A DNA stretch of 64,000 nt from Dehalococcoidia bacterium (GTDB lineage Bacteria > Chloroflexota > Dehalococcoidia > DSTF01 > JALHUB01): positions 435,545-499,544 of the forward strand of contig JASEFU010000001.1 of NCBI GenBank assembly GCA_030018455.1. The letters run 5' to 3'. Position numbers and translations under genes: made by a program. Positions 1 to 64,000 of this stretch are shown piece after piece. The first letter of the stretch is position 1; every line of letters starts with the position of its first letter. The notes below the pieces were generated by a model. That model had not been told where the DNA came from. It ran no database searches and saw only the letters and a program-made list of their open reading frames with translations.

Positions 1-40
1 CCCGGCCGGGCGGGCACCCCTGCGAGGAGCGGCCTGCGTC

Positions 41-62
41 CGAGTTTGCCTGTCCGTTGACC
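41..62 (-). repeat. Partial copy of a dispersed 30-bp repeat
   Basis: Fourteen bases at 49-62 (CCTGTCCGTTGACC) are identical to part of the repeat copy at 18187-18216 read on the opposite strand, and the bases just before resemble the rest of it. This looks like a degenerate or truncated copy downstream of plsY. The remainder of 1-102 shows no gene. Confidence 0.35.
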
Positions 63-102
63 ATGCGTCGACGGAACGGCGGCTGCAGATTCCGCCCTGC
101 CG

Positions 103-777
103 TTAGCGGCGGGCCTCCCCGTTCAAGCCGCGGCGCACCCACTCGTCGCGGTCACGGATGTCGCGGTCGAACAGCAGCCGGTTGACGATCACCTCGCGAC
201 GGTCCGGCCCCTGCGGCAGCCTGCGGTCGTTGGCGAGCGCTCGCTTCAGGAAGATCATCGCCGCCAGGGCCAGGCAGCCCGCCGCCACCGGTCCCGCCCC
301 CTCGAAGACCAGCGCCGAGACGGGCGACGCCGCGATGCCCAGTCCCACCGCCAGCGGGACGCCGCGCAGCGCCACGCCGATCAGCGAGATGACGACAAAT
401 ACCACGAGCGTCGCCGGCGTCAGGACCAGCAGGAAACCTATCGAAGCGCCGATGCCGCGTCCGCCCCTGAAGCCGAGGAAGACCGGCCAGGCGGCTCCGC
501 CCACAGCCGCCAGCCCCGCCAGCACCTGCACCCCGAGCGGCTGATCGAAGAGCTTCGCCAGCGCGACGGCGGCCATCCCCTGTCCTATCTGCAAAAGCCC
601 CACCGGCACCACCGCCCAGCGCGCCACGGACTGGTAGACGTTCGACGCCCCCGCGGTCGCGCTGCCCACCTGCCGTATATCGATCCCGCGCAATAGCTTT
701 CCCGTCAGGTAGGCGATGGGAATCGATCCCAGCAGATAGGATGCGAGAACGATTGCCGGCGACAGAGCGGCGTCCAT
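103..777 (-). CDS. plsY: Glycerol-3-phosphate acyltransferase PlsY, divergent
   Basis: Probable membrane acyltransferase that transfers an acyl group from acyl-phosphate to glycerol-3-phosphate, the first acylation of phospholipid synthesis. The 224-residue product is nearly all hydrophobic with about five membrane spans and a basic C-terminal tail. Three family blocks are visible: GSIPIAYL at residue 17, GSATAGASN at 38 (usual form GSGNxGxTN) and RGGRGIGAS at 104 (usual form GGKGVAT). The second and third blocks deviate from consensus, so this is a divergent member and its activity is inferred. It lies 18 bases downstream of the kinase-like gene on the same strand, so the two are probably co-transcribed. 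Confidence 0.8.
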   Translation of the reverse strand: MDAALSPAIVLASYLLGSIPIAYLTGKLLRGIDIRQVGSATAGASNVYQSVARWAVVPVGLLQIGQGMAAVALAKLFDQPLGVQVLAGLAAVGGAAWPVFLGFRGGRGIGASIGFLLVLTPATLVVFVVISLIGVALRGVPLAVGLGIAASPVSALVFEGAGPVAAGCLALAAMIFLKRALANDRRLPQGPDRREVIVNRLLFDRDIRDRDEWVRRGLNGEARR

Positions 778-795
778 CGCGTCACGACCTCAGCG

Positions 796-1506
796 TTACT
801 TTGGGGAGCGATGCCGGTACAGCGCCGCCAGCAGCGCGATCGCCTCGTCGAAGGAAAGGCGGCCGGTATTCAGTACGATGTCGTAGAGGTGCGGGTCGTC
901 TGGGTCGACCTTGAAGTACTTGTGGTGGTACTCAATCCGGCCCTTGTCGCCCTCGTGCACGCGGTGCTTTGCGTCCTCCTCGTTCAGCATGTCGCGCTGC
1001 ATGATGCGGCGAACGCGCCATTCGAGCGGAGCCGTGACGAGGACGTGGAGGCAGCCGGCGCAGTCCTGGAGGATTGCCTGGCTCCCCCTGCCGACGATCA
1101 GCACCTTGCCCCGCGCGGCGACACCGCTGATGATGGAAGTGATAGCGTCCTTGTAGCGAGAATCGGTCAGCTCGTGGGCGGCCCGCTCAGGCAGAGCAGC
1201 CGCTTCGCCGTAACTTGTCGCCATCAGCACCTCGAGGCCGCCCGTGCCCATCAGGGGGTCGGCCGCGCCCGCCACCGCCGATCTCTCGAGGAACTTCTCG
1301 AACAGGGAGCCCAGCCGTTCCATGATGGTGGGCGGCGGCGCCGTCTCGTCGCGATGCTCCACGGCCGCGACTGTCACCCCGAGCGTTCGCGCCGCCTCCG
1401 CCAGTATCTCGCGGTCCACGTAGTCGAGCCCCAGCTCCTCCGCGGTGCGCCGCGCAATCTCCAGCGCGCCGCTGCCCGTGCTGCCGCTGATCGTAATAAC
1501 CGACAT
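796..1506 (-). CDS. Cytidylate kinase-like family protein
   Basis: A P-loop nucleoside-kinase-like protein of 236 residues. The N-terminus carries a Walker A-type loop (ISGSTGSG, residues 6-13) followed by DYVDREIL, where cytidylate-kinase-like proteins place their substrate-side residues. A later block, LIVGRGSQAIL, and the arginine-rich WRVRRIMQRD resemble the lid region. The family (cytidylate-kinase-like, Pfam AAA_26/CK-like) is known mostly from sequence; the substrate cannot be assigned here. The ATG at 1506 follows GGGAGG at a short spacing. It sits directly upstream of plsY, which hints at co-expression with lipid synthesis but does not prove a link. Confidence 0.75.
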   Translation of the reverse strand: MSVITISGSTGSGALEIARRTAEELGLDYVDREILAEAARTLGVTVAAVEHRDETAPPPTIMERLGSLFEKFLERSAVAGAADPLMGTGGLEVLMATSYGEAAALPERAAHELTDSRYKDAITSIISGVAARGKVLIVGRGSQAILQDCAGCLHVLVTAPLEWRVRRIMQRDMLNEEDAKHRVHEGDKGRIEYHHKYFKVDPDDPHLYDIVLNTGRLSFDEAIALLAALYRHRSPK

Positions 1507-1652
1507 CTCGCCTCCCGATACCGGAAGTCTCCTACGCTATTCTATGCCGCCCGCAGACAAATTGCCATAGTGATACGCCACGCGGGTGCCCGCGAAGCCG
1601 GTTTTCGCCTATGATTGGCCCGATGGGCAAGAGCAGCAGCCAGGAGGAAGAC

Positions 1653-2450
1653 ATGTCGACGGTGCTCTACGAGAAGCGCAACCGCGTCGCCTATATTACG
1701 ATCAACCGGCCCGAGGTGATGAACTGCGTCGATCCCGACACCGCGGCGCGGCTCATCGAGGCGTGGGAGGACTTCCGCGACGACGACGAGACGTACGTTG
1801 CGGTGATCACCGGCGCCGGCGACAAGGCGTTCTGCGCCGGCTTCGACCTCAAGCAGGTGGGGCGCGCCCGCCTGCCGCGTTCGCCCCACGACATCCGCCG
1901 CTTTATCTACAGCCACCCCGGCTTTATGGGCTACACCCGCCGCGCCGACATCTTCAAGCCGATAATCGCCGCCGTGAACGGCTACTGCTTCGCGGGCGGG
2001 CTGGAGACGGCCCTCTGCGCCGACATCCGCATCGCTGCCGAGCACGCCGAGTTCGGGGTGCTCAACCGGCGCTGGAACGTCGGGCTGGGCGACGGCGGCA
2101 CGCAGCGGCTGCCCCGCGTCGTCGGCCTCGGGCGCGCCCTCGAGCTCATCATCACCGGGAGGCGGATCGACGCGCAGGAGGCGTACCGCATCGGTCTTGT
2201 CAACGAGATCGTGCCGAAGGAGCGGCTGATGGCGCGGGCGACGGAGCTCGCCGAGGCGATATGCGAGTTCCCGCAGGGCGCCATCCGCACCGATAAGGAA
2301 GCGGTGATGCGCGGCATCGGCGTGCCACTGGAGGAGGGCTTCCGCATCGAAGGGGCCACGTTCATGACGCTTATCGGCCAGAGCGACTTCTACGAGGGGC
2401 CGAAAGCGTTCGAGGAGAAGCGCAAACCCGTGTTCAAGCAGGACGACTAG
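1653..2450 (+). CDS. Enoyl-CoA hydratase/isomerase family protein
   Basis: A crotonase-fold protein of 265 residues. The oxyanion-hole segment GDKAFCAGFDLKQ and the block NGYCFAGGLETALCAD, which holds the first catalytic glutamate region of hydratases, are present. In the third block, FGVLNRRWNVGLGDGGTQRL, the residue that is usually the second catalytic glutamate (family form FGxPExxxG) is not Glu but Asn, so simple enoyl-CoA hydratase activity is doubtful and another crotonase reaction is possible. The start at 1653 was chosen because AGGAGG lies six bases upstream; an in-frame ATG at 1611 has no ribosome site. It stands alone between genes on the other strand. Confidence 0.85.
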   Translation: MSTVLYEKRNRVAYITINRPEVMNCVDPDTAARLIEAWEDFRDDDETYVAVITGAGDKAFCAGFDLKQVGRARLPRSPHDIRRFIYSHPGFMGYTRRADIFKPIIAAVNGYCFAGGLETALCADIRIAAEHAEFGVLNRRWNVGLGDGGTQRLPRVVGLGRALELIITGRRIDAQEAYRIGLVNEIVPKERLMARATELAEAICEFPQGAIRTDKEAVMRGIGVPLEEGFRIEGATFMTLIGQSDFYEGPKAFEEKRKPVFKQDD

Positions 2451-2461
2451 AGCAACACGGG

Positions 2462-3211
2462 CTATTCCGCTACTCCTGCCAGCGCGGCGAGGAAGCTGAT
2501 CAGGTTGAAGATGAGGTGCGCGGCAATCGCGCCCCAAAGCGAGCCCGCCGCCACGTACGCCCACGCGAACACCATCCCCACGACTGTGAACGGAACGAGC
2601 GTCGATGGCTGGCCGTGGGCGAGCGCGAACAGAAAGCCGCTGATGACGGCCGCCCAGATGAAGCCAAAACGCTTCGTCAGACCAACGAAGATAAACCCTC
2701 GGAAGAACGTCTCCTCCGCGATGGGCGCTGTGATCACCGCCAGTATGCCCGCCAGTATCACCAGCGCCCTGTGATCAAAGACGTCTTCTTCCAGCGTGCT
2801 CTGAGGCAGCAGCTCGTCGGCGCCGATCAGGTCGATGAGCAGGGTGTATACGGAGAGCACCACGAATGTGCCGACGACCGTCGCGATGGGGACCCAGATC
2901 CTGTCCGCCCTCGGGATGAGGAATCCGAGCGCGCGCCAGCGAAGGCGGAACTTCCATACTGTGAAGCCGGCGGCGAGCCCAAAGAGCGCGATGTCCAGGA
3001 CCAGGGTGCCGGCTATGCTGACCCCCAGCATTTCGGTATCGGAAAGGGACGCGTCGCTGGCCGCTACCAACAGCCCGGCGATGCCGATTACGAAGATGAC
3101 GCCCGCCAGCAGCAGGCCGATTGCCTGGAGAATCTCCTTGACCCCCCACGGCGGCGCGGGCAAAGGCGGCGGCTGTTCCGTGTCGTCGGCTTCCGGCAGG
3201 GGAAACGTCAT
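2462..3211 (-). CDS. CPBP family intramembrane metalloprotease
   Basis: A 249-residue polytopic membrane protein of the CPBP (Abi/CAAX protease and bacteriocin-processing) family. Family motifs are clear: EETFFRGF (the EExxxR motif), FALAHG (FxxxH type) and HLIFNLISF (HxxxN type), which together form the presumed zinc or glutamate active site within the membrane. The N-terminus is proline-rich and cytoplasmic. The start at 3211 is preferred because GGAGAGGG lies upstream, although about 13 bases away; an upstream in-frame start at 3265 would add a non-conserved basic segment. Substrate is unknown; family members process prenylated or peptide substrates or modulate signalling. Confidence 0.85.
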   Translation of the reverse strand: MTFPLPEADDTEQPPPLPAPPWGVKEILQAIGLLLAGVIFVIGIAGLLVAASDASLSDTEMLGVSIAGTLVLDIALFGLAAGFTVWKFRLRWRALGFLIPRADRIWVPIATVVGTFVVLSVYTLLIDLIGADELLPQSTLEEDVFDHRALVILAGILAVITAPIAEETFFRGFIFVGLTKRFGFIWAAVISGFLFALAHGQPSTLVPFTVVGMVFAWAYVAAGSLWGAIAAHLIFNLISFLAALAGVAE

Positions 3212-3277
3212 TCGATAGAAGGTCCCTCTCCGTGTATTATGCGGTACGGCGCAACCCCCCGACAACCGGGCCCGCGC

Positions 3278-4129
3278 TTACACCATCATCTCGCGCGCCT
3301 TGCGTTTGACATCGCGGGCGGTGATCAGCGCCTCGCCCACCTTGACCGCGTGTACGCCGAGGTCCGCCAGCCGCTCCACGTCCGCCGTGTCGACGATGCC
3401 GCCGCCGCTGACAACCACCTTCTCGGCGGGTATCAGCGGCCGCAGCCGCTCCGTCTTCTCCGCGTCGACCTCGAACGTGCGCCAGTCGCGGTGGTTTATG
3501 AGCAGCATGTCGGCGCCGGCGGCAAGCGCCCGCTCGACATCCGATTCGTCCTGCACGTCCAGCAGCGACTCCATCTTCAGCTCCGAGGCCAGCGCCATCA
3601 GGTCGCGTAGTTGGGTGTCGGAGAGTATCGAGACGATGAGGAGCACGGCGTCGGCGCCGAAGGCGCGCGACTCCCATATGTGGTAGGGGTCGAAGAGGAA
3701 GTCCTCGCGCAGTATGGCGGGACGGCCGCCGGGGTAGTAGCCGTCGAGGATGTTCCGCGTCTCCAGCAGGAACTGAGTCTGGCCCATGAAGCGCTTCGGC
3801 TCAGTCATGACGGAGATGGCGGTGACGCCGCTGTGTGTGTAGGCGCGGGCGAGGCCCTGGCGCTCGGCGTCGGTGATGATGCGTCCCTTCGTGGGCGTTG
3901 CCTTCTTTATGTCGGCGATGAGCTGGACGCGCCTGCCGCCGGAGAGGGGCCCGCGCGGCCCTTCGAGGATGGCGCGGCGGAGGCTCCACTGCTCGGCGCG
4001 TCCCTCCTGCTGCTGCTCGAGCTGGCGGATGCGCCGCTGGAGCGATTCCATCGGCTCCTTCTGCTGGCGGAAGGGCAGGTCCTCTCGCTTCGCCGCGAGT
4101 ATGGATTCTAGGATGTCTTCACCGGTCAT
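3278..4129 (-). CDS. Indole-3-glycerol-phosphate-synthase-like protein with altered active site
   Basis: A 283-residue (beta/alpha)8 protein clearly homologous to TrpC along its whole length: LIADIKKATPTKG, then ILREDFLFD, then GADAVLLI, then LLINHRDW and VSGGGI. Compared from memory with the Sulfolobus enzyme, several catalytic residues differ: the general-acid Lys of the KDF motif is Glu (REDF), the Glu of the ESG motif is replaced by Gly, and two other active-site Glu positions are Asp. Asn and Arg of the NxRD motif are kept. It may therefore have lost or changed activity, and no other trp gene is nearby. The ATG at 4129 matches the family N-terminus (ILESILAAKR). Confidence 0.8.
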   Translation of the reverse strand: MTGEDILESILAAKREDLPFRQQKEPMESLQRRIRQLEQQQEGRAEQWSLRRAILEGPRGPLSGGRRVQLIADIKKATPTKGRIITDAERQGLARAYTHSGVTAISVMTEPKRFMGQTQFLLETRNILDGYYPGGRPAILREDFLFDPYHIWESRAFGADAVLLIVSILSDTQLRDLMALASELKMESLLDVQDESDVERALAAGADMLLINHRDWRTFEVDAEKTERLRPLIPAEKVVVSGGGIVDTADVERLADLGVHAVKVGEALITARDVKRKAREMMV

Positions 4130-4215
4130 AGCGATTCCCCACAGGCGATTCCCCACAGGTGGTCCGCCGCCAGTATCTTGCAGACACCGTTTCCAGTCGA
4201 GGGGGCGAGCGAGGA

Positions 4216-4482
4216 TTAGAGGCGGTACGTGTCTTCTCGTCGCTGCAGGATACAGAGGATCACGACGAGGCGGGCGCGGTCGGAAACGGTGAAGATGGCG
4301 CGGAAGTCGCCGATGCGCAGCCGCCAGGCTGGTGCGCTTCTTCCCCGCAACTTCCGCGTCCCACGAGGTCTAGGTTCAGTCTTTAGAACGGCCAGCGCCT
4401 CGGCGATACGACGGACGTCTTCCCTCGGCAACGCGGCCAGGTCGCGCTCGGCCCGGGGACTCAGCTGCACTCGATAGGACAA
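4216..4482 (-). CDS. RelE/ParE-family toxin
   Basis: A small basic protein of 88 residues with the RelE/ParE fold signature: SPRAERDLAALP at the N-terminus and WRLRIGDFRAIFTV followed by a C-terminal QRREDTYR, the usual position of catalytic or interface arginines. RelE toxins cleave mRNA at the ribosome and ParE toxins poison gyrase; the sequence alone does not separate the two. The first family residues (SYRVQLSP) are preceded by a TTG codon at 4482 with GGAGAAGCGGGG just upstream, so a TTG start is proposed. It lies downstream of and overlaps the antitoxin gene by about 107 bases, an unusually large overlap. Confidence 0.75.
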   Translation of the reverse strand: MSYRVQLSPRAERDLAALPREDVRRIAEALAVLKTEPRPRGTRKLRGRSAPAWRLRIGDFRAIFTVSDRARLVVILCILQRREDTYRL

Positions 4483-4702
4483 TTCCCCGCTTCTCCAGGT
4501 ATTCGTCAAGGGTGATTGCCGCGTTGGGATTCGAGGCGTACTCTTCCAGCGCTCGCTCCGCTGCGGCGATGTCGAGCTCGTCCTCAAACGTCTTGTCGAC
4601 GGCGTAGCGTATGAGCGCCGCCATCGACGTCCGCTTGCGGAACGCGAGCTGGCGCAGGTCCTCGTGCGTCTCGTCGTCGAGGTAGACCATCAGCTTCTTC
4701 AT
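4376..4702 (-). CDS. CopG/RHH-type antitoxin
   Basis: A ribbon-helix-helix DNA-binding protein that should neutralise the downstream RelE/ParE-like toxin and repress the pair. The first residues (KKLMVYLDDETHEDL) match the beta strand and first helix of the RHH fold, followed by helix two (SMAALIRYAVD). The body ends near TLDEYLEKRGI, where relatives normally terminate; here the frame runs on for about 37 low-complexity residues across the toxin start, so either a stop codon was lost or the tail is real. ATG 4702 has GGAGG five bases upstream. A perfect inverted repeat lies 22 bases before the start. Confidence 0.75.
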   Translation of the reverse strand: MKKLMVYLDDETHEDLRQLAFRKRTSMAALIRYAVDKTFEDELDIAAAERALEEYASNPNAAITLDEYLEKRGIVLSSAAESPGRARPGRVAEGRRPSYRRGAGRSKD

Positions 4703-4723
4703 CGCGACCTCCACAACCGATAT

Positions 4724-4743
4724 TATGACATCGATATGTCATA
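4724..4743. promoter_or_regulatory. Candidate antitoxin operator palindrome
   Basis: Perfect 8-base inverted repeat TATGACAT-CGAT-ATGTCATA immediately upstream of the antitoxin gene. Two more TGTCA half-sites follow at 4745-4749 and 4761-4765. RHH antitoxins typically bind such short palindromic half-sites to autoregulate, so this is the likely operator. Confidence 0.65.
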
Positions 4744-4870
4744 GTGTCAAGATAGCATGATGTCAGCCGAAAGAGCGTGGCCCGCGGGGCAAGACGCGAG
4801 GCGCCGTTCGCCTTTCGCCGTCCTTGGTGTAAGATGATCGGACGGAATTCAAGTCAAGGGAGGCAGAAGA

Positions 4871-5680
4871 ATGCCCACAGCCACCGTCAACGGCGTGCGT
4901 CTCTACTACGAGCTTCACGGCGAGTCCGGCGAGCCGCTCGTTCTCGTCCACGGTTACACCGGCGATATCACCGACTGGCGCTTCCAGATCGACGAGTTTG
5001 CGTCCACGCACCGCGTCCTGGCGATGGACCTGCGCGGACACGGCCGCTCCGAGGCCCCCGCCGACCGCTCGTCATACACCATCGACACGATGTCGCGGGA
5101 TGTGGAGGAGCTGGTCGACGGCCTGGGACTGGGGAGGTTTCACCTCGTCGGCCACTCGATGGGAGGCGGCATCGCCCAGGAGATCGCCCTGCGCAGTCCC
5201 CAGAAGCTCCTCTCGCTCACCCTCCACGATACGTCGTGCAAGTTCGAGATGAACGATCCGGTGATGGTGGAATGGCGCCGCCAGCGCATCGAGACGGCGG
5301 AGAAGCAGGGGATGGCCGCCGTCGCCGCCCTGGCGCCGCCGATGCCGCCGCCTCCGCACATGCCGCCGGAGCGCTTGCAGGAGACGGCCGTCCGCCTGGC
5401 CAACATGTCGGTGGACGGGTTCATCGGCGCAATGGCTGGCCTGCTTGAATGGAAGGGAACGGTGGAGCGGGCCTCCGAGATAACGGCCCCCACGCTTATC
5501 ATCTACGGCTCACTGGACGGGCCGGCGCTCATTAAAGGGTGCGAGCACCTGGCCAAAGTGATCCCCAACGTGACGGTGGAAGTGGTACCGGAGTGCGGCC
5601 ACTCGCCGCAATACGAGCGGCCGGAGCTGTTCAACCGGGCGCTGCGACGGCACCTCGAAGCGAACAGCGCGTCCGGCTGA
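4871..5680 (+). CDS. Alpha/beta-fold hydrolase
   Basis: A 269-residue soluble alpha/beta hydrolase. The nucleophile elbow GHSMGG holds the catalytic serine near residue 96, the strand segment YGSLDGPAL supplies the probable acid near 216, and ECGHSPQYERP supplies the histidine near 243. The oxyanion region HGYTG is at residue 29 and the DLRGHGRS block follows the core strand. A lid segment around residues 150-165 is rich in Pro and Met (APPMPPPPHMPP). GGGAGGCAG stands a few bases before the ATG. Substrate cannot be told from sequence; esterases, lactonases and dienelactone or C-C hydrolases share this layout. Confidence 0.85.
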   Translation: MPTATVNGVRLYYELHGESGEPLVLVHGYTGDITDWRFQIDEFASTHRVLAMDLRGHGRSEAPADRSSYTIDTMSRDVEELVDGLGLGRFHLVGHSMGGGIAQEIALRSPQKLLSLTLHDTSCKFEMNDPVMVEWRRQRIETAEKQGMAAVAALAPPMPPPPHMPPERLQETAVRLANMSVDGFIGAMAGLLEWKGTVERASEITAPTLIIYGSLDGPALIKGCEHLAKVIPNVTVEVVPECGHSPQYERPELFNRALRRHLEANSASG

Positions 5681-5821
5681 GCAGTCTGCTTCTGCAGGAC
5701 GCCCCGCTCGCGCGCCGGGATGCAGTTCATTCTTGGGTGGGCCGCCCTACCGGCAGACAGGCATTTCGCCCGCCACCCGGCAGGGCGCGCCGGAGGCTGG
5801 AAAGCCTCGGCTGTGCAGACC

Positions 5822-5854
5822 GAAAAAAGAAGAGGGCCGGTCAGACCGGCCCTC
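5822..5854 (-). terminator. Intrinsic terminator of rpoBC
   Basis: Ten-base perfect stem (5832-5841 with 5845-5854, core GGGCCGGT) and a three-base loop, followed on the minus strand by CTTCTTTTTT. It lies 24 bases beyond the rpoC stop codon and ends that transcript. Confidence 0.9.
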
Positions 5855-5877
5855 GCTCGTTGCGTTGTCTTCAGAAG

Positions 5878-14098
<8,221 letters not shown>

Positions 14099-14202
14099 AG
14101 AATTCTCCTCAAGATTCTGCTTCGGAGCTATTGCGGAAACGTTACCTACTGCTCGATTTTTGGGGAACGAGAAACAAGGGGGTTTCTATCCAGCCTGAGT
14201 AA

Positions 14203-14231
14203 AGTATAGGGGTTCCCCCGGGAAAAGTCAA
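14203..14231 (-). promoter_or_regulatory. rpoBC promoter P1
   Basis: On the minus strand, TTGACT (14226-14231), a 17-base spacer and TATACT (14203-14208). Transcription would start near 14196, leaving an untranslated leader of roughly 97 bases before rpoB. Confidence 0.75.
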
Positions 14232-14237
14232 CCACTA

Positions 14238-14266
14238 AGTATATGACAGCCAACCACTTATCGCAA
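14238..14266 (-). promoter_or_regulatory. rpoBC promoter P2
   Basis: A second match on the minus strand 35 bases upstream of P1: TTGCGA (14261-14266), a 17-base spacer and TATACT (14238-14243). Tandem promoters suit a highly expressed gene pair. Confidence 0.55.
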
Positions 14267-14351
14267 CTATTTTGCTTGATAGCCTTGCTCTCTCGCTTTC
14301 TCCCTTGCGGCGCTGCTAGAATGCCACTTAGATGACTTTGGGGATCTGTTT

Positions 14352-14879
14352 GTGAGTCCTGCCGAACGATCACTTTTCATCGTGTTCACCGGCCACGGCA
14401 AAGGAAAGACGACGGCGGCGCTGGGCGTGCTCCTGCGCGCCTGGGGACACGGTCTGCGCGTGGCCATGATATCCTTCGTTAAGGCAAAGTCCGGCAACTG
14501 GGGCGAACAGAAGGCGGCGCGCAAGATGGGTGTGGAGGTCATCGCCAGCGGGCGCGGCTTCACCTGGTTGTCGAAGGACTTGCAGGAAGACAAGACGCTC
14601 GCCGAAGACGGCTGGCGGCTGGCACAGGAAAGAATATCTTCCGGTCTGTACGACGCCGTCATCCTCGACGAGCTCACGTACCCGCTGTCCTACGGCTGGC
14701 TGCCCCTGCCGGAAGTGATTGACTTCCTGGTCAACCGACCGAGAGGCGTTAGTATTATCGTCACCGGTCGCGACGCGCCGCAGCCCCTTATCGATGCCGC
14801 CGACCTCGTCACCGAAATGCGGGAGGTGAAGCATCCGTTCGAGGCGGGCGTTAAGGCGTTGCCCGGCATCGACTTCTGA
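14352..14879 (+). CDS. cobO: Cob(I)yrinic acid a,c-diamide adenosyltransferase
   Basis: CobO/BtuR/CobA-type ATP:corrinoid adenosyltransferase, 175 residues, which attaches the 5'-deoxyadenosyl group to cob(I)alamin or its precursors to give adenosylcobalamin. The P-loop GHGKGKTTAA at residue 14, the MISFVKA segment, the ILDELTYPLSYGW block (family ILDE.xxAlxxg) and the closing VTEMREVKHPFEAG are family hallmarks. Translation starts at GTG 14352; no strong ribosome site is visible. No other cobalamin gene lies in the window, so it may serve salvage. It is divergent from rpoB, sharing the 14.1-14.35 kb promoter region. Confidence 0.92.
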   Translation: MSPAERSLFIVFTGHGKGKTTAALGVLLRAWGHGLRVAMISFVKAKSGNWGEQKAARKMGVEVIASGRGFTWLSKDLQEDKTLAEDGWRLAQERISSGLYDAVILDELTYPLSYGWLPLPEVIDFLVNRPRGVSIIVTGRDAPQPLIDAADLVTEMREVKHPFEAGVKALPGIDF

Positions 14880-14936
14880 CGTGGCGCTCTCCCTGCCGGC
14901 GGACGCTGTCAGCATCCTCACTCGGGGGCGCGAAGG

Positions 14937-15734
14937 ATGATACCCGTCGGCGATTCCGTCAGGTCGCGCACTTTTCCCTACGTGAACCTCGCTATCATCG
15001 CGCTCAACTTCCTCGTCTTTTTCTATGAGGTCGCTCTCCCCGAGATGAGCCGGAACGAGTTCCTCTGCGACTGGGGCGCTATTCCGCGCGAGATCCGCGA
15101 TTACGTTGCGCCGCCGCCCGAGCCGGAGCTGGCGATCGGGCCGTGCGGCCTGTACACTTCCGACGCCGGCGCGGGGGTGCTGTTGCGTCCGTTTACCGCC
15201 ATGTTCATGCACGCCGGCTGGCTGCACATACTCAGCAACATGCTCTTCCTCTGGATCTTCGGCGACAACGTGGAAGATTCCCTTGGCCACGTGAAGTATC
15301 TCCTCTTCTACCTTCTTGCCGGGCTCGGCGCCGCCGCCGCTCACACGCTCCTTAACCTGAACGATCTGTTACCCGCGGTCGGCGCGAGCGGCGCCATCGC
15401 AGGGGTGATGGGGGCCTACCTGGTGCTCTATCCCAGGGCAAACATCGCCGTGCTCATACCCTGGCTGATAATGCTGGGCGCTTTCTACGTGCCCGCCGTG
15501 TTCCTGATCGGGCTTTGGTTCCTGCTGCAATTGTTCAGCGGCGTGGCCGCTATCGGCACGGCGACGGGTGGCACCGGGGGCGTCGCGTGGTGGGCGCATG
15601 TGGGCGGCTTCGTGACGGGGATGCTGCTAGTCACTCTTTTCAACCCGCGGAGACGCGGCTATTATCAGCCGCCGCCGCGTCGACGACGCGATTTCTGGGA
15701 TGAAGACGACGAAGATTTCTTTCGCGGCCTCTAG
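14937..15734 (+). CDS. Rhomboid family intramembrane serine protease
   Basis: A 265-residue integral membrane protease with about six spans. The catalytic pair is visible: Ser151 in GASGAIAG and His221 in WWAHVGGFVTG. The conserved amphipathic block HAGWLHILSNMLFLWIFGDN lies at residues 92-111. The tail ends in an Arg-rich and then Asp/Glu-rich cytoplasmic stretch. Rhomboids cleave transmembrane helices of substrates within the bilayer; the bacterial substrate is not predictable here. The gene is 57 bases after cobO on the same strand and may be co-transcribed, but functions are unrelated. Confidence 0.92.
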   Translation: MIPVGDSVRSRTFPYVNLAIIALNFLVFFYEVALPEMSRNEFLCDWGAIPREIRDYVAPPPEPELAIGPCGLYTSDAGAGVLLRPFTAMFMHAGWLHILSNMLFLWIFGDNVEDSLGHVKYLLFYLLAGLGAAAAHTLLNLNDLLPAVGASGAIAGVMGAYLVLYPRANIAVLIPWLIMLGAFYVPAVFLIGLWFLLQLFSGVAAIGTATGGTGGVAWWAHVGGFVTGMLLVTLFNPRRRGYYQPPPRRRRDFWDEDDEDFFRGL

Positions 15735-15789
15735 CGCTGCGACGTCACGATGGAGATGGCTGGCGCTGCATGTGGCTGCGACGTGTGGC

Positions 15790-15920
15790 GCCGCAAGCGC
15801 CGGAGGCGCTTAGAGGCTGCCGCCAGAGGCGGCAGCCTCGCCCGCTTCGCGGGCGCGGCGCCACCAACAGACGGATCGCTCCGTGCGCCTGCCGGGCGCG
15901 GCGCCACCAAGAGGCAAGCC
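15790..15920. repeat. Cluster of palindromes between convergent genes
   Basis: Between the rhomboid gene and htrA, which converge, several hairpin-forming units occur in a row: CGCCGGAGGCG, a 10-base stem GGCTGCCGCC-AGA-GGCGGCAGCC and CCCGCTTCGCGGG, followed by two copies of GGCGCCACCAA about 50 bases apart. No T-tract follows, so this resembles REP-like sequence rather than a classical terminator. No gene is seen in 15735-15993. Confidence 0.5.
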
Positions 15921-15993
15921 GATTCGTCCTCCCGTCTGACGCGTCGATCGCCCAATCGACGCCGGCCGGACGTTCCCGCGCCATCAATTAGCG

Positions 15994-17157
15994 CTACGGC
16001 AGCTCCCACTCCTGCAGCCGCGCCTGCAGCGTCAGTTCCTCGCCGTCCCGCACCACGTGCAGCGTAACAGTGTCCCCCACGTTCTTCGACTCAATGTAGC
16101 CGGCGAGCTCCTCGAACGTGTCCACCTCAGTGTCGTCGATGCGGACGATGATGTCGCCGCCCGGCGGAGCCGCGAGAGGATCGGAGGGGACCGCCCCGCT
16201 CGCGCCCCGTACGCCGGCCTGCGCCGCCGCGCCGCCCGGGTCCACCTCCACAACGTAGACGCCCCTATCGACGGACAGATCGAGCGTCTCGGCGAGGCCC
16301 GGCGTCACCGTGCGTCCGGCGATGCCCAGGCGCGGATGCGTGACCCTCTCGCCGGCGCGGAGCTGCGGTAGGAAACGTTGCGCGGTGTTTATGGGTATGG
16401 CGAAACCGATGCCGATGAACACGTTCTCTCCCGTCGGGTTCTCGATCGCCGTGTTTATGCCGATCACTTCCCCTTCGAAATTGACGAGCGGACCACCCGA
16501 GTTGCCGGGATTGATTGCGGCGTCGGTCTGGAGAAGCTCCCGGATCGGACGCTGCCCCGTCTGGCTGAGCGTGCGGTCGCGGCCGCTGATTATCCCCTGC
16601 GTCACGGTGCCCTCCAGCCCGAAGGGGTTGCCGATTGCGAGCACAGGCTCGCCGATAACCACGGCATCGGAATCGCCCAGCGGCGCCGGCCTGATCAGGT
16701 CGCTTGGAATGCCCGCGCGGATCAGCGCGATGTCATTGCCGGGATCAGTCCCTACCACTTCCGCCTCAGCGGTCGTGCCGTCGGCCAGCGTTACCTGTAT
16801 GCGTGCGGCGTTCGCGATGACGTGGTAATTCGTGAGGATGTTCCCCTCCTCATCGATCATGAACCCGGAGCCCAGACCCTCGGTGGCGCCGAAGATGCCG
16901 CGCGCGCCGGTAGTGACTATCTGGACGACGGATGGACGCAACCTCTCGTAGATCTGAACCGGGTCGCCCGCGGGCTGTCCGTCGCCGCCGTCGCCATCTT
17001 CCGGCGTGGCCACCTGTGTGGGGGCCGGCGTCTCCTCCTCCTGCTGCTGCGCCCCTGAGTCCGACTCGCAGCCCACGATGACGGTGACCGTGAGGGCCAC
17101 CGCCAGGGCCACCACCACGACGATAAGAAAATTAGTCAGCCAGATGCTCTTTCTCAT
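15994..17157 (-). CDS. HtrA/DegP-like serine protease with PDZ domain
   Basis: Envelope protein-quality-control protease, 387 residues. An N-terminal hydrophobic helix (residues 9-29) ends in VIVGC, a plausible lipobox, so the protein may be either a lipoprotein or a signal-anchored protein facing outward. A Gln/Glu/Pro/Gly linker follows. The trypsin-like domain has the triad His112 (NYHVI), Asp142 (NDIAL) and Ser220 (GNSGGP). One PDZ domain spans about 275-375 (LGIAGRTVTP to TLHVVRDGEEL). AAGGAAGG precedes the ATG. It ends towards the rhomboid gene and is transcribed in the same direction as the sppA gene upstream. Confidence 0.93.
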   Translation of the reverse strand: MRKSIWLTNFLIVVVVALAVALTVTVIVGCESDSGAQQQEEETPAPTQVATPEDGDGGDGQPAGDPVQIYERLRPSVVQIVTTGARGIFGATEGLGSGFMIDEEGNILTNYHVIANAARIQVTLADGTTAEAEVVGTDPGNDIALIRAGIPSDLIRPAPLGDSDAVVIGEPVLAIGNPFGLEGTVTQGIISGRDRTLSQTGQRPIRELLQTDAAINPGNSGGPLVNFEGEVIGINTAIENPTGENVFIGIGFAIPINTAQRFLPQLRAGERVTHPRLGIAGRTVTPGLAETLDLSVDRGVYVVEVDPGGAAAQAGVRGASGAVPSDPLAAPPGGDIIVRIDDTEVDTFEELAGYIESKNVGDTVTLHVVRDGEELTLQARLQEWELP

Positions 17158-17286
17158 GACGTTTCAACCTTCCTTTGCGGCGCCGGTGGCCGCTTTTCCC
17201 ATCTTCGCTGTGAAATAAGCGATGTTGCTGGGGAGAGTATGCCTGAGAAACATTAAAGAGAGATTAGAGATGGACGATCGGCCTCT

Positions 17287-18087
17287 TCACCTGAAGCGGT
17301 AGTAATCGACGCGGCCGCGGACCGCGGCATCGAGCTGGGCGCTCAGCTCCTCGACGAAACCGCCCATCATCCGCGACATCAACATGGCGCGGAGGCCGCG
17401 CTTCGGCCGCACATACGTCACCCTTCGCGGCGCCTTGCCCAACTGCATCGCGAGCTCGATGGCGGCGTCGAGGTCACCCAGTTCATCGACGAGGCCCAGC
17501 TCCTTTGCCTTCGTCGCCGTGAACATCTCGCCCGTCGCCAGCTTTCGCACGCGATCCTCGCTCATGTCGCGCCCCTTCGCGACGGCGGCGATAAAGTGAT
17601 CGTAAAGCTCATCCAGAAGCGCCTGCTCCTTCTCCCTCTCCTCCTTCGTCGGCTCCCGCAGCGGCGACCACATGTCCTTGAGCCGGCCGCTCTTCGTGAT
17701 CGACACCTTGACACCGATGCGGTGCAGCAGCTCGTAGAGCAGCGGCCGCGCCGATATCGCCCCTATGGAGCCGACGAGCGCCGTGGGCACGGCGATTATC
17801 TTCGTCGCGGCGCAGCTTACCATGTAGGCGCCGGAAGCGCCCGCGCCACGAATAAAGGCGATGACCGGCTTCTTCTCCGCCAGCTTCCTCACCGAGCGGT
17901 AGAGGTAGTCGGAGGCGGTGGCCGAGCCGCCGGGCGAATCGATATCGAGGATGACGGCGCGGACGGCGGCATTCTCCGCGAGCGACTGGAGGGAGCGGAC
18001 GTACTCGGCTGTGCGCGAAGGCGACCCTATGGCGCCGAACAGCTCGAAGACGGCGATGCGGTGCGGGTTGAAGAGGCGTCCCAGCAT
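17287..18087 (-). CDS. sppA: Signal peptide peptidase SppA, S49 family
   Basis: A 266-residue S49-family peptidase of the short (about 270-residue) type without a large N-terminal domain. The family blocks are LDIDSPGGSATASD, then GASGAYMVSCAA with the nucleophile Ser85, and KSGRLKDMWSPL with the general-base Lys137. No strong signal sequence is evident; the N-terminus (LFNPHRIAVFELFGAIG) begins directly with the first strand, so its location is uncertain. ATG 18087 is chosen because GAGGGA lies about ten bases upstream; a TTG at 18108 is an alternative. The enzyme degrades leftover signal peptides or acts on stress-related membrane proteins. Confidence 0.87.
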   Translation of the reverse strand: MLGRLFNPHRIAVFELFGAIGSPSRTAEYVRSLQSLAENAAVRAVILDIDSPGGSATASDYLYRSVRKLAEKKPVIAFIRGAGASGAYMVSCAATKIIAVPTALVGSIGAISARPLLYELLHRIGVKVSITKSGRLKDMWSPLREPTKEEREKEQALLDELYDHFIAAVAKGRDMSEDRVRKLATGEMFTATKAKELGLVDELGDLDAAIELAMQLGKAPRRVTYVRPKRGLRAMLMSRMMGGFVEELSAQLDAAVRGRVDYYRFR

Positions 18088-18186
18088 CTTCTCGCTTCCC
18101 TCGCTCAAACGCTCTTTCTATTTACGTTATCGCACGGGATTAGCGCTGTCCATATCAGGGAAATGACAAAACGGTGCGGGCGGCCG

Positions 18187-18216
18187 GTCAACGGACAGGA
18201 AACGGACAAACGGATG
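18187..18216 (+). repeat. Dispersed repeat, copy A
   Basis: GTCAACGGACA followed by GGAAACGGACAAACGGATG. Nearly identical to the copies at 33286-33317 and, inverted, 48921-48953. All lie between genes. Confidence 0.65.
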
Positions 18217-18249
18217 CGCGAGCGGCTGCGAATGAGTCAACACATTAAA

Positions 18250-18570
18250 GCTCCCAGCCCCGGATCGTCGTACCGCGCCCGCAGGTACGGTGGCTGCCGC
18301 GCGACCTGGTGGTCCTGCAGCTCGCCCGTGAACCTGTAGGGGTTCGCAGACGTGCCAGTGCGCGACTTCACGGCCCCAAAGGCGTCACAGGTGTACGTGT
18401 CCGTCACGTTGCCGCCCGCATCCGTCAGCCCCGCCTGCCTGCCGGTAGGAAGGTCGTCGAGCCGAGGCCGTCGTAGAGGAAGTAGCTGCTCGCACCATTA
18501 TTATCGGTCGCAAACAGTAAATCCAGCCCATAGACGTAGCTCGTGGTCGCGTCATTCAGCGCACTTGCGG
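18250..18570 (-). pseudogene. RHS-repeat core remnant, frameshifted
   Basis: Two reading frames together encode most of an RHS-repeat-associated core: YVYGLDLLFATDNNG and YFLYDGLGSTT in one frame (about 18440-18560), then LTDAGGNVTDTYTCDAFGAV, NPYRFTGELQD and YLRARYDDPGLG in another (about 18250-18425). Between them a GC-rich stretch containing CCTACCGGCAGGCAGG replaces the two codons normally found there (RQ in RQLTDA), shifting the frame. No start, N-terminal YD-repeat array or toxin tip remains, so this is a dead fragment of a polymorphic toxin or wall-associated RHS protein. Confidence 0.8.
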
Positions 18571-18646
18571 GGCTGATCGGCAGACGGATGGACAGATTGT
18601 CCCTGTTCACCGCGGATGCTAACATGAACATCGCTATTACTCCCTG

Positions 18647-19546
18647 GTGACCGGTTTGTCTCCGCAAAGAGTCTCGCTGCGCGTGCCTGCCACCTCGGCT
18701 AACCTCGGGCCGGGCTTCGATTGCCTCGCCCTCGCCCTCGACCTGTGGGCCGAGTTCACCCTCGAGGCAAACGACTCACCTTTTCCCGCGCCCGAAGACC
18801 CGCTCCTCGCCATGGTGCTGGACGCCGCGAGCGCCTGGTACGCCGCCCACGATGAGGAGCCGCCGAAGGGCCTTGCGGCGGCCTGGCAGGGCGGCATCCC
18901 CGTCGCCCGCGGCCTCGGGGCCAGCGCCTGCGCCCGCGCCGCCGGACTCGTGGGGGCGAACGCCCTCTCCGGCCGCCCCGTCGACCTCGAAGCGGTGCTG
19001 ACGCTCGGCTCGAGGCTGGAGGGCCACGCCGACAACATGGCCCCCGCCCTCTTCGGCGGGTTGCAGGTGGTCGTGATCGATGGCGATGTCACACTGCACG
19101 CCCCCGTCCGTCTGCCGCCGGGAATCCGCGTCGTCCTCCTCGTCCCCGATCAGCCCATGCCCACCGACGAGAGCCGGCGGGCCCTGCCCTTACAGGTGTC
19201 GCGCGAGGATGCCGTTCATAACATCGGGCGGGCGTGTCTGCTTGTGAGCGCGCTGGCCGCAGGCCGCCTCGACCTGCTGGCTGCCGCCACCGACGACCGC
19301 CTCCACCAGCCGGTGCGGTCGCGGCTGCTGCCCGGCATGTACGAGGTCATCACGGCTGCCCGCGAAGCCGGCGCCCTCTGCGCCTATCTCTCCGGCGGCG
19401 GCTCGACCATCGCCGCATGGACGATGGGAAATCAGGAGAAGATCGCGCAGGCCATGCTCCAGGCGGCGCAGGCGGCAGGCACGGCCGGCAAGACGATGTT
19501 CACCGCGCCAACCCAGAGCGGCGTCCAAATACTAAGAACAGAATAG
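18647..19546 (+). CDS. thrB: Homoserine kinase
   Basis: GHMP-family kinase, 299 residues, phosphorylating L-homoserine in threonine synthesis. The N-terminal block VPATSANLGPGFD and the ATP-binding loop PVARGLGASACA (family PxxxGLGSSA) are present; the C-terminal LSGGGSTIAAW matches motif 3. Translation starts at GTG 18647, which overlaps the stop of a short ATG reading frame of eight codons (18624-18650), so coupling is possible. lysC follows after nine bases; together they supply the aspartate-derived amino-acid pathway. Confidence 0.93.
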   Translation: MTGLSPQRVSLRVPATSANLGPGFDCLALALDLWAEFTLEANDSPFPAPEDPLLAMVLDAASAWYAAHDEEPPKGLAAAWQGGIPVARGLGASACARAAGLVGANALSGRPVDLEAVLTLGSRLEGHADNMAPALFGGLQVVVIDGDVTLHAPVRLPPGIRVVLLVPDQPMPTDESRRALPLQVSREDAVHNIGRACLLVSALAAGRLDLLAAATDDRLHQPVRSRLLPGMYEVITAAREAGALCAYLSGGGSTIAAWTMGNQEKIAQAMLQAAQAAGTAGKTMFTAPTQSGVQILRTE

Positions 19547-19555
19547 GTGAAGACA

Positions 19556-20782
19556 ATGGGCATCATCGTCCAGAAGTACGGCGGCAGCTCGCTGGCCGAC
19601 GGCGAAAAGATCAAGAACGTCGCCCGCCGTGTCGCCGCTCGCAAAGAGCAGGGCAATGAGATGGTTGTCGTCGTCTCCGCCATGGGCAAGACGACCGACC
19701 AGTTGATCGAACTTGCGCACGAGATCACCGACTCGCCGGAGGACCGCGAAATGGACGTGCTGATGTCCACCGGCGAGACCGTCTCCAGCACCCTCATGGT
19801 AATGGCGCTGCACAGCCTGGGCCACGACGCCATAAGCCTCAGCGGCGGGCAGGCCGGCATCCGCACCGATAAGGTGCACCGCAAGGCGCGCATCCTCGCC
19901 ATCGACCCCAGGCGCGTGCACCAGGAGGTAGAGAAGGGACGCGTGGTCATCGTCGCCGGCTTCCAGGGTCTGACGCAGGACGCCGACGAGGACATCACCA
20001 CCCTCGGCCGCGGCGGCTCCGATACGACGGCGGTGGCTCTGGCCGCCGCTCTTAAAGCGGACGCTTGCGAGATCTACACAGACGTCGAGGGCGTGTACAG
20101 CGCCGACCCGCGAATCGTTCCCGAGGCCCGCAAGCTCGACGAGATAAGCTACGAAGAGATGCTGGAGCTGGCGAGCGTCGGCGCCAAAGTCATGCACTCG
20201 CGGGCGGTCGAGCTGGGCCAAGTCTACGACATGCCGATCCTCGTCGCCTCCAGCTTCAAGGAGGCGCCGGGCACCCTAATTCACGGAGGTGTTTCTGTGG
20301 AGCAGTTCAAGAAGGTCCGCGGCATCGCCCACGACCTCGATGTCGCCAAACTGACCATCCGCGGCGTGCCCGACAGGCCCGGCATCGCCGCCGCTATCTT
20401 CGAGCCGCTGGCCGACGCTCACATTTCCGTCGACACCATCGTCCAGAACGCCAGCGAGGACAACCTCACCGACGTGACGTTCACGATATCGCGCGGCGAT
20501 CTGCGGCGGGCGGTGCCCATAGTTGAAGCGACCGCGAAGGAGATACACGCGCGCGAGGTGGTGGCCGACGACGCCCTCGGGAAAGTAAGCATCGTCGGCA
20601 CGGGAATGCAGAGCGGCCCCGGCTACGCGGCCCTCATGTTCCGCACCCTTCACGAGAAGGGGATCAACATCGAGATGATCTCGACCAGCGAGATACGTAT
20701 CACCTGCATCATTCGCGAGGACCGCGTGAAGGACGCCGTGCGGGCGCTACACAAAGCATTCGCCCTCGAGACCGGCGAGTAG
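19556..20782 (+). CDS. lysC: Aspartate kinase
   Basis: First enzyme of the aspartate pathway, phosphorylating L-aspartate for lysine, threonine and methionine. The 408-residue product has the kinase core ([10 protein letters not shown] near residue 5, [12 protein letters not shown], and [13 protein letters not shown]) and two C-terminal ACT domains (about 265-330 and 345-405) that bind feedback inhibitors. The start at 19556 is preferred to a GTG at 19547 because AGGTGA lies five bases before it and the product then begins as in relatives (GIIVQKYGG). It is directly downstream of thrB in one operon. Confidence 0.96.
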
Positions 20783-20808
20783 CACCGCGACCGGCGGGGA
20801 AACTCGGA

Positions 20809-22221
20809 TCATTCCGCAGGCATCACGCCGGGAAGCTGATACGTGCCATCCAGGACGGTGGGCTCGGGAAGAAAGATGCGCATGATGAGCACAAAGCTTC
20901 CCGCGGGGGTGGGCAACCAGTTCGACTCGCGACCCGGCGGTGGGCTCTGCTGCAGGTAGATGTCGAGCGACCCGTCCGCGTTAAGCTGCAGGCCCGGCGT
21001 GCGGTCGCCGATCGCGTACACTTTGGCGGGGTTCTCGACCAGGAACATGTCGGGCCCGTACAAAGTTAGAGACCAGAACGCCTTCGCCGGCGGAAGCTCG
21101 CCCGCATCGAAATGCAACACGTAGTCGCGGGCGCCCGAGTAAGCCTCTCCATTTGCGTCTTCCCGTGACGAGAAGTACATTGCTTCCTCGCGGATGTTTG
21201 CGCCCCAGCCTGACTCGGCGATGGCGGCGCGGAGGAGGAAGTCGTCGCCGTAGCGTCCGAGGTCGCGGGCAGTATTCCAACCGTTGACGCTGATTGTCGA
21301 TGAGGCGATCTCCTCCTTGATGCGCCTCGCTCCGTCGGTGACGCCCTTTTCGAGGGCGGCGCGCTCTTCCGGCGTCCCGTCCGCCGCGGGGTGAAGGCCG
21401 GGGCCGACGCCGATAGCCGCGAACCGCTCCAGCGCGGCGCGGTCCGCTTCGCTTGTCGGCGGGTTCACAGCCAGAATATCGCCCAGCTCATCGAAGAACG
21501 CCGCGCCTGCCTCCGCGACCTGCTGCGGGGCGCCCGGAGCAGTGCCCAGTGAGGATGGGGCGGGAACCGGCTGGCCGGGCGTCAGCGGCTCAAGGCGTAC
21601 CTGCGCCATGACGTCGTGCGCGGCAGCGAGATCGTCGGCGCCGGACACGAGGAACCGGCCCAGGAGGAATACCAGCGGAGTCGGCGCGCTGATCAGCTCG
21701 CTACCGGCAGGCAGCTCGCCGTCCCACCCCGGCGGCGCGATCACCCACGACCCGGCCTCGCCCCCGGTGGCGCGGGCGCCGACGTACGCGAATGCCTCCG
21801 TGTAGATGTCGAGGAACTGGAAGGCGTAGTAGCGGTCGCGGATCTCCGGGACCGTCAGCACAAGAGGGCCATTGCGCAGGTCGATCATTGCCACGTCGTA
21901 CAGCGTGTCGACGTTGGGCGCGACGACAGACCGGCTTGTCGGATCGGACAACTGCTTCTGTGGGAAGAGCTGGTTCACGCCCGTGGCCGGCGCGAGCGTC
22001 TGCATGGTGCGCATCGTCACCACGGCCGGCATGCCCCACACGTAAGCGTCGGCTGCGATTGCCGCTGCGTCCTGCGGCGCAGTCGTGCTTTCCGCCGGCG
22101 GCGTAGGCGAAGACGCAGGCGCAGACTCGTCCTCCCCTTCGCAGGCAGACGCCAAAACCGCCGTCGTAAGCAGCAGCCAGAACGCCCCGTGCATGCATCT
22201 TCGAACCTGACGGAATGCCAT
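20809..22221 (-). CDS. DUF1254/DUF1214 domain lipoprotein
   Basis: A secreted 470-residue protein with an N-terminal signal helix ending in LASAC, a lipobox, so probably a lipid-anchored surface protein. A Ser/Pro/Thr linker follows. The next part matches DUF1254 (AADAYVWGMPAV at about 56, then PNVDTLYDVAMIDL and YYAFQFLDIYT) and the C-terminal third matches DUF1214 (RDYVLHFDAGELPPAKAFWSLTLYG, then LQLNADGSLDIYLQQSPP). This pair of domains is widespread in bacteria; its biochemical role is not established. The gene is a single unit; ATG 22221 is the first in-frame start before the signal sequence. Confidence 0.85.
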   Translation of the reverse strand: MAFRQVRRCMHGAFWLLLTTAVLASACEGEDESAPASSPTPPAESTTAPQDAAAIAADAYVWGMPAVVTMRTMQTLAPATGVNQLFPQKQLSDPTSRSVVAPNVDTLYDVAMIDLRNGPLVLTVPEIRDRYYAFQFLDIYTEAFAYVGARATGGEAGSWVIAPPGWDGELPAGSELISAPTPLVFLLGRFLVSGADDLAAAHDVMAQVRLEPLTPGQPVPAPSSLGTAPGAPQQVAEAGAAFFDELGDILAVNPPTSEADRAALERFAAIGVGPGLHPAADGTPEERAALEKGVTDGARRIKEEIASSTISVNGWNTARDLGRYGDDFLLRAAIAESGWGANIREEAMYFSSREDANGEAYSGARDYVLHFDAGELPPAKAFWSLTLYGPDMFLVENPAKVYAIGDRTPGLQLNADGSLDIYLQQSPPPGRESNWLPTPAGSFVLIMRIFLPEPTVLDGTYQLPGVMPAE

Positions 22222-22430
22222 GGCAATCTACTCCTTTTCGCTGGCTTACCACTCATCGGCGCGGCTTCCGGCATTATGCCATCCGCCGAGTGCGCGCTCA
22301 ACAGCAGCTCGGCTAGGGTCCGCAATCCGGGGACAGTCGGGAGAGCAGCATCGAGAAAGGCGTGATTGTGAGGACGTGTTCCGCGGCGGCGTCTCCCGGA
22401 CAACCCGCCGGGTTACTCGCGTAAGAAGCC

Positions 22431-22473
22431 GGCGATAAAATGAGCGCGGGCCCGGGGGAACCCCCGGTCCCGC
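22431..22473 (-). terminator. Probable terminator after nfu
   Basis: Thirteen-base stem with one mismatch (22446-22458 with 22461-22473, core CCGGGGG) followed on the minus strand by GCTCATTTTATC. It lies about 40 bases past the nfu stop. The rest of 22222-22430 shows no gene. Confidence 0.6.
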
Positions 22474-22511
22474 GAAGTCCTGTCTGGAGGGATAAAGCCG
22501 GCGCTGGTCCG

Positions 22512-22784
22512 CTACTCGAAACGCGACCAGTCTACCCCTTCGAGCCCCACGGCCTCGACGCCGGCGAGGCCCGGCACCTCTTCCACCAGTATGCGCTCGA
22601 TCCCCATCTTGAGGGTAATCTGGCTCATCGGGCAGCCGCCGCACGCGCCCTCGAGCTGGACGCGGGCGATGTTATCGGGCGTTACCTCGACGAGACTGAC
22701 GTCGCCGCCGTGCGATTGCAGCGAGGGGCGTATGAGTTCGAGTATCTCCTCGACCCTGGTCTTAAGCTCTTCTGCCACCTTCAT
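22512..22784 (-). CDS. NFU-type iron-sulfur scaffold protein (NifU C-terminal domain)
   Basis: A 90-residue single-domain protein equivalent to the NifU C-terminal (NFU) domain, which carries a [4Fe-4S] cluster and passes it to target proteins. The cluster-binding CxxC is in GACGGCPMS, preceded by LRPSLQSHGGDVSLVEV and followed by LKMGIERIL, all typical of the family. It stands alone here; no isc or suf genes are in the window. The terminator downstream indicates a short single-gene transcript. Confidence 0.93.
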   Translation of the reverse strand: MKVAEELKTRVEEILELIRPSLQSHGGDVSLVEVTPDNIARVQLEGACGGCPMSQITLKMGIERILVEEVPGLAGVEAVGLEGVDWSRFE

Positions 22785-22919
22785 CTCCGATCCTTGCCTG
22801 ACTTCCCCTTCAGGCTAACATGCCGTCTTGGCGGGCGTCAAACAGCGAACGTCGGGCCCGCGCCAAAAACGGCGGCACTGAACATAAGAAGCGCGTGGTG
22901 AGCCGCGGGCGCTGGTATA

Positions 22920-25900
22920 ATGCAGACGGCCACACCCATGTTCGCGCACCTGCACGTCCACACCGAATTCAGCCTGCTCGACGGCCTCGCCCGCATCCCC
23001 CAACTCATGCAGCGCGCCCGCGAGCTCGGCCAGGAGGCCATCGCCCTAACCGACCACGGCGCCCTCTACGCCGCCATCGACTTCTACAAGCAGGCGCGCG
23101 CCTGCGGCATCAAGCCTGTGATCGGCGTCGAGGCGTACGTCGCCCCTGATTCCCGCTTTAACCGCGACCCGAAAGAGAAGCGGCCGTACCATCTCACTCT
23201 CCTCTGCCGCAACATGACCGGCTATCGCAACCTCCTTACGCTGGTGACGAAAGCGAACCTTGAAGGCCACTACTACAAGCCGCGGATGGACAGGGAACTC
23301 TTCGAGCAGCACAGCGAAGGGATAATCGCGCTATCCGGCTGCCACGCCGCCGAGCTGCACCGCCTGCTCGTCGACGGACGCCGAGATGAAGCGCTGAAGA
23401 CCGCCCTCTGGTACCGCGAGAGGTTCGACAACTTCTACCTCGAACTGCAGGAGCACAGCATGCCGGAGCTGACGGCTGTGAACCGCCAGCTCGTCGAGAT
23501 ATCGCGCGAGACCGGCATCCCCCTCATCGCCACTAACGACGTGCACTACGTCTACCAGGAGGACGCCCCAACGCACGATATCCTCCTCTGCATCGGCACG
23601 AACTCGTCCATACTTGACGACAAGCGCGTGCGCATGCCCGACGACTCCTACTACCTGAAATCGGAAGCCGAAATGCTCGCGCTCTTCCCCGACCTGCCGG
23701 AAGCGATCCAGAACAGCGCCCGCGTCGCCGACATGTGCGAGCTCGACCTCCGTTTCGGTGAGCTCCACCTGCCGGAAGCGGAGGTGCCGCCCGGCAAGAC
23801 CGCCGACGGTTACCTGGCGGAGCTCGCCTACGCCGGCCTCGCCGAGCGCTACCCCCTCGGCTCCGACGACGCCCGCCGCCGCCTCGACTACGAGCTCGGC
23901 GTTGTGCGCGAGACCGGCTTCGCCAACTACATTCTCGTCGTGCGCGACTTCGCGGAGTTCGCCCGCGGACGCGGCATTGCCATGGGCGTGCGGGGCAGCG
24001 CCGCCGGCAGCATCATCCTTTACTGCCTCGGCATCACCGACATCGACCCGCTGGCGCACCGCCTCGTCTTCGAACGCTTCCTCAACGTCGAGCGGCGCGA
24101 GATGCCGGACATCGACATGGACTTCGCCGACGACCGCCGCGACGAGGTGATCCGCTACGTGGCCGAAAAGTACGGCTATGACCACGTAGCCCAGATAATC
24201 ACCTTCGGAACGATGGGCGCTAAAGCCGCCATCCGCGATGTCGGGCGCGCCCTCGGCATGACCTACGCCGACGTCGACCGCATCGCCCGCCTGGTGCCCA
24301 ACGCCCTCAACATGACGATCGACCGCGCCCTTTCCGAGAACGCGGAGATGCGCAGCGCCTACGAGCTCGACGACCAGGTGCGGCGCCTCGTCGATACGGC
24401 GCAGCGGCTCGAGGGGCTGGCCCGACACGCCAGCACCCACGCCGCCGGCGTCGTCATCTCCGGCGAGCCGCTGGTCGAGCACCTGCCGCTTCAGCGGCCC
24501 GTCCGGAGCGCCCGGCCCGTCGGGGAGCAGGGCGACGAAGGATCCATCCCCATGACCCAGTTCGCGATGGAGCACGTAGCGGAAATCGGCCTGCTGAAGA
24601 TGGACTTCCTGGGGCTCGTGAACCTGACCATCCTCGGCGAGGCGGTGAGAATCATCCGCGAGGCGCGCGGCGTCGATGTTGACATAAAGCACCTGCCCGA
24701 CGGCGATGCGAAGACCTACGAGATGCTTGCCGCCGGCGAGACGTTCGGCGTGTTCCAGCTCGAAGGGCCGGGGATGCGACGCTATATCCAGGAGCTCAAG
24801 CCCGCTTCCGTCGGCGAGCTGGCGGCGATGGTCGCTCTCTACCGCCCCGGCCCCATGCAGCACATCCCCACATACTGCCGCGCCAAGCATGGCCTCGAGC
24901 AGATCCATTACCCCCACCCCGATCTCGCCGACATCCTCGACGAGACCTACGGCGTCATCGTCTACCAGGACCAGGTGCTGCTGGTGGCGCAGAAGTTCGC
25001 GGGCTACTCGCTGGGCGAAGCCGACATCATGCGCAAGGCGATGGGCAAGAAGATACCGACGGTGATGCGCGCCGAGAAGGAGAGGTTCATCGCCGGCGCG
25101 CGCGAGCGGGGCTACAAAGAGCGCGACGCGCAGCAGATCTTCGATCTCATCGAGCCGTTCGCCGGCTACGCCTTCAACAAGGCGCACGCAGTCTCCTACG
25201 CCACGATCGCCTATCAGACCGCCTATCTCAAGGCCAACTATCCGGCAGAGTACATGACGGCCGTCCTCATGCTCGCCTCCGGCCACCCCAGCGGCGCGCA
25301 GGAGCGCGTCGCGGCCGCCGTCAGCGAGTGCGTGAAGCTCGGCATCCCCGTCCTCCCACCCGACGTCAACCACAGCGACGTCAACTTCAAGATCGAGGCG
25401 CAGGCCGACGGGCGGCAGGCAATCCGCTTCGGGCTGGCGGTGATCAAGAACGTCGGGCAGGGCGCCGTGGACGGCATCGTGGCGGCGCGCGAAGAGAAAG
25501 GGCCGTTCGCCTCCATCGAGGACTTCTGCCGCCGCGTGAACGTCAGAGGGCTCAACAAGCGCGCGCTCGAGAGCATGATCAAGGCCGGCGCGTTCGATTG
25601 CCTGGGCGACCGCCCGACACTGCTCGCCGGCGTGGACCGCGTGCTTTCGTTCGCGCAGCGCGAGCAGAAGATGCGGGAGTCCGGCCAGACGACGATGTTC
25701 GACCTCTTCGGCGAGACGGTGGAAGCGCCCCTTCCGATGCTGGAGCTGGAGCGGGCGGAGGTGTCGCGCACCGAGGTGCTGGAGTGGGAGAAGGAGGTGC
25801 TGGGCATATACGTTTCTGAGCACCCCTTCACCGGCGCCGCCGCCGACCTCGCTGCCCACGTCACCGCCGTTTGCAGCGAGGTCAACGCCGAGATGGCCGG

Positions 25901-26573
25901 CCGCGAGGCGGTGCTCGCCGGCGTCGTCGTCTCCACGCGCAACCTCTTCACCCGCGAAGGCAAGCTCTTCTGCGCCGCCACCATCGAAGACCTCTCGGGC
26001 AACGTCGAGGTCACGGTGTGGCCGGACACCTATGAGCAGACCCGCGACCTGTGGGCCGAGGGCAACATCCTCATCGTCCTCGTCCGCGTGCGGGAGCGCA
26101 ACGAGCGGCTGCAAGTTAGCGTGCAGCAGGTGGCGCTCTACCAGGCGGGCGGGTCGGAGCCGCTGCTGCTCCCGGGCTGGGTGCAGAAGAACAGGGAAGC
26201 GGCGCCGGCAGCGCCTCGCCCGGTGGCCGCCTCAGCGCCAAGGGAGAAGGCGGCCCCTCCGGCGAAAGCGGAGGTTCCGCCGTCGTCCAACGAACGCCCG
26301 ATTCGGCGGCTCGTCATCTCGCTGCGGGAAACGGAAGACGAAGCGGCGGACCGCGAGCGGCTGCTGGACCTGGTGCAGGCGCTGGTGGCCTTCCCGGGCG
26401 AGGACGAGGTACGGCTGCGCGTCCACACGCGTCACGGCGAGGAGGTGGAACTGGCCCTCCCCTCCGCGGCCTTCTGTGACGGCCTGCACACGAGCGTCGT
26501 CCGGGTCCTCGGCGAGTGGGGAGAAGCGCGGATCGAGGAGCATCACGCGGAGACTTCGCCCGGCGCTTCCTGA
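22920..26573 (+). CDS. dnaE: DNA polymerase III subunit alpha
   Basis: Replicative polymerase, 1217 residues. The PHP domain opens with FAHLHVHTEFSLLDG and retains metal-site residues (LTDHGAL, ALSGCHAAEL, NDVHYV). The polymerase active site PDIDMDFADDRRDE is near residues 396-409. Later come the fingers and helix-hairpin-helix region, and an OB-fold near 1010-1090 (VLAGVVVSTRNLF to GNVEVTVWPD). A TATAAT overlaps the ATG at 22920, so if that is the -10 box the true start is the ATG at 22938, which matches relatives (MFAHLHVH) and would give a very short leader. No ribosome site supports either start. Confidence 0.96.
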   Translation: MQTATPMFAHLHVHTEFSLLDGLARIPQLMQRARELGQEAIALTDHGALYAAIDFYKQARACGIKPVIGVEAYVAPDSRFNRDPKEKRPYHLTLLCRNMTGYRNLLTLVTKANLEGHYYKPRMDRELFEQHSEGIIALSGCHAAELHRLLVDGRRDEALKTALWYRERFDNFYLELQEHSMPELTAVNRQLVEISRETGIPLIATNDVHYVYQEDAPTHDILLCIGTNSSILDDKRVRMPDDSYYLKSEAEMLALFPDLPEAIQNSARVADMCELDLRFGELHLPEAEVPPGKTADGYLAELAYAGLAERYPLGSDDARRRLDYELGVVRETGFANYILVVRDFAEFARGRGIAMGVRGSAAGSIILYCLGITDIDPLAHRLVFERFLNVERREMPDIDMDFADDRRDEVIRYVAEKYGYDHVAQIITFGTMGAKAAIRDVGRALGMTYADVDRIARLVPNALNMTIDRALSENAEMRSAYELDDQVRRLVDTAQRLEGLARHASTHAAGVVISGEPLVEHLPLQRPVRSARPVGEQGDEGSIPMTQFAMEHVAEIGLLKMDFLGLVNLTILGEAVRIIREARGVDVDIKHLPDGDAKTYEMLAAGETFGVFQLEGPGMRRYIQELKPASVGELAAMVALYRPGPMQHIPTYCRAKHGLEQIHYPHPDLADILDETYGVIVYQDQVLLVAQKFAGYSLGEADIMRKAMGKKIPTVMRAEKERFIAGARERGYKERDAQQIFDLIEPFAGYAFNKAHAVSYATIAYQTAYLKANYPAEYMTAVLMLASGHPSGAQERVAAAVSECVKLGIPVLPPDVNHSDVNFKIEAQADGRQAIRFGLAVIKNVGQGAVDGIVAAREEKGPFASIEDFCRRVNVRGLNKRALESMIKAGAFDCLGDRPTLLAGVDRVLSFAQREQKMRESGQTTMFDLFGETVEAPLPMLELERAEVSRTEVLEWEKEVLGIYVSEHPFTGAAADLAAHVTAVCSEVNAEMAGREAVLAGVVVSTRNLFTREGKLFCAATIEDLSGNVEVTVWPDTYEQTRDLWAEGNILIVLVRVRERNERLQVSVQQVALYQAGGSEPLLLPGWVQKNREAAPAAPRPVAASAPREKAAPPAKAEVPPSSNERPIRRLVISLRETEDEAADRERLLDLVQALVAFPGEDEVRLRVHTRHGEEVELALPSAAFCDGLHTSVVRVLGEWGEARIEEHHAETSPGAS

Positions 26574-26602
26574 CACTCGCTCTTGCAGAGTCCCCCGGCC
26601 CC

Positions 26603-26631
26603 TTGCGTCGAAACAGGGATTGGGTTATAAA
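26603..26631 (+). promoter_or_regulatory. Promoter of the SDR gene
   Basis: TTGCGT (26603-26608), 17-base spacer, TATAAA (26626-26631). Just downstream, before the ribosome site, two ACTAGT hexamers lie nine bases apart (26666-26680) and could be an operator. Confidence 0.6.
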
Positions 26632-26694
26632 CCGCTTGCGCGAAGGACGGAATCAATCAGCAGCACTAGTGTAACTAGTAGAGGAGGATCCAAC

Positions 26695-27612
26695 ATGGGT
26701 GACAGGCTAAAGGGCAGGGTTGCCATCGTTACGGGAGCCGGCCGTGGGATCGGCCGCGGCGAGGCGCTGGCCCTGGCGTCGGAAGGCTGCAACGTCATCG
26801 TCAACGACATGGGCGCCGCCGTCGACGGCACCGGCGGAGAAGCCACCCCCGCGGAGCAGGTTGTCCAGGAGATCAAGGCAATGGGCTGTCAGGCCCTCGC
26901 CGACTACGGCAACGTGGTCGAGACGGAGACGGGCGAGCGCCTGGTGAAGATGGCGCTCGACAACTTCGGCCGGCTGGATATCGTCATCAACAACGCCGGC
27001 ATCCTGCGCGACCGCATGCTCTTCAATATGACGCCGGAGGAGTGGGACGCCGTTATCGCCGTCCACCTGCGGGGCCACTTCAACCTCGCCCGGCCGGCTG
27101 CCGTCTACTTCCGGCAGGAGCGCAAAGGCGGCGTGATCATTAACACGTCGTCGACCTCCGGCCTCGGCAACCCGGGTCAGACGAACTACGCCGCCGCCAA
27201 GGAAGGCATCGTCGGCTTCACGCGCACTCTCGCGCGGGAGCTCGGCCGCTACGGCGTGCGCGCCAACGCCATCAGGCCGCAGGCCGCCACCCGCATGACC
27301 CTCAGCCCGGACATGAAGGCGCGGTTTGAGCGCGCGGGAGAGGCGGGCGCGAGGATGCTGGCAGAGATCGAGAAGCAGGTGCCGGAGCAGGTCGGCCCGA
27401 TGGTCGCGTGGCTCTGCACCGACGAGGCGGCGAACGTAAACGGGCGCACCTTCCTCGTGCGCGCCGGCTTCATCGGCCTCTACTCGGAGCCGGAGATCAT
27501 CGCGTCAATCGAGTCCGACACGGAGTGGACGGTCGACAACATCTCGGAGCGGATATCGGCCGTGACGGGCAATCTCGTGAACGAGTGGCCGGCCCAGCCG
27601 CCGAAGGAATAG
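26695..27612 (+). CDS. SDR family NAD(P)-dependent oxidoreductase
   Basis: Classical short-chain dehydrogenase, 305 residues. The cofactor loop TGAGRGIGR (about 14-22), NNAG near 100, the catalytic Ser in NTSSTSGLG and Tyr/Lys in NYAAAKEGIV are present. The NVIVNDMGAAVDG segment after the second strand is typical of the multifunctional 3-hydroxyacyl-CoA dehydrogenase type (MFE-2/HSD17B4-like), so a hydroxyacyl-CoA substrate is plausible. A C-terminal extension of about 60 residues (from GFIGLYSEPEI) is longer than usual for a simple SDR. GAGGAGG lies seven bases before ATG 26695. Confidence 0.9.
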   Translation: MGDRLKGRVAIVTGAGRGIGRGEALALASEGCNVIVNDMGAAVDGTGGEATPAEQVVQEIKAMGCQALADYGNVVETETGERLVKMALDNFGRLDIVINNAGILRDRMLFNMTPEEWDAVIAVHLRGHFNLARPAAVYFRQERKGGVIINTSSTSGLGNPGQTNYAAAKEGIVGFTRTLARELGRYGVRANAIRPQAATRMTLSPDMKARFERAGEAGARMLAEIEKQVPEQVGPMVAWLCTDEAANVNGRTFLVRAGFIGLYSEPEIIASIESDTEWTVDNISERISAVTGNLVNEWPAQPPKE

Positions 27613-27633
27613 AATAAGGAGAGGACGCCGTCA

Positions 27634-27675
27634 GAGGAGTGGGCGGCCTCGCTGCCCACTCCTCCTTGCTTTTGT
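27634..27675 (+). terminator. Intrinsic terminator after the SDR gene
   Basis: Eleven-base perfect stem (27634-27644 with 27654-27664, core AGTGGGC), nine-base loop, then CTTGCTTTTG. It ends one base before the start codon of the next gene, so that gene either depends on readthrough or is only weakly expressed from this side. Confidence 0.8.
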
Positions 27676-27676
27676 C

Positions 27677-27904
27677 ATGAAGTGGGTAGACCTGGCAACC
27701 GCGCCCGACCAGCTCACCGCCGAGATGTGGTGCGAGCTCCTCCGCAACGAGGGCATCCCGGCGATGGTGAAGCCGTCCGACGCCGTTTCCTTCCTGGGCG
27801 TGTCGATGACGGGTTCGCGGGTGATGGTGCCTGAGGAGCGCAGGGCGGAGGCGGCGGCAGTCCTGACGGAGCAGACCGGCGGCGAAGCCGAAATCGAACC
27901 GTAG
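27677..27904 (+). CDS. DUF2007 domain protein (putative signal-transducing protein)
   Basis: A 75-residue protein matching DUF2007: KWVDLATAPDQLTAEMWCEL, then NEGIPAMVKPSD, then SRVMVPEERRAEAAAVL. The domain resembles a small ferredoxin-like fold and has been proposed to sense or signal, but no activity is known. There is no ribosome site; the terminator of the SDR gene runs up to its start codon. Coding pattern and family match support a real gene despite that. Confidence 0.75.
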   Translation: MKWVDLATAPDQLTAEMWCELLRNEGIPAMVKPSDAVSFLGVSMTGSRVMVPEERRAEAAAVLTEQTGGEAEIEP

Positions 27905-27959
27905 GCGGAGAGCAGGGAGGCGCAGAGGGGAACTTCCTGGGTCTCTGGGTGTCCCCCAG

Positions 27960-28010
27960 AATGACTCAAGACGCTTGCGGGCGGGCGGGCGCGCCCGCCG
28001 GTAGGCGGGT
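27960..28010. repeat. GC-rich palindromic element with CCGGTAGG core
   Basis: Inverted GGGCGGGCGCGCCCGCC followed by GGTAGGCGGG. The CCGGTAGG core also occurs at 5747-5762 and 18428-18450 (there inside the RHS remnant). The rest of 27905-28092 shows nothing else. Confidence 0.35.
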
Positions 28011-28092
28011 GGGAAGACAAGCGCCGATGTTACAGCGACCACGCCGACGCCGCCCGGCAAGAAGACGCCGCGGCTGCGCTCGAAGCGTTACC

Positions 28093-28596
28093 CTAGGGAG
28101 TGGCCGGCAGCGCGCCCTCGAGTTCGAGCAGCCGCTTCTTCAGGGGTAGACCGCCCCCGAAACCGCACAACCCGCCGTCGCCACCGATAACGCGATGGCA
28201 CGGCACCACGAAGGGCAGCGGGTTCGCCCCCACCGCCTGGCCCACCGCCCGCGCCGCCCCCGGCCGCCCCACGCGCTCGGCGACCCACCGGTAGCTCCTC
28301 GTCTCGCCGCGCGGTATCTCCATCAGCGCCCGCCAGACCGCCTGCTGGAACGGCGTCCCGCCCGTCAGATCGAGCGGCAGGTCGAACGATACCGCCTCGC
28401 CGCTAGCATAACGCCGCAACAGCTCTCCCCACCGGCGCGACTCGTCGCTGTCGACAGGTCCGTCGGCGCCGAGCAGGCGCATCCCTTCCTCGACCCCCAC
28501 AGCGTCGTCCTGCGGGCCCATCACGCCACACAGTCCCTGCCCGCCGAACGCGAGACCCAGCCAGCCCAGCTCCGTTTGACAAATGGAGTACTTCAT
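28093..28596 (-). CDS. ogt: Methylated-DNA--protein-cysteine methyltransferase
   Basis: Suicide DNA-repair protein, 167 residues, that removes methyl groups from O6-methylguanine. The active-site PCHRVIGG motif holds the acceptor cysteine, preceded by VGANPLPFVV and followed by LCGFGGGLPLKKRLLELE. The wing and recognition helix block RSYRWVAERVGRPGAARAVG is also present. Its start overlaps the stop of the TgpA-like gene (ATGA-type overlap), so it is the last gene of that operon although its function is unrelated. An Ada-type regulatory domain is absent. Confidence 0.94.
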   Translation of the reverse strand: MKYSICQTELGWLGLAFGGQGLCGVMGPQDDAVGVEEGMRLLGADGPVDSDESRRWGELLRRYASGEAVSFDLPLDLTGGTPFQQAVWRALMEIPRGETRSYRWVAERVGRPGAARAVGQAVGANPLPFVVPCHRVIGGDGGLCGFGGGLPLKKRLLELEGALPATP

Positions 28597-30869
28597 CGCT
28601 CACCCCCCAGGCGCAGAATACGCCGCAGCAACCGCGATCGCAACTCCGCCCACAGCGTTTCCAGCCTTGCTCCCTCCTCCGTCGTCACAGGCTTCCTCCC
28701 GAAGCGCGCGCGCTCGTACGTTTGGAGCAGGAACGGCAGATCGCCCACCTCCGGCAGCCCGGCCTGCAGGTCGCGCACGTACTCCCGCGGCGTCTGCGTG
28801 GCCCTGCGGGGAAGGCCCGCCCAGGAAGCCAGACGCAGCGTCTTCTCCCATACCCGCTCCGGCGGGCTGAGCTCCGATAGGCCCCGGTTCCAGGCGTAGG
28901 CCAGGCCCGCCGCCGATCCGCCCGTAAGGAGTGCAATGCCCATCACCACCCCGAGGACGACCCAGAAGGTGGTGTCGTCGCTTTCCGAAACGGAAGTGGG
29001 CGTGAAGGGATGTGCGGGTGGCGCCCGTTCCTGCTGCGCATTGAAGTACTCCAGTCCCAGCAGCCCTTCCAGCGACGGCTGCTCCTTGGGGAGCATCGAC
29101 ATTTCCTCGTCGAGGCGGGCCACCCGCGGCTGCACGGGCGCGGGACTGAACTCGATCCAGCCCAGGCCAGGGAAGTAGACCTCCGGCCAAGCGAACGCGT
29201 CGGCGGCGTGGACGCGATAGATGTCGGTTGTCGGGTCGTCGTCCGGCCGCAGTGTGAAGCCCGCCGCCAGCCGCGAGGGAATGCCGACGCTGCGCAGCAT
29301 CACGACCATCGCCGATGCGTGGTAGAGGGCGTGGCCGCGCTTCTGCTCGAAGAGAAAGTACTCGACGGCGTCCTCGTCCGCGGGAGGGCTCTCGGAGGTA
29401 AACTCGTGCGGGTAATCGCGCAGATACTCCTCAACAGCGCGGGCCTTGTCGTAGGCGTTGTCGTGGCCGGAGGTCAAAGCGCGCGCCAGCTCGCCAATCG
29501 GTTCCGGCAGGTCGTCAGGCAGTTGCAGATAGCGCTCCTCCACCCAGTCGGGATAGTCGTCACCGGCGCGGCGCAAGGCGCCTACGGACGCGGTCGACAC
29601 CAGGCCGGTGGCCACGTAGGAGGTCCCCGCAGTGATCGTCCCCTCAGGCTTCAGCGCCGTCACGTCTGAGGGATCGCCGCCGTACTCCGCCTTTGCGGGG
29701 ATGTCCTGCACCGCCAGCGGCTCGCCGAACGCAAGGAACACGGGCAGTTCCACCTCCGTCGTCACCTTCACGGGGACCGCCTGGCGGTGAGTATCCGTTG
29801 CCTGCTCGAGCGTTCGGGCGATCAATTCCAGGCGTTCGTCGAGCGGCTGGTCTTCTCGCTCCGCCATCTCCCACCCGCTCGACGTGTAAACCTCGTACAC
29901 CAGGCCGCGCAGGAAGCCGTAGCGCGACGACTCCACGGTCATGAGGCTGCCCCGTCCCTTGCCTATGTACGTCCGGAACGGCAGGAACGATTCAAAGCGA
30001 TGGGTCGGCGGCCCCTTCTTCCCCTCGACGGCGGCGAAGACGCGGCTCAGCCCCGCCACTTTGTTCGCCAGCGGCTGCGTCCACGGCTCCCACAGCGGCT
30101 CGAACGCCGCCGTCTTGTCTGCGAGCGGCATGAGCCAGGCGGCGCCGATCAGGAGGAGCGAGGCCCAGAGCGCCCCGTGCAGCGAAGAGAAGTGAAGATA
30201 GCGTGGATAGGGGACCCCCCGCCGCTTCCAGTCGCGCATCTTCCCCTGGAAGTGCATCCGCATGACCAGCAGGACCGCGCCGACGAGGTAGACGACGAAG
30301 GCGGGACTGAATTGCCCCGGAAGATAGCTGATGTTGAAGAGAAGCGCGATACCTCCCGGCACGAGGCCGACCCAGGGGCTGCGCCAGCGGAAGATGCTCC
30401 ACGACGATACGTACGCGGCGATCCCGGTAAGGGTCACGACGATGAGGATGAAGGGAAAGTTATCGTTATTGATCCCGCCCAGGGTGAGGGCGTCGATCCA
30501 GGCGTCCATGCGCCGCACCATCTCATCCGCCCGTTCCCGAAAGCCTCCTTCCGGCAGCGCGGCCAGCACCTGCCGTAGAATCGCCGCGCTCCCGAGGATG
30601 ACCGCCAACAGGTGCGCGACGAGCTCCGGCAGTCGCGTTCGGGCGAGGAAGAAGGCGAGCAGCAGGCCGAACGCGGCGATGGGGTAGAGGGAGGGCATAT
30701 CGTCGACCCACTCAGCGCTGTCGATAGACCCGACGACGCTCAAGAAGACGATCATGACGATCGCCAGCGTGAGCCAGTCCTCCCATGAAAAGAACCAGCC
30801 GAGGAACCGGCCCGTCCGGCTCCTCCGGCCGCCATCGCCTTCGCTGGGACTATCGCTGGCTTCTCGCAT
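28593..30869 (-). CDS. TgpA-like membrane protein with transglutaminase-like domain lacking the catalytic triad
   Basis: A 758-residue protein with the layout of TgpA: a block of N-terminal membrane helices (residues 25-250), a periplasmic-side transglutaminase-core domain (about 440-580), one further helix near 640-660, and a C-terminal DUF4129-like part. Around the usual catalytic Cys the sequence reads RGHALYHASA, with Ala514 where Cys is expected; the usual His is Phe559 (DAFAWPEVY) and the usual Asp is Ser575 (WIEFSPAP). All three triad positions are therefore changed and the domain is probably non-catalytic. It overlaps the DUF58 gene by 20 bases and follows moxR and DUF58 in one operon. 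Confidence 0.9.
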   Translation of the reverse strand: MREASDSPSEGDGGRRSRTGRFLGWFFSWEDWLTLAIVMIVFLSVVGSIDSAEWVDDMPSLYPIAAFGLLLAFFLARTRLPELVAHLLAVILGSAAILRQVLAALPEGGFRERADEMVRRMDAWIDALTLGGINNDNFPFILIVVTLTGIAAYVSSWSIFRWRSPWVGLVPGGIALLFNISYLPGQFSPAFVVYLVGAVLLVMRMHFQGKMRDWKRRGVPYPRYLHFSSLHGALWASLLLIGAAWLMPLADKTAAFEPLWEPWTQPLANKVAGLSRVFAAVEGKKGPPTHRFESFLPFRTYIGKGRGSLMTVESSRYGFLRGLVYEVYTSSGWEMAEREDQPLDERLELIARTLEQATDTHRQAVPVKVTTEVELPVFLAFGEPLAVQDIPAKAEYGGDPSDVTALKPEGTITAGTSYVATGLVSTASVGALRRAGDDYPDWVEERYLQLPDDLPEPIGELARALTSGHDNAYDKARAVEEYLRDYPHEFTSESPPADEDAVEYFLFEQKRGHALYHASAMVVMLRSVGIPSRLAAGFTLRPDDDPTTDIYRVHAADAFAWPEVYFPGLGWIEFSPAPVQPRVARLDEEMSMLPKEQPSLEGLLGLEYFNAQQERAPPAHPFTPTSVSESDDTTFWVVLGVVMGIALLTGGSAAGLAYAWNRGLSELSPPERVWEKTLRLASWAGLPRRATQTPREYVRDLQAGLPEVGDLPFLLQTYERARFGRKPVTTEEGARLETLWAELRSRLLRRILRLGGER

Positions 30870-32133
30870 TGCCCACTCCCGCGCTCATCCTGCCGCCGGT
30901 CTCGCTGCCAGAGGTCAAGGCGGTAAGAAGGTCGTCCGAGCGCTTGATCATGAACGTGTGGATGTCGGCGGCGGCCAGCGCGCCGAAGACGACGAGGGAA
31001 TCGGGGGCGTCGCCGAAGGTGCTCGCCTCAAGCAGCACGCACGCCAGTCTCCCTCCTCTTTCGCCCATCGCCTTGAGGACGGCGACCCAGTCCTCCTGCG
31101 CGGAGGGCGTGATCGTCAGCACTGTTGTCTGGCGGCCGAAGCGCTTGCCTTCTTTGGGAAGCAGCTCCGCCAGCGGCACGTCGCCGGCCGCCTTCATGAC
31201 CGCAAGCGATTCCAGTATGCGGACGTGGTGGTGGAGCCCCCGCTCCGGCTCGATGACGGTGAGCTTCCCGTCGAAGGCGATGAGCCCGACAGAGCGGTTG
31301 GCGCGGAAGAAGTAGCGCGCCACGGAGGCGGCGATGCGTATGACGTACTCCTCCGTGCTTTGCTCTCCCTTGCCGGCGTGCGCCTTCTTCTCCATGTCCA
31401 GCACGAGCCAGACATCGCTGGCGGGGTCCATCTCGAACAGCTTCACCATGAGATCGCCCGTCCTTGCCGTGCTCGGCCAGTGGATACGGCTGAAGCTGTC
31501 GCCGAACTCGTACGCGCGGATGCCGGCGGCGTTCGGCGTCACGTGATGTGTGGCGCGCCGCAACCGCTTCTCGCCCGTGAGCTGTGCGGGCGGAAGGTAG
31601 AAGCTCGTGAGGTCGAGCGCCTTCGGGTAGACGAGGATGCTTCGCGAGTGCCCGAAGCTGCGCGTGAGGCGGAACACGCCGAAGGGGTCGCCGCTGCTCA
31701 CGGTCACGGGGCCGAGGGTGAAGACGCCGCGCCGCTCGCATCTCGTCGTCACCTTCCATGAGCGCGTCTCCCCGCGCCTGAGCCCGAGCACCCGGCCCGC
31801 GACGTGACCCGGCAGGTCCGAGGGGTCGTCCACCTCCAGCCACAGCTTGCCCAGAAAGTTGCGGTTACGGACGAAGAGCCGCTCCTCAAACGCCTGGCCC
31901 TGCTCCAGCCGGTCGACCCTACGTTCTGCCTCGGCGCTGACGCCCCACATGTTGACGCGCGCCCAAAGGTAGCACAGCGGTATCGCGGCGGCGATGACGT
32001 AGGCGAGGCGCGACGGCAGCCAGAATCCGGTCGCGAACGCCGAGACGAGGGAGGCTACGAGGATCACGATCAGCACGGTCAGCGACCGGTAGCGGCGGAA
32101 GACCAGGGTGAAAGCGGCAGACAGCGGCTTCAT
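30850..32133 (-). CDS. DUF58 domain-containing protein
   Basis: A 427-residue protein with two N-terminal membrane helices and a DUF58 domain, related to von Willebrand A domains. The block AGIRAYEFGDSFSRIHWPSTARTG (residues about 190-215) is the DUF58 signature. The order MoxR ATPase - DUF58 - TgpA-like is widespread and thought to form a membrane-linked assembly or chaperone-like module acting on surface proteins. It starts 10 bases after the moxR stop and overlaps the next gene, so the three are translationally linked. Confidence 0.92.
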   Translation of the reverse strand: MKPLSAAFTLVFRRYRSLTVLIVILVASLVSAFATGFWLPSRLAYVIAAAIPLCYLWARVNMWGVSAEAERRVDRLEQGQAFEERLFVRNRNFLGKLWLEVDDPSDLPGHVAGRVLGLRRGETRSWKVTTRCERRGVFTLGPVTVSSGDPFGVFRLTRSFGHSRSILVYPKALDLTSFYLPPAQLTGEKRLRRATHHVTPNAAGIRAYEFGDSFSRIHWPSTARTGDLMVKLFEMDPASDVWLVLDMEKKAHAGKGEQSTEEYVIRIAASVARYFFRANRSVGLIAFDGKLTVIEPERGLHHHVRILESLAVMKAAGDVPLAELLPKEGKRFGRQTTVLTITPSAQEDWVAVLKAMGERGGRLACVLLEASTFGDAPDSLVVFGALAAADIHTFMIKRSDDLLTALTSGSETGGRMSAGVGNARSQR

Positions 32134-32143
32134 GGGTCGAAAA

Positions 32144-33109
32144 CTAGCGGCCGTAGCCGCCGCGGGCGCGCGCTCCCGGCACGGGCACGCGCGTCATGCA
32201 GGCGGCGATGACGTCGCCGGGGGCGACGTTCTTGACACGAGCGGTGGGACTCACGATCACCCGGTGAGCGAGCGTGGGAACGGTAAGCTCTTTCACGTCG
32301 TCGGGCAGGACGTAGTCGCGGCCGCGGAGGAGGGCGAGGGCCTGCGAGGCGTGGAACAGCGCCAGCGAGCCTCGCGGCGAAGCGCCCAGGTAGACCGCCT
32401 CATGCTTTCGGGTCTCGTTGACGAGCGCGACGATGTACTGCTTGATGAGCGCATCAACGTACACTTCCGTCGCCGCCTGCTGGACTTCGAGGATCTCATC
32501 GGCGTCGGTTACTTGCTCCAGCGTCTCGATGGGATGTGAGCGCTGCTGCTGTTCCATGATCGTTATTTCATCGCTGTGCGACGGATAGCCGAGATGCACG
32601 CGGACGAGAAAGCGGTCGAGCTGGGCCTCCGGCAGGGGAAACGTGCCTTCGTATTCCACGGGGTTCTGCGTCGCCATCACCAGGAAGGGCCGCGGCAGCG
32701 GGCGCGTTACGCCTTCGACGGTGATCTGTCGCTCCTCCATCGCTTCCAGGAGCGCGGACTGCGTTTTCGGGGTCGCGCGGTTGATCTCGTCGGCGAGGAC
32801 CACCTGGGCCACGATAGGGCCGGGCCGGAACTCGAAATCGCCGGTCTTCTGGTTGTAGACGGAGACGCCGGTGACGTCGCTGGGCAGGACGTCGGGAGTG
32901 AACTGAATGCGCTTGAAGGAGCAGCCGGTGGAGCGAGCGAGGCTGCGGGCGAGCATCGTCTTGCCGACGCCGGGCACGTCTTCGATGAGGGCGTGGCCGC
33001 GGCAGATGAGGGCGATGACAACGAGCTCGATCTCGCTGCGTTTCCCGATAATGACCTTCTCGACATTGTTGATAATGCGGTCGGCGATGTGTTTGGGGTC
33101 GTCGTTCAC
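32144..33109 (-). CDS. MoxR family AAA ATPase
   Basis: AAA+ ATPase of 321 residues. The Walker A loop is VPGVGKTML near residue 45, the Walker B region is [12 protein letters not shown] near 106, and sensor 1 lies in [13 protein letters not shown]. MoxR ATPases act as chaperones that help insert metal or co-factors or assemble complexes with DUF58/VWA proteins. The GTG at 33109 follows AGGGGAGA. An extended -10 promoter lies just upstream, so this is the first gene of the moxR-DUF58-tgpA-like-ogt operon. Confidence 0.94.
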
Positions 33110-33133
33110 GTTCTCCCCTTTCTACTTGACCTC

Positions 33134-33142
33134 ATTATATCA
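33134..33142 (-). promoter_or_regulatory. Extended -10 promoter of the moxR operon
   Basis: On the minus strand TGATATAAT (TGn plus consensus TATAAT). No -35 at the usual distance; TTGACT lies 21 bases upstream. A perfect small palindrome GTCAACTTGAC at 33162-33172 could bind a regulator. Leader length would be about 18 bases. Confidence 0.55.
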
Positions 33143-33285
33143 ACCGATCGGGGTGGCGTCAGTCAACTTGACGATAAGTCACTGGCGGTCGGCTGCTCCC
33201 ATTGTTCCCGATGCGCCCTATCCGGCGCTTGACGCCTTCGCTACGTTTTCCTTTCGGTTTCGTTGCGCTTTGGCGGGCGGGGGCC

Positions 33286-33317
33286 TGTCAACGGACATGG
33301 AAACGGATAAACGGATG
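33286..33317 (+). repeat. Dispersed repeat, copy B
   Basis: TGTCAACGGACAT followed by GGAAACGGATAAACGGATG. It differs from copy A by one inserted base and one substitution within 31 bases. It lies in the 325-base gap between moxR and the methyltransferase gene, which otherwise holds only the two promoters noted. Confidence 0.65.
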
Positions 33318-33370
33318 GCTGAAGCGACGTCCGGCCGCAAGCATCGCGGGGCCTCACCGCTCCCAAGCGT

Positions 33371-33399
33371 TTGCCACAACCGTCGAATGCTGCTAGAGT
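33371..33399 (+). promoter_or_regulatory. Promoter of the methyltransferase gene
   Basis: TTGCCA (33371-33376), 17-base spacer, TAGAGT (33394-33399). The transcript would start near 33408, which rules out the upstream ATG codons at 33387 and 33402 and favours the GTG at 33435. Confidence 0.45.
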
Positions 33400-33434
33400 T
33401 TATGTCTCCTACCTTTGCTCAGGGACGAGAAAGC

Positions 33435-34307
33435 GTGGACGGCAGAAAGCCCGATATCAACTACCGGATCGAGCAGTTCCCGCTCTACGAGGAACGTCAG
33501 ACCCACTTCTATCTCCACCGCACCGAAGCGGCCGTCATCGAAGTGGTCGGGCGGGCAGGGGAGCGCGGCGCCAACCGCCGCCGCCTGCTCGACGTCGGGT
33601 GCGGGCTCGGCACGCAGGCGGCGAAACTCTGGCTCCGAGGCTGGGAGCCGCACGGCATGGACGCCTCCGACTCCATGCTCAGGTTGGGGCAGTACCGCTA
33701 CCGCGTCGTGCACAAGACGGTGCGCGCCGTCCGCGCCATCGCCGAGAACCTCCCCTATCGTGACGCCACGTTCGACGCCGTCATGTGCCAGGGGGCGATG
33801 GACCACTTCGCCGATCCCTATGCGTTCGTCGAGGAAGCCGCGCGCGTCCTCAAGCCCGGCGGCCGCCTGATTATCGCCCTCGCCAACTACGAGAGCCTGT
33901 CCTGCCGCATCGGCCTGACAGTGAACCGCATGATGGGCTACATAGGCGTGACGACTCCGCCTAGGTACCGCTTCTGGACCATACCGGAAGACCACACCTT
34001 CAGAGGGAGCTACGCTTTTCTGAAGCGGCTCGCGCGCGGCCGGCTACGGCTGCTGAGGATGAAGGGCGCGTCGATGTTCCTCTTCCTGCCGCCGTGGCGC
34101 GGCTTTCTCGAAATGCTGCCGTTCGCCGCCGCTTCCGCCGTCTTCCGCGTCGTCGACCGCATTGCCTGGACGTTTCCCACCACTGCCGACGTCGTAATAG
34201 GAGTGTGGCAGAAGGAAGAGGTCAGCGAGAGAGCGCGCTGGCGAGAAGCTCTGGCTGAGTGGAAGAGACGAAGTAGCGCCGTGCCTTCTTATCTCGAGCG
34301 ACGGTAA
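33435..34307 (+). CDS. Class I SAM-dependent methyltransferase
   Basis: A 290-residue methyltransferase of the Methyltransf_11 (UbiE-like) type. The SAM-binding motif LLDVGCGLGTQAA is near residue 50, followed by the acidic loop GMDASDSML and the post-II and III motifs FDAVMCQGAMDH and RVLKPGGRLIIA. The C-terminal 90 residues (from YRFWTIPEDHTF) may bind substrate; target unknown. Start choice is uncertain: GTG 33435 follows AGGGACGAG, while ATG 33402 and 33387 extend the frame. Its last 86 bases overlap the end of the convergent gene at 34222-34707. Confidence 0.85.
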   Translation: MDGRKPDINYRIEQFPLYEERQTHFYLHRTEAAVIEVVGRAGERGANRRRLLDVGCGLGTQAAKLWLRGWEPHGMDASDSMLRLGQYRYRVVHKTVRAVRAIAENLPYRDATFDAVMCQGAMDHFADPYAFVEEAARVLKPGGRLIIALANYESLSCRIGLTVNRMMGYIGVTTPPRYRFWTIPEDHTFRGSYAFLKRLARGRLRLLRMKGASMFLFLPPWRGFLEMLPFAAASAVFRVVDRIAWTFPTTADVVIGVWQKEEVSERARWREALAEWKRRSSAVPSYLERR

Positions 34308-34707
34308 TCTCCACTCCCCGCGGCGCCCCCAGCATGCTGTAGGCGCGCCTTCCGCCCCACGATAGCCGGATGCCCCAGCCGCCGAACAGCAACGGGTTGT
34401 ACTTCTTGACCTCGCACGCCTGTATCGATCCCAGCGGCAGCGACTGCCCGAGCACGCCGAAGCCGAACTTCACCCTGTCGTCGTCGACCACCGTCTTCAA
34501 CCGGCGGAACGTGAGCGTCGCCAGCGCAAGGACGACGACGCCCGCCAGCCGCGGCCCGCGCGTCGTGAGCCACGCCTTCCGCCCCGTCCGTCCGCCCGGC
34601 AGCGGCGCCATGAGTCCCGCCAGCAGGCCCACCATTCCACCCATGATCGCCGCCCACATGTATCGCGGCATCGTTACCGTCTCTTCGAAGCGGTATCCAG
34701 CGGCCAT
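34222..34707 (-). CDS. Hypothetical membrane-associated protein with PH-like tail
   Basis: A 161-residue protein not recognised as a named family. It has two hydrophobic helices (about residues 16-30 and 49-62) and then a beta-rich domain (VKFGFGVLGQSLPLGSIQAC, EVTV and so on) that resembles bacterial PH-like domains attached to membranes. GGAGG lies seven bases before ATG 34707, which sets the start; longer in-frame extensions lack support. The 3' end overlaps the methyltransferase gene on the opposite strand by 86 bases. Confidence 0.65.
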   Translation of the reverse strand: MAAGYRFEETVTMPRYMWAAIMGGMVGLLAGLMAPLPGGRTGRKAWLTTRGPRLAGVVVLALATLTFRRLKTVVDDDRVKFGFGVLGQSLPLGSIQACEVKKYNPLLFGGWGIRLSWGGRRAYSMLGAPRGVEITVARDKKARRYFVSSTQPELLASALSR

Positions 34708-34831
34708 ATTGCGCCTCCTATCGCTCCAGTGACGCCCTGCGGGCCTCATCATGATACACCACTCCGCGATCGGCCCACGGGGCGTCGCCGCGCCGCCTGT
34801 GCTATGATCTGAGGAAAGGCGGGGCCCGCAA

Positions 34832-35197
34832 ATGGACAGAGAGCGGTTCCTGGGACTGGTCGAGCAGGCGCTCCTCGCCCTCCCCGAGCAGTTCCGCGAC
34901 AAGCTGTCGAACATCGACATCCAGGTGGAGGACTACCCCTCGGCCGACGACCTGCGGGCAGCGAGAGCGCGCGGCAGAACGCTCCTCGGGCTCTACCGGG
35001 GCGTGCCGCTCACCCGGCGCGGCGTCAGCTACAACCTCGTCCCTCCCGACCGCATCGTCATCTTCCAGCGCCCCATCGAGAGGGTTTCGGGGAGCGACGA
35101 AGAAGTGGTCGAGCGCGTGGGGCGCGTCGTGCGGCACGAGATCGCGCACCACTTCGGGATCGACGACGAGAGCCTGCGCCGCATGGGCGTGTACTGA
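34832..35197 (+). CDS. Metallopeptidase family protein (PF06262-type zincin)
   Basis: A 121-residue minimal zincin. The zinc motif HEIAHHFGIDDE lies near residues 103-114, matching the family form HExxHHFGxxD/E. The N-terminal block FLGLVEQALLALPEQFRDKL and the central LGLYRGVPLTRRG are typical. The biological substrate of this family is unknown. AGGAAAGG lies upstream of ATG 34832. The next small gene follows after 11 bases on the same strand. Confidence 0.88.
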   Translation: MDRERFLGLVEQALLALPEQFRDKLSNIDIQVEDYPSADDLRAARARGRTLLGLYRGVPLTRRGVSYNLVPPDRIVIFQRPIERVSGSDEEVVERVGRVVRHEIAHHFGIDDESLRRMGVY

Positions 35198-35208
35198 GGT
35201 GGACATCG

Positions 35209-35445
35209 ATGACGATGCGTGACGAGGAAGCGGTCGACTCGTTCGAGGACGAGGCGGGAGAGCGCTGGGAGCTCGACCCCACCGACCCCGATCACCCCGA
35301 CTTCGACCTCTCGGAGGCGGCGCCCTATTACGATTGGGAGCGTCCGCGCGGTTTCCTGCCCCTGCGCCGGTGGGTGGTGCTGCTGGTGACCGCGCTCGTG
35401 CTGCTCGCGCTCATCTGGCCCGCCTGCGCCCGCATCTTTGACTGA
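35209..35445 (+). CDS. Small single-span membrane protein, hypothetical
   Basis: A 78-residue protein not recognised as a known family. The N-terminal 55 residues are strongly acidic (EDEAGERWELDPTDPDH) and a single helix near the C-terminus (residues 55-73) would anchor it in the membrane. GAGGTGG precedes the ATG at a good spacing. It follows the zincin gene by 11 bases, so the pair is likely co-transcribed; whether the two proteins act together is unknown. Confidence 0.6.
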   Translation: MTMRDEEAVDSFEDEAGERWELDPTDPDHPDFDLSEAAPYYDWERPRGFLPLRRWVVLLVTALVLLALIWPACARIFD

Positions 35446-35514
35446 TTCGCGTGGCTCAGAGAGCTGGGGACACTACTCCGCGACACTCCCCTGATGCCGG
35501 TGGATTTACCGGGT

Positions 35515-35703
35515 TCAGTCAAGGACCTCCGCATCACTCTCGTGGCAGTCGCTTGACTCGTACGTGTACTCCGCAAGATTGTCGCCGTAGGTAATATCGG
35601 CACCAACTATAGACGTAAACGCAACGGCAGCCAGAGCCGCCCCGATCGCGGCCAAGCCCAGCAGACTCAGGCGCCTGCCCAGCGTAAGAAGCGACTCTCT
35701 CAT
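35515..35703 (-). CDS. Small secreted or anchored protein, hypothetical
   Basis: A 62-residue product with an N-terminal signal-like helix (residues 10-34) and a short acidic tail containing one Cys (YESSDCHESDAEVLD). No family recognised. Its ATG overlaps the TGA of the upstream gene, showing translational coupling with it. Base composition of this stretch is visibly less GC-rich than the surrounding chromosome, as in the other accessory module at 37.0-39.2 kb. Confidence 0.5.
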   Translation of the reverse strand: MRESLLTLGRRLSLLGLAAIGAALAAVAFTSIVGADITYGDNLAEYTYESSDCHESDAEVLD

Positions 35704-36338
35704 TCCCGGATGCTCCCTTCGCTAGAGGCTGGCCCGCCAGCCAAGGTGGGGGTCGGCGGAAAAGGTACGAAGGTGGGTTCGACGTAGGGAGGACACCTGT
35801 CGAAATTGGGCGGTGGGAGGTTGGAATCGGACAGATCTACGCTGACATTTCCAAGTGGAGTTAGTCGCTCTATCGCCCTTTCCACTCTTTCTGCGGAGCC
35901 ACCGACCGCAATCATGGAGTCGCCTGTCCAGATGCGTACTCCGTGTTCATCCCGAAGCACCTTTGCCCCCCCGCGGAACTCGGACAAGTCATCTCGGGAC
36001 ATTCCAAGCTTCTCGGGAGGCGTGAAACAAAGGGGTTCTACTATGACCTGCAGAGGAGGTGGGCAGCCTTCGTTTCCGGGCTTAATAATGCACTGCCCAT
36101 ATACAAAGTACACCGAATTCATGGTAGGAGAGCCGCGGTCGGGGGTGGCCCAATGGATCCTCAGGTTCAGTGAATCGAAGCTCTCGCCCAGCCACCAGAG
36201 GGGGAATTCCTTGAAGTCACGCGCTTCCTGTAGCTTTTCGGGCGCTACTGGCGTGCCGGGAAGGGCCTGCTCCCCGACGGCGGATGGAGGCTCGAAGCTC
36301 TCGCCGCCGCGGTCATAAAGCAGCAGGAATGCAAGCAT
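35700..36338 (-). CDS. Hypothetical membrane-anchored Pro-rich protein, probable upstream ATA start
   Basis: A protein of 212 residues from the first ATG at 36338; no family recognised. Two internal Cys pairs (GQCIIKPGNEGC and LCFTP/DRCPP) and a Pro/Thr-rich tail (FPPTPTLAGG) suggest an exported protein. In frame upstream, codons from 36398 encode KRVGKWGLWLLAPLLGAAG, which would complete an N-terminal membrane anchor; the codon there is ATA, preceded by GAGAGGAG at seven bases. The true start may therefore be a non-standard ATA at 36398, or a mutated ATG. It is followed immediately by the 62-residue gene. Confidence 0.6.
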   Translation of the reverse strand: MLAFLLLYDRGGESFEPPSAVGEQALPGTPVAPEKLQEARDFKEFPLWWLGESFDSLNLRIHWATPDRGSPTMNSVYFVYGQCIIKPGNEGCPPPLQVIVEPLCFTPPEKLGMSRDDLSEFRGGAKVLRDEHGVRIWTGDSMIAVGGSAERVERAIERLTPLGNVSVDLSDSNLPPPNFDRCPPYVEPTFVPFPPTPTLAGGPASSEGSIRE

Positions 36339-36456
36339 GCCTGCTGCCCCGAGCAGGGGAGCCAGCAGCCAGAGCCCCCACTTGCCAACCCTTTTTATTG
36401 TCTATCTCCTCTCATAGCGGAAATATCATCCGCTACGATACTCCGAAAACGCGGCT

Positions 36457-37011
36457 TGTCAAGCCTTGTATGACAAGTGAGGGGACGAAAGTATAATACT
36501 CTATACTTCCTTGAGCTTCCAGGCGCCGGCGTTGAAGCGGCGCCAGATAAGCGCGCCGCGCGCGTTCTGCTCCGCCACCGCGCCCAGCCACGCCCCCGGC
36601 GCCCCTAGCCCGAGCACGTGCGCGAACAGAAAAGCGGCCGGGATCCGCACCGTCCACGCTGTCACCGTCAGCACCGCGAGGACGTAGCGCACGTCGCCGG
36701 CGCCGCGCAGCGCGCCCGAAAGCGCCGTCCCCACGCCCATCATCGGGAACGCCAGGGCGAAGACCCGCAGGCAGTTCGCGCCGATGTCGACCACCTCCGG
36801 GTCGTCGACGAAGACGCGGACGATCCAGGGCGCGAAGAGCGCGACCACCGCCCCGAGCGTGACCATCGTCAGCACCGTCCAGTTGCGGGCCACCCTTCCC
36901 GCCCGTTCCGCCAGGCCGGGGAGGCGCGCGCCCAGGAACTGCCCCACCATCGCGGTGCCCGCCGTGCCGAGCGCGAACCCCGGCACCTGCGCGATCTCCA
37001 GCGCCCGCAGC
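36457..37011. repeat. Direct repeat of the MATE gene 3' end, copy 1
   Basis: 555 bases that match 39164-39718 without any indel and with only about three substitutions (for example 36789 g versus 39496 a region). The block covers the last 511 bases of a MATE gene and 44 bases past its stop. Its edges do not extend into either flank. Confidence 0.95.
36501..37010 (-). pseudogene. MATE transporter C-terminal fragment (duplicate)
   Basis: Encodes the last 170 residues of the intact MATE transporter at 39208-40599, beginning at LRALEIAQVPGF, with all reading frames intact. The codon just before it is the TAG stop of the secreted HExxH protein gene, in the same frame; in the intact gene this position is a Ser codon (TCG). 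There is no promoter, ribosome site or N-terminal half, so it is not expected to make a working transporter. It arose by duplication, integration or assembly artefact (see findings). Confidence 0.9.
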
Positions 37012-38558
37012 TAATACGTGTAAGGCGGGATATAGCCCCAGCGGTTGAACGCGGCATCGCCGCTGTGGTCAGAGCTCGCGCCGCAGGTGTTGTAGGTCCC
37101 TATTGTGTGACCGCGAGTGCCCAGCTTGTGGGTGGTGAAAGCGGAGGTGCTGTAATACACCGGATTGCTGATGTAGCCGGAGGCCAGGCACACGGTGTTG
37201 TACAGGGTGGTGCTGCCGGTGGAAGAGCCGTTCTTAATGTGCAGCTTGAGGCCTATCGGCACCCCGTAGTAGCTCATCCAGTTAATGTATTGAAAGACCG
37301 TTGAACTCCCGCTGCGATAGTGGGTGAACATGTAGTTCCACCCGTCTTTCAGCGCCTGCTGGCTCATTATATAGTCGGAGCTCAACGGGCCACAGAAGCC
37401 GCTGTTCGAGCAGCTCTTGACCTTGTTGTACCACTTCGTGCCGTCGCCGGACGGCATGTTTTGATCCGACTGCGTGCCGAAGACCGTATTGCAGCTGGAG
37501 AAGCTGCCGGACAAGGATGTGTCCCAACACACCTTATAGTAATTGGCCCCACCTACGGCTGACCGCGTCAGCCGATTCTTGTAGTTGTAGCTGCCCAGGT
37601 AGACGAAGCTGGAGGTTATGCTGGATGGCGCGGGGGGTGGTGCCGTAGTGGCCGTAACCCAGAATGACGTGCTCTCTCCCCAACCGGCGTTGCCTACCGA
37701 GGCTATTCGAAAGTTGTATGTTGTACCCGGCGTCAACCCGGAGAACGTGTAAGGGGAGGAAATCCCCGATATCTGGGTCCAACTTGAGAGACTCGTCGAT
37801 CGATATCCATTAAACGAAGTTTGGCCGGAGGCCCCGGAAAAGCCGACCTGTACGGAAGTAGGAGTCACGGACAGCACGGACAGACTCGTGGGTGGTTGAG
37901 GACGCCCTACGAATTCGGCCTCGGCGGTTGTCATCTCATCGAAGGTGGCCGCGCCGAGTGGCGTGCATTGCTGACTGAAAGCGCTGCACATCAGACCGGC
38001 CACATCGGCATTGGCCAAGAAGTGATCGTGGCCCAATTCGTGGCGCATCAAGCGAGAATAGAAGAGAACCCCGTCGATATACTCGGGATAAGTGGGGTTC
38101 ATCAACTGCTCATCAAAGTCGTCTGTGTTCCAGATCAGGACACGCACGTTCAGGTCCGGGAAGGTGTGCAGCATTGCCAGCGGATACCCGCCGCCGTAGT
38201 CCTCCATGCTCAGACAGTGTTGACTGTCGAAATAACAGTAGGTCGTGCTCTCTTCTCCAGCGTCGAAAACCAGATCTACTTGAGCTGGGTTCGACGGCTC
38301 CCACCTCACCCCGTCAGCTAGGTACGAGTTTATCTGCCAGGATTGGGCCCTTTCATTCCAGTGCTCGATGGCGTTCTGCTGATACCCGTACATGTGAATG
38401 TAGAGCCTGCTCTCATTGTAGCCCCAGACTTCGGCTGCATTGACTGGCCGCGGAACGTCTCGGCCGAGAATTGCAGCAGCCGATGCGCCAGTGGGGGACA
38501 AGAGTGGCAGTGTCCCAAGGGAGATTAGTAGCAGCAGGCTGGCTGTCCGCAGTCTCAT
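37011..38558 (-). CDS. Secreted HExxH protein with fibronectin type III domain
   Basis: A 515-residue exported protein. A Sec signal (residues 1-28, ending GASAAA) precedes a zincin-like domain with RHELGHDHFLAN at residues 172-182 and a downstream GLMC that could be a Met-turn. The third ligand expected for matrixins (HExxHxxGxxH) is not present. A fibronectin type III domain spans about 221-307 (PPTSLSVLSVTP to SFWVTATT). The last 200 residues are Ser/Tyr/Thr-rich with several Cys and no recognised fold. The ATG overlaps the TGA of the upstream gene. Its stop codon coincides with the edge of the repeat copy, so the C-terminus may be truncated. Confidence 0.8.
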   Translation of the reverse strand: MRLRTASLLLLISLGTLPLLSPTGASAAAILGRDVPRPVNAAEVWGYNESRLYIHMYGYQQNAIEHWNERAQSWQINSYLADGVRWEPSNPAQVDLVFDAGEESTTYCYFDSQHCLSMEDYGGGYPLAMLHTFPDLNVRVLIWNTDDFDEQLMNPTYPEYIDGVLFYSRLMRHELGHDHFLANADVAGLMCSAFSQQCTPLGAATFDEMTTAEAEFVGRPQPPTSLSVLSVTPTSVQVGFSGASGQTSFNGYRSTSLSSWTQISGISSPYTFSGLTPGTTYNFRIASVGNAGWGESTSFWVTATTAPPPAPSSITSSFVYLGSYNYKNRLTRSAVGGANYYKVCWDTSLSGSFSSCNTVFGTQSDQNMPSGDGTKWYNKVKSCSNSGFCGPLSSDYIMSQQALKDGWNYMFTHYRSGSSTVFQYINWMSYYGVPIGLKLHIKNGSSTGSTTLYNTVCLASGYISNPVYYSTSAFTTHKLGTRGHTIGTYNTCGASSDHSGDAAFNRWGYIPPYTY

Positions 38559-39058
38559 GGTGTGGCCGTCCCTTCCGCCGTCGCAGTCGGGGTGACCGGC
38601 ACAGGTGTACTCATTCGTTCGGAGACAAGAGGGGGAGGTGTTCCCACGAATATCATGGTCGGTCGTGGCGGCGGGGGTGGTTGCTTCTCCATCCACTCTG
38701 GGACCCAGTCAGGAAATGGTTTGGCCGCAGTCAGCACCATGCATCGACCGTTAGGCAGGCTGTAGTATCTGGATATCCCTTTGTCGAAGACGCGGCCTCC
38801 GTGCGCCACCGCTTCCTCCGGGAACACTTCGACGGCGCCGCCGCCGGGAACCGTGCAGTTCCCGTACTCCCACCCCGGATGAACGATTCGCGGCGAATTC
38901 ACAGTCCTCGGTCCCAACTCTTCAGACCGAGGTGACGCCGGCGCCTCGGGAGCGAGTGCGTCTTCATTTCCCCTGGCTTCTAACCCCCAGAAGCCGATGC
39001 CCAGTAGTCCGCCCCAGAGCAGTGTCAGAGCCATAAGTTTGGCGCCCGGTCTTCTCAT
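38555..39058 (-). CDS. Hypothetical exported Pro/Thr-rich protein
   Basis: A 167-residue protein without a recognised family. A hydrophobic helix at residues 8-27 could be a signal or anchor; the central part has two Cys (GNCTVPGGG and GRCMVLTA) and the tail is Pro/Thr-rich (PPPPPRPT, then PVPVTPTATAEG). AGGGAG lies seven bases before ATG 39058. It overlaps the HExxH gene by four bases, so the two are expressed together, perhaps as a surface pair. Composition is less GC-rich than the housekeeping genes. Confidence 0.65.
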   Translation of the reverse strand: MRRPGAKLMALTLLWGGLLGIGFWGLEARGNEDALAPEAPASPRSEELGPRTVNSPRIVHPGWEYGNCTVPGGGAVEVFPEEAVAHGGRVFDKGISRYYSLPNGRCMVLTAAKPFPDWVPEWMEKQPPPPPRPTMIFVGTPPPLVSERMSTPVPVTPTATAEGTATP

Positions 39059-39140
39059 GGCAAGACTCCCTTCTGTCGCTCGGTTTCTGCCAAACAGGAT
39101 TGTCGCGCTACGCCGGTATTCGATCCTCACAGCTAGGTAG

Positions 39141-39169
39141 CTTGTACGTCGCGTCAGATCGGATGTCAA
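39141..39169 (-). promoter_or_regulatory. Candidate promoter at the repeat edge
   Basis: On the minus strand TTGACA (39164-39169), 17-base spacer, TACAAG (39141-39146). The -35 box is exactly the last six bases of the duplicated block, so each copy of the MATE tail brings a -35 to whatever lies beyond it. Confidence 0.4.
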
Positions 39170-39718
39170 GCCTTGTATGACAAGTGAGGGGACGAAAGTA
39201 TAATACTCTATACTTCCTTGAGCTTCCAGGCGCCGGCGTTGAAGCGGCGCCAGATAAGCGCGCCGCGCGCGTTCTGCTCCGCCACCGCGCCCAGCCACGC
39301 CCCCGGCGCCCCTAGCCCGAGCACGTGCGCGAACAGAAAAGCGGCCGGGATCCGCACCGTCCACGCTGTCACCGTCAGCACCGCGAGGACGTAGCGCACG
39401 TCGCCGGCGCCGCGCAGCGCGCCCGAAAGCGCCGTCCCCACGCCCATCATCGGGAACGCCAGGGCGAAGACCCGCAGGCAGTTCGCGCCGATATCGACCA
39501 CCTCCGGGTCGTCGACGAAGACGCGGACGATCCAGGGCGCGAAGAGCGCGACCACCGCCCCGAGCGTGACCATCGTCAGCACCGTCCAGTTGCGGGCCAC
39601 CCTTCCCGCCCGTTCCGCCAGGCCGGGGAGGCGCGCCCCCAGGAACTGCCCCACCATCGCGGTGCCCGCCGTGCCGAGCGCAAACCCCGGCACCTGCGCG
39701 ATCTCCAGCGCCCGCAGC
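39164..39718. repeat. Direct repeat of the MATE gene 3' end, copy 2
   Basis: Partner of 36457-37011, offset 2707 bases. This copy is the native 3' end of the intact MATE gene plus 44 bases. Its outer edge contains the inverted repeat TTGTCATAC-AAGGC-TTGACA (minus strand). Confidence 0.95.
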
Positions 39719-40599
39719 GATATCGTGTGCGCGGCGGCGGCGGCCGTCCCCAGGCCGGTGATGATTCGGGAGTAGACGAGGAACGCGAGCATGAACTGCA
39801 ACTCCTCGAGTCCGACGGGAATGCCGATGTTCAGAAGACGCTTGATCTCCCGCGCGCCGAACCGGAGCGCCTGCGTCGGGCGGAAGCGCAGCGGCCCGTA
39901 TCCGCGGATGATGACGGCCAGCGCAAGCACGCCGCCGGTGAAGCCCGCGCTCGCGAAGCCGGCGCCCGCGGCCACGACGCCGAGCTGCGGCAACCCCAGG
40001 AAGCCGCTGATCAGCAGGAAGGCGACGACGGCGTTTACCGTGTTCGCGATGACGAGGATGATCATGGGGGTGCGCGTATTGCCCACGCCCCGCAGGCAGC
40101 CGCTCGCCGCCGACATGAGGACGGAAAAGGGCATCCCCAGCGAGCTGACGAGTATGTAGTCGACGCCCGCGTTCAGCACGCCCGGTCGCGCTGCCATGAG
40201 CCGCATCAGCAGCCCCGCCATCGGCATGAGGAAGGCGATGACGGCGAGTCCCCAGAGGACCGCGAACGCGACCGTCGCGCGCACCGAGCGCTCCAGCTCG
40301 TCGAACGCCCGCGCGCCCGTGTCCCGCGCGACGACGACTGTGGCGCCGACGTTAACGGCCCACGCGCCCGACATCGGCAGCCAGAAGAGCAGCCCGGCGA
40401 TCCCCACCGCGGCGACGCCGTCGGAGCCGACGAAGCGGCCGACGAGCACGGCGTCGACGATGTTGATCACCGTCATCGACAGCCGCTCGGCGACGAGGGG
40501 AATCGAGAGGCGGAAGAGGGTGCCGCGCAGCCGCTCCTCGCGCAGGTCTATGCCTACTGCCGGCGGCGCCGCTTCCGCGAATCCGTCCTCAACGGTCAA
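39208..40599 (-). CDS. MATE family efflux transporter
   Basis: A 463-residue, 12-span transporter of the MATE family (MatE/NorM-like), which exports cationic drugs or metabolites with proton or sodium exchange. The N-terminal LSIPLVAERLSMTVINIVDA and VGRFVGSDGVAAVGIAG blocks, and the repeated second half starting near residue 240 (RLLNIGIPVGLEELQ and LGTAAAAAHTISLRALEI) are typical. It starts at TTG 40599 with AGGACCC upstream. Its 3' 511 bases recur downstream, separated by two accessory genes. The product itself appears complete. Confidence 0.92.
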   Translation of the reverse strand: MTVEDGFAEAAPPAVGIDLREERLRGTLFRLSIPLVAERLSMTVINIVDAVLVGRFVGSDGVAAVGIAGLLFWLPMSGAWAVNVGATVVVARDTGARAFDELERSVRATVAFAVLWGLAVIAFLMPMAGLLMRLMAARPGVLNAGVDYILVSSLGMPFSVLMSAASGCLRGVGNTRTPMIILVIANTVNAVVAFLLISGFLGLPQLGVVAAGAGFASAGFTGGVLALAVIIRGYGPLRFRPTQALRFGAREIKRLLNIGIPVGLEELQFMLAFLVYSRIITGLGTAAAAAHTISLRALEIAQVPGFALGTAGTAMVGQFLGARLPGLAERAGRVARNWTVLTMVTLGAVVALFAPWIVRVFVDDPEVVDIGANCLRVFALAFPMMGVGTALSGALRGAGDVRYVLAVLTVTAWTVRIPAAFLFAHVLGLGAPGAWLGAVAEQNARGALIWRRFNAGAWKLKEV

Positions 40600-40830
40600 T
40601 GGAGGGTCCTTTCTGCGGTTCCATCATTGTACCTGCTGGCGCGTCAGCGGACACGCTCCCGCGGGCGCAACGCGGCCCTGACCCACGTGCCACCGCTCTC
40701 GCCTTCGCCAGGCCTACCGCGCGAGGGAGAGTCTCCCTCTGAACTCCGCCGGGGACTTCGCTGTTGACGCTCACGCCGGCTTGTGTGCATGTTTAGCGCG
40801 AGTCCTTGCGCTTCGAGGGAGCGGAACACG

Positions 40831-42114
40831 ATGGCATTCGCGGGCAGAAAGACGGCGCTGTCGGAGCGGAGACCGGCGGGCGCGTACGGATGGGTGATCG
40901 TCGGCGTAGCCTTTGTCGCCGCCCTCACCGAGGTCTCCTTCTACAACCCCGTGCTCGGCGTCTTCGTGCGTCCGCTCCAGGAGGAGTTCGGCTGGGACCG
41001 GCTCACCGTTTCCCTCGCCGTCACCATGGGCAACGTCGGCGGCGCTCTCGTCTCCCCGCTGGCCGGCGCCTTCCTCGACCGCCGCGGCGCGCGCCTGCCG
41101 ATAAGCGGCGGCGCCCTTGTGATGGGCGGCTCGCTTATCGCCATCGCCTTCACGCAGGCCCTCGGCTGGTTCTACATCTTCTACTTCCTCGGCCGGGCGA
41201 CGGCCATCGGCGTAATCGATTTGGCGGTCGCGGTCGCCGTGTCGAACTGGTTCATCCGCAGGCGCGGCGTCGCCATGGGGATCGCACTTCTCGGCAACCG
41301 CGCCGGCATGGCGCTGCTGCCTCTGCTGGTGCAGCTTGTCGTTGTCTGGGCGGGATGGCGCCAGGCCTGGTTCGCACTCGGCATACTGGTGCTGTCCCTT
41401 ACCGTGCTGCCGGCGCTCCGTTATCTGCGAAGGCGCCCTGAAGACATCGGCCTCCTGCCCGACGGCGACCCGCGGGAAACCGTCGCGCCTGAGGTGCCCG
41501 CGCTCGCGCCCGAAAACGATTGGACGCTGCCCCAGGCGGTGCGGACGCCCGCGTTCTGGTTCGTGACCCTCGCCACCTCGAACGTCTTCCTCATCAGCGG
41601 CGCCGTGAACCTGCACCAGATGCCCCATCTCGAAGACAAGGGGCTCAGCGCGACTCTAGCGGTGGGCGTCGTGGCCGTCTTCGCCGTGTTCGGCGGCGTG
41701 GGCGGGCTGATCGCGGGCATGCTGCGCGACCGGATCGGGAGCCGCTGGACGATGGCGCTCAGCCTCATAACCTCGGCTTCGGGGATCGTTCTGCTCATCC
41801 ACGCCACGAACCCCTTCCTGGCCTACTTCTACGGCGTATGGTACGGCCTGTCTTTCGGGGTGATGGTGACGATGATGGGAGTCATCCACGCCGACTACTT
41901 CGGGCGCACTGCCCTGGGGAGGATCCGGGGCTTTGTGGCGCCGGTGAACATCGCCTTTAACGCCGCCGGCCCGCCTCTTGCCGGATGGGCGTTCGATGTC
42001 TCGGGCAGCTACGCCCCCGTCTTCTGGGCATTCGCGGCGCTGCTGCTCCTCGCCTTTCTCTGGATGGTCCTCGCCTCGCCGCCGAAGGCGCGCCCCTCTG
42101 TCGCGTCCGTTTGA
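40831..42114 (+). CDS. MFS transporter
   Basis: A 427-residue major-facilitator protein with about 12 spans. The loop 2-3 signature reads AGAFLDRRGARLP and the second-half equivalent GMLRDRIGSRW. Sequence style (YGWVIVGVAFVAALTEVSFYNPVLGVF) is that of the monocarboxylate/oxalate-formate antiporter-like subgroup. ATG 40831 follows GAGGGAGCGG; an upstream start at 40783 lacks a site. It lies upstream of a CoA-transferase/thiolase cluster and may import its substrate, but a separate promoter overlapping its stop codon suggests a distinct unit. Confidence 0.88.
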   Translation: MAFAGRKTALSERRPAGAYGWVIVGVAFVAALTEVSFYNPVLGVFVRPLQEEFGWDRLTVSLAVTMGNVGGALVSPLAGAFLDRRGARLPISGGALVMGGSLIAIAFTQALGWFYIFYFLGRATAIGVIDLAVAVAVSNWFIRRRGVAMGIALLGNRAGMALLPLLVQLVVVWAGWRQAWFALGILVLSLTVLPALRYLRRRPEDIGLLPDGDPRETVAPEVPALAPENDWTLPQAVRTPAFWFVTLATSNVFLISGAVNLHQMPHLEDKGLSATLAVGVVAVFAVFGGVGGLIAGMLRDRIGSRWTMALSLITSASGIVLLIHATNPFLAYFYGVWYGLSFGVMVTMMGVIHADYFGRTALGRIRGFVAPVNIAFNAAGPPLAGWAFDVSGSYAPVFWAFAALLLLAFLWMVLASPPKARPSVASV

Positions 42115-42140
42115 CAACAATCCGGCGGCGAGATGATAAT
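42111..42140 (+). promoter_or_regulatory. Promoter of the CoA-transferase operon
   Basis: TTGACA (42111-42116), 18-base spacer, GATAAT (42135-42140). The -35 overlaps the stop codon of the MFS gene. The leader of about 124 bases contains CCGGGG...CCCCGG, a possible hairpin (42176-42200). Confidence 0.65.
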
Positions 42141-42270
42141 CTGCCTGATTCCGCCGATAAGAGGGCGGTGTTTGGCCGGGGGCATCAGAGTCCCCGGGCG
42201 AAAGCTCCTCAGTTTGAATAGAGATGCGAGGCATTTGAGATCGCCGTACGCGGGCTGGAGGTAGAGACCA

Positions 42271-43239
42271 ATGGAAGTCTTGGACGAAGGAACCGGTGAG
42301 TTCAAGCCGCCCGATCCCGACGGCGTGCGGGAGTGGGTGAGGACGCACAAGGAACGCAAGCCGATCGTCAAGCTGATGACGGAACAGGAAGCCGTGTCGC
42401 GCTTTGTCGAGGACGGCGACTACATGGCCTACGACCAGAACGTCGCTTGCAGGGGCCCCTCGTCGCTGTTCCGGGAGATCATCCGTCAGCGCAAGAAAGA
42501 CCTGTGGATCGCCGCCAAGTTTAGCTGGTCCGATACGAGCCTTCTGGTTGCCGGCGGCTGCGTGAGCAAGGTCGATGTGGGCTGGATGGAGACCGGCGCT
42601 ATCGTCAATAAGGCGTTGCATGAGGGGCGCGTCAAGTTCATCGAGTGGTCAAACGGCACCCTGACCTATCGTCTCCTCGCGGGCTCGCTCGGGGTACCCT
42701 ACCTGCCGATGCGATGGCTGGGCGGCACCGATACCTTCAAGAAGTCGGGAGCGAAGCTGGTGAAAGACCCGTTCACCAACAAGCCAATCGTCGTCGTTCC
42801 CGCCCTGAACCCCGACGTCGCTATCATTCACGCCCATCAATGCGACATCCACGGCAACGCCCGCATCTTCGGCGCCGGCGTAGCGCCCAAAGAGATCGCG
42901 ATGGCCTCCCGCAAGCTGATCATCTCGACGGAGGAGCTCATCAGCAACGAGGAGATCAGGCGGGAGCCTCAGCGCACGACCATCCCATATTATCTTGTCG
43001 ACGCCGTGGTGTACGCGCCTTTCGGCACCTACCCCGGCAGCACGCCCGGCCGCTACGCCGCCGACTTCGAGGCCGTGTTCGAGTTCGCGATGGCCCAGAT
43101 GCAGGGCACCGTCGACCAGTACCTCGACAAGTACGTCTACAGCGTCGCCTCGCACGAGGAAATGCTCGACAAGAGGGTTGGCGCCGCCAAGTTACTGCGC
43201 CTGCGCTCCGAGGAGCTTATTCGGGAGGGCTACCTATGA
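42271..43239 (+). CDS. CoA-transferase subunit A family protein
   Basis: A 322-residue class I CoA-transferase alpha subunit, related to glutaconate CoA-transferase A and to IpdA, the cholesterol ring-opening hydrolase subunit. Recognisable blocks are DYMAYDQNVACRGPSSLF, AGGCVSKVDVGW, and ALNPDVAIIHAHQCDIHGNA. The substrate is not predictable, but the neighbours (subunit B, a DUF35 OB-fold protein and a thiolase) are those seen in acyl-CoA ring- and side-chain catabolism. GGAGG precedes the ATG. It overlaps subunit B by four bases. Confidence 0.88.
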   Translation: MEVLDEGTGEFKPPDPDGVREWVRTHKERKPIVKLMTEQEAVSRFVEDGDYMAYDQNVACRGPSSLFREIIRQRKKDLWIAAKFSWSDTSLLVAGGCVSKVDVGWMETGAIVNKALHEGRVKFIEWSNGTLTYRLLAGSLGVPYLPMRWLGGTDTFKKSGAKLVKDPFTNKPIVVVPALNPDVAIIHAHQCDIHGNARIFGAGVAPKEIAMASRKLIISTEELISNEEIRREPQRTTIPYYLVDAVVYAPFGTYPGSTPGRYAADFEAVFEFAMAQMQGTVDQYLDKYVYSVASHEEMLDKRVGAAKLLRLRSEELIREGYL

Positions 43240-44051
43240 CAACCGAGATCACTTTCACCGACCTCGAAGCCAACATTTGCAGCATTTCCCGGCTCATCGA
43301 GGAGGACAAGCTCTACTTTGTGCAGATGGCGGGCCCGCCCCTGTTCGCGGCGCTGCTCGCCAAGAGGACGCACGCGCCCAACGTAGGCTACCTGGTGGAA
43401 GAGGGCGCCATTACCCCCAGCCCCAGCTTCCCGCTCCCTCGCATGATGCTCGGGGCCGGCCGCTCCCACTTCCGCTCCGTCGCCTGGGAAGGGATGAACA
43501 TCGTCGACGCCCACTCCTGCCTGGGGTACGCCGACTACGGCATCCTCTCCGCTGTCCAGATCGACAAGTACGGCAACTTCAACTCCACCATCCTCGGGCA
43601 GGACTACGACAAGCCCGACCGCCGCTTCGGCGGCCCCGGCGGCGCCAACGAGATCGCCTCCACCGTATGGCGGACGATCATCATGACCAAGCTGGAGAAG
43701 CGTAAGTTCGTGGAGAAGTGCGACTTCGTCTCGTCGCCCGGTTACATCGACGGCTCGCCGGGCGCCCGAGAGCGCGCCGGTATGCCGCCGAACACGGGCC
43801 CGTACAAAGTGGTCACCGAGAGAGCGATCTTCGGCTTTGATGAGGAGACCCACGTGATGCGCCTGGAGGCGGTTGCCCCCTGGATCACGGTCGACGAGGT
43901 GCTGGAGCGGATGGAGTTCAAGCCCCTCATCGCCGAGAAGCTGGACGTGCTGCAGCCGCCGACCGAAGAGGAGTTGGCGATTATCCGCGCCGAAATCGAC
44001 CCCGGAGGCTACACCCTCTCGCGCGGCGAATGGATCACGGCGACCGTATAG
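43236..44051 (+). CDS. CoA-transferase subunit B family protein
   Basis: A 271-residue beta subunit that should pair with the preceding alpha subunit. Blocks YLVEEGAITPSPS (where class I enzymes have their glutamate), GANEIASTVWRTIIMTK and VTERAIFGFDEETHVMRL fit the glutaconate-CoA-transferase B/IpdB family. Whether it transfers CoA or, like IpdAB, hydrolyses a C-C bond cannot be told. The ATG overlaps the TGA of subunit A, and the OB-fold gene follows after about 60 bases. Confidence 0.88.
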   Translation: MTTEITFTDLEANICSISRLIEEDKLYFVQMAGPPLFAALLAKRTHAPNVGYLVEEGAITPSPSFPLPRMMLGAGRSHFRSVAWEGMNIVDAHSCLGYADYGILSAVQIDKYGNFNSTILGQDYDKPDRRFGGPGGANEIASTVWRTIIMTKLEKRKFVEKCDFVSSPGYIDGSPGARERAGMPPNTGPYKVVTERAIFGFDEETHVMRLEAVAPWITVDEVLERMEFKPLIAEKLDVLQPPTEEELAIIRAEIDPGGYTLSRGEWITATV

Positions 44052-44112
44052 GGCCCGGTCGGCCGAACACCGGGCTTCCCATTCGACCCTCAGTTAGCAC
44101 AGGAGAGAACGA

Positions 44113-44556
44113 ATGACCGACAGCGAGGAGAAGCCGGCGAAACAGATGGTCCCCCTCAGACAGGGGATGTTTCGCCTGCCCGAAAAGCCGGACGGCAAGC
44201 CCATCCTCATCGGTAGCCGCTGCCCCGACTGCGGCACCTACTTCTTCCCCCGCCGCTACGTCTGCCTCACGTGCTATCGGCAAGGCCTCGATGAGGCAGA
44301 CCTCAGCACGCGGGGCAAAGTGTGGACTTACACCATCGCCCGCCAGACGCCGCCCGGCTCCATGATCGAGGCGCCGTACGCCATCGCTGTCGTGGAGTTG
44401 CCGGAGAAGGTGGCGATCGAGACGGTGCTGACCGATGTTGACCTGGATGCCGTGCGCGTGGGAATGGACGTCGAAATCAAGCTTGTCAAAATGAAGGAAG
44501 ACGAGGAAGGGAACGACGTCGTCTCCTTCATGTTCAGGCCGGTCAACAGCCGCTGA
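44113..44556 (+). CDS. Zn-ribbon/OB-fold (DUF35) protein
   Basis: A 147-residue protein with an N-terminal rubredoxin-like zinc ribbon (CPDCGTYFFPRRYVCLTC, four Cys) and a C-terminal OB-fold (GKVWTYTIARQTPPG to KLVKMKEDEEGNDVVSFMF). Such DUF35 proteins partner thiolase-like lipid-transfer proteins and MaoC-like hydratases in steroid and acyl-CoA degradation. It precedes the thiolase gene here by 28 bases, which supports a complex between the two. AGGAGAG lies a few bases before the ATG. Confidence 0.9.
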   Translation: MTDSEEKPAKQMVPLRQGMFRLPEKPDGKPILIGSRCPDCGTYFFPRRYVCLTCYRQGLDEADLSTRGKVWTYTIARQTPPGSMIEAPYAIAVVELPEKVAIETVLTDVDLDAVRVGMDVEIKLVKMKEDEEGNDVVSFMFRPVNSR

Positions 44557-44584
44557 TTCGAAGGGTTCTCCGAGGAGGAGCGAA

Positions 44585-45715
44585 ATGAGCGACAAGAGAG
44601 TTGTGGTGCTCGGGGTGGGCCTTCACCCCTTCGGCCGCTTTCCCGAAAAGAGCATTAACGAGCTGGGCCGCACTGCGGGCCTGGAAGCGCTGAAAGACGC
44701 GGGAATGGACTTCCGGGACATCGACGCCGGTTTCTGCGGCCGGGTCGTCGCCGGAAGCGGCGTCGGACTGAGCGTCTTCGGCGAGCTGGGGCGAACGGGC
44801 CTGCCCGTTACGAACGTCGAGCTCGCCTGCGCCAGCTCCTCCCGCGCCGTTGACCTCGCCGCCAACTCGATCCTGGCCGGCATCTTTGACACGTGCATGA
44901 TCATCGGCGTCGAGAAGATGGGGCGCGGCATGCTGCCCGTCGGCATGAACGCAGGGGGCGGCGTCAGCTTCCAGGGCGCGATGGGCCTCGCCCTCATGCC
45001 CGGCGCCTACGCCCTCATGGCGCAGCGTCACATGGCCCTCTACGGCACCAAGCCGGAGCACTTCGCGCAGGTATCGGTCAAATCGCACCGCAACGGCGTC
45101 CTCAACCCCTACGCGCAGTACCAGGCGCCTCTGACGCTGGAAGAGGTGATGAACTCGCGCATGATCGCTGATCCCATCACCCTCTACCAGTGCTGCCCGA
45201 CGAGCGACGGCGCGTCGGCGGTGATCATTTGCTCGGAGGAGAAGGCGCGGCGGTACACCACGAAGCCCGTCTTTCTCGTCGGCTGGGGCGGCGCTACCCC
45301 TACTTACACGCCGGGCGAGGTCGCGCTGTCCGAAGGCCCGACCGAGATGCTGGCGAAAAAGGTGTACGAGATGGCGGGTCTCGGGCCGGAAGACGTCGAC
45401 GTATGCCAGTGCCACGACGCCTTCACCCCCGGCGAGATACTCACCATCGAAAACCTGGGCTTCTGCAAGAAGGGCGAAGGCGGCCCCTTCGTCTGGGAGG
45501 GCGGCACGGAGATCACGGGCAAGAAGCCGGTCAACACCGACGGCGGCCTGCTGAGCCGCGGCCACCCCATGGGCGCGACGGGCGGCGCAATGATCACCGA
45601 GATCGTGCGTCAGTTGCGGGGCGAGGCAGGCCCGCGCCAGGTAGCCAACGCGAAGGTGGGCATCCAGCACAACGCCGGCGTCGGCGGCATCGAGATCATG
45701 ATCTATCAGACGTGA
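44585..45715 (+). CDS. Thiolase family protein (SCP2/Ltp-like)
   Basis: A 376-residue thiolase-fold protein of the lipid-transfer (SCP2-thiolase/Ltp) kind. The nucleophile Cys82 is in ELACASSSRA; the His of CQCHDAFTPGE (near 278) and of GGLLSRGHPMGATGG (near 325) are conserved. The second catalytic Cys of classical biosynthetic thiolases is not obvious near the C-terminus (QHNAGVGG appears there instead), as in aldolase-type Ltp enzymes. AGGAGG precedes the ATG. It ends a unit with the DUF35 partner and the CoA-transferase pair; the next gene is rex. Confidence 0.88.
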   Translation: MSDKRVVVLGVGLHPFGRFPEKSINELGRTAGLEALKDAGMDFRDIDAGFCGRVVAGSGVGLSVFGELGRTGLPVTNVELACASSSRAVDLAANSILAGIFDTCMIIGVEKMGRGMLPVGMNAGGGVSFQGAMGLALMPGAYALMAQRHMALYGTKPEHFAQVSVKSHRNGVLNPYAQYQAPLTLEEVMNSRMIADPITLYQCCPTSDGASAVIICSEEKARRYTTKPVFLVGWGGATPTYTPGEVALSEGPTEMLAKKVYEMAGLGPEDVDVCQCHDAFTPGEILTIENLGFCKKGEGGPFVWEGGTEITGKKPVNTDGGLLSRGHPMGATGGAMITEIVRQLRGEAGPRQVANAKVGIQHNAGVGGIEIMIYQT

Positions 45716-45752
45716 GGCGGCTGCGCTGGCCATCTCGAGCGCACATTCCTCG

Positions 45753-45782
45753 TTGACGCTAGCCCCCCGGCGATTGTAAGAT
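45753..45782 (+). promoter_or_regulatory. rex promoter
   Basis: TTGACG (45753-45758), 18-base spacer, TAAGAT (45777-45782). The transcript would begin near 45789, at or just before ATG 45792, implying leaderless translation or use of the GTG at 45822. Confidence 0.55.
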
Positions 45783-45799
45783 TGTGCAGAAATGCGCAA
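45782..45799 (+). promoter_or_regulatory. Candidate Rex operator
   Basis: TTGTGCAGAAATGCGCAA compares well with the Rex operator consensus TTGTGAAnnnnTTCACAA: both half-site ends and most of the inner bases agree. It is part of a longer inverted repeat (GATTGTGC/GCGCAATC) and covers the presumed transcription start and the rex start codon. Confidence 0.65.
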
Positions 45800-46475
45800 T
45801 CAAAAAGCAGCGAGAGGGAACGTGGGGCTGTCGGCAGACAGCATCCCCCAGGTGGTGATCGACCGCCTGCCCGTGTACGCGCGCATGCTCTCGCTTCTGG
45901 AAAGCCAGGGGCGGCAGGTTGTCAGCTCGCAGGAGATGGGTGAGCACCTCGGCGTGACGCCGGCGCAGATCCGCAAAGACCTCAGCTACTTCGGCCGATT
46001 TGGGAAGCAGGGCCGCGGCTACAACGTCCGGCGTCTGGGCGAGGAGCTGAGGAACATCCTGGGACTCGACAGGGAGTGGGCGATGACGTTGGTCGGCGTG
46101 GGCGACCTGGGCCGCGCCATTCTCTGTTATCGCGGCTTTCCCCTGGGCGGCTTCCGCATCACCTCCGCGTTCGATTGCGACCCCGTTGTCGTGGGCGAGA
46201 AGGTGGGTGATGTTGTCGTTCACGACGTGAGCCAGTTGCGTTCAGTGTTGCGGCGGCACCCCGCTGACATCGGCATCGTGGCGGTCCCCGCGAGCGCTGC
46301 GCAAGAGGTCATCGACCGGCTGGCAGAGTGTGGAGTGAAGGCGATACTGAACTACGCGCCCATTTCGCCGCGGGTGCCGCCGGACGTCATTGTGCGCCAC
46401 ATCGAACCCGTGCTCACCCTTCAGAGCATGACCCACTACCTGAAGGAGTGCGGCAGGGCGGAGGCCGTCTCCTAG
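45792..46475 (+). CDS. rex: Redox-sensing transcriptional repressor Rex
   Basis: NADH/NAD+-sensing repressor, 227 residues. The N-terminal winged helix includes [33 protein letters not shown] (read in two parts), matching the conserved DNA-binding helix of Rex, and the Rossmann domain opens with [10 protein letters not shown]. It represses fermentation and respiration genes when NAD+ is high and lets go on binding NADH. The ATG at 45792 may be used without a leader; a GTG at 45822 follows AGAGGG and is the alternative. The operator over its own start suggests autoregulation. Its end overlaps the convergent mreB by four bases. Confidence 0.93.
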
Positions 46476-47503
46476 AGACTGGCCACCAGCGATTCCTCTT
46501 CCGTCGGCAGGCTCCGCTTGATCACGTCCAGATGCTCGAGGGCGATTCCCGCGCCTACCGCGGTGCAGTTCATGGGGTTCTCGGCGATGTGGCAGGGCAC
46601 GCCCGTCTCCTGCATGAGGAGCACGTCGATGTTACGCAGGAGAGCGCCGCCGCCGGTGAGGACGATCCCCCGGTCGATGACGTCGGAGGCCAGCTCGGGC
46701 GGCGTTTTCTCCAGCACGGAGCGCACCGCCTGCACGATGCTCGCTAGGCAGTCCTGGATCGCCTGGGTAATCTCATTTGAGGTAGTTATGGTTGTTTTGG
46801 GGAGGCCGCTTATCTGGTCGCGGCCGCGGATCTCCATCGTCATCTCCTCCTCCATTGGAAGGGCGCTGCCGATGGCGATCTTTACCTCCTCCGCCGTCCT
46901 GTCGCCGATGATGAGGTTGTGACGCCTCTTGATATAGGCGGCAATCGCGTCGTCCATGCGGTCGCCGGCCACGCGCACTGATTCGCTGACCACGATCCCG
47001 TACATCGAAATCACCGCCGCCTCAGTGCGTCCGCCGCCTATGTCGACCAGCATATTGCCGCTCGCCGATCCTACGGGCACTCCGGCGCCGATAGCCGCCG
47101 CCAGGGGCTCAGGCACCAGGTGCGCGGGCCGTCGCGCTCCCGCCTGCTCGGCGGCGTCCCGCACGGCCCGCTGCTCGACGCTCGTGACTCCGGCGGGTAT
47201 GCAGACCATCACCTCCGGCTTGATGAGGTTCAGCCGGCCGAGCGCCCTGCGGATGAAGTAGCGGAGCATCGACTCCGTGATGAGGTAGTCGGCGATGACG
47301 CCGTCGCGCATGGGCCGCACGACGGAGATCGCGCTTGGGGTCCGTCCCAGCATAATGCGGGCGTCGTTGCCCACAGCGACGACCGTGTTATCGCGGGGCG
47401 CCAGCGCCACGACGGAGGGCTCGTTGACCACGATCCCCTTCCCCTTGACGTACACGAGCACGTTCGCCGTGCCCAGGTCGATCCCCAACCTTTTCGTCAA
47501 CAT
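46472..47503 (-). CDS. mreB: Rod shape-determining protein MreB
   Basis: Bacterial actin homologue of 343 residues that forms membrane-associated filaments and positions the cell-wall elongation machinery. The phosphate loops [12 protein letters not shown] (residues 8-19) and [13 protein letters not shown] (near 165), and the adenosine loop [12 protein letters not shown] (near 285), are present. It lies 39 bases downstream of murA on the same strand, so wall-precursor synthesis and elongation genes are linked here. mreC and mreD are not adjacent. Confidence 0.96.
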
Positions 47504-47542
47504 CAGCCTCTCCGAGCCTAGGTCATCATGATGACACTTGCA

Positions 47543-48829
47543 TCAGACCCGCTGCACCGCCGCTCCCAGCGACCTGAGTTTCTGGTCCAGCGCCTCGTAT
47601 CCTCTGTCCAGGTGGTACATATCGCTTATTTCGGTTTCTCCGCTTGCCGCCAGCGCGGCCAGCGCCAGCGCCGCTCCCGCCCTCAGGTCGACCGCGCGCA
47701 CCGACGTTCCCACAAGACGGGTCGGGCCGGTTATGATGGCGGTGGTGCCGGAAGTGGTCACCTCCGCGCCCATCTTGCGCAGCTCGCTGACGTAGAGCAG
47801 CCGGTTCTCGAACACCCGCTCGTAGATCGAGCTCACCCCGTGCGCCTGGGTCAGCAGCGCGGCCAGGGGCGCCTGGAGGTCGGTAGCCAGGCCGGGGTAG
47901 GGTACCGCCTGGGCGTTGATCGCCTGCAGGCTGTCTTTTCCCCGGACAAGCAGATTGCCGTCCCTCTCTTCGATGTCGACGCCCGCCTCCCGCAGCTTCC
48001 AGAGCAGCGCATCGAGCTGCCGCGGCACCCCCTCGATGATCTCGACCTCGCCCTTCGTAATGGCGGCGGCGATGGCCAGCGTGCCCGCCTCGATGCGGTC
48101 GGGCAGGATGCGAAAGGTCACGCCACGGAGCTTGTCGACGCCTTCGATCTCGATGGTGTGCGTGCCGGCGCCGGATATGCGCGCTCCCATGGCGTTCAGC
48201 ATGTCGGCGAGGCTGGCGATTTCGGGCTCGGAGGCGGCGTTGACCAGCGTGGTGCGCCCTTCCGCCAGAGATGCCGCCATCATCAGGTTCTGAGTGCCGA
48301 GCACGCTGGGGTAGTCCAGGAATATGCGCGTCCCCTTGAGCCGCTCTGCCCTGACGATGAATTTGTCCCCCTCCCGCTCGACGTTGGCGCCCAGCATGCG
48401 GAAGCCGATGAGGTGCACGTCCAGCGGACGCAGGCCGATAATATCGCCGCCCGGGGGGCAGCAGGCGCCCTCGCCGAAGCGGGCAAGCAACGGGCCGGTG
48501 ACCAGAAAGCTGCCGCGGAGGTTAGTCGCCAGATCGCTGGGAGCGGTGAGGGTGTGGATATCAGCGGCGCTAACGCGCAGGGAGGAAGCGCCGGTCTGCT
48601 CCACTTCGGCCCCCAGACTGCGCAAGATGCCCGCCATCGATTTCACGTCGCCGATGTTGGGCACGTTTTCCAGGCGGCACTCTTCGCCCGTCAGCAACGT
48701 GGCCGCCATCGCGTGAATGGCGGCGTTCTTGTTGCCGCTCGTCCGCACCCGGCCTCGAAGCCGGCGCCCCCCCTCGATGAGAAAGCGGTCTCCAGACAAA
48801 GGCTGCTGTAGCTCCTGCGGTTTTCCCAT
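47543..48829 (-). CDS. murA: UDP-N-acetylglucosamine 1-carboxyvinyltransferase
   Basis: First committed enzyme of peptidoglycan synthesis: transfers enolpyruvate from PEP to UDP-GlcNAc. 428 residues, two-domain inside-out barrel; SGNKNAAIHAMAA near residue 31 and LRPLDVHL near 133 are family blocks. In the flexible loop the usual cysteine (Cys115 in E. coli, GGCTIGxRP) is Asp129 (GGDIIGLRP), the substitution that makes MurA of Mycobacterium and others insensitive to fosfomycin while keeping activity. A pair of Cys just before the loop is unrelated. mreB follows. Confidence 0.96.
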   Translation of the reverse strand: MGKPQELQQPLSGDRFLIEGGRRLRGRVRTSGNKNAAIHAMAATLLTGEECRLENVPNIGDVKSMAGILRSLGAEVEQTGASSLRVSAADIHTLTAPSDLATNLRGSFLVTGPLLARFGEGACCPPGGDIIGLRPLDVHLIGFRMLGANVEREGDKFIVRAERLKGTRIFLDYPSVLGTQNLMMAASLAEGRTTLVNAASEPEIASLADMLNAMGARISGAGTHTIEIEGVDKLRGVTFRILPDRIEAGTLAIAAAITKGEVEIIEGVPRQLDALLWKLREAGVDIEERDGNLLVRGKDSLQAINAQAVPYPGLATDLQAPLAALLTQAHGVSSIYERVFENRLLYVSELRKMGAEVTTSGTTAIITGPTRLVGTSVRAVDLRAGAALALAALAASGETEISDMYHLDRGYEALDQKLRSLGAAVQRV

Positions 48830-48920
48830 AAACTACCATTACGGGCCTGCCACTTCAAGCAAGAGAGGGGATAAGAGGTCCGGCGACCCGCCGCCGCCGA
48901 CAATCAAGTGGATGGGGGCG

Positions 48921-48953
48921 CCGTCCGTTTGTCGGTTTTCTTTCCGTTGACAG
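48921..48953 (-). repeat. Dispersed repeat, copy C (inverted)
   Basis: Read on the minus strand: TGTCAACGGAAAG then AAAACCGACAAACGGACGG. It matches copies A and B at most positions. It lies in the 252-base gap between murA and atpC; nothing else recognisable is in that gap. Confidence 0.6.
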
Positions 48954-49081
48954 GCTGCGCGCATGACGGACGTGCGCAGGTCTGCCATGACCGGGCTTCG
49001 GCGGAAGCGCTGGCCCCGTGGTGATTCCTGCTGCCGGACGGGTGGAAAGGACAGGCGGGCAAGAACGGAAACGGAAAGGAA

Positions 49082-49516
49082 CTAGACTCCGCCCGCCTGT
49101 CCCCCTCGTCGTCGCCTGCGTTCGGCGACCTTCAAGCGCGCGAGAGAACGGCGGAGCGCCGCCTCCGCCCGCGCAAGGTCTATCGCCTCTGCCCGCGATC
49201 TCAGCCGTTCCTGCGCCCGGCGGCGGGCTTCCTCCGCCCGCGCGATGTCGATCTCTTCCGCCCGTTCCGCCGCCTCGGCGAGGACGACGACGCAATTGTC
49301 CCGCACCTCCAGAAAGCCGCCGGTTACGGTCAGACTGGTCTCCTCGCCCGCCTTGCGAAGGCGGACCTCACCCGGCGTGAGGGTGGTGATGAGGGGCGCG
49401 TGAGACGGGAGTATGCCCAGTTCGCCCTCTATCCCCGGCGCTATGACGACGTCCAGATCGCTGTCTGAGAAGACCACCCGTTCGGCCGTGATCACTTCGA
49501 TGCTAAGCTTGGCCAT
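49082..49516 (-). CDS. atpC: ATP synthase subunit epsilon
   Basis: Central-stalk subunit of the F1 sector, 144 residues. The N-terminal beta sandwich (LSIEVITAERVVFSD, GELGILPSHAPLITTL, LTVTGGFLEVRDNCVVVLAE) and the C-terminal helical hairpin of Ala/Arg/Glu repeats are typical; this C-terminal part can inhibit ATP hydrolysis. It is the last gene of the atp operon, 11 bases after atpD. No clear terminator follows within 250 bases. Confidence 0.95.
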   Translation of the reverse strand: MAKLSIEVITAERVVFSDSDLDVVIAPGIEGELGILPSHAPLITTLTPGEVRLRKAGEETSLTVTGGFLEVRDNCVVVLAEAAERAEEIDIARAEEARRRAQERLRSRAEAIDLARAEAALRRSLARLKVAERRRRRGGQAGGV

Positions 49517-49527
49517 CGTCTTTGCCC

Positions 49528-51817
<2,290 letters not shown>

Positions 51818-51821
51818 GATG

Positions 51822-51978
51822 ACTTATCCCGTCCACTGATGGGGAACGGAGGTCTCTTCTCGACCCCCACCTAAAGGTGGGGGCATGAGGCGGGCCCCAC
51901 TCCGGCTAAAGGCGGGGACATTGCCCTCGATGGGGCATGCCCCAGCCTTCAGGCTGGGGTGCCGGCAGCCCAGGCAGG
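51822..51978. repeat. Hairpin-rich insertion between the two atpG starts
   Basis: 157 bases bounded by the direct repeats. It contains perfect nine-base hairpins at 51864-51883 (CCCCCACCT-AA-AGGTGGGGG) and 51940-51959 (CCCCAGCCT-TC-AGGCTGGGG), the palindrome GGGGCATGCCCC at 51932-51943 and a weaker one between. It resembles a REP or miniature element rather than a gene; the open frame through it on the minus strand encodes only the nine AtpG residues then low-complexity sequence. Confidence 0.75.
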
Positions 51979-52010
51979 GCCTGCGTATTTCACGGATCGT
52001 CGGCATGATG
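51979..52010. repeat. 32-bp direct repeat, copy 2
   Basis: Upstream copy of the atpG start region. Sequence similarity continues weakly past the repeat (CTTACC versus CTTATC), suggesting that this was the original 5' flank of atpG. Confidence 0.95.
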
Positions 52011-52027
52011 GCTTACCAGGTCAATGG

Positions 52028-52082
52028 CTGGGGGGACACCCCCCAGGTCTCCCGTCAGGGGGCTCCGCCCCCTGAACCCCCG
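52028..52082 (-). other. Two hairpins in the atpA-atpG spacer
   Basis: Immediately after the atpA stop: AGGGGGCGGAGCCCCCT at about 52056-52072 and CTGGGGGGTGTCCCCCCAG at about 52029-52047 (minus strand). No T-tract follows, so these may serve mRNA processing or differential expression, not termination. Confidence 0.55.
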
Positions 52083-52086
52083 GCTG

Positions 52087-53598
52087 CTAGTAGGGAACTG
52101 TCTCCTTGAACTGCGCGATGGCCTTCTTCAGCGACTCCTCGATCTCCGGCGTGATCTCCTGTTTCTCCTCGATGCTCCGCCCGATATCCGGGTGGTTGCT
52201 TTCCATGAAGCTGAGGAACGCCGTCTCGAAGTCGCGCACTTTCTCCACGGGCACGTCGTCGAGGTAGCCGTTGACGACCACGTACAGTATCTCCACCTCC
52301 TGCCGCAGCGGCATCGGGTTGTACAGCGGCTGCTTTAGCACCTCTGTCACCCGGCGTCCGCGTTCGAGCTGGTTGCGCGTGGCCACGTCGAGCTCCGCGG
52401 CGCCGAACTGCGCGAATGCCTGCAACTCGCGGAACTGCGCCAGGTCGAGCCGCAGCCGGCCGGCGACCTGCTGCATCGCGCGCCGTTGCGCCTTCCCGCC
52501 CACCCGCGACACTGAGAGTCCGGCGTTGATGGCGGGACGTATACCGGCGTTAAACAGGTCCGTCTCCAGGTAGATCTGGCCGTCGGTGATGGAGATGACG
52601 TTCGTCGGGATGTAGGCCGAGAGGTCGGCTGCCTGCGTCTCGATAATGGGAAGAGCGGTGAGCGAACCGCCCCCGAACTCCGGCGCCATCTTCGCCGCGC
52701 GCTCCAGCAGGCGGCTGTGCAGGTAGAAGACGTCGCCGGGATAGGCCTCGCGGCCCGGCGGACGCCGCAGCAGGAGCGACACCTGGCGGTAAGCCCAGGC
52801 GTGCTTCGACAGGTCGTCGTAGATTATAAGGGCGTCGCGTCCCTGCTCCATGAACTCCTCCCCCATGGCCGCGCCGGCGTAGGGCGCAAGGTACTGCATG
52901 GGAGCGGGGTCGGAAGCGCTGGCGGAGACGACGATGGTATGCTCCATCGCGCCGTGCTCCTCCAGTAAGGCGACGATCTGCGCCACTTTCGACTGCTTCT
53001 GGCCGATGGCGACGTAGATGCATGTGAGGTCGCCGCCCTTCTGGTTGATGATTGTGTCGATGCCGATGGCAGTCTTTCCCGTCGTGCGGTCGCCGATGAT
53101 GAGTTCGCGCTGGCCGCGCCCGATAGGGGTGATGGCGTCGATGGCCTTGATGCCCGTCTGCACCGGCGTGTTCACCGGCGCCCGCATGATGACGCCCGGG
53201 GCGATTCTCTCGACGGGGCGCGTCTTCTCGGCGTTGATCGGCCCCTTGCCGTCGAGCGGCTGGCCCAGGGGGTCCACAACGCGCCCGATCAGCGCATCGC
53301 CGACGGGGACTTCCACCACCCGTCCCGTCGAGCGCACTTCGTCGCCCTCGCCCAGGGAGGCGTAGTCGCCGAGGACGATGATGCCGACGGTGTCTTCCTC
53401 CAGGTTGAGGGCGAGGCCCATGGCCCCGTTCTCGAACTCGACGAGCTCGCCAGCGAGGGCGTTGCGAAGCCCGTGGACGCGGGCGATGCCGTCGCCGGCC
53501 TCGATGACGACGCCCACGTCGACGGGGGCGACCTCGGCGCCGAAGCGCTCGATCTGCTGCTTGAGAATCGATGCTATCTCTTCCGGCCGTACTGCCAT
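52087..53598 (-). CDS. atpA: ATP synthase subunit alpha
   Basis: Non-catalytic nucleotide-binding subunit of F1, 503 residues. The P-loop [15 protein letters not shown] (near residue 168), the [17 protein letters not shown] block and [20 protein letters not shown] are conserved. The N-terminal residues ([16 protein letters not shown]) bind the delta subunit. It follows atpH by 56 bases and is separated from atpG by 269 bases of hairpin-rich DNA. Confidence 0.98.
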
Positions 53599-53654
53599 GA
53601 TTCCTTCTCCGCTGCTACATCAGGACCGGGTCCCTGTCGTCGCTTTCTCCCGCC

Positions 53655-54194
53655 TCAGGAGGTCTGTCCCTCCAGTTGTTTTTTCAAGGCCAGCAGCCTG
53701 CTGCGGACGCTGCCGTCTATCAGGGTATCGCCGATGCGCGCCACCAGGCCGCCGAGGATGCCGGGGTCAACGCGCGGCGCCACGATGACCTGCTTACCCG
53801 TCATTTTGCTGAGCCTTGCCGCGACCGTTTGCGTTTCGTCGTCGGACATCGGCACCGCCGTCGTTACGGTAGCTCGCGCGATGCCGCGGTGCTCGTCGAG
53901 CAGGGCGTGGAACTCCTGCCGTATCTGGTCGGCGAGGCCGACGCGGCGCTTGTCGACCAGGAGCTGCGCCAGGTTCATCGCGCGGGGGTTCACGTCGGAA
54001 AGGGCGGCTTCCAGCAAGGCCCGCTTGTCGGCGTCCGTAGCCTTATCGCTTTGCAGGAAGGCCGCTGCCCGTGGCTCGCCCATCAGTGTCGTCAGCGCGT
54101 CCAGGTCTTCCGCCCAGCGTTCCACTTCTTCGAATTCGAGCGCGACGGCAAATGCCGCCTGGGCGTAGCGTTTGGCCGCTGCCTCTGTCCTCAT
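53655..54194 (-). CDS. atpH: ATP synthase subunit delta
   Basis: Peripheral-stalk subunit linking b to the top of F1, 179 residues. The N-terminal helical domain begins AAAKRYAQAAFAVALE and the C-terminal GKQVIVAPRVDPGILGGLVARIGDTLIDGSVR is the most conserved part of the family (OSCP/delta). Lies between atpF and atpA as usual. Confidence 0.95.
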   Translation of the reverse strand: MRTEAAAKRYAQAAFAVALEFEEVERWAEDLDALTTLMGEPRAAAFLQSDKATDADKRALLEAALSDVNPRAMNLAQLLVDKRRVGLADQIRQEFHALLDEHRGIARATVTTAVPMSDDETQTVAARLSKMTGKQVIVAPRVDPGILGGLVARIGDTLIDGSVRSRLLALKKQLEGQTS

Positions 54195-54257
54195 ATAAGT
54201 ATACCTCTATTAAGAGGGAGCGCCCCTCTTAACGCAGACTAGAAAACGGCGCTCTCC

Positions 54258-54764
54258 TTAAGAAGCGCCGTCCTTTGACAAACCGGACTCCGCCAGCACC
54301 TCGTCGATGAGGCGCTGGTGCGCCTTGCGGTCGAGGGACTGGCCGATGACCTTCTCGGCGGCGGCGATCGTCAGGTCGGCGAACTCGCGCCGTATCTGCG
54401 AGATCGCCTCGTCGCGCTCGAGCTGGATCTCGTTGCGTGCGCGGGCAAGCAGCGCCTCGCCCTCCGACCGCGCCTGCTCGCGGGCCTCGTCCTGGATGCG
54501 CGCCGCTATCTGTTGCGCCTGGCCGATCAGGGCCTGGCCCTCCTGGCGGGCCTCTTCGAGCCGCTTCTGCACCTCGACGTCCGCCTGCGCCGCCTGCTCC
54601 TTCATCCGCTCCGACGCCTCGAGCCCTTCGCGGACGCGCCGCGAGCGCTCCTCCATCATGCGCATGAACGGCTTGTAGGCGACAAAGCGCAGAATGGCCA
54701 GCAGTATGGCGAAGTTTATGAGCTGGGCCAGAAGTCCGGGGATGTTTATTCCCAGGGCGTCCAA
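54258..54764 (-). CDS. atpF: ATP synthase subunit b
   Basis: Peripheral-stalk subunit, 168 residues: one N-terminal membrane helix (LLAQLINFAILLAILRFVAYKPF would be the span, residues 10-32) followed by a long charged coiled coil rich in Glu, Arg, Ala and Gln that dimerises and holds the stator. Sixty-three bases before atpH on the minus strand. Confidence 0.95.
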   Translation of the reverse strand: MDALGINIPGLLAQLINFAILLAILRFVAYKPFMRMMEERSRRVREGLEASERMKEQAAQADVEVQKRLEEARQEGQALIGQAQQIAARIQDEAREQARSEGEALLARARNEIQLERDEAISQIRREFADLTIAAAEKVIGQSLDRKAHQRLIDEVLAESGLSKDGAS

Positions 54765-54804
54765 AGTCGTTCTTCCCCCTTTGACCCCACCACGTCGGCG
54801 GCGC

Positions 54805-55083
<279 letters not shown>

Positions 55084-55116
55084 CTACTTATTGCCGATTA
55101 TTCACAGGCCCTCGCC

Positions 55117-56202
55117 CTATTCGGGCACCGTTGGGCCCCCTGATTCTGCCTCGCCTTCGCCTCCGTGGCCGGAGACGGCGACCACGCCGAATACAAGCGT
55201 AAGCATCGCGAAGATGAAGCCCTGGATGAGCCCCACGAAGAGCTCCATCACGTACACAAACTGAAGGGCGATGAGCGGCAGCAGGAAGATCATCACCAGG
55301 AACAGGATCTCGCCGGCGAAGATGTTGCCGAAGAGTCGGAAGGTGAAGCTCAGGATGCGCGCCGCCTCCGCGATCAGCTCCAGCAGTCCGACAAACACGT
55401 CGATTATGCCGTCGAGCAGCTTCCCCTGCAGCAGCCTTCCAAAGTTGAAGAACTTGCTGGAGTAGCGGAAGAAGCCCATGCTGCTGATGCCCCAGAACTC
55501 GACGAAGATGGCCGACATGATGGCGAGTGCGAGCGGCGCGTTGAGGTCGGTGTTGACGCTGCGGAAGAAGGGGATGAAGAAACCCGCCTTTTCGTCCGGC
55601 TTCAGGTCGGCCGTCGCCTTTTCCAGCGCCGCCTCCTTTTCTTCGAGCGTGGCGTTTTCCGGTACCTCAACCTCGACTGTCGACGGCTCGGCGGGCGGCC
55701 ACGCCGGGGGAGAGGGCATGATGACGTTGATCCCCCCGACCTCCTCGAACACGAAGCCTTTTTCGTGGAACTCCGCGCCCTCCTCGACGTGCAACTCCTG
55801 CACCTTGCCTATCGTCGCTACGCCGGGGAAGAGCCCGAGCCAGTTGGCGAAGACGACGTAGAAGAATATCGTCGCGACGACGGGGAAGAAGCGGCGCGCG
55901 TTCGACTCTCCGGCCGTGCCCGCCACCATGTTGTAGAAGCCTTCCATGATCGTCTCGAGGAAGTTCTGCAGGCCGCGGGGAACGAGCCGCGGGTTGCGGA
56001 ACCCGAAGTAGGTGATTATGACCATCAGAACGACGACTACCCAGGCAGTGAGGATAGTGTTCGTGAGGGGGAAGGGCCCGATTTCGAGGATCGTCTCTGC
56101 TTTGAGCTCGACGATGGGCCGGGGTGAGCGCAATGAGAGAAAACCGATGACCAAGAGGGCGACGAAAAAGACGGCAACCAGGACTGTGGTGCCTCTACGC
56201 AC
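55117..56202 (-). CDS. atpB: ATP synthase subunit a, with long insertion
   Basis: Stator channel subunit of F0, 361 residues, about 100 more than the E. coli protein apart from N-terminal differences. The essential Arg lies in ILSFTFRLFGNIFAGE. Between the second and third membrane spans (about residues 132-208) there is a hydrophilic insertion rich in Glu, Pro and Ala (PSPPAWPPAEPSTVEVEVPE and EEKEAALEKATADLK). Insertions at this place occur in some relatives; here it probably projects from the membrane. It starts at GTG 56202, overlapping the TAG of the preceding gene by one base. Confidence 0.94.
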   Translation of the reverse strand: MRRGTTVLVAVFFVALLVIGFLSLRSPRPIVELKAETILEIGPFPLTNTILTAWVVVVLMVIITYFGFRNPRLVPRGLQNFLETIMEGFYNMVAGTAGESNARRFFPVVATIFFYVVFANWLGLFPGVATIGKVQELHVEEGAEFHEKGFVFEEVGGINVIMPSPPAWPPAEPSTVEVEVPENATLEEKEAALEKATADLKPDEKAGFFIPFFRSVNTDLNAPLALAIMSAIFVEFWGISSMGFFRYSSKFFNFGRLLQGKLLDGIIDVFVGLLELIAEAARILSFTFRLFGNIFAGEILFLVMIFLLPLIALQFVYVMELFVGLIQGFIFAMLTLVFGVVAVSGHGGEGEAESGGPTVPE

Positions 56203-56429
56203 TATCTCGCCTTTCTCTTCTGTTCGATTGCCTTCAGCACGTCTACAAGCATCAGGTAGCCGCCGAGGAAGGCTGCGGCCAGCCCGAGGAACAGTCCCGT
56301 CATGGTGAGCGCAGGTGTCAACTCGAACCTGCGGTCAAGCCAGACTCCGCCACCCACGCCTAAGGCGATACAGAGCGCTATGTACCAGCCTATGCCCACC
56401 AGTCTGAGGGCCGGCGGGATGGCACCCAT
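56202..56429 (-). CDS. AtpZ/AtpI-type assembly protein
   Basis: A 75-residue membrane protein with two helices, first in the atp operon. It has GWYIALCIALGVGGGVWLD and LTMTGLFLGLAAAFLGGYLM, matching the F0F1 assembly/Mg2+ transport AtpZ-I family, which helps build the c-ring. GAGGTGAG precedes the ATG. Its stop overlaps the atpB start. Confidence 0.85.
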   Translation of the reverse strand: MGAIPPALRLVGIGWYIALCIALGVGGGVWLDRRFELTPALTMTGLFLGLAAAFLGGYLMLVDVLKAIEQKRKAR

Positions 56430-56467
56430 CGCTCACCTCGTCCGCTTGGGGCCGTTCCCAGTGCGGG

Positions 56468-56497
56468 ACTATATCACCGAAGCCGTTTTTAAAACAA
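56468..56497 (-). promoter_or_regulatory. atp operon promoter
   Basis: On the minus strand TTGTTT (56492-56497), 18-base spacer, TATAGT (56468-56473). Leader of about 32 bases to the first atp gene. Confidence 0.65.
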
Positions 56498-56595
56498 GCG
56501 AAGTAGACGTAGGGGCCTTTCCCGGTGGGGCGGGACTCCGTGCCCGCCCAGGCCTCTCCTTGCGGGCGGGGGTACGCGGGCTGCGCACTTTGGGG

Positions 56596-57204
56596 TCAGA
56601 TTTGAACGGGCGCCCGCCCTTCGCGGCGCCGCTCCGCCTCGATGATCTGCAGTATCCGCTCCACCGTCTCGTCGAGGCGCCCTTCGCGGTTGACGACGAC
56701 GTGGTCGAACTGCGTCCGGCGTTCCATCTCGGCGCGCGCCGTCTCCAGGCGCACCCTGATGTCGGCGTTGGTGCCGTCGCGGAGTCGCAGCCGGCGCTCC
56801 AACTCGTCGAGCGACTCGGGCGCGAGGAAGACGAACACGGCGCCGGACGCCAGCCTTCGGATCGTCTCTGCCCCCTGCACGTCCACGCGCACGATCACGT
56901 CGCGGCCGCGCGCCAGCGCCTCGCGCACCTGCGCTTTCGGCACGCCGTACTTATACCCGTAGACTACCGCGCTCTCGAGAAAGGCGTCCTCCGCCCGCAG
57001 CCGATCGAACTCCTCGTCGCTGAGGAAGAGGTAATCGCCGCCGTCCGTCTCCTGATTCCGGGGCGGGCGCGTCGTCGCCGTGGTGACGAAATGCGCCTCC
57101 GGTTCGACGGCGCGAAGCCGCTCCAGCACGGCGTCCTTGCCCACGCCGGAAGGCCCGGAGATGACCACCAGCAGCGGCCCGGACTGCGCTCCGCCTTCGC
57201 TCAC
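56596..57204 (-). CDS. gmk: Guanylate kinase
   Basis: Phosphorylates GMP to GDP, 202 residues. P-loop ISGPSGVGKDAV near residue 14, GMP-binding blocks TTATTRPPRNQETDGGDY and VYGYKYGVP, and the RLETARAEMERRTQFDHVVVN lid region are conserved. Its start overlaps the stop of the RemA gene by four bases, a neighbour relation common in bacteria. Confidence 0.96.
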   Translation of the reverse strand: MSEGGAQSGPLLVVISGPSGVGKDAVLERLRAVEPEAHFVTTATTRPPRNQETDGGDYLFLSDEEFDRLRAEDAFLESAVVYGYKYGVPKAQVREALARGRDVIVRVDVQGAETIRRLASGAVFVFLAPESLDELERRLRLRDGTNADIRVRLETARAEMERRTQFDHVVVNREGRLDETVERILQIIEAERRREGRAPVQI

Positions 57205-57494
57205 GCCGGCGCTCCCGCCACCGCCTCCGACGGCTCCCGATGGGCCGCCGCCCGCCGCCCCGTCGCCCTTGCCGCTATCGTCTCCGGGGTTATCGCCGCC
57301 AGGATGATGTGACCGTCGTCCATGAACATCACCGACTTCGTGCGGCGTCCGCTCGTCATGTCGATCACCATGCCCTTGCCTTTGGTGTCCTGGATGACGC
57401 GGCGGATCGGCGCGGAATTAGGGGAAGCGACAGCGATAACGTGGTTGGTTGCCAGATGATTCCCAAACCCGACATGGATGAGGTCTGCGCTCAT
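57201..57494 (-). CDS. RemA/DUF370 family regulatory protein
   Basis: A 97-residue protein of the DUF370 family, whose Bacillus member RemA is an oligomeric DNA-binding activator of matrix and osmoprotection genes. The conserved block IHVGFGNHLATNHVIAV and the following RRVIQDTKGKGMVIDMTSG and KSVMFMDDGHIILAAITPETIA are typical. The C-terminus is longer and Ala/Arg-rich. Role in this organism is inferred only from the family. Confidence 0.92.
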   Translation of the reverse strand: MSADLIHVGFGNHLATNHVIAVASPNSAPIRRVIQDTKGKGMVIDMTSGRRTKSVMFMDDGHIILAAITPETIAARATGRRAAAHREPSEAVAGAPA

Positions 57495-57497
57495 GGC

Positions 57498-58826
57498 TCA
57501 CCCCTTCTCTACAGCCCCGGCCGCCGGTGACGTCAGCGCCCGCAGGTCGTCCCAGAAGCCGGGATAGGAGACGCCGACGGCGTCGGCCCCCGAAATCACC
57601 GTGTCGCCCCGCGCGACAAGCCCCGCCACCGCCAGCGCCATCGCCAGCCGGTGGTCGCCGCGGCTGTCGCAGCGGGCGCCGGTGAGCGCGGGCACGCCCT
57701 CGATCACCAGCGAATCATCGCTGCCTTCGATGCGCGCGCCCAGCTTTCGCAGTTCCTCGACTGTGGCCGCCACGCGGTCCGATTCCTTGACACGCAGCTC
57801 CGCCACGCCTGATATGACGGTGCGCCCTTGCGCCAGGGCGGCAGCGACCGCCAGCACCGGCACCTCGTCGATGAGACGGACCACAAGCGGCCCCTCGATG
57901 CGAACGCCGCGCAGGCGGCTCGAACGCACCGTGAGGTCCGCTTTCGGTTCGCCGTCCTCCTCACGCTGGTTGTCGACGCGCAGGTCGGCGCCCATCATGC
58001 GCAGCGCTTCGATGACGCCGGCGCGCGTCGGGTTGACGCCCACGCCCTCGAGCCGTATCTCCGCGTTCGGATGGATGGCGCCCGCGACGAGCCAGAAAGC
58101 GGCGGCGCTGATGTCGCCGGGGACGCGCATGCTGAGCGGCGCGAGACGCTCCGACGGCGAAAGGACAAGCGCCTCGCCGTCCGAACGCAAGGACGCGCCC
58201 ATCGCTCTGAGCATCCGCTCCGTGTGGTCGCGCGACGGTGCCGGCTCCGTCAGCCGCGTCTCGCCCTCCGCCTGCAAGCCTGCGAGCAGCAGCGCCGATT
58301 TGACCTGCGCGCTCGCCACCGGCATCCGGTGGTCGATCCCGCGCAGCGGGCCGCCGCGTATCGTCAGGGGCGCAAGGGTATCGCCGTCGCGCCCGCGGAC
58401 CTGCGCGCCCATCTCGCGCAGCGGCGCCACGATGCGCCCCATGGGACGGCTGAGCAGCGAGCTGTCGCCGGTGAGGACGGAAAGGAAGGGACGCCCCGCC
58501 AGCAGGCCGGCGAGAAGGCGCATGGTGGTGCCGGAGTTGCGCGCGTCGAGCGCGGCGGCAGGCTCGCGCAGGCCGTCGAAGCCGCGCCCCTCGACGATTA
58601 GGCGGGGTTTGCGTTCGCTTCGCTCCAGCAACAGGTCGACGCCCAGCGCGCGCAGGCAATCGAGGGTGGCGAGGCAGTCGTCGGCGGGAAGGAAATTGTC
58701 GACGGCCGCCTGCCCCGAGGCGATGGCATTGAGGATCGCCGCCCGGTGCGATATCGACTTGTCGCCGGGCGCGATCACAGCGCCCTCGAGCCGACGGGCC
58801 GGCTTTACCGTGATCTCCGGACTCAT
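57498..58826 (-). CDS. aroA: 3-phosphoshikimate 1-carboxyvinyltransferase
   Basis: EPSP synthase, 442 residues, in the shikimate pathway. The N-terminal PGDKSISHRAAIL (substrate site), ARNSGTTMRLLAGLLA and the C-terminal RVKESDRVAATVEELRKLGA and GDHRLAMALAVAG blocks are present. The start at 58826 was chosen because it overlaps the TGA of tyrA in an ATGA arrangement and the family N-terminus begins there. A glycine at the usual glyphosate-site position is seen in NSGTT. Confidence 0.96.
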   Translation of the reverse strand: MSPEITVKPARRLEGAVIAPGDKSISHRAAILNAIASGQAAVDNFLPADDCLATLDCLRALGVDLLLERSERKPRLIVEGRGFDGLREPAAALDARNSGTTMRLLAGLLAGRPFLSVLTGDSSLLSRPMGRIVAPLREMGAQVRGRDGDTLAPLTIRGGPLRGIDHRMPVASAQVKSALLLAGLQAEGETRLTEPAPSRDHTERMLRAMGASLRSDGEALVLSPSERLAPLSMRVPGDISAAAFWLVAGAIHPNAEIRLEGVGVNPTRAGVIEALRMMGADLRVDNQREEDGEPKADLTVRSSRLRGVRIEGPLVVRLIDEVPVLAVAAALAQGRTVISGVAELRVKESDRVAATVEELRKLGARIEGSDDSLVIEGVPALTGARCDSRGDHRLAMALAVAGLVARGDTVISGADAVGVSYPGFWDDLRALTSPAAGAVEKG

Positions 58827-59842
58827 TTCCTTCGCGGGCGTCTCTCTCGCGCCCTGCGTTCCTGCTCTTCGAGCGACTTCATGATCTCGCGCGTGCGCCG
58901 GGCCGCCCACTCGCCAACGAGCAGGTCGGAGACGGTGACGCCCGCGTCGGGCATGGGCGCCGCCGCCTCTTCCCGCCGCCTGGCGCCGGTGGTGATGTAG
59001 GTGTCGCGCTCGAACTGGATCCTAGCGAACGTCTTGAATACCTCGTCCTCGTCGCCCTTCTCTATCAGGTCGCGAAGACGGATCAACTCCTGCACCATAC
59101 GGTTCACCCAGTGAACGACCTGCTCGCGGTTGGTGCGGACGATGTCGTCGGTCAGTTCAGGGTTGGTTGAGGCGAGGCGAGTGGCGTCGCGGAAGCCGGT
59201 CGACGCCACCTGCGACATCTCCGGCCACGCAGGGCTCTCGCGCGCCAGCGAGAACAGGGCGGCGGAAGCGACGAGCGGCAGGTGGCTGACGGCGGCGGCG
59301 TAGCTATCGTGTTCCTGCGCGTCGAGGTAGACGGGGACGGCGTTCACCAGTTGCGCCAGCCCGACGATGGAGTTGACGGCCGTTTCCTTTGCCGAGACCG
59401 ACGGCACGACGCAGTAGGCGCGCCCCTCGAAGATACCTGCCTCCGCGGCGTCGATCCCCGACTGCTCTTTGCCCGCCATCGGGTGGCCGCCCACGAAGCT
59501 GACGCGCCGCGGCAGGAGCTCCTCCGCCCACCTCAGCACATCCGTCTTCGTGCTCGCCGTGTCGGTGACGATGCAGTTGTCGGGCAGCGCCTCTGCGATC
59601 TCGCCCATCACCTCGCGCATGGCCGAGATCGGCGTGGCGATTATTACGATGGCCGCTTCCCGCACGGCCGTCTGCGCGTCGGGCGCTGCGCGGTCGATGG
59701 CGCCGATGCGTTGCGCCTTGGTCGCGACGCCGCGTTCGACGTCGTAGCCGGCGATTTCGATGTCCTTCAGGCGTGACTGCTTGAGTGCGAGGCCCATCGA
59801 CCCGCCGATAAGTCCCAGGCCGAGTATCGCTATTCTAGCCAA
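58823..59842 (-). CDS. tyrA: Prephenate dehydrogenase
   Basis: Tyrosine-pathway enzyme of 339 residues converting prephenate to 4-hydroxyphenylpyruvate with NAD(P)+. The Rossmann fingerprint GLGLIGGSMGLALKQS at residue 7, the TDTASTKTDVL and VGGHPMAGKEQSGIDAA blocks and the GFRDATRLASTNPE helical domain are typical. The last 50 residues are charged and not part of an ACT domain. It is upstream of and overlaps aroA, so tyrosine and chorismate synthesis are linked. Confidence 0.95.
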   Translation of the reverse strand: MARIAILGLGLIGGSMGLALKQSRLKDIEIAGYDVERGVATKAQRIGAIDRAAPDAQTAVREAAIVIIATPISAMREVMGEIAEALPDNCIVTDTASTKTDVLRWAEELLPRRVSFVGGHPMAGKEQSGIDAAEAGIFEGRAYCVVPSVSAKETAVNSIVGLAQLVNAVPVYLDAQEHDSYAAAVSHLPLVASAALFSLARESPAWPEMSQVASTGFRDATRLASTNPELTDDIVRTNREQVVHWVNRMVQELIRLRDLIEKGDEDEVFKTFARIQFERDTYITTGARRREEAAAPMPDAGVTVSDLLVGEWAARRTREIMKSLEEQERRARERRPRRK

Positions 59843-59873
59843 CCGGCCACCCCCTTCCGTCTGGACTTAGCGT

Positions 59874-60380
59874 CTAGCACGATTCGTCGGCCGCCCGCAG
59901 CGCCGCCGCCCGCGGGTCGTCGCCGCCCGCATGCTCGTGCGTTCGCACCAGCCTCACGACTCCCTCGGGCGCGCCCGCCGCCTCCAGCAGCGACGCCCCG
60001 CGGGTCGAGTGGTCGCTGAATGAGGCGAGAGCGCGTCGCCAGCCGCTCCCCTCGGGGCGGGCGAGCGCCTTGAGTAGTCGTGGCGACGCTGCCCTGATGA
60101 CGACGTATGCCACGCGGTGCCACAGCCTTACCGGCCCCTTGCCGACATCGTGCAGGAGGGCGGCGAGGAGCAGTTCGCTGTCGTCGTGGCCCCTGCTCTG
60201 CAGCGTCCGGAAGACCTCAACACAGTGGCGCTGGTCGCGCGGCGTCATCCCGTAAAACAGCGCCAGGAGGTCGCCTTCCAGCCGGCGTTCCACCTCGGCT
60301 TTGTCGTCGTCGCTGAGCGAGGCGCCGATGGAGGTGAAGAACTGGCGCGATCGGTAGAGCGTTCTAGCCAAAGACACCAC
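59874..60380 (-). CDS. HD domain-containing protein
   Basis: A 168-residue HD-superfamily protein. Metal-site residues are His in RHCVEVFRTL, LHDVGKGPV and the distal HSTRGASLL and RTHEHAGGDD. HD domains are phosphohydrolases, often on nucleotides; the substrate is not known. The GTG at 60380 is chosen because GGAG lies six bases upstream; TTG 60386 has none. It begins inside the end of the site-2 protease gene (17-base overlap). Confidence 0.85.
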   Translation of the reverse strand: MVSLARTLYRSRQFFTSIGASLSDDDKAEVERRLEGDLLALFYGMTPRDQRHCVEVFRTLQSRGHDDSELLLAALLHDVGKGPVRLWHRVAYVVIRAASPRLLKALARPEGSGWRRALASFSDHSTRGASLLEAAGAPEGVVRLVRTHEHAGGDDPRAAALRAADESC

Positions 60381-61089
60381 CGTCAACTCCGGTGAACGCG
60401 CGCGCGAGACCGTTTATCGCCGGGGACATGACCTCGTGGAGGATGCTCACGGAGCCGGATGTGAGGAACGGCAGGATGAGCAGGAGCAGCAGGATGGCGG
60501 GGCCGTATTGCTCAAGGCTTATCACCGTCTCCGACAGCTCTCTCGGCAGGACGCCCGCGGCGACTCGAAAGCCGTCGAGGGGGGCGAGCGGGATCAGGTT
60601 GAAGACGGCGAGCACGCAGTTGAAGATGACGGTGGTGCTGAGGAACAGCCCCAGGTAATCGGAGCCATCCCAGAAGGAGACGCTCGAGGGGACGAGGAAC
60701 GGGGTGCGCCAGGGCACCATGCCCGCGTGTATGGGAAAGCCGGCGACGCCCGCGACCACCAGGTTCGAGAGAGGGCCGGCGAAGGCGACCATTGCCATGC
60801 CCGCCTTCGGCCCGTTGCGCAATCGAAAGTGATTGACCGGCACCGGCTTCCCCCAGCCGAACCCGCCGATGAAGAGCAGCAGCGTGCCCATCGGGTCGAG
60901 GTGCACCTTCGGGTTCAGGGAGAGGCGGCCCATGTTTCGGGCCGTCGGGTCGCCCAGAGAATAGGCGGCGAAGGCGTGGCTGAACTCGTGGAAGGTGATA
61001 CCTACAAGCAAGGCCCCGAGAACGGAGCCGAAGAAGACGAGGAACAACCAGAGGCTGACCTCTAATAGATCGAGATAAGAGAATAACAA
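60364..61089 (-). CDS. Site-2 protease family (M50) membrane protein
   Basis: A 241-residue membrane metalloprotease of the M50 family without a PDZ domain. The zinc motif HEFSHA near residue 34 and the second metal site [10 protein letters not shown] (family NxxPxxPLDG) are intact; [11 protein letters not shown] forms the conserved central helix. Such minimal S2P proteins cleave membrane-bound regulators or remnants, but the substrate is unknown. It is first in the transcript with the HD gene. Confidence 0.92.
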
Positions 61090-61227
61090 CTCGTTTTCCT
61101 TAGCAATTTAGCGAAAACATTATAGCACAGGCAGAAAAACGCCTGTAAGGGTGCGGAAACGGCTGCCGTAGGCTTCAGATGTTGTGGAACCGGGGCCGGG
61201 CAAAGGCCCATTGGGGAGCGGTTGGGG

Positions 61228-61257
61228 TTGACAGGGCCCATGAGCGCGGGCTAAAAT
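61228..61257 (+). promoter_or_regulatory. Promoter of the riboswitch-controlled gene
   Basis: TTGACA (61228-61233), 18-base spacer, TAAAAT (61252-61257). Transcription would start near 61264, just before the riboswitch aptamer. Confidence 0.75.
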
Positions 61258-61263
61258 GCATCG

Positions 61264-61405
61264 AGAGTTAACAAGGGAATACGGCTGAATCCCACTGTGG
61301 TGGGAACGGGGGAACCAGGTCCCTGGGGTGTATCTCGCGGTCGCGAGAGGGGCAGGCTCTTTCAGCCCTAACCCGTCAGCTAACCTCGTAAGCCACTGGA
61401 AGAGG
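61264..61405 (+). ncRNA. Cyclic-di-AMP (ydaO/yuaA-type) riboswitch aptamer
   Basis: The leader holds the conserved words of the ydaO-yuaA class in order: GGAATACGGCTGAATCCC, then ACGGGGGAACCA, then TGGGGTGTATCTC, a variable hairpin, then TTTCAGCCCTAACCCGT and CAGCTAACCTCGTAAGC. The last word is the diagnostic core of the class, which binds two cyclic-di-AMP molecules and usually turns genes off. It is followed by an intrinsic terminator and a gene for an osmolyte-type glycosyltransferase. Assignment is by motif recognition only. Confidence 0.85.
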
Positions 61406-61416
61406 GCTGGTCTGCG

Positions 61417-61443
61417 AGCCGGGGGACGAGCCTCCGGCTTTTT
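61417..61443 (+). terminator. Riboswitch terminator
   Basis: Nine-pair stem (61417-61425 with 61431-61439, AGCCGGGGG against CCTCCGGCT, one G-T pair), five-base loop, then TTTTG. It would stop transcription ahead of the GT20 gene when the aptamer is occupied. Confidence 0.8.
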
Positions 61444-61527
61444 GTATCCCCGCATCTGGGCACCGCCGCTGGGCAAGCGGATTCTGCGGGTGAGCATGGC
61501 CTCTTCCCAAAGCAAAGGAGGGCACCG

Positions 61528-63075
61528 GTGGATACCCAGAGACTGTCGACATCAGGAAAGAATGACGACGGAGGTGGCGACCAAAGACGCATCATCGTAG
61601 TCAGCAACCGCGGGCCCCTTGAGCACTTCGTCGACGAGCAAGGGGAGTTGCGCCACCGGACGGCAGGCGGCGGCGTCGCTACTGCCCTTTCATCCGTGGC
61701 TGAATCTGTGCCCCTCACCTGGATCGCCAGCGCCCTGTCGGAAGGCGACCGGGAAGCGGCCAGGAGAGGGCCAATCTATCTCGGACGGGGAAAGCGCCTG
61801 CGGCTTGTCGCCGCCGATCGCGGAGCACTCGACCTCTTCTATAATCACTTCTGCAATCCTCTCCTCTGGTTCCTCCAGCATTCCCTCTACGACAACGGAT
61901 ACCTGCGGCCCCAACTCATCGAGAAGGCGCCGGAAGCTTGGGAGCGCGGCTATCTTCCTATCAATCAGGCCCTGGCGGAGGCGGCCGCAGCGGAGGCGAG
62001 AGGACGGGGCGACTGCCGCGGCGTCATGCTGCACGACTATCACCTGTACGCGGCGCCGCTCTTCATCCGCAACCTCTGCCCGCGGGTCGCCCTGCAACAC
62101 TTCGTGCACATCCCCTGGCCCAGCCTGGAAGCCTGGCAGCTGCTGCCGCGCCCCATCGTCGATTCCATTCACGAGGGGCTCCTCGCCAACGACAGCGTCG
62201 TCTTCCAGAACGAGGCGTCGGCGCAGCAGTTTCTCGTGTCCTGCTGGTCGTTCGTCCCTGACGCCCGCATAGATTTCAGTCAGTCGGTTATCCGCCACCG
62301 CGGCCGGAGCATCCGCGTGTGGGCGAACCCGATGGCAGTGAACGTGTTCGAGCTGCGCGCCCGTCTTGCGTCGCCGGAAGCCGAGCGTTACCGTGAGGCC
62401 CTGCAGGCAGAAGCGGGCGAGCGAACGATCGTCCGTGTCGACCGCATGGACCCGAGCAAGAACATACTCGGCGGTTTCCGCGCCTTCGGCCGCCTGCTTC
62501 AGGAGCGCCCGGAGTGGCGAGGAAGAGTGAAGTTCCTCGCGTTCCTGGTGCCTTCACGCACGAGCATCCCCGAGTACCGCGCCTACGCCGAGAACGTCCT
62601 CAAGCTTGTGGACGAGATTAACGCCCGCTACGGCAGCCCCGGCTGGTCGCCGATCAAGGTCTTCTACGAGCAGAACCGCCTTCAGGCCCTGGTCGGCCTC
62701 ACCCTCTACGACGTGCTGCTGGTGAATTCGCTTGCCGACGGCATGAACCTCGTCGCCAAGGAAGGGCCGGCGGTCAACCAGACGGACGGCGCGCTCGTGC
62801 TGTCGACGACGGCGGGGGCGTTCGAGGAGCTGCGCGATGGGGCGATCGCGGTGCGAGCGGACGACGTGGAAAACACGGCGAGGGCGCTGCACACGGCCCT
62901 GTCGCTTGGCGATGACCAGCGGCGGGAGCGGGCCTATTTGCTGCGGCGGGCCCTGTTCCGCCACGACCTCGGGCGCTGGCTGCGCCTGATGCTGGAAGAC
63001 CTGGACGAGGCGATGACGAGCGTGGCGGCGGCAAGCCGCAGCTTCTCCTCGGGCCGCCTCGACCTGCGGGCCTAG
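61528..63075 (+). CDS. GT20 trehalose-6-phosphate synthase-like glycosyltransferase
   Basis: Glycosyltransferase family 20 protein, 515 residues. NRGPL (27-31), NHFCNPLLWFLQH (106-118), HDYHLY (169-174), HFVHIPWPS (191-199), RVDRMDPSK (303-311) and DGMNLVAKEGPAVN (404-417) match the UDP-glucose/glucose-6-phosphate synthase core. Trehalose-6-phosphate synthase and glucosylglycerol-phosphate synthase share these motifs; which applies is open, but both make osmolytes. Some sugar-pocket residues deviate, for example WIASALSEG. The start is GTG 61528 with AAAGGAGGG six bases upstream. A c-di-AMP riboswitch and terminator precede it. Confidence 0.88.
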   Translation: MDTQRLSTSGKNDDGGGDQRRIIVVSNRGPLEHFVDEQGELRHRTAGGGVATALSSVAESVPLTWIASALSEGDREAARRGPIYLGRGKRLRLVAADRGALDLFYNHFCNPLLWFLQHSLYDNGYLRPQLIEKAPEAWERGYLPINQALAEAAAAEARGRGDCRGVMLHDYHLYAAPLFIRNLCPRVALQHFVHIPWPSLEAWQLLPRPIVDSIHEGLLANDSVVFQNEASAQQFLVSCWSFVPDARIDFSQSVIRHRGRSIRVWANPMAVNVFELRARLASPEAERYREALQAEAGERTIVRVDRMDPSKNILGGFRAFGRLLQERPEWRGRVKFLAFLVPSRTSIPEYRAYAENVLKLVDEINARYGSPGWSPIKVFYEQNRLQALVGLTLYDVLLVNSLADGMNLVAKEGPAVNQTDGALVLSTTAGAFEELRDGAIAVRADDVENTARALHTALSLGDDQRRERAYLLRRALFRHDLGRWLRLMLEDLDEAMTSVAAASRSFSSGRLDLRA

Positions 63076-63153
63076 GCCGAGCAAGGAAGGCCCGGCCGCA
63101 ACTTCAACCCCCCATGCCGGAAATCTACGGGGCTTTTCCGGCACGCCTGTCTG

Positions 63154-63408
63154 CACCGGAGGCGGCTGCCAGCCGACCGTTTCCCGTTCGACGCAAGCAG
63201 CGACGGCAAGCGCGACGTGGTCGCAACACGGCCTCGCCGCAACCTGTACGCCGATGGGCAAACCTTCGGGCGAGGAACCGGCGCGGACGACCACGCACGG
63301 CCAGCCGGTGAAGCTGTACCGCAGCGCGTAGATGAAGTCCTCGTCCCGCTCTGCCCCGTGCGGGGGCGCCGGATAAGGGCATACGGGCGAGATGACGGGG
63401 ATTCCCGA
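63154..63408 (-). pseudogene. Amidase C-terminal remnant
   Basis: About 85 codons on the minus strand encode the C-terminal part of an amidase-signature-family enzyme: VISPVCPYPAPPHGAE, then YALRYSFTGWPCVVVRAG, then PEGLPIGVQVAARP and WQPPP. The catalytic Ser-Ser-Lys region and everything upstream are missing, so the gene is a truncated relic. It lies between the GT20 gene and the DedA gene; nothing else is seen in 63076-63535. Confidence 0.75.
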
Positions 63409-63535
63409 TGTCAGCCTGCGAGCTCCGGGAGTCGCCCTCACGGTTTGCCTTGACCCCGCCGTTCGCGCCTTGCTACACTCAATCGACGCCTCCCTCAAAT
63501 AGGGGCGCGTCCAGCAATAGCCGGAGCCGCGTGCC

Positions 63536-64000
63536 CTGATCTCAGGCATAGAAGAAGCGATCCTCGACTTCATCCGCAACACGTACGACGTCATCGAGTG
63601 GCCCGGCGTCGTCGTGCTGATGGCCATTGAGAGCGCCTGCATTCCCCTTCCCAGCGAGATCATCATGCCCCTCTCGGGCTGGATGCTCATAAAGGAGCGT
63701 TCGCTGGGCGCGGAATGGCTCCTCCTTGCCGCTTTCTGCGGCGCCCTCGGCAACTACCTGGGCTCGCTGCTCGCCTATTACGTCGGCGCCTGGGGCGGGC
63801 GCCCGCTGGTGAACCGCTTCGGGCGCTACGTCCTGATTTCCCCCCACGATCTTGATATCGCGGAAAGATGGTTTACAAAGTACGGCAACTGGGCTATATT
63901 CTTCTCACGCGTGCTGCCGGTAGTGCGGACGTTCATAAGTCTGCCCGCCGGCATGGCGCGGATGAACATATGGCGCTTTAGCCTGTATACTTTCGTCGGG
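63536..64000 (+). CDS. DedA family membrane protein, 3' end beyond window
   Basis: The first 155 codons of a DedA/VTT-domain integral membrane protein. Typical blocks are IESACIPLPSEIIMPLSG, the GNYLGSLLAYYVG helix and FFSRVLPVVRTFISLPAGMARM. DedA proteins act in undecaprenyl-phosphate and phospholipid translocation. The frame has no ATG, GTG or TTG before the conserved N-terminus (AILDFIRNTYDVIEW); an in-frame TAG bounds it upstream. CTG 63536 with GGAG nine bases before it is proposed; ATA 63548 or a downstream GTG in VVVLM are alternatives. The gene runs off the window. Confidence 0.85.
   Translation, partial: MISGIEEAILDFIRNTYDVIEWPGVVVLMAIESACIPLPSEIIMPLSGWMLIKERSLGAEWLLLAAFCGALGNYLGSLLAYYVGAWGGRPLVNRFGRYVLISPHDLDIAERWFTKYGNWAIFFSRVLPVVRTFISLPAGMARMNIWRFSLYTFVG

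Follow-up and report, generated by a model that had tools for sequence, protein, structure and literature searches.

A c-di-AMP riboswitch of the ydaO/yuaA class before a trehalose-6-phosphate synthase-like gene of Dehalococcoidia, and its recurrence before trehalose-synthesis genes in Chloroflexota

Cyclic di-AMP is best known for keeping potassium and imported osmolytes down, and to our knowledge there are few cases in which it controls synthesis of the cell's own organic compatible solutes. The described neighbours of ydaO/yuaA-class riboswitches are genes of cell-wall metabolism and genes whose products make or transport osmoprotectants (PMC7288161), and in the characterised RNAs of the class binding of c-di-AMP leads to transcription termination (PMC10117811, PMC9337991). 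A tandem Na+/c-di-AMP riboswitch precedes a lysine-2,3-aminomutase gene of Dehalobacter, and there the left terminator arm has its pairing partners among the letters of the aptamer (PMC9337991). It shares with the locus studied here a c-di-AMP OFF switch with a terminator before an osmolyte-synthesis gene, the OFF direction being predicted in our case; however, the Dehalobacter switch is a two-input gate for N-epsilon-acetyl-beta-lysine, whereas our locus has a single c-di-AMP aptamer and would serve trehalose. In Streptomyces, a high-GC bacterium like the host of our locus, premature termination upon c-di-AMP binding has been proven for the ydaO-like riboswitch of rpfA (PMC10117811); the rpfA target is a cell-wall hydrolase, whereas here an osmolyte enzyme follows. 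The closest solved GT20 enzyme is the OtsA protein of S. venezuelae (PDB 5LQD), a GDP-glucose trehalose-6-phosphate synthase with the same catalytic residues as our protein (PMC5247666). No c-di-AMP riboswitch is reported for S. venezuelae otsA, whereas the GT20 gene described below has one.

The window, i.e., the whole stretch of 64,000 nucleotides that was analysed, comes from a 2.38-Mb Dehalococcoidia genome that is 98% complete. When the whole window was searched with cmscan, RF00379 was the sole Rfam family above the gathering thresholds (96.4 bits for a cut-off of 38, E 1.5e-21), and the match spans the full covariance model, positions 1-134 of 134. The core letters CGGGGGAACCA, GGGGUG and AACCCGUCAGCUAACC are kept in the model alignment. 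As in the described members of the class, all conserved helices are present, a terminator lies directly 3' and the gene that follows belongs to osmotic physiology; the differences are the GT20 target and three small deviations near one ligand site. The folding energy of the aptamer shows no unusual stability (z -0.23) and is uninformative as evidence; its identity is taken from the covariance-model match. Within its known class, the riboswitch of the window is an ordinary member. The features of the locus and its counterparts elsewhere are collected in Table 1.

Table 1. Features of the leader and GT20 gene in the window, and RF00379 RNAs found before trehalose-synthesis genes (genome:contig) or at GT20 loci
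Feature	Position or locus	Strand	Evidence
Sigma-70-type promoter-like site, TTGACA-18 nt-TAAAAT (11/12)	61228-61257	+	consensus scan
c-di-AMP (ydaO/yuaA) riboswitch aptamer, RF00379	61273-61409	+	cmscan
Candidate switching strand, P1 5' strand CGGCU	61282-61286	+	fold of nascent RNA truncated at 61425
Aptamer P1	61283-61286 with 61391-61394	+	pair list
Aptamer pseudoknot/P helix	61306-61311 with 61384-61389	+	pair list
Intrinsic terminator, GAGCCGGGGG-ACGAG-CCTCCGGCTT	stem-loop 61416-61440, T-run 61439-61443	+	scan, fold
Ribosome-binding site, AAAGGAGGG	61514-61522	+	sequence
GT20 gene, 515 aa, GTG start, S. venezuelae OtsA-type trehalose-6-phosphate-synthase-like	61528-63075	+	profile, structure-chain match
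RF00379, then OtsA-like GT20	G000:C1 (window), G001:C327, G002:C123, G004:C66, G024:C144, G024:C59, G057:C282		coordinate cross
RF00379, then otsB, then GT20	G002:C172, G004:C22		coordinate cross
RF00379, then UDP-type GT20	G003:C10, G007:C7, G009:C59, G015:C178, G017:C266, G059:C13		coordinate cross
RF00379, then tandem TreT-family genes	G005:C18, G011:C36		coordinate cross
Further cases, 301-genome sample	G087:C35 (RNA-GT20-TreT), G176:C121, G145:C62, G145:C51 (RNA-TreT-GT20)		
Further cases, 301-genome sample	G138:C33, G138:C146, G199:C314 and G221:C491 (TreT)		
GT20 loci with RF00379 among the best 80	L167, L173 (two copies), L191, L219, L223, L230, L236, L239		

The promoter-like site was the only one found by the consensus scan (0.2 expected in shuffles), and transcription predicted from it would start near 61264. 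An intrinsic terminator, the usual expression platform of RF00379 RNAs and one that gives an OFF switch, is present in the window: it begins 6 nt past the aptamer, has 10 pairs, a 5-nt loop and a U-run, was recovered in a scan in which 0.4 was expected, and folds at -18.4 kcal/mol (z -3.2). A first-pass annotation of the letters had called a good promoter, a ydaO/yuaA riboswitch, an intrinsic terminator and a ribosome site with a GTG start ahead of a GT20 enzyme, in a probably Chloroflexota genome. Each of these calls held, including the riboswitch under the RF00379 check that it had named, and the nearest named relatives of the GT20 protein are from Dehalococcoidia and other Chloroflexota; the end coordinate that it had given to the leader, 61530, takes in the GTG start codon. 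In the RNA truncated at 61425, AGCCG in the 5' arm of the terminator (61417-61421) is available to CGGCU of the unformed aptamer, and the resulting helix is a candidate antiterminator. Among 56 leaders with terminators, pairing between aptamer strand and terminator arm was not in excess of that with swapped arms (p 0.10), and the same type of test on the GT20-linked leaders gave no excess over swaps either (permutation p 0.5).

A single diadenylate cyclase was found in the genome, CdaA (TIGR00159, 222 for a cut-off of 188.8), together with three RF00379 RNAs, three GT20 genes, one otsB and three TreT-family matches. The otsB gene adjoins another GT20 gene, one without an RF00379 match, and the GT20 gene of the window is probably monocistronic. 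We consider, with good confidence, that the trehalose-6-phosphate synthase-like gene is controlled by a ydaO/yuaA-class riboswitch that acts as an OFF switch of transcription. At high levels of c-di-AMP made by CdaA, the aptamer would close, the terminator at 61416-61443 would form and the GT20 gene would be left untranscribed. By analogy with the characterised members, the gene would be switched on at low c-di-AMP: the aptamer would open, RNA polymerase would read through and the enzyme would be made. As in characterised systems, low intracellular potassium or osmotic stress may be the trigger for the drop in c-di-AMP. The enzyme would then make trehalose 6-phosphate, to be dephosphorylated to trehalose by the OtsB protein encoded elsewhere in the genome.

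We asked how often this arrangement occurs by crossing the coordinates of RF00379 with those of GT20, trehalose-phosphatase and TreT genes in the same 60 relatives. RF00379 was found in 33 of the 60 genomes and a DAC domain in 35, with both in 32. A trehalose-synthesis gene lies directly 3' of 17 of the 96 RNAs, in 14 of the 33 genomes, where 0.096 was expected by chance on the assumption of about one gene per kb; kinship among the relatives makes a formal p-value too small. Fifteen of these RNAs precede a GT20 gene. The GT20 match of G004:C66 is to a part of the profile only. The canonical UDP-type GT20 is fused to a trehalose-phosphatase domain (TPS-TPP) in G003, G007, G009, G015 and G017, the last being cut by the contig end with its phosphatase domain largely present; in G059 the start of a trehalose-phosphatase domain follows at the contig end. 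The G005 genome is without GT20, and its TreT-family protein matches TreT structures (E 1e-80). As three kinds of enzyme are involved, in many families, the recurrence cannot be one inherited accident. The sample of 301 genomes of the phylum added further cases in other classes (two each in G145 and G138, and others in G087, G176, G199 and G221). The RNA was also present at 8 of the best 80 GT20 loci in GTDB genomes, its nine copies all lying upstream on the strand of the gene; these 80 loci are all from Chloroflexota as far as titles tell, and several are genes of the coordinate cross. When 119 GT20 domains were placed in a maximum-likelihood tree, by a quick search and with SvOtsA on a long branch, the RF00379-linked enzymes fell in both main clades (20 rows, 10 label changes; every one of 500 shuffles gave more).

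Most trehalose-linked leaders have a terminator at most 20 nt from the aptamer, and those of G001, G002 and G011 stand at the same place but are unlike in sequence. No recognisable terminator was seen in the trehalose-linked leaders of G004, G002:C172, G015, G059 and G199, which may act otherwise. RF00379 RNAs were also seen in pairs, 1-3 kb apart on one strand (G138:C33, G043:C101) or back to back (G176:C67).

The protein encoded at 61528-63075 is a GT20 enzyme (PF00982, 303.8 bits for a cut-off of 32.5, E 2.6e-90), its residues 21-493 covering profile positions 2-472 of 473. The chain of S. venezuelae OtsA (5lqd) scores 294.9 bits, whereas VldE and the UDP-type enzymes reach about 160 bits, about half of that value. 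Of the catalytic and substrate residues of E. coli OtsA, 11 were checked, and each has its counterpart in the protein (R28, G49, Y105, W114, D170, H194, R306, K311, R344, D404 and E412); they correspond to the donor and glucose-6-phosphate sites of that enzyme. However, the score with the OtsA equivalog TIGR02400 (290.1 bits) is below the curated cut-off of 564.85, as is that with the glucosylglycerol-phosphate synthase model TIGR02398 (154.4 bits for a cut-off of 569). SvOtsA contacts the guanine through D339, F341 and S344 (PMC5247666). In a test for the GDP-glucose type, these residues were absent from the window protein, which has Q382, R384 and A387 at the aligned positions; this triad corresponds neither to D/F/S of SvOtsA nor to H/L/D of E. 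coli OtsA, so that the sugar donor is not predictable from it. A donor call from the base contacts was dropped, as they fit the GDP-type enzyme no better than the UDP-type one.

These observations leave some room for a riboswitch as described above whose GT20 target makes another phosphorylated glycoside, such as glucosylglycerol phosphate or a VldE-like pseudodisaccharide, as an osmolyte or specialised product. Both curated cut-offs are missed, the triad fits no characterised enzyme, and with two further GT20 genes in the genome, one of them beside otsB, the window copy could have diverged. We nevertheless judge this unlikely: 5lqd is strongly preferred over the VldE and UDP-type chains and over TIGR02398, the sites for glucose 6-phosphate and the donor are preserved, and the riboswitch-controlled kin of the gene lie in otsB-GT20 operons, the same RNA standing also before TPS-TPP and TreT genes. 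Since different enzymes for one product are found under one RNA sensor, trehalose is the likely output, and is favoured over glucosylglycerol. The first-pass annotation had offered both: trehalose gains from the 5lqd score and from the otsB-GT20, TPS-TPP and TreT genes of the relatives, whereas glucosylglycerol was rejected on the TIGR02398 score, the 5lqd preference and the gene neighbourhoods of the relatives.

Compared with the aptamer crystallised from T. tengcongensis (PMC5393176 gives its sequence), that of the window has U instead of A at 61331, AG instead of UA at 61348-61349 and U instead of G at 61369, with no other deviation in the core letters. These sites change together in the 74 aptamers that parsed cleanly, 39 having A/A/G and 10 none of these, and the changes are shared by other aptamers of the window's order. 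Position 61331 presumably corresponds to A45 in the numbering of the T. pseudethanolicus sequence. A45 is a contact of ligand site 1 (PMC7288161). Correlated changes at three sites, with all three kinds in those 10 aptamers, might be read as a lineage variant with a lost or altered ligand response, i.e., a weak constitutive attenuator or a sensor of another nucleotide. This appears improbable, as the score is within the normal range, the changes at 61349 and 61369 turn an A-G mismatch beside a helix into a G-U pair, the sole cyclase found is CdaA, and five of the six aptamers of G004 carry the variant whatever gene follows. Because nearly all G004 aptamers vary regardless of the gene, the variant is probably lineage drift rather than adaptation to a new ligand, and possibly tunes affinity; a variant-ligand riboswitch was set aside on the same ground, although the correlated substitutions are real. 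A leader that is degenerate or fortuitous, with the gene under its promoter alone, is barely credible: the antiterminator is indeed no more than a candidate, but the covariance match is full-length, many families keep the RNA at this position ahead of the enzyme class, and terminators of divergent sequence recur at the same place.

In the literature searched, no report was found of a ydaO/c-di-AMP riboswitch with trehalose or otsA, and the lists of genes of the class that Nelson 2013 and Block 2010 reportedly give may hold a GT20 or TreT case. That RF00379 recurs across Chloroflexota ahead of trehalose-making enzymes of three kinds appears to be undescribed in that literature. The first-pass annotation had held that direct control of a GT20 gene by this class merits description; the arrangement is real, and it recurs beyond the one case which that annotation saw, as the coordinate cross shows. 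The recurrence likely turns a single leader into a c-di-AMP-trehalose regulon and suggests that c-di-AMP directly controls trehalose production in Chloroflexota. We lean towards a broader proposal: trehalose synthesis as a whole would be a core c-di-AMP output of the phylum, one RNA sensor having been placed repeatedly before non-orthologous enzymes, and the variant aptamer of the window's order may tune affinity. If this is true, trehalose is a direct c-di-AMP output in Chloroflexota, the times at which uncultured Dehalococcoidia make trehalose become predictable, and function can more readily be assigned to a poorly annotated GT20 subfamily.

Other RF00379 RNAs have different neighbours. One in the genome of the window (C4:160243-160375) precedes a gene for a 616-aa GT2-type membrane glycosyltransferase (PF13632; L079 894-2744), and in several relatives, G004, G002, G018 and G059 among them, RF00379 likewise precedes genes for similar proteins of about 550-620 aa; c-di-AMP may have in these proteins a second recurrent target. 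The third RNA of this genome, a weaker match of 51.9 bits (C3:49607-49727, L080), is separated by about 460 nt from the DUF3870 gene that follows it, and a gene for a LuxR-type response regulator comes next. Judged by eye, RF00379 is also found at or near genes for YihY-type-looking membrane proteins (G057:C455, i.e., L070, and L032). The genome of the window further has two TreT-family genes in tandem (C9:22008-23748), as have G003:C46, G005:C18, G009:C3, G011:C36 and G017:C272; in many relatives one gene of such pairs scores near 180 bits and the other near 115 bits to PF21269, and the product of the lower-scoring gene may be a different one. Finally, a fragment on the minus strand of the window (63217-63564), flanked by the GT20 gene on one side and a VTT-domain gene on the other, matches only the C-terminal part of the PF01425 amidase profile, below the cut-off, and resembles a decayed amidase.
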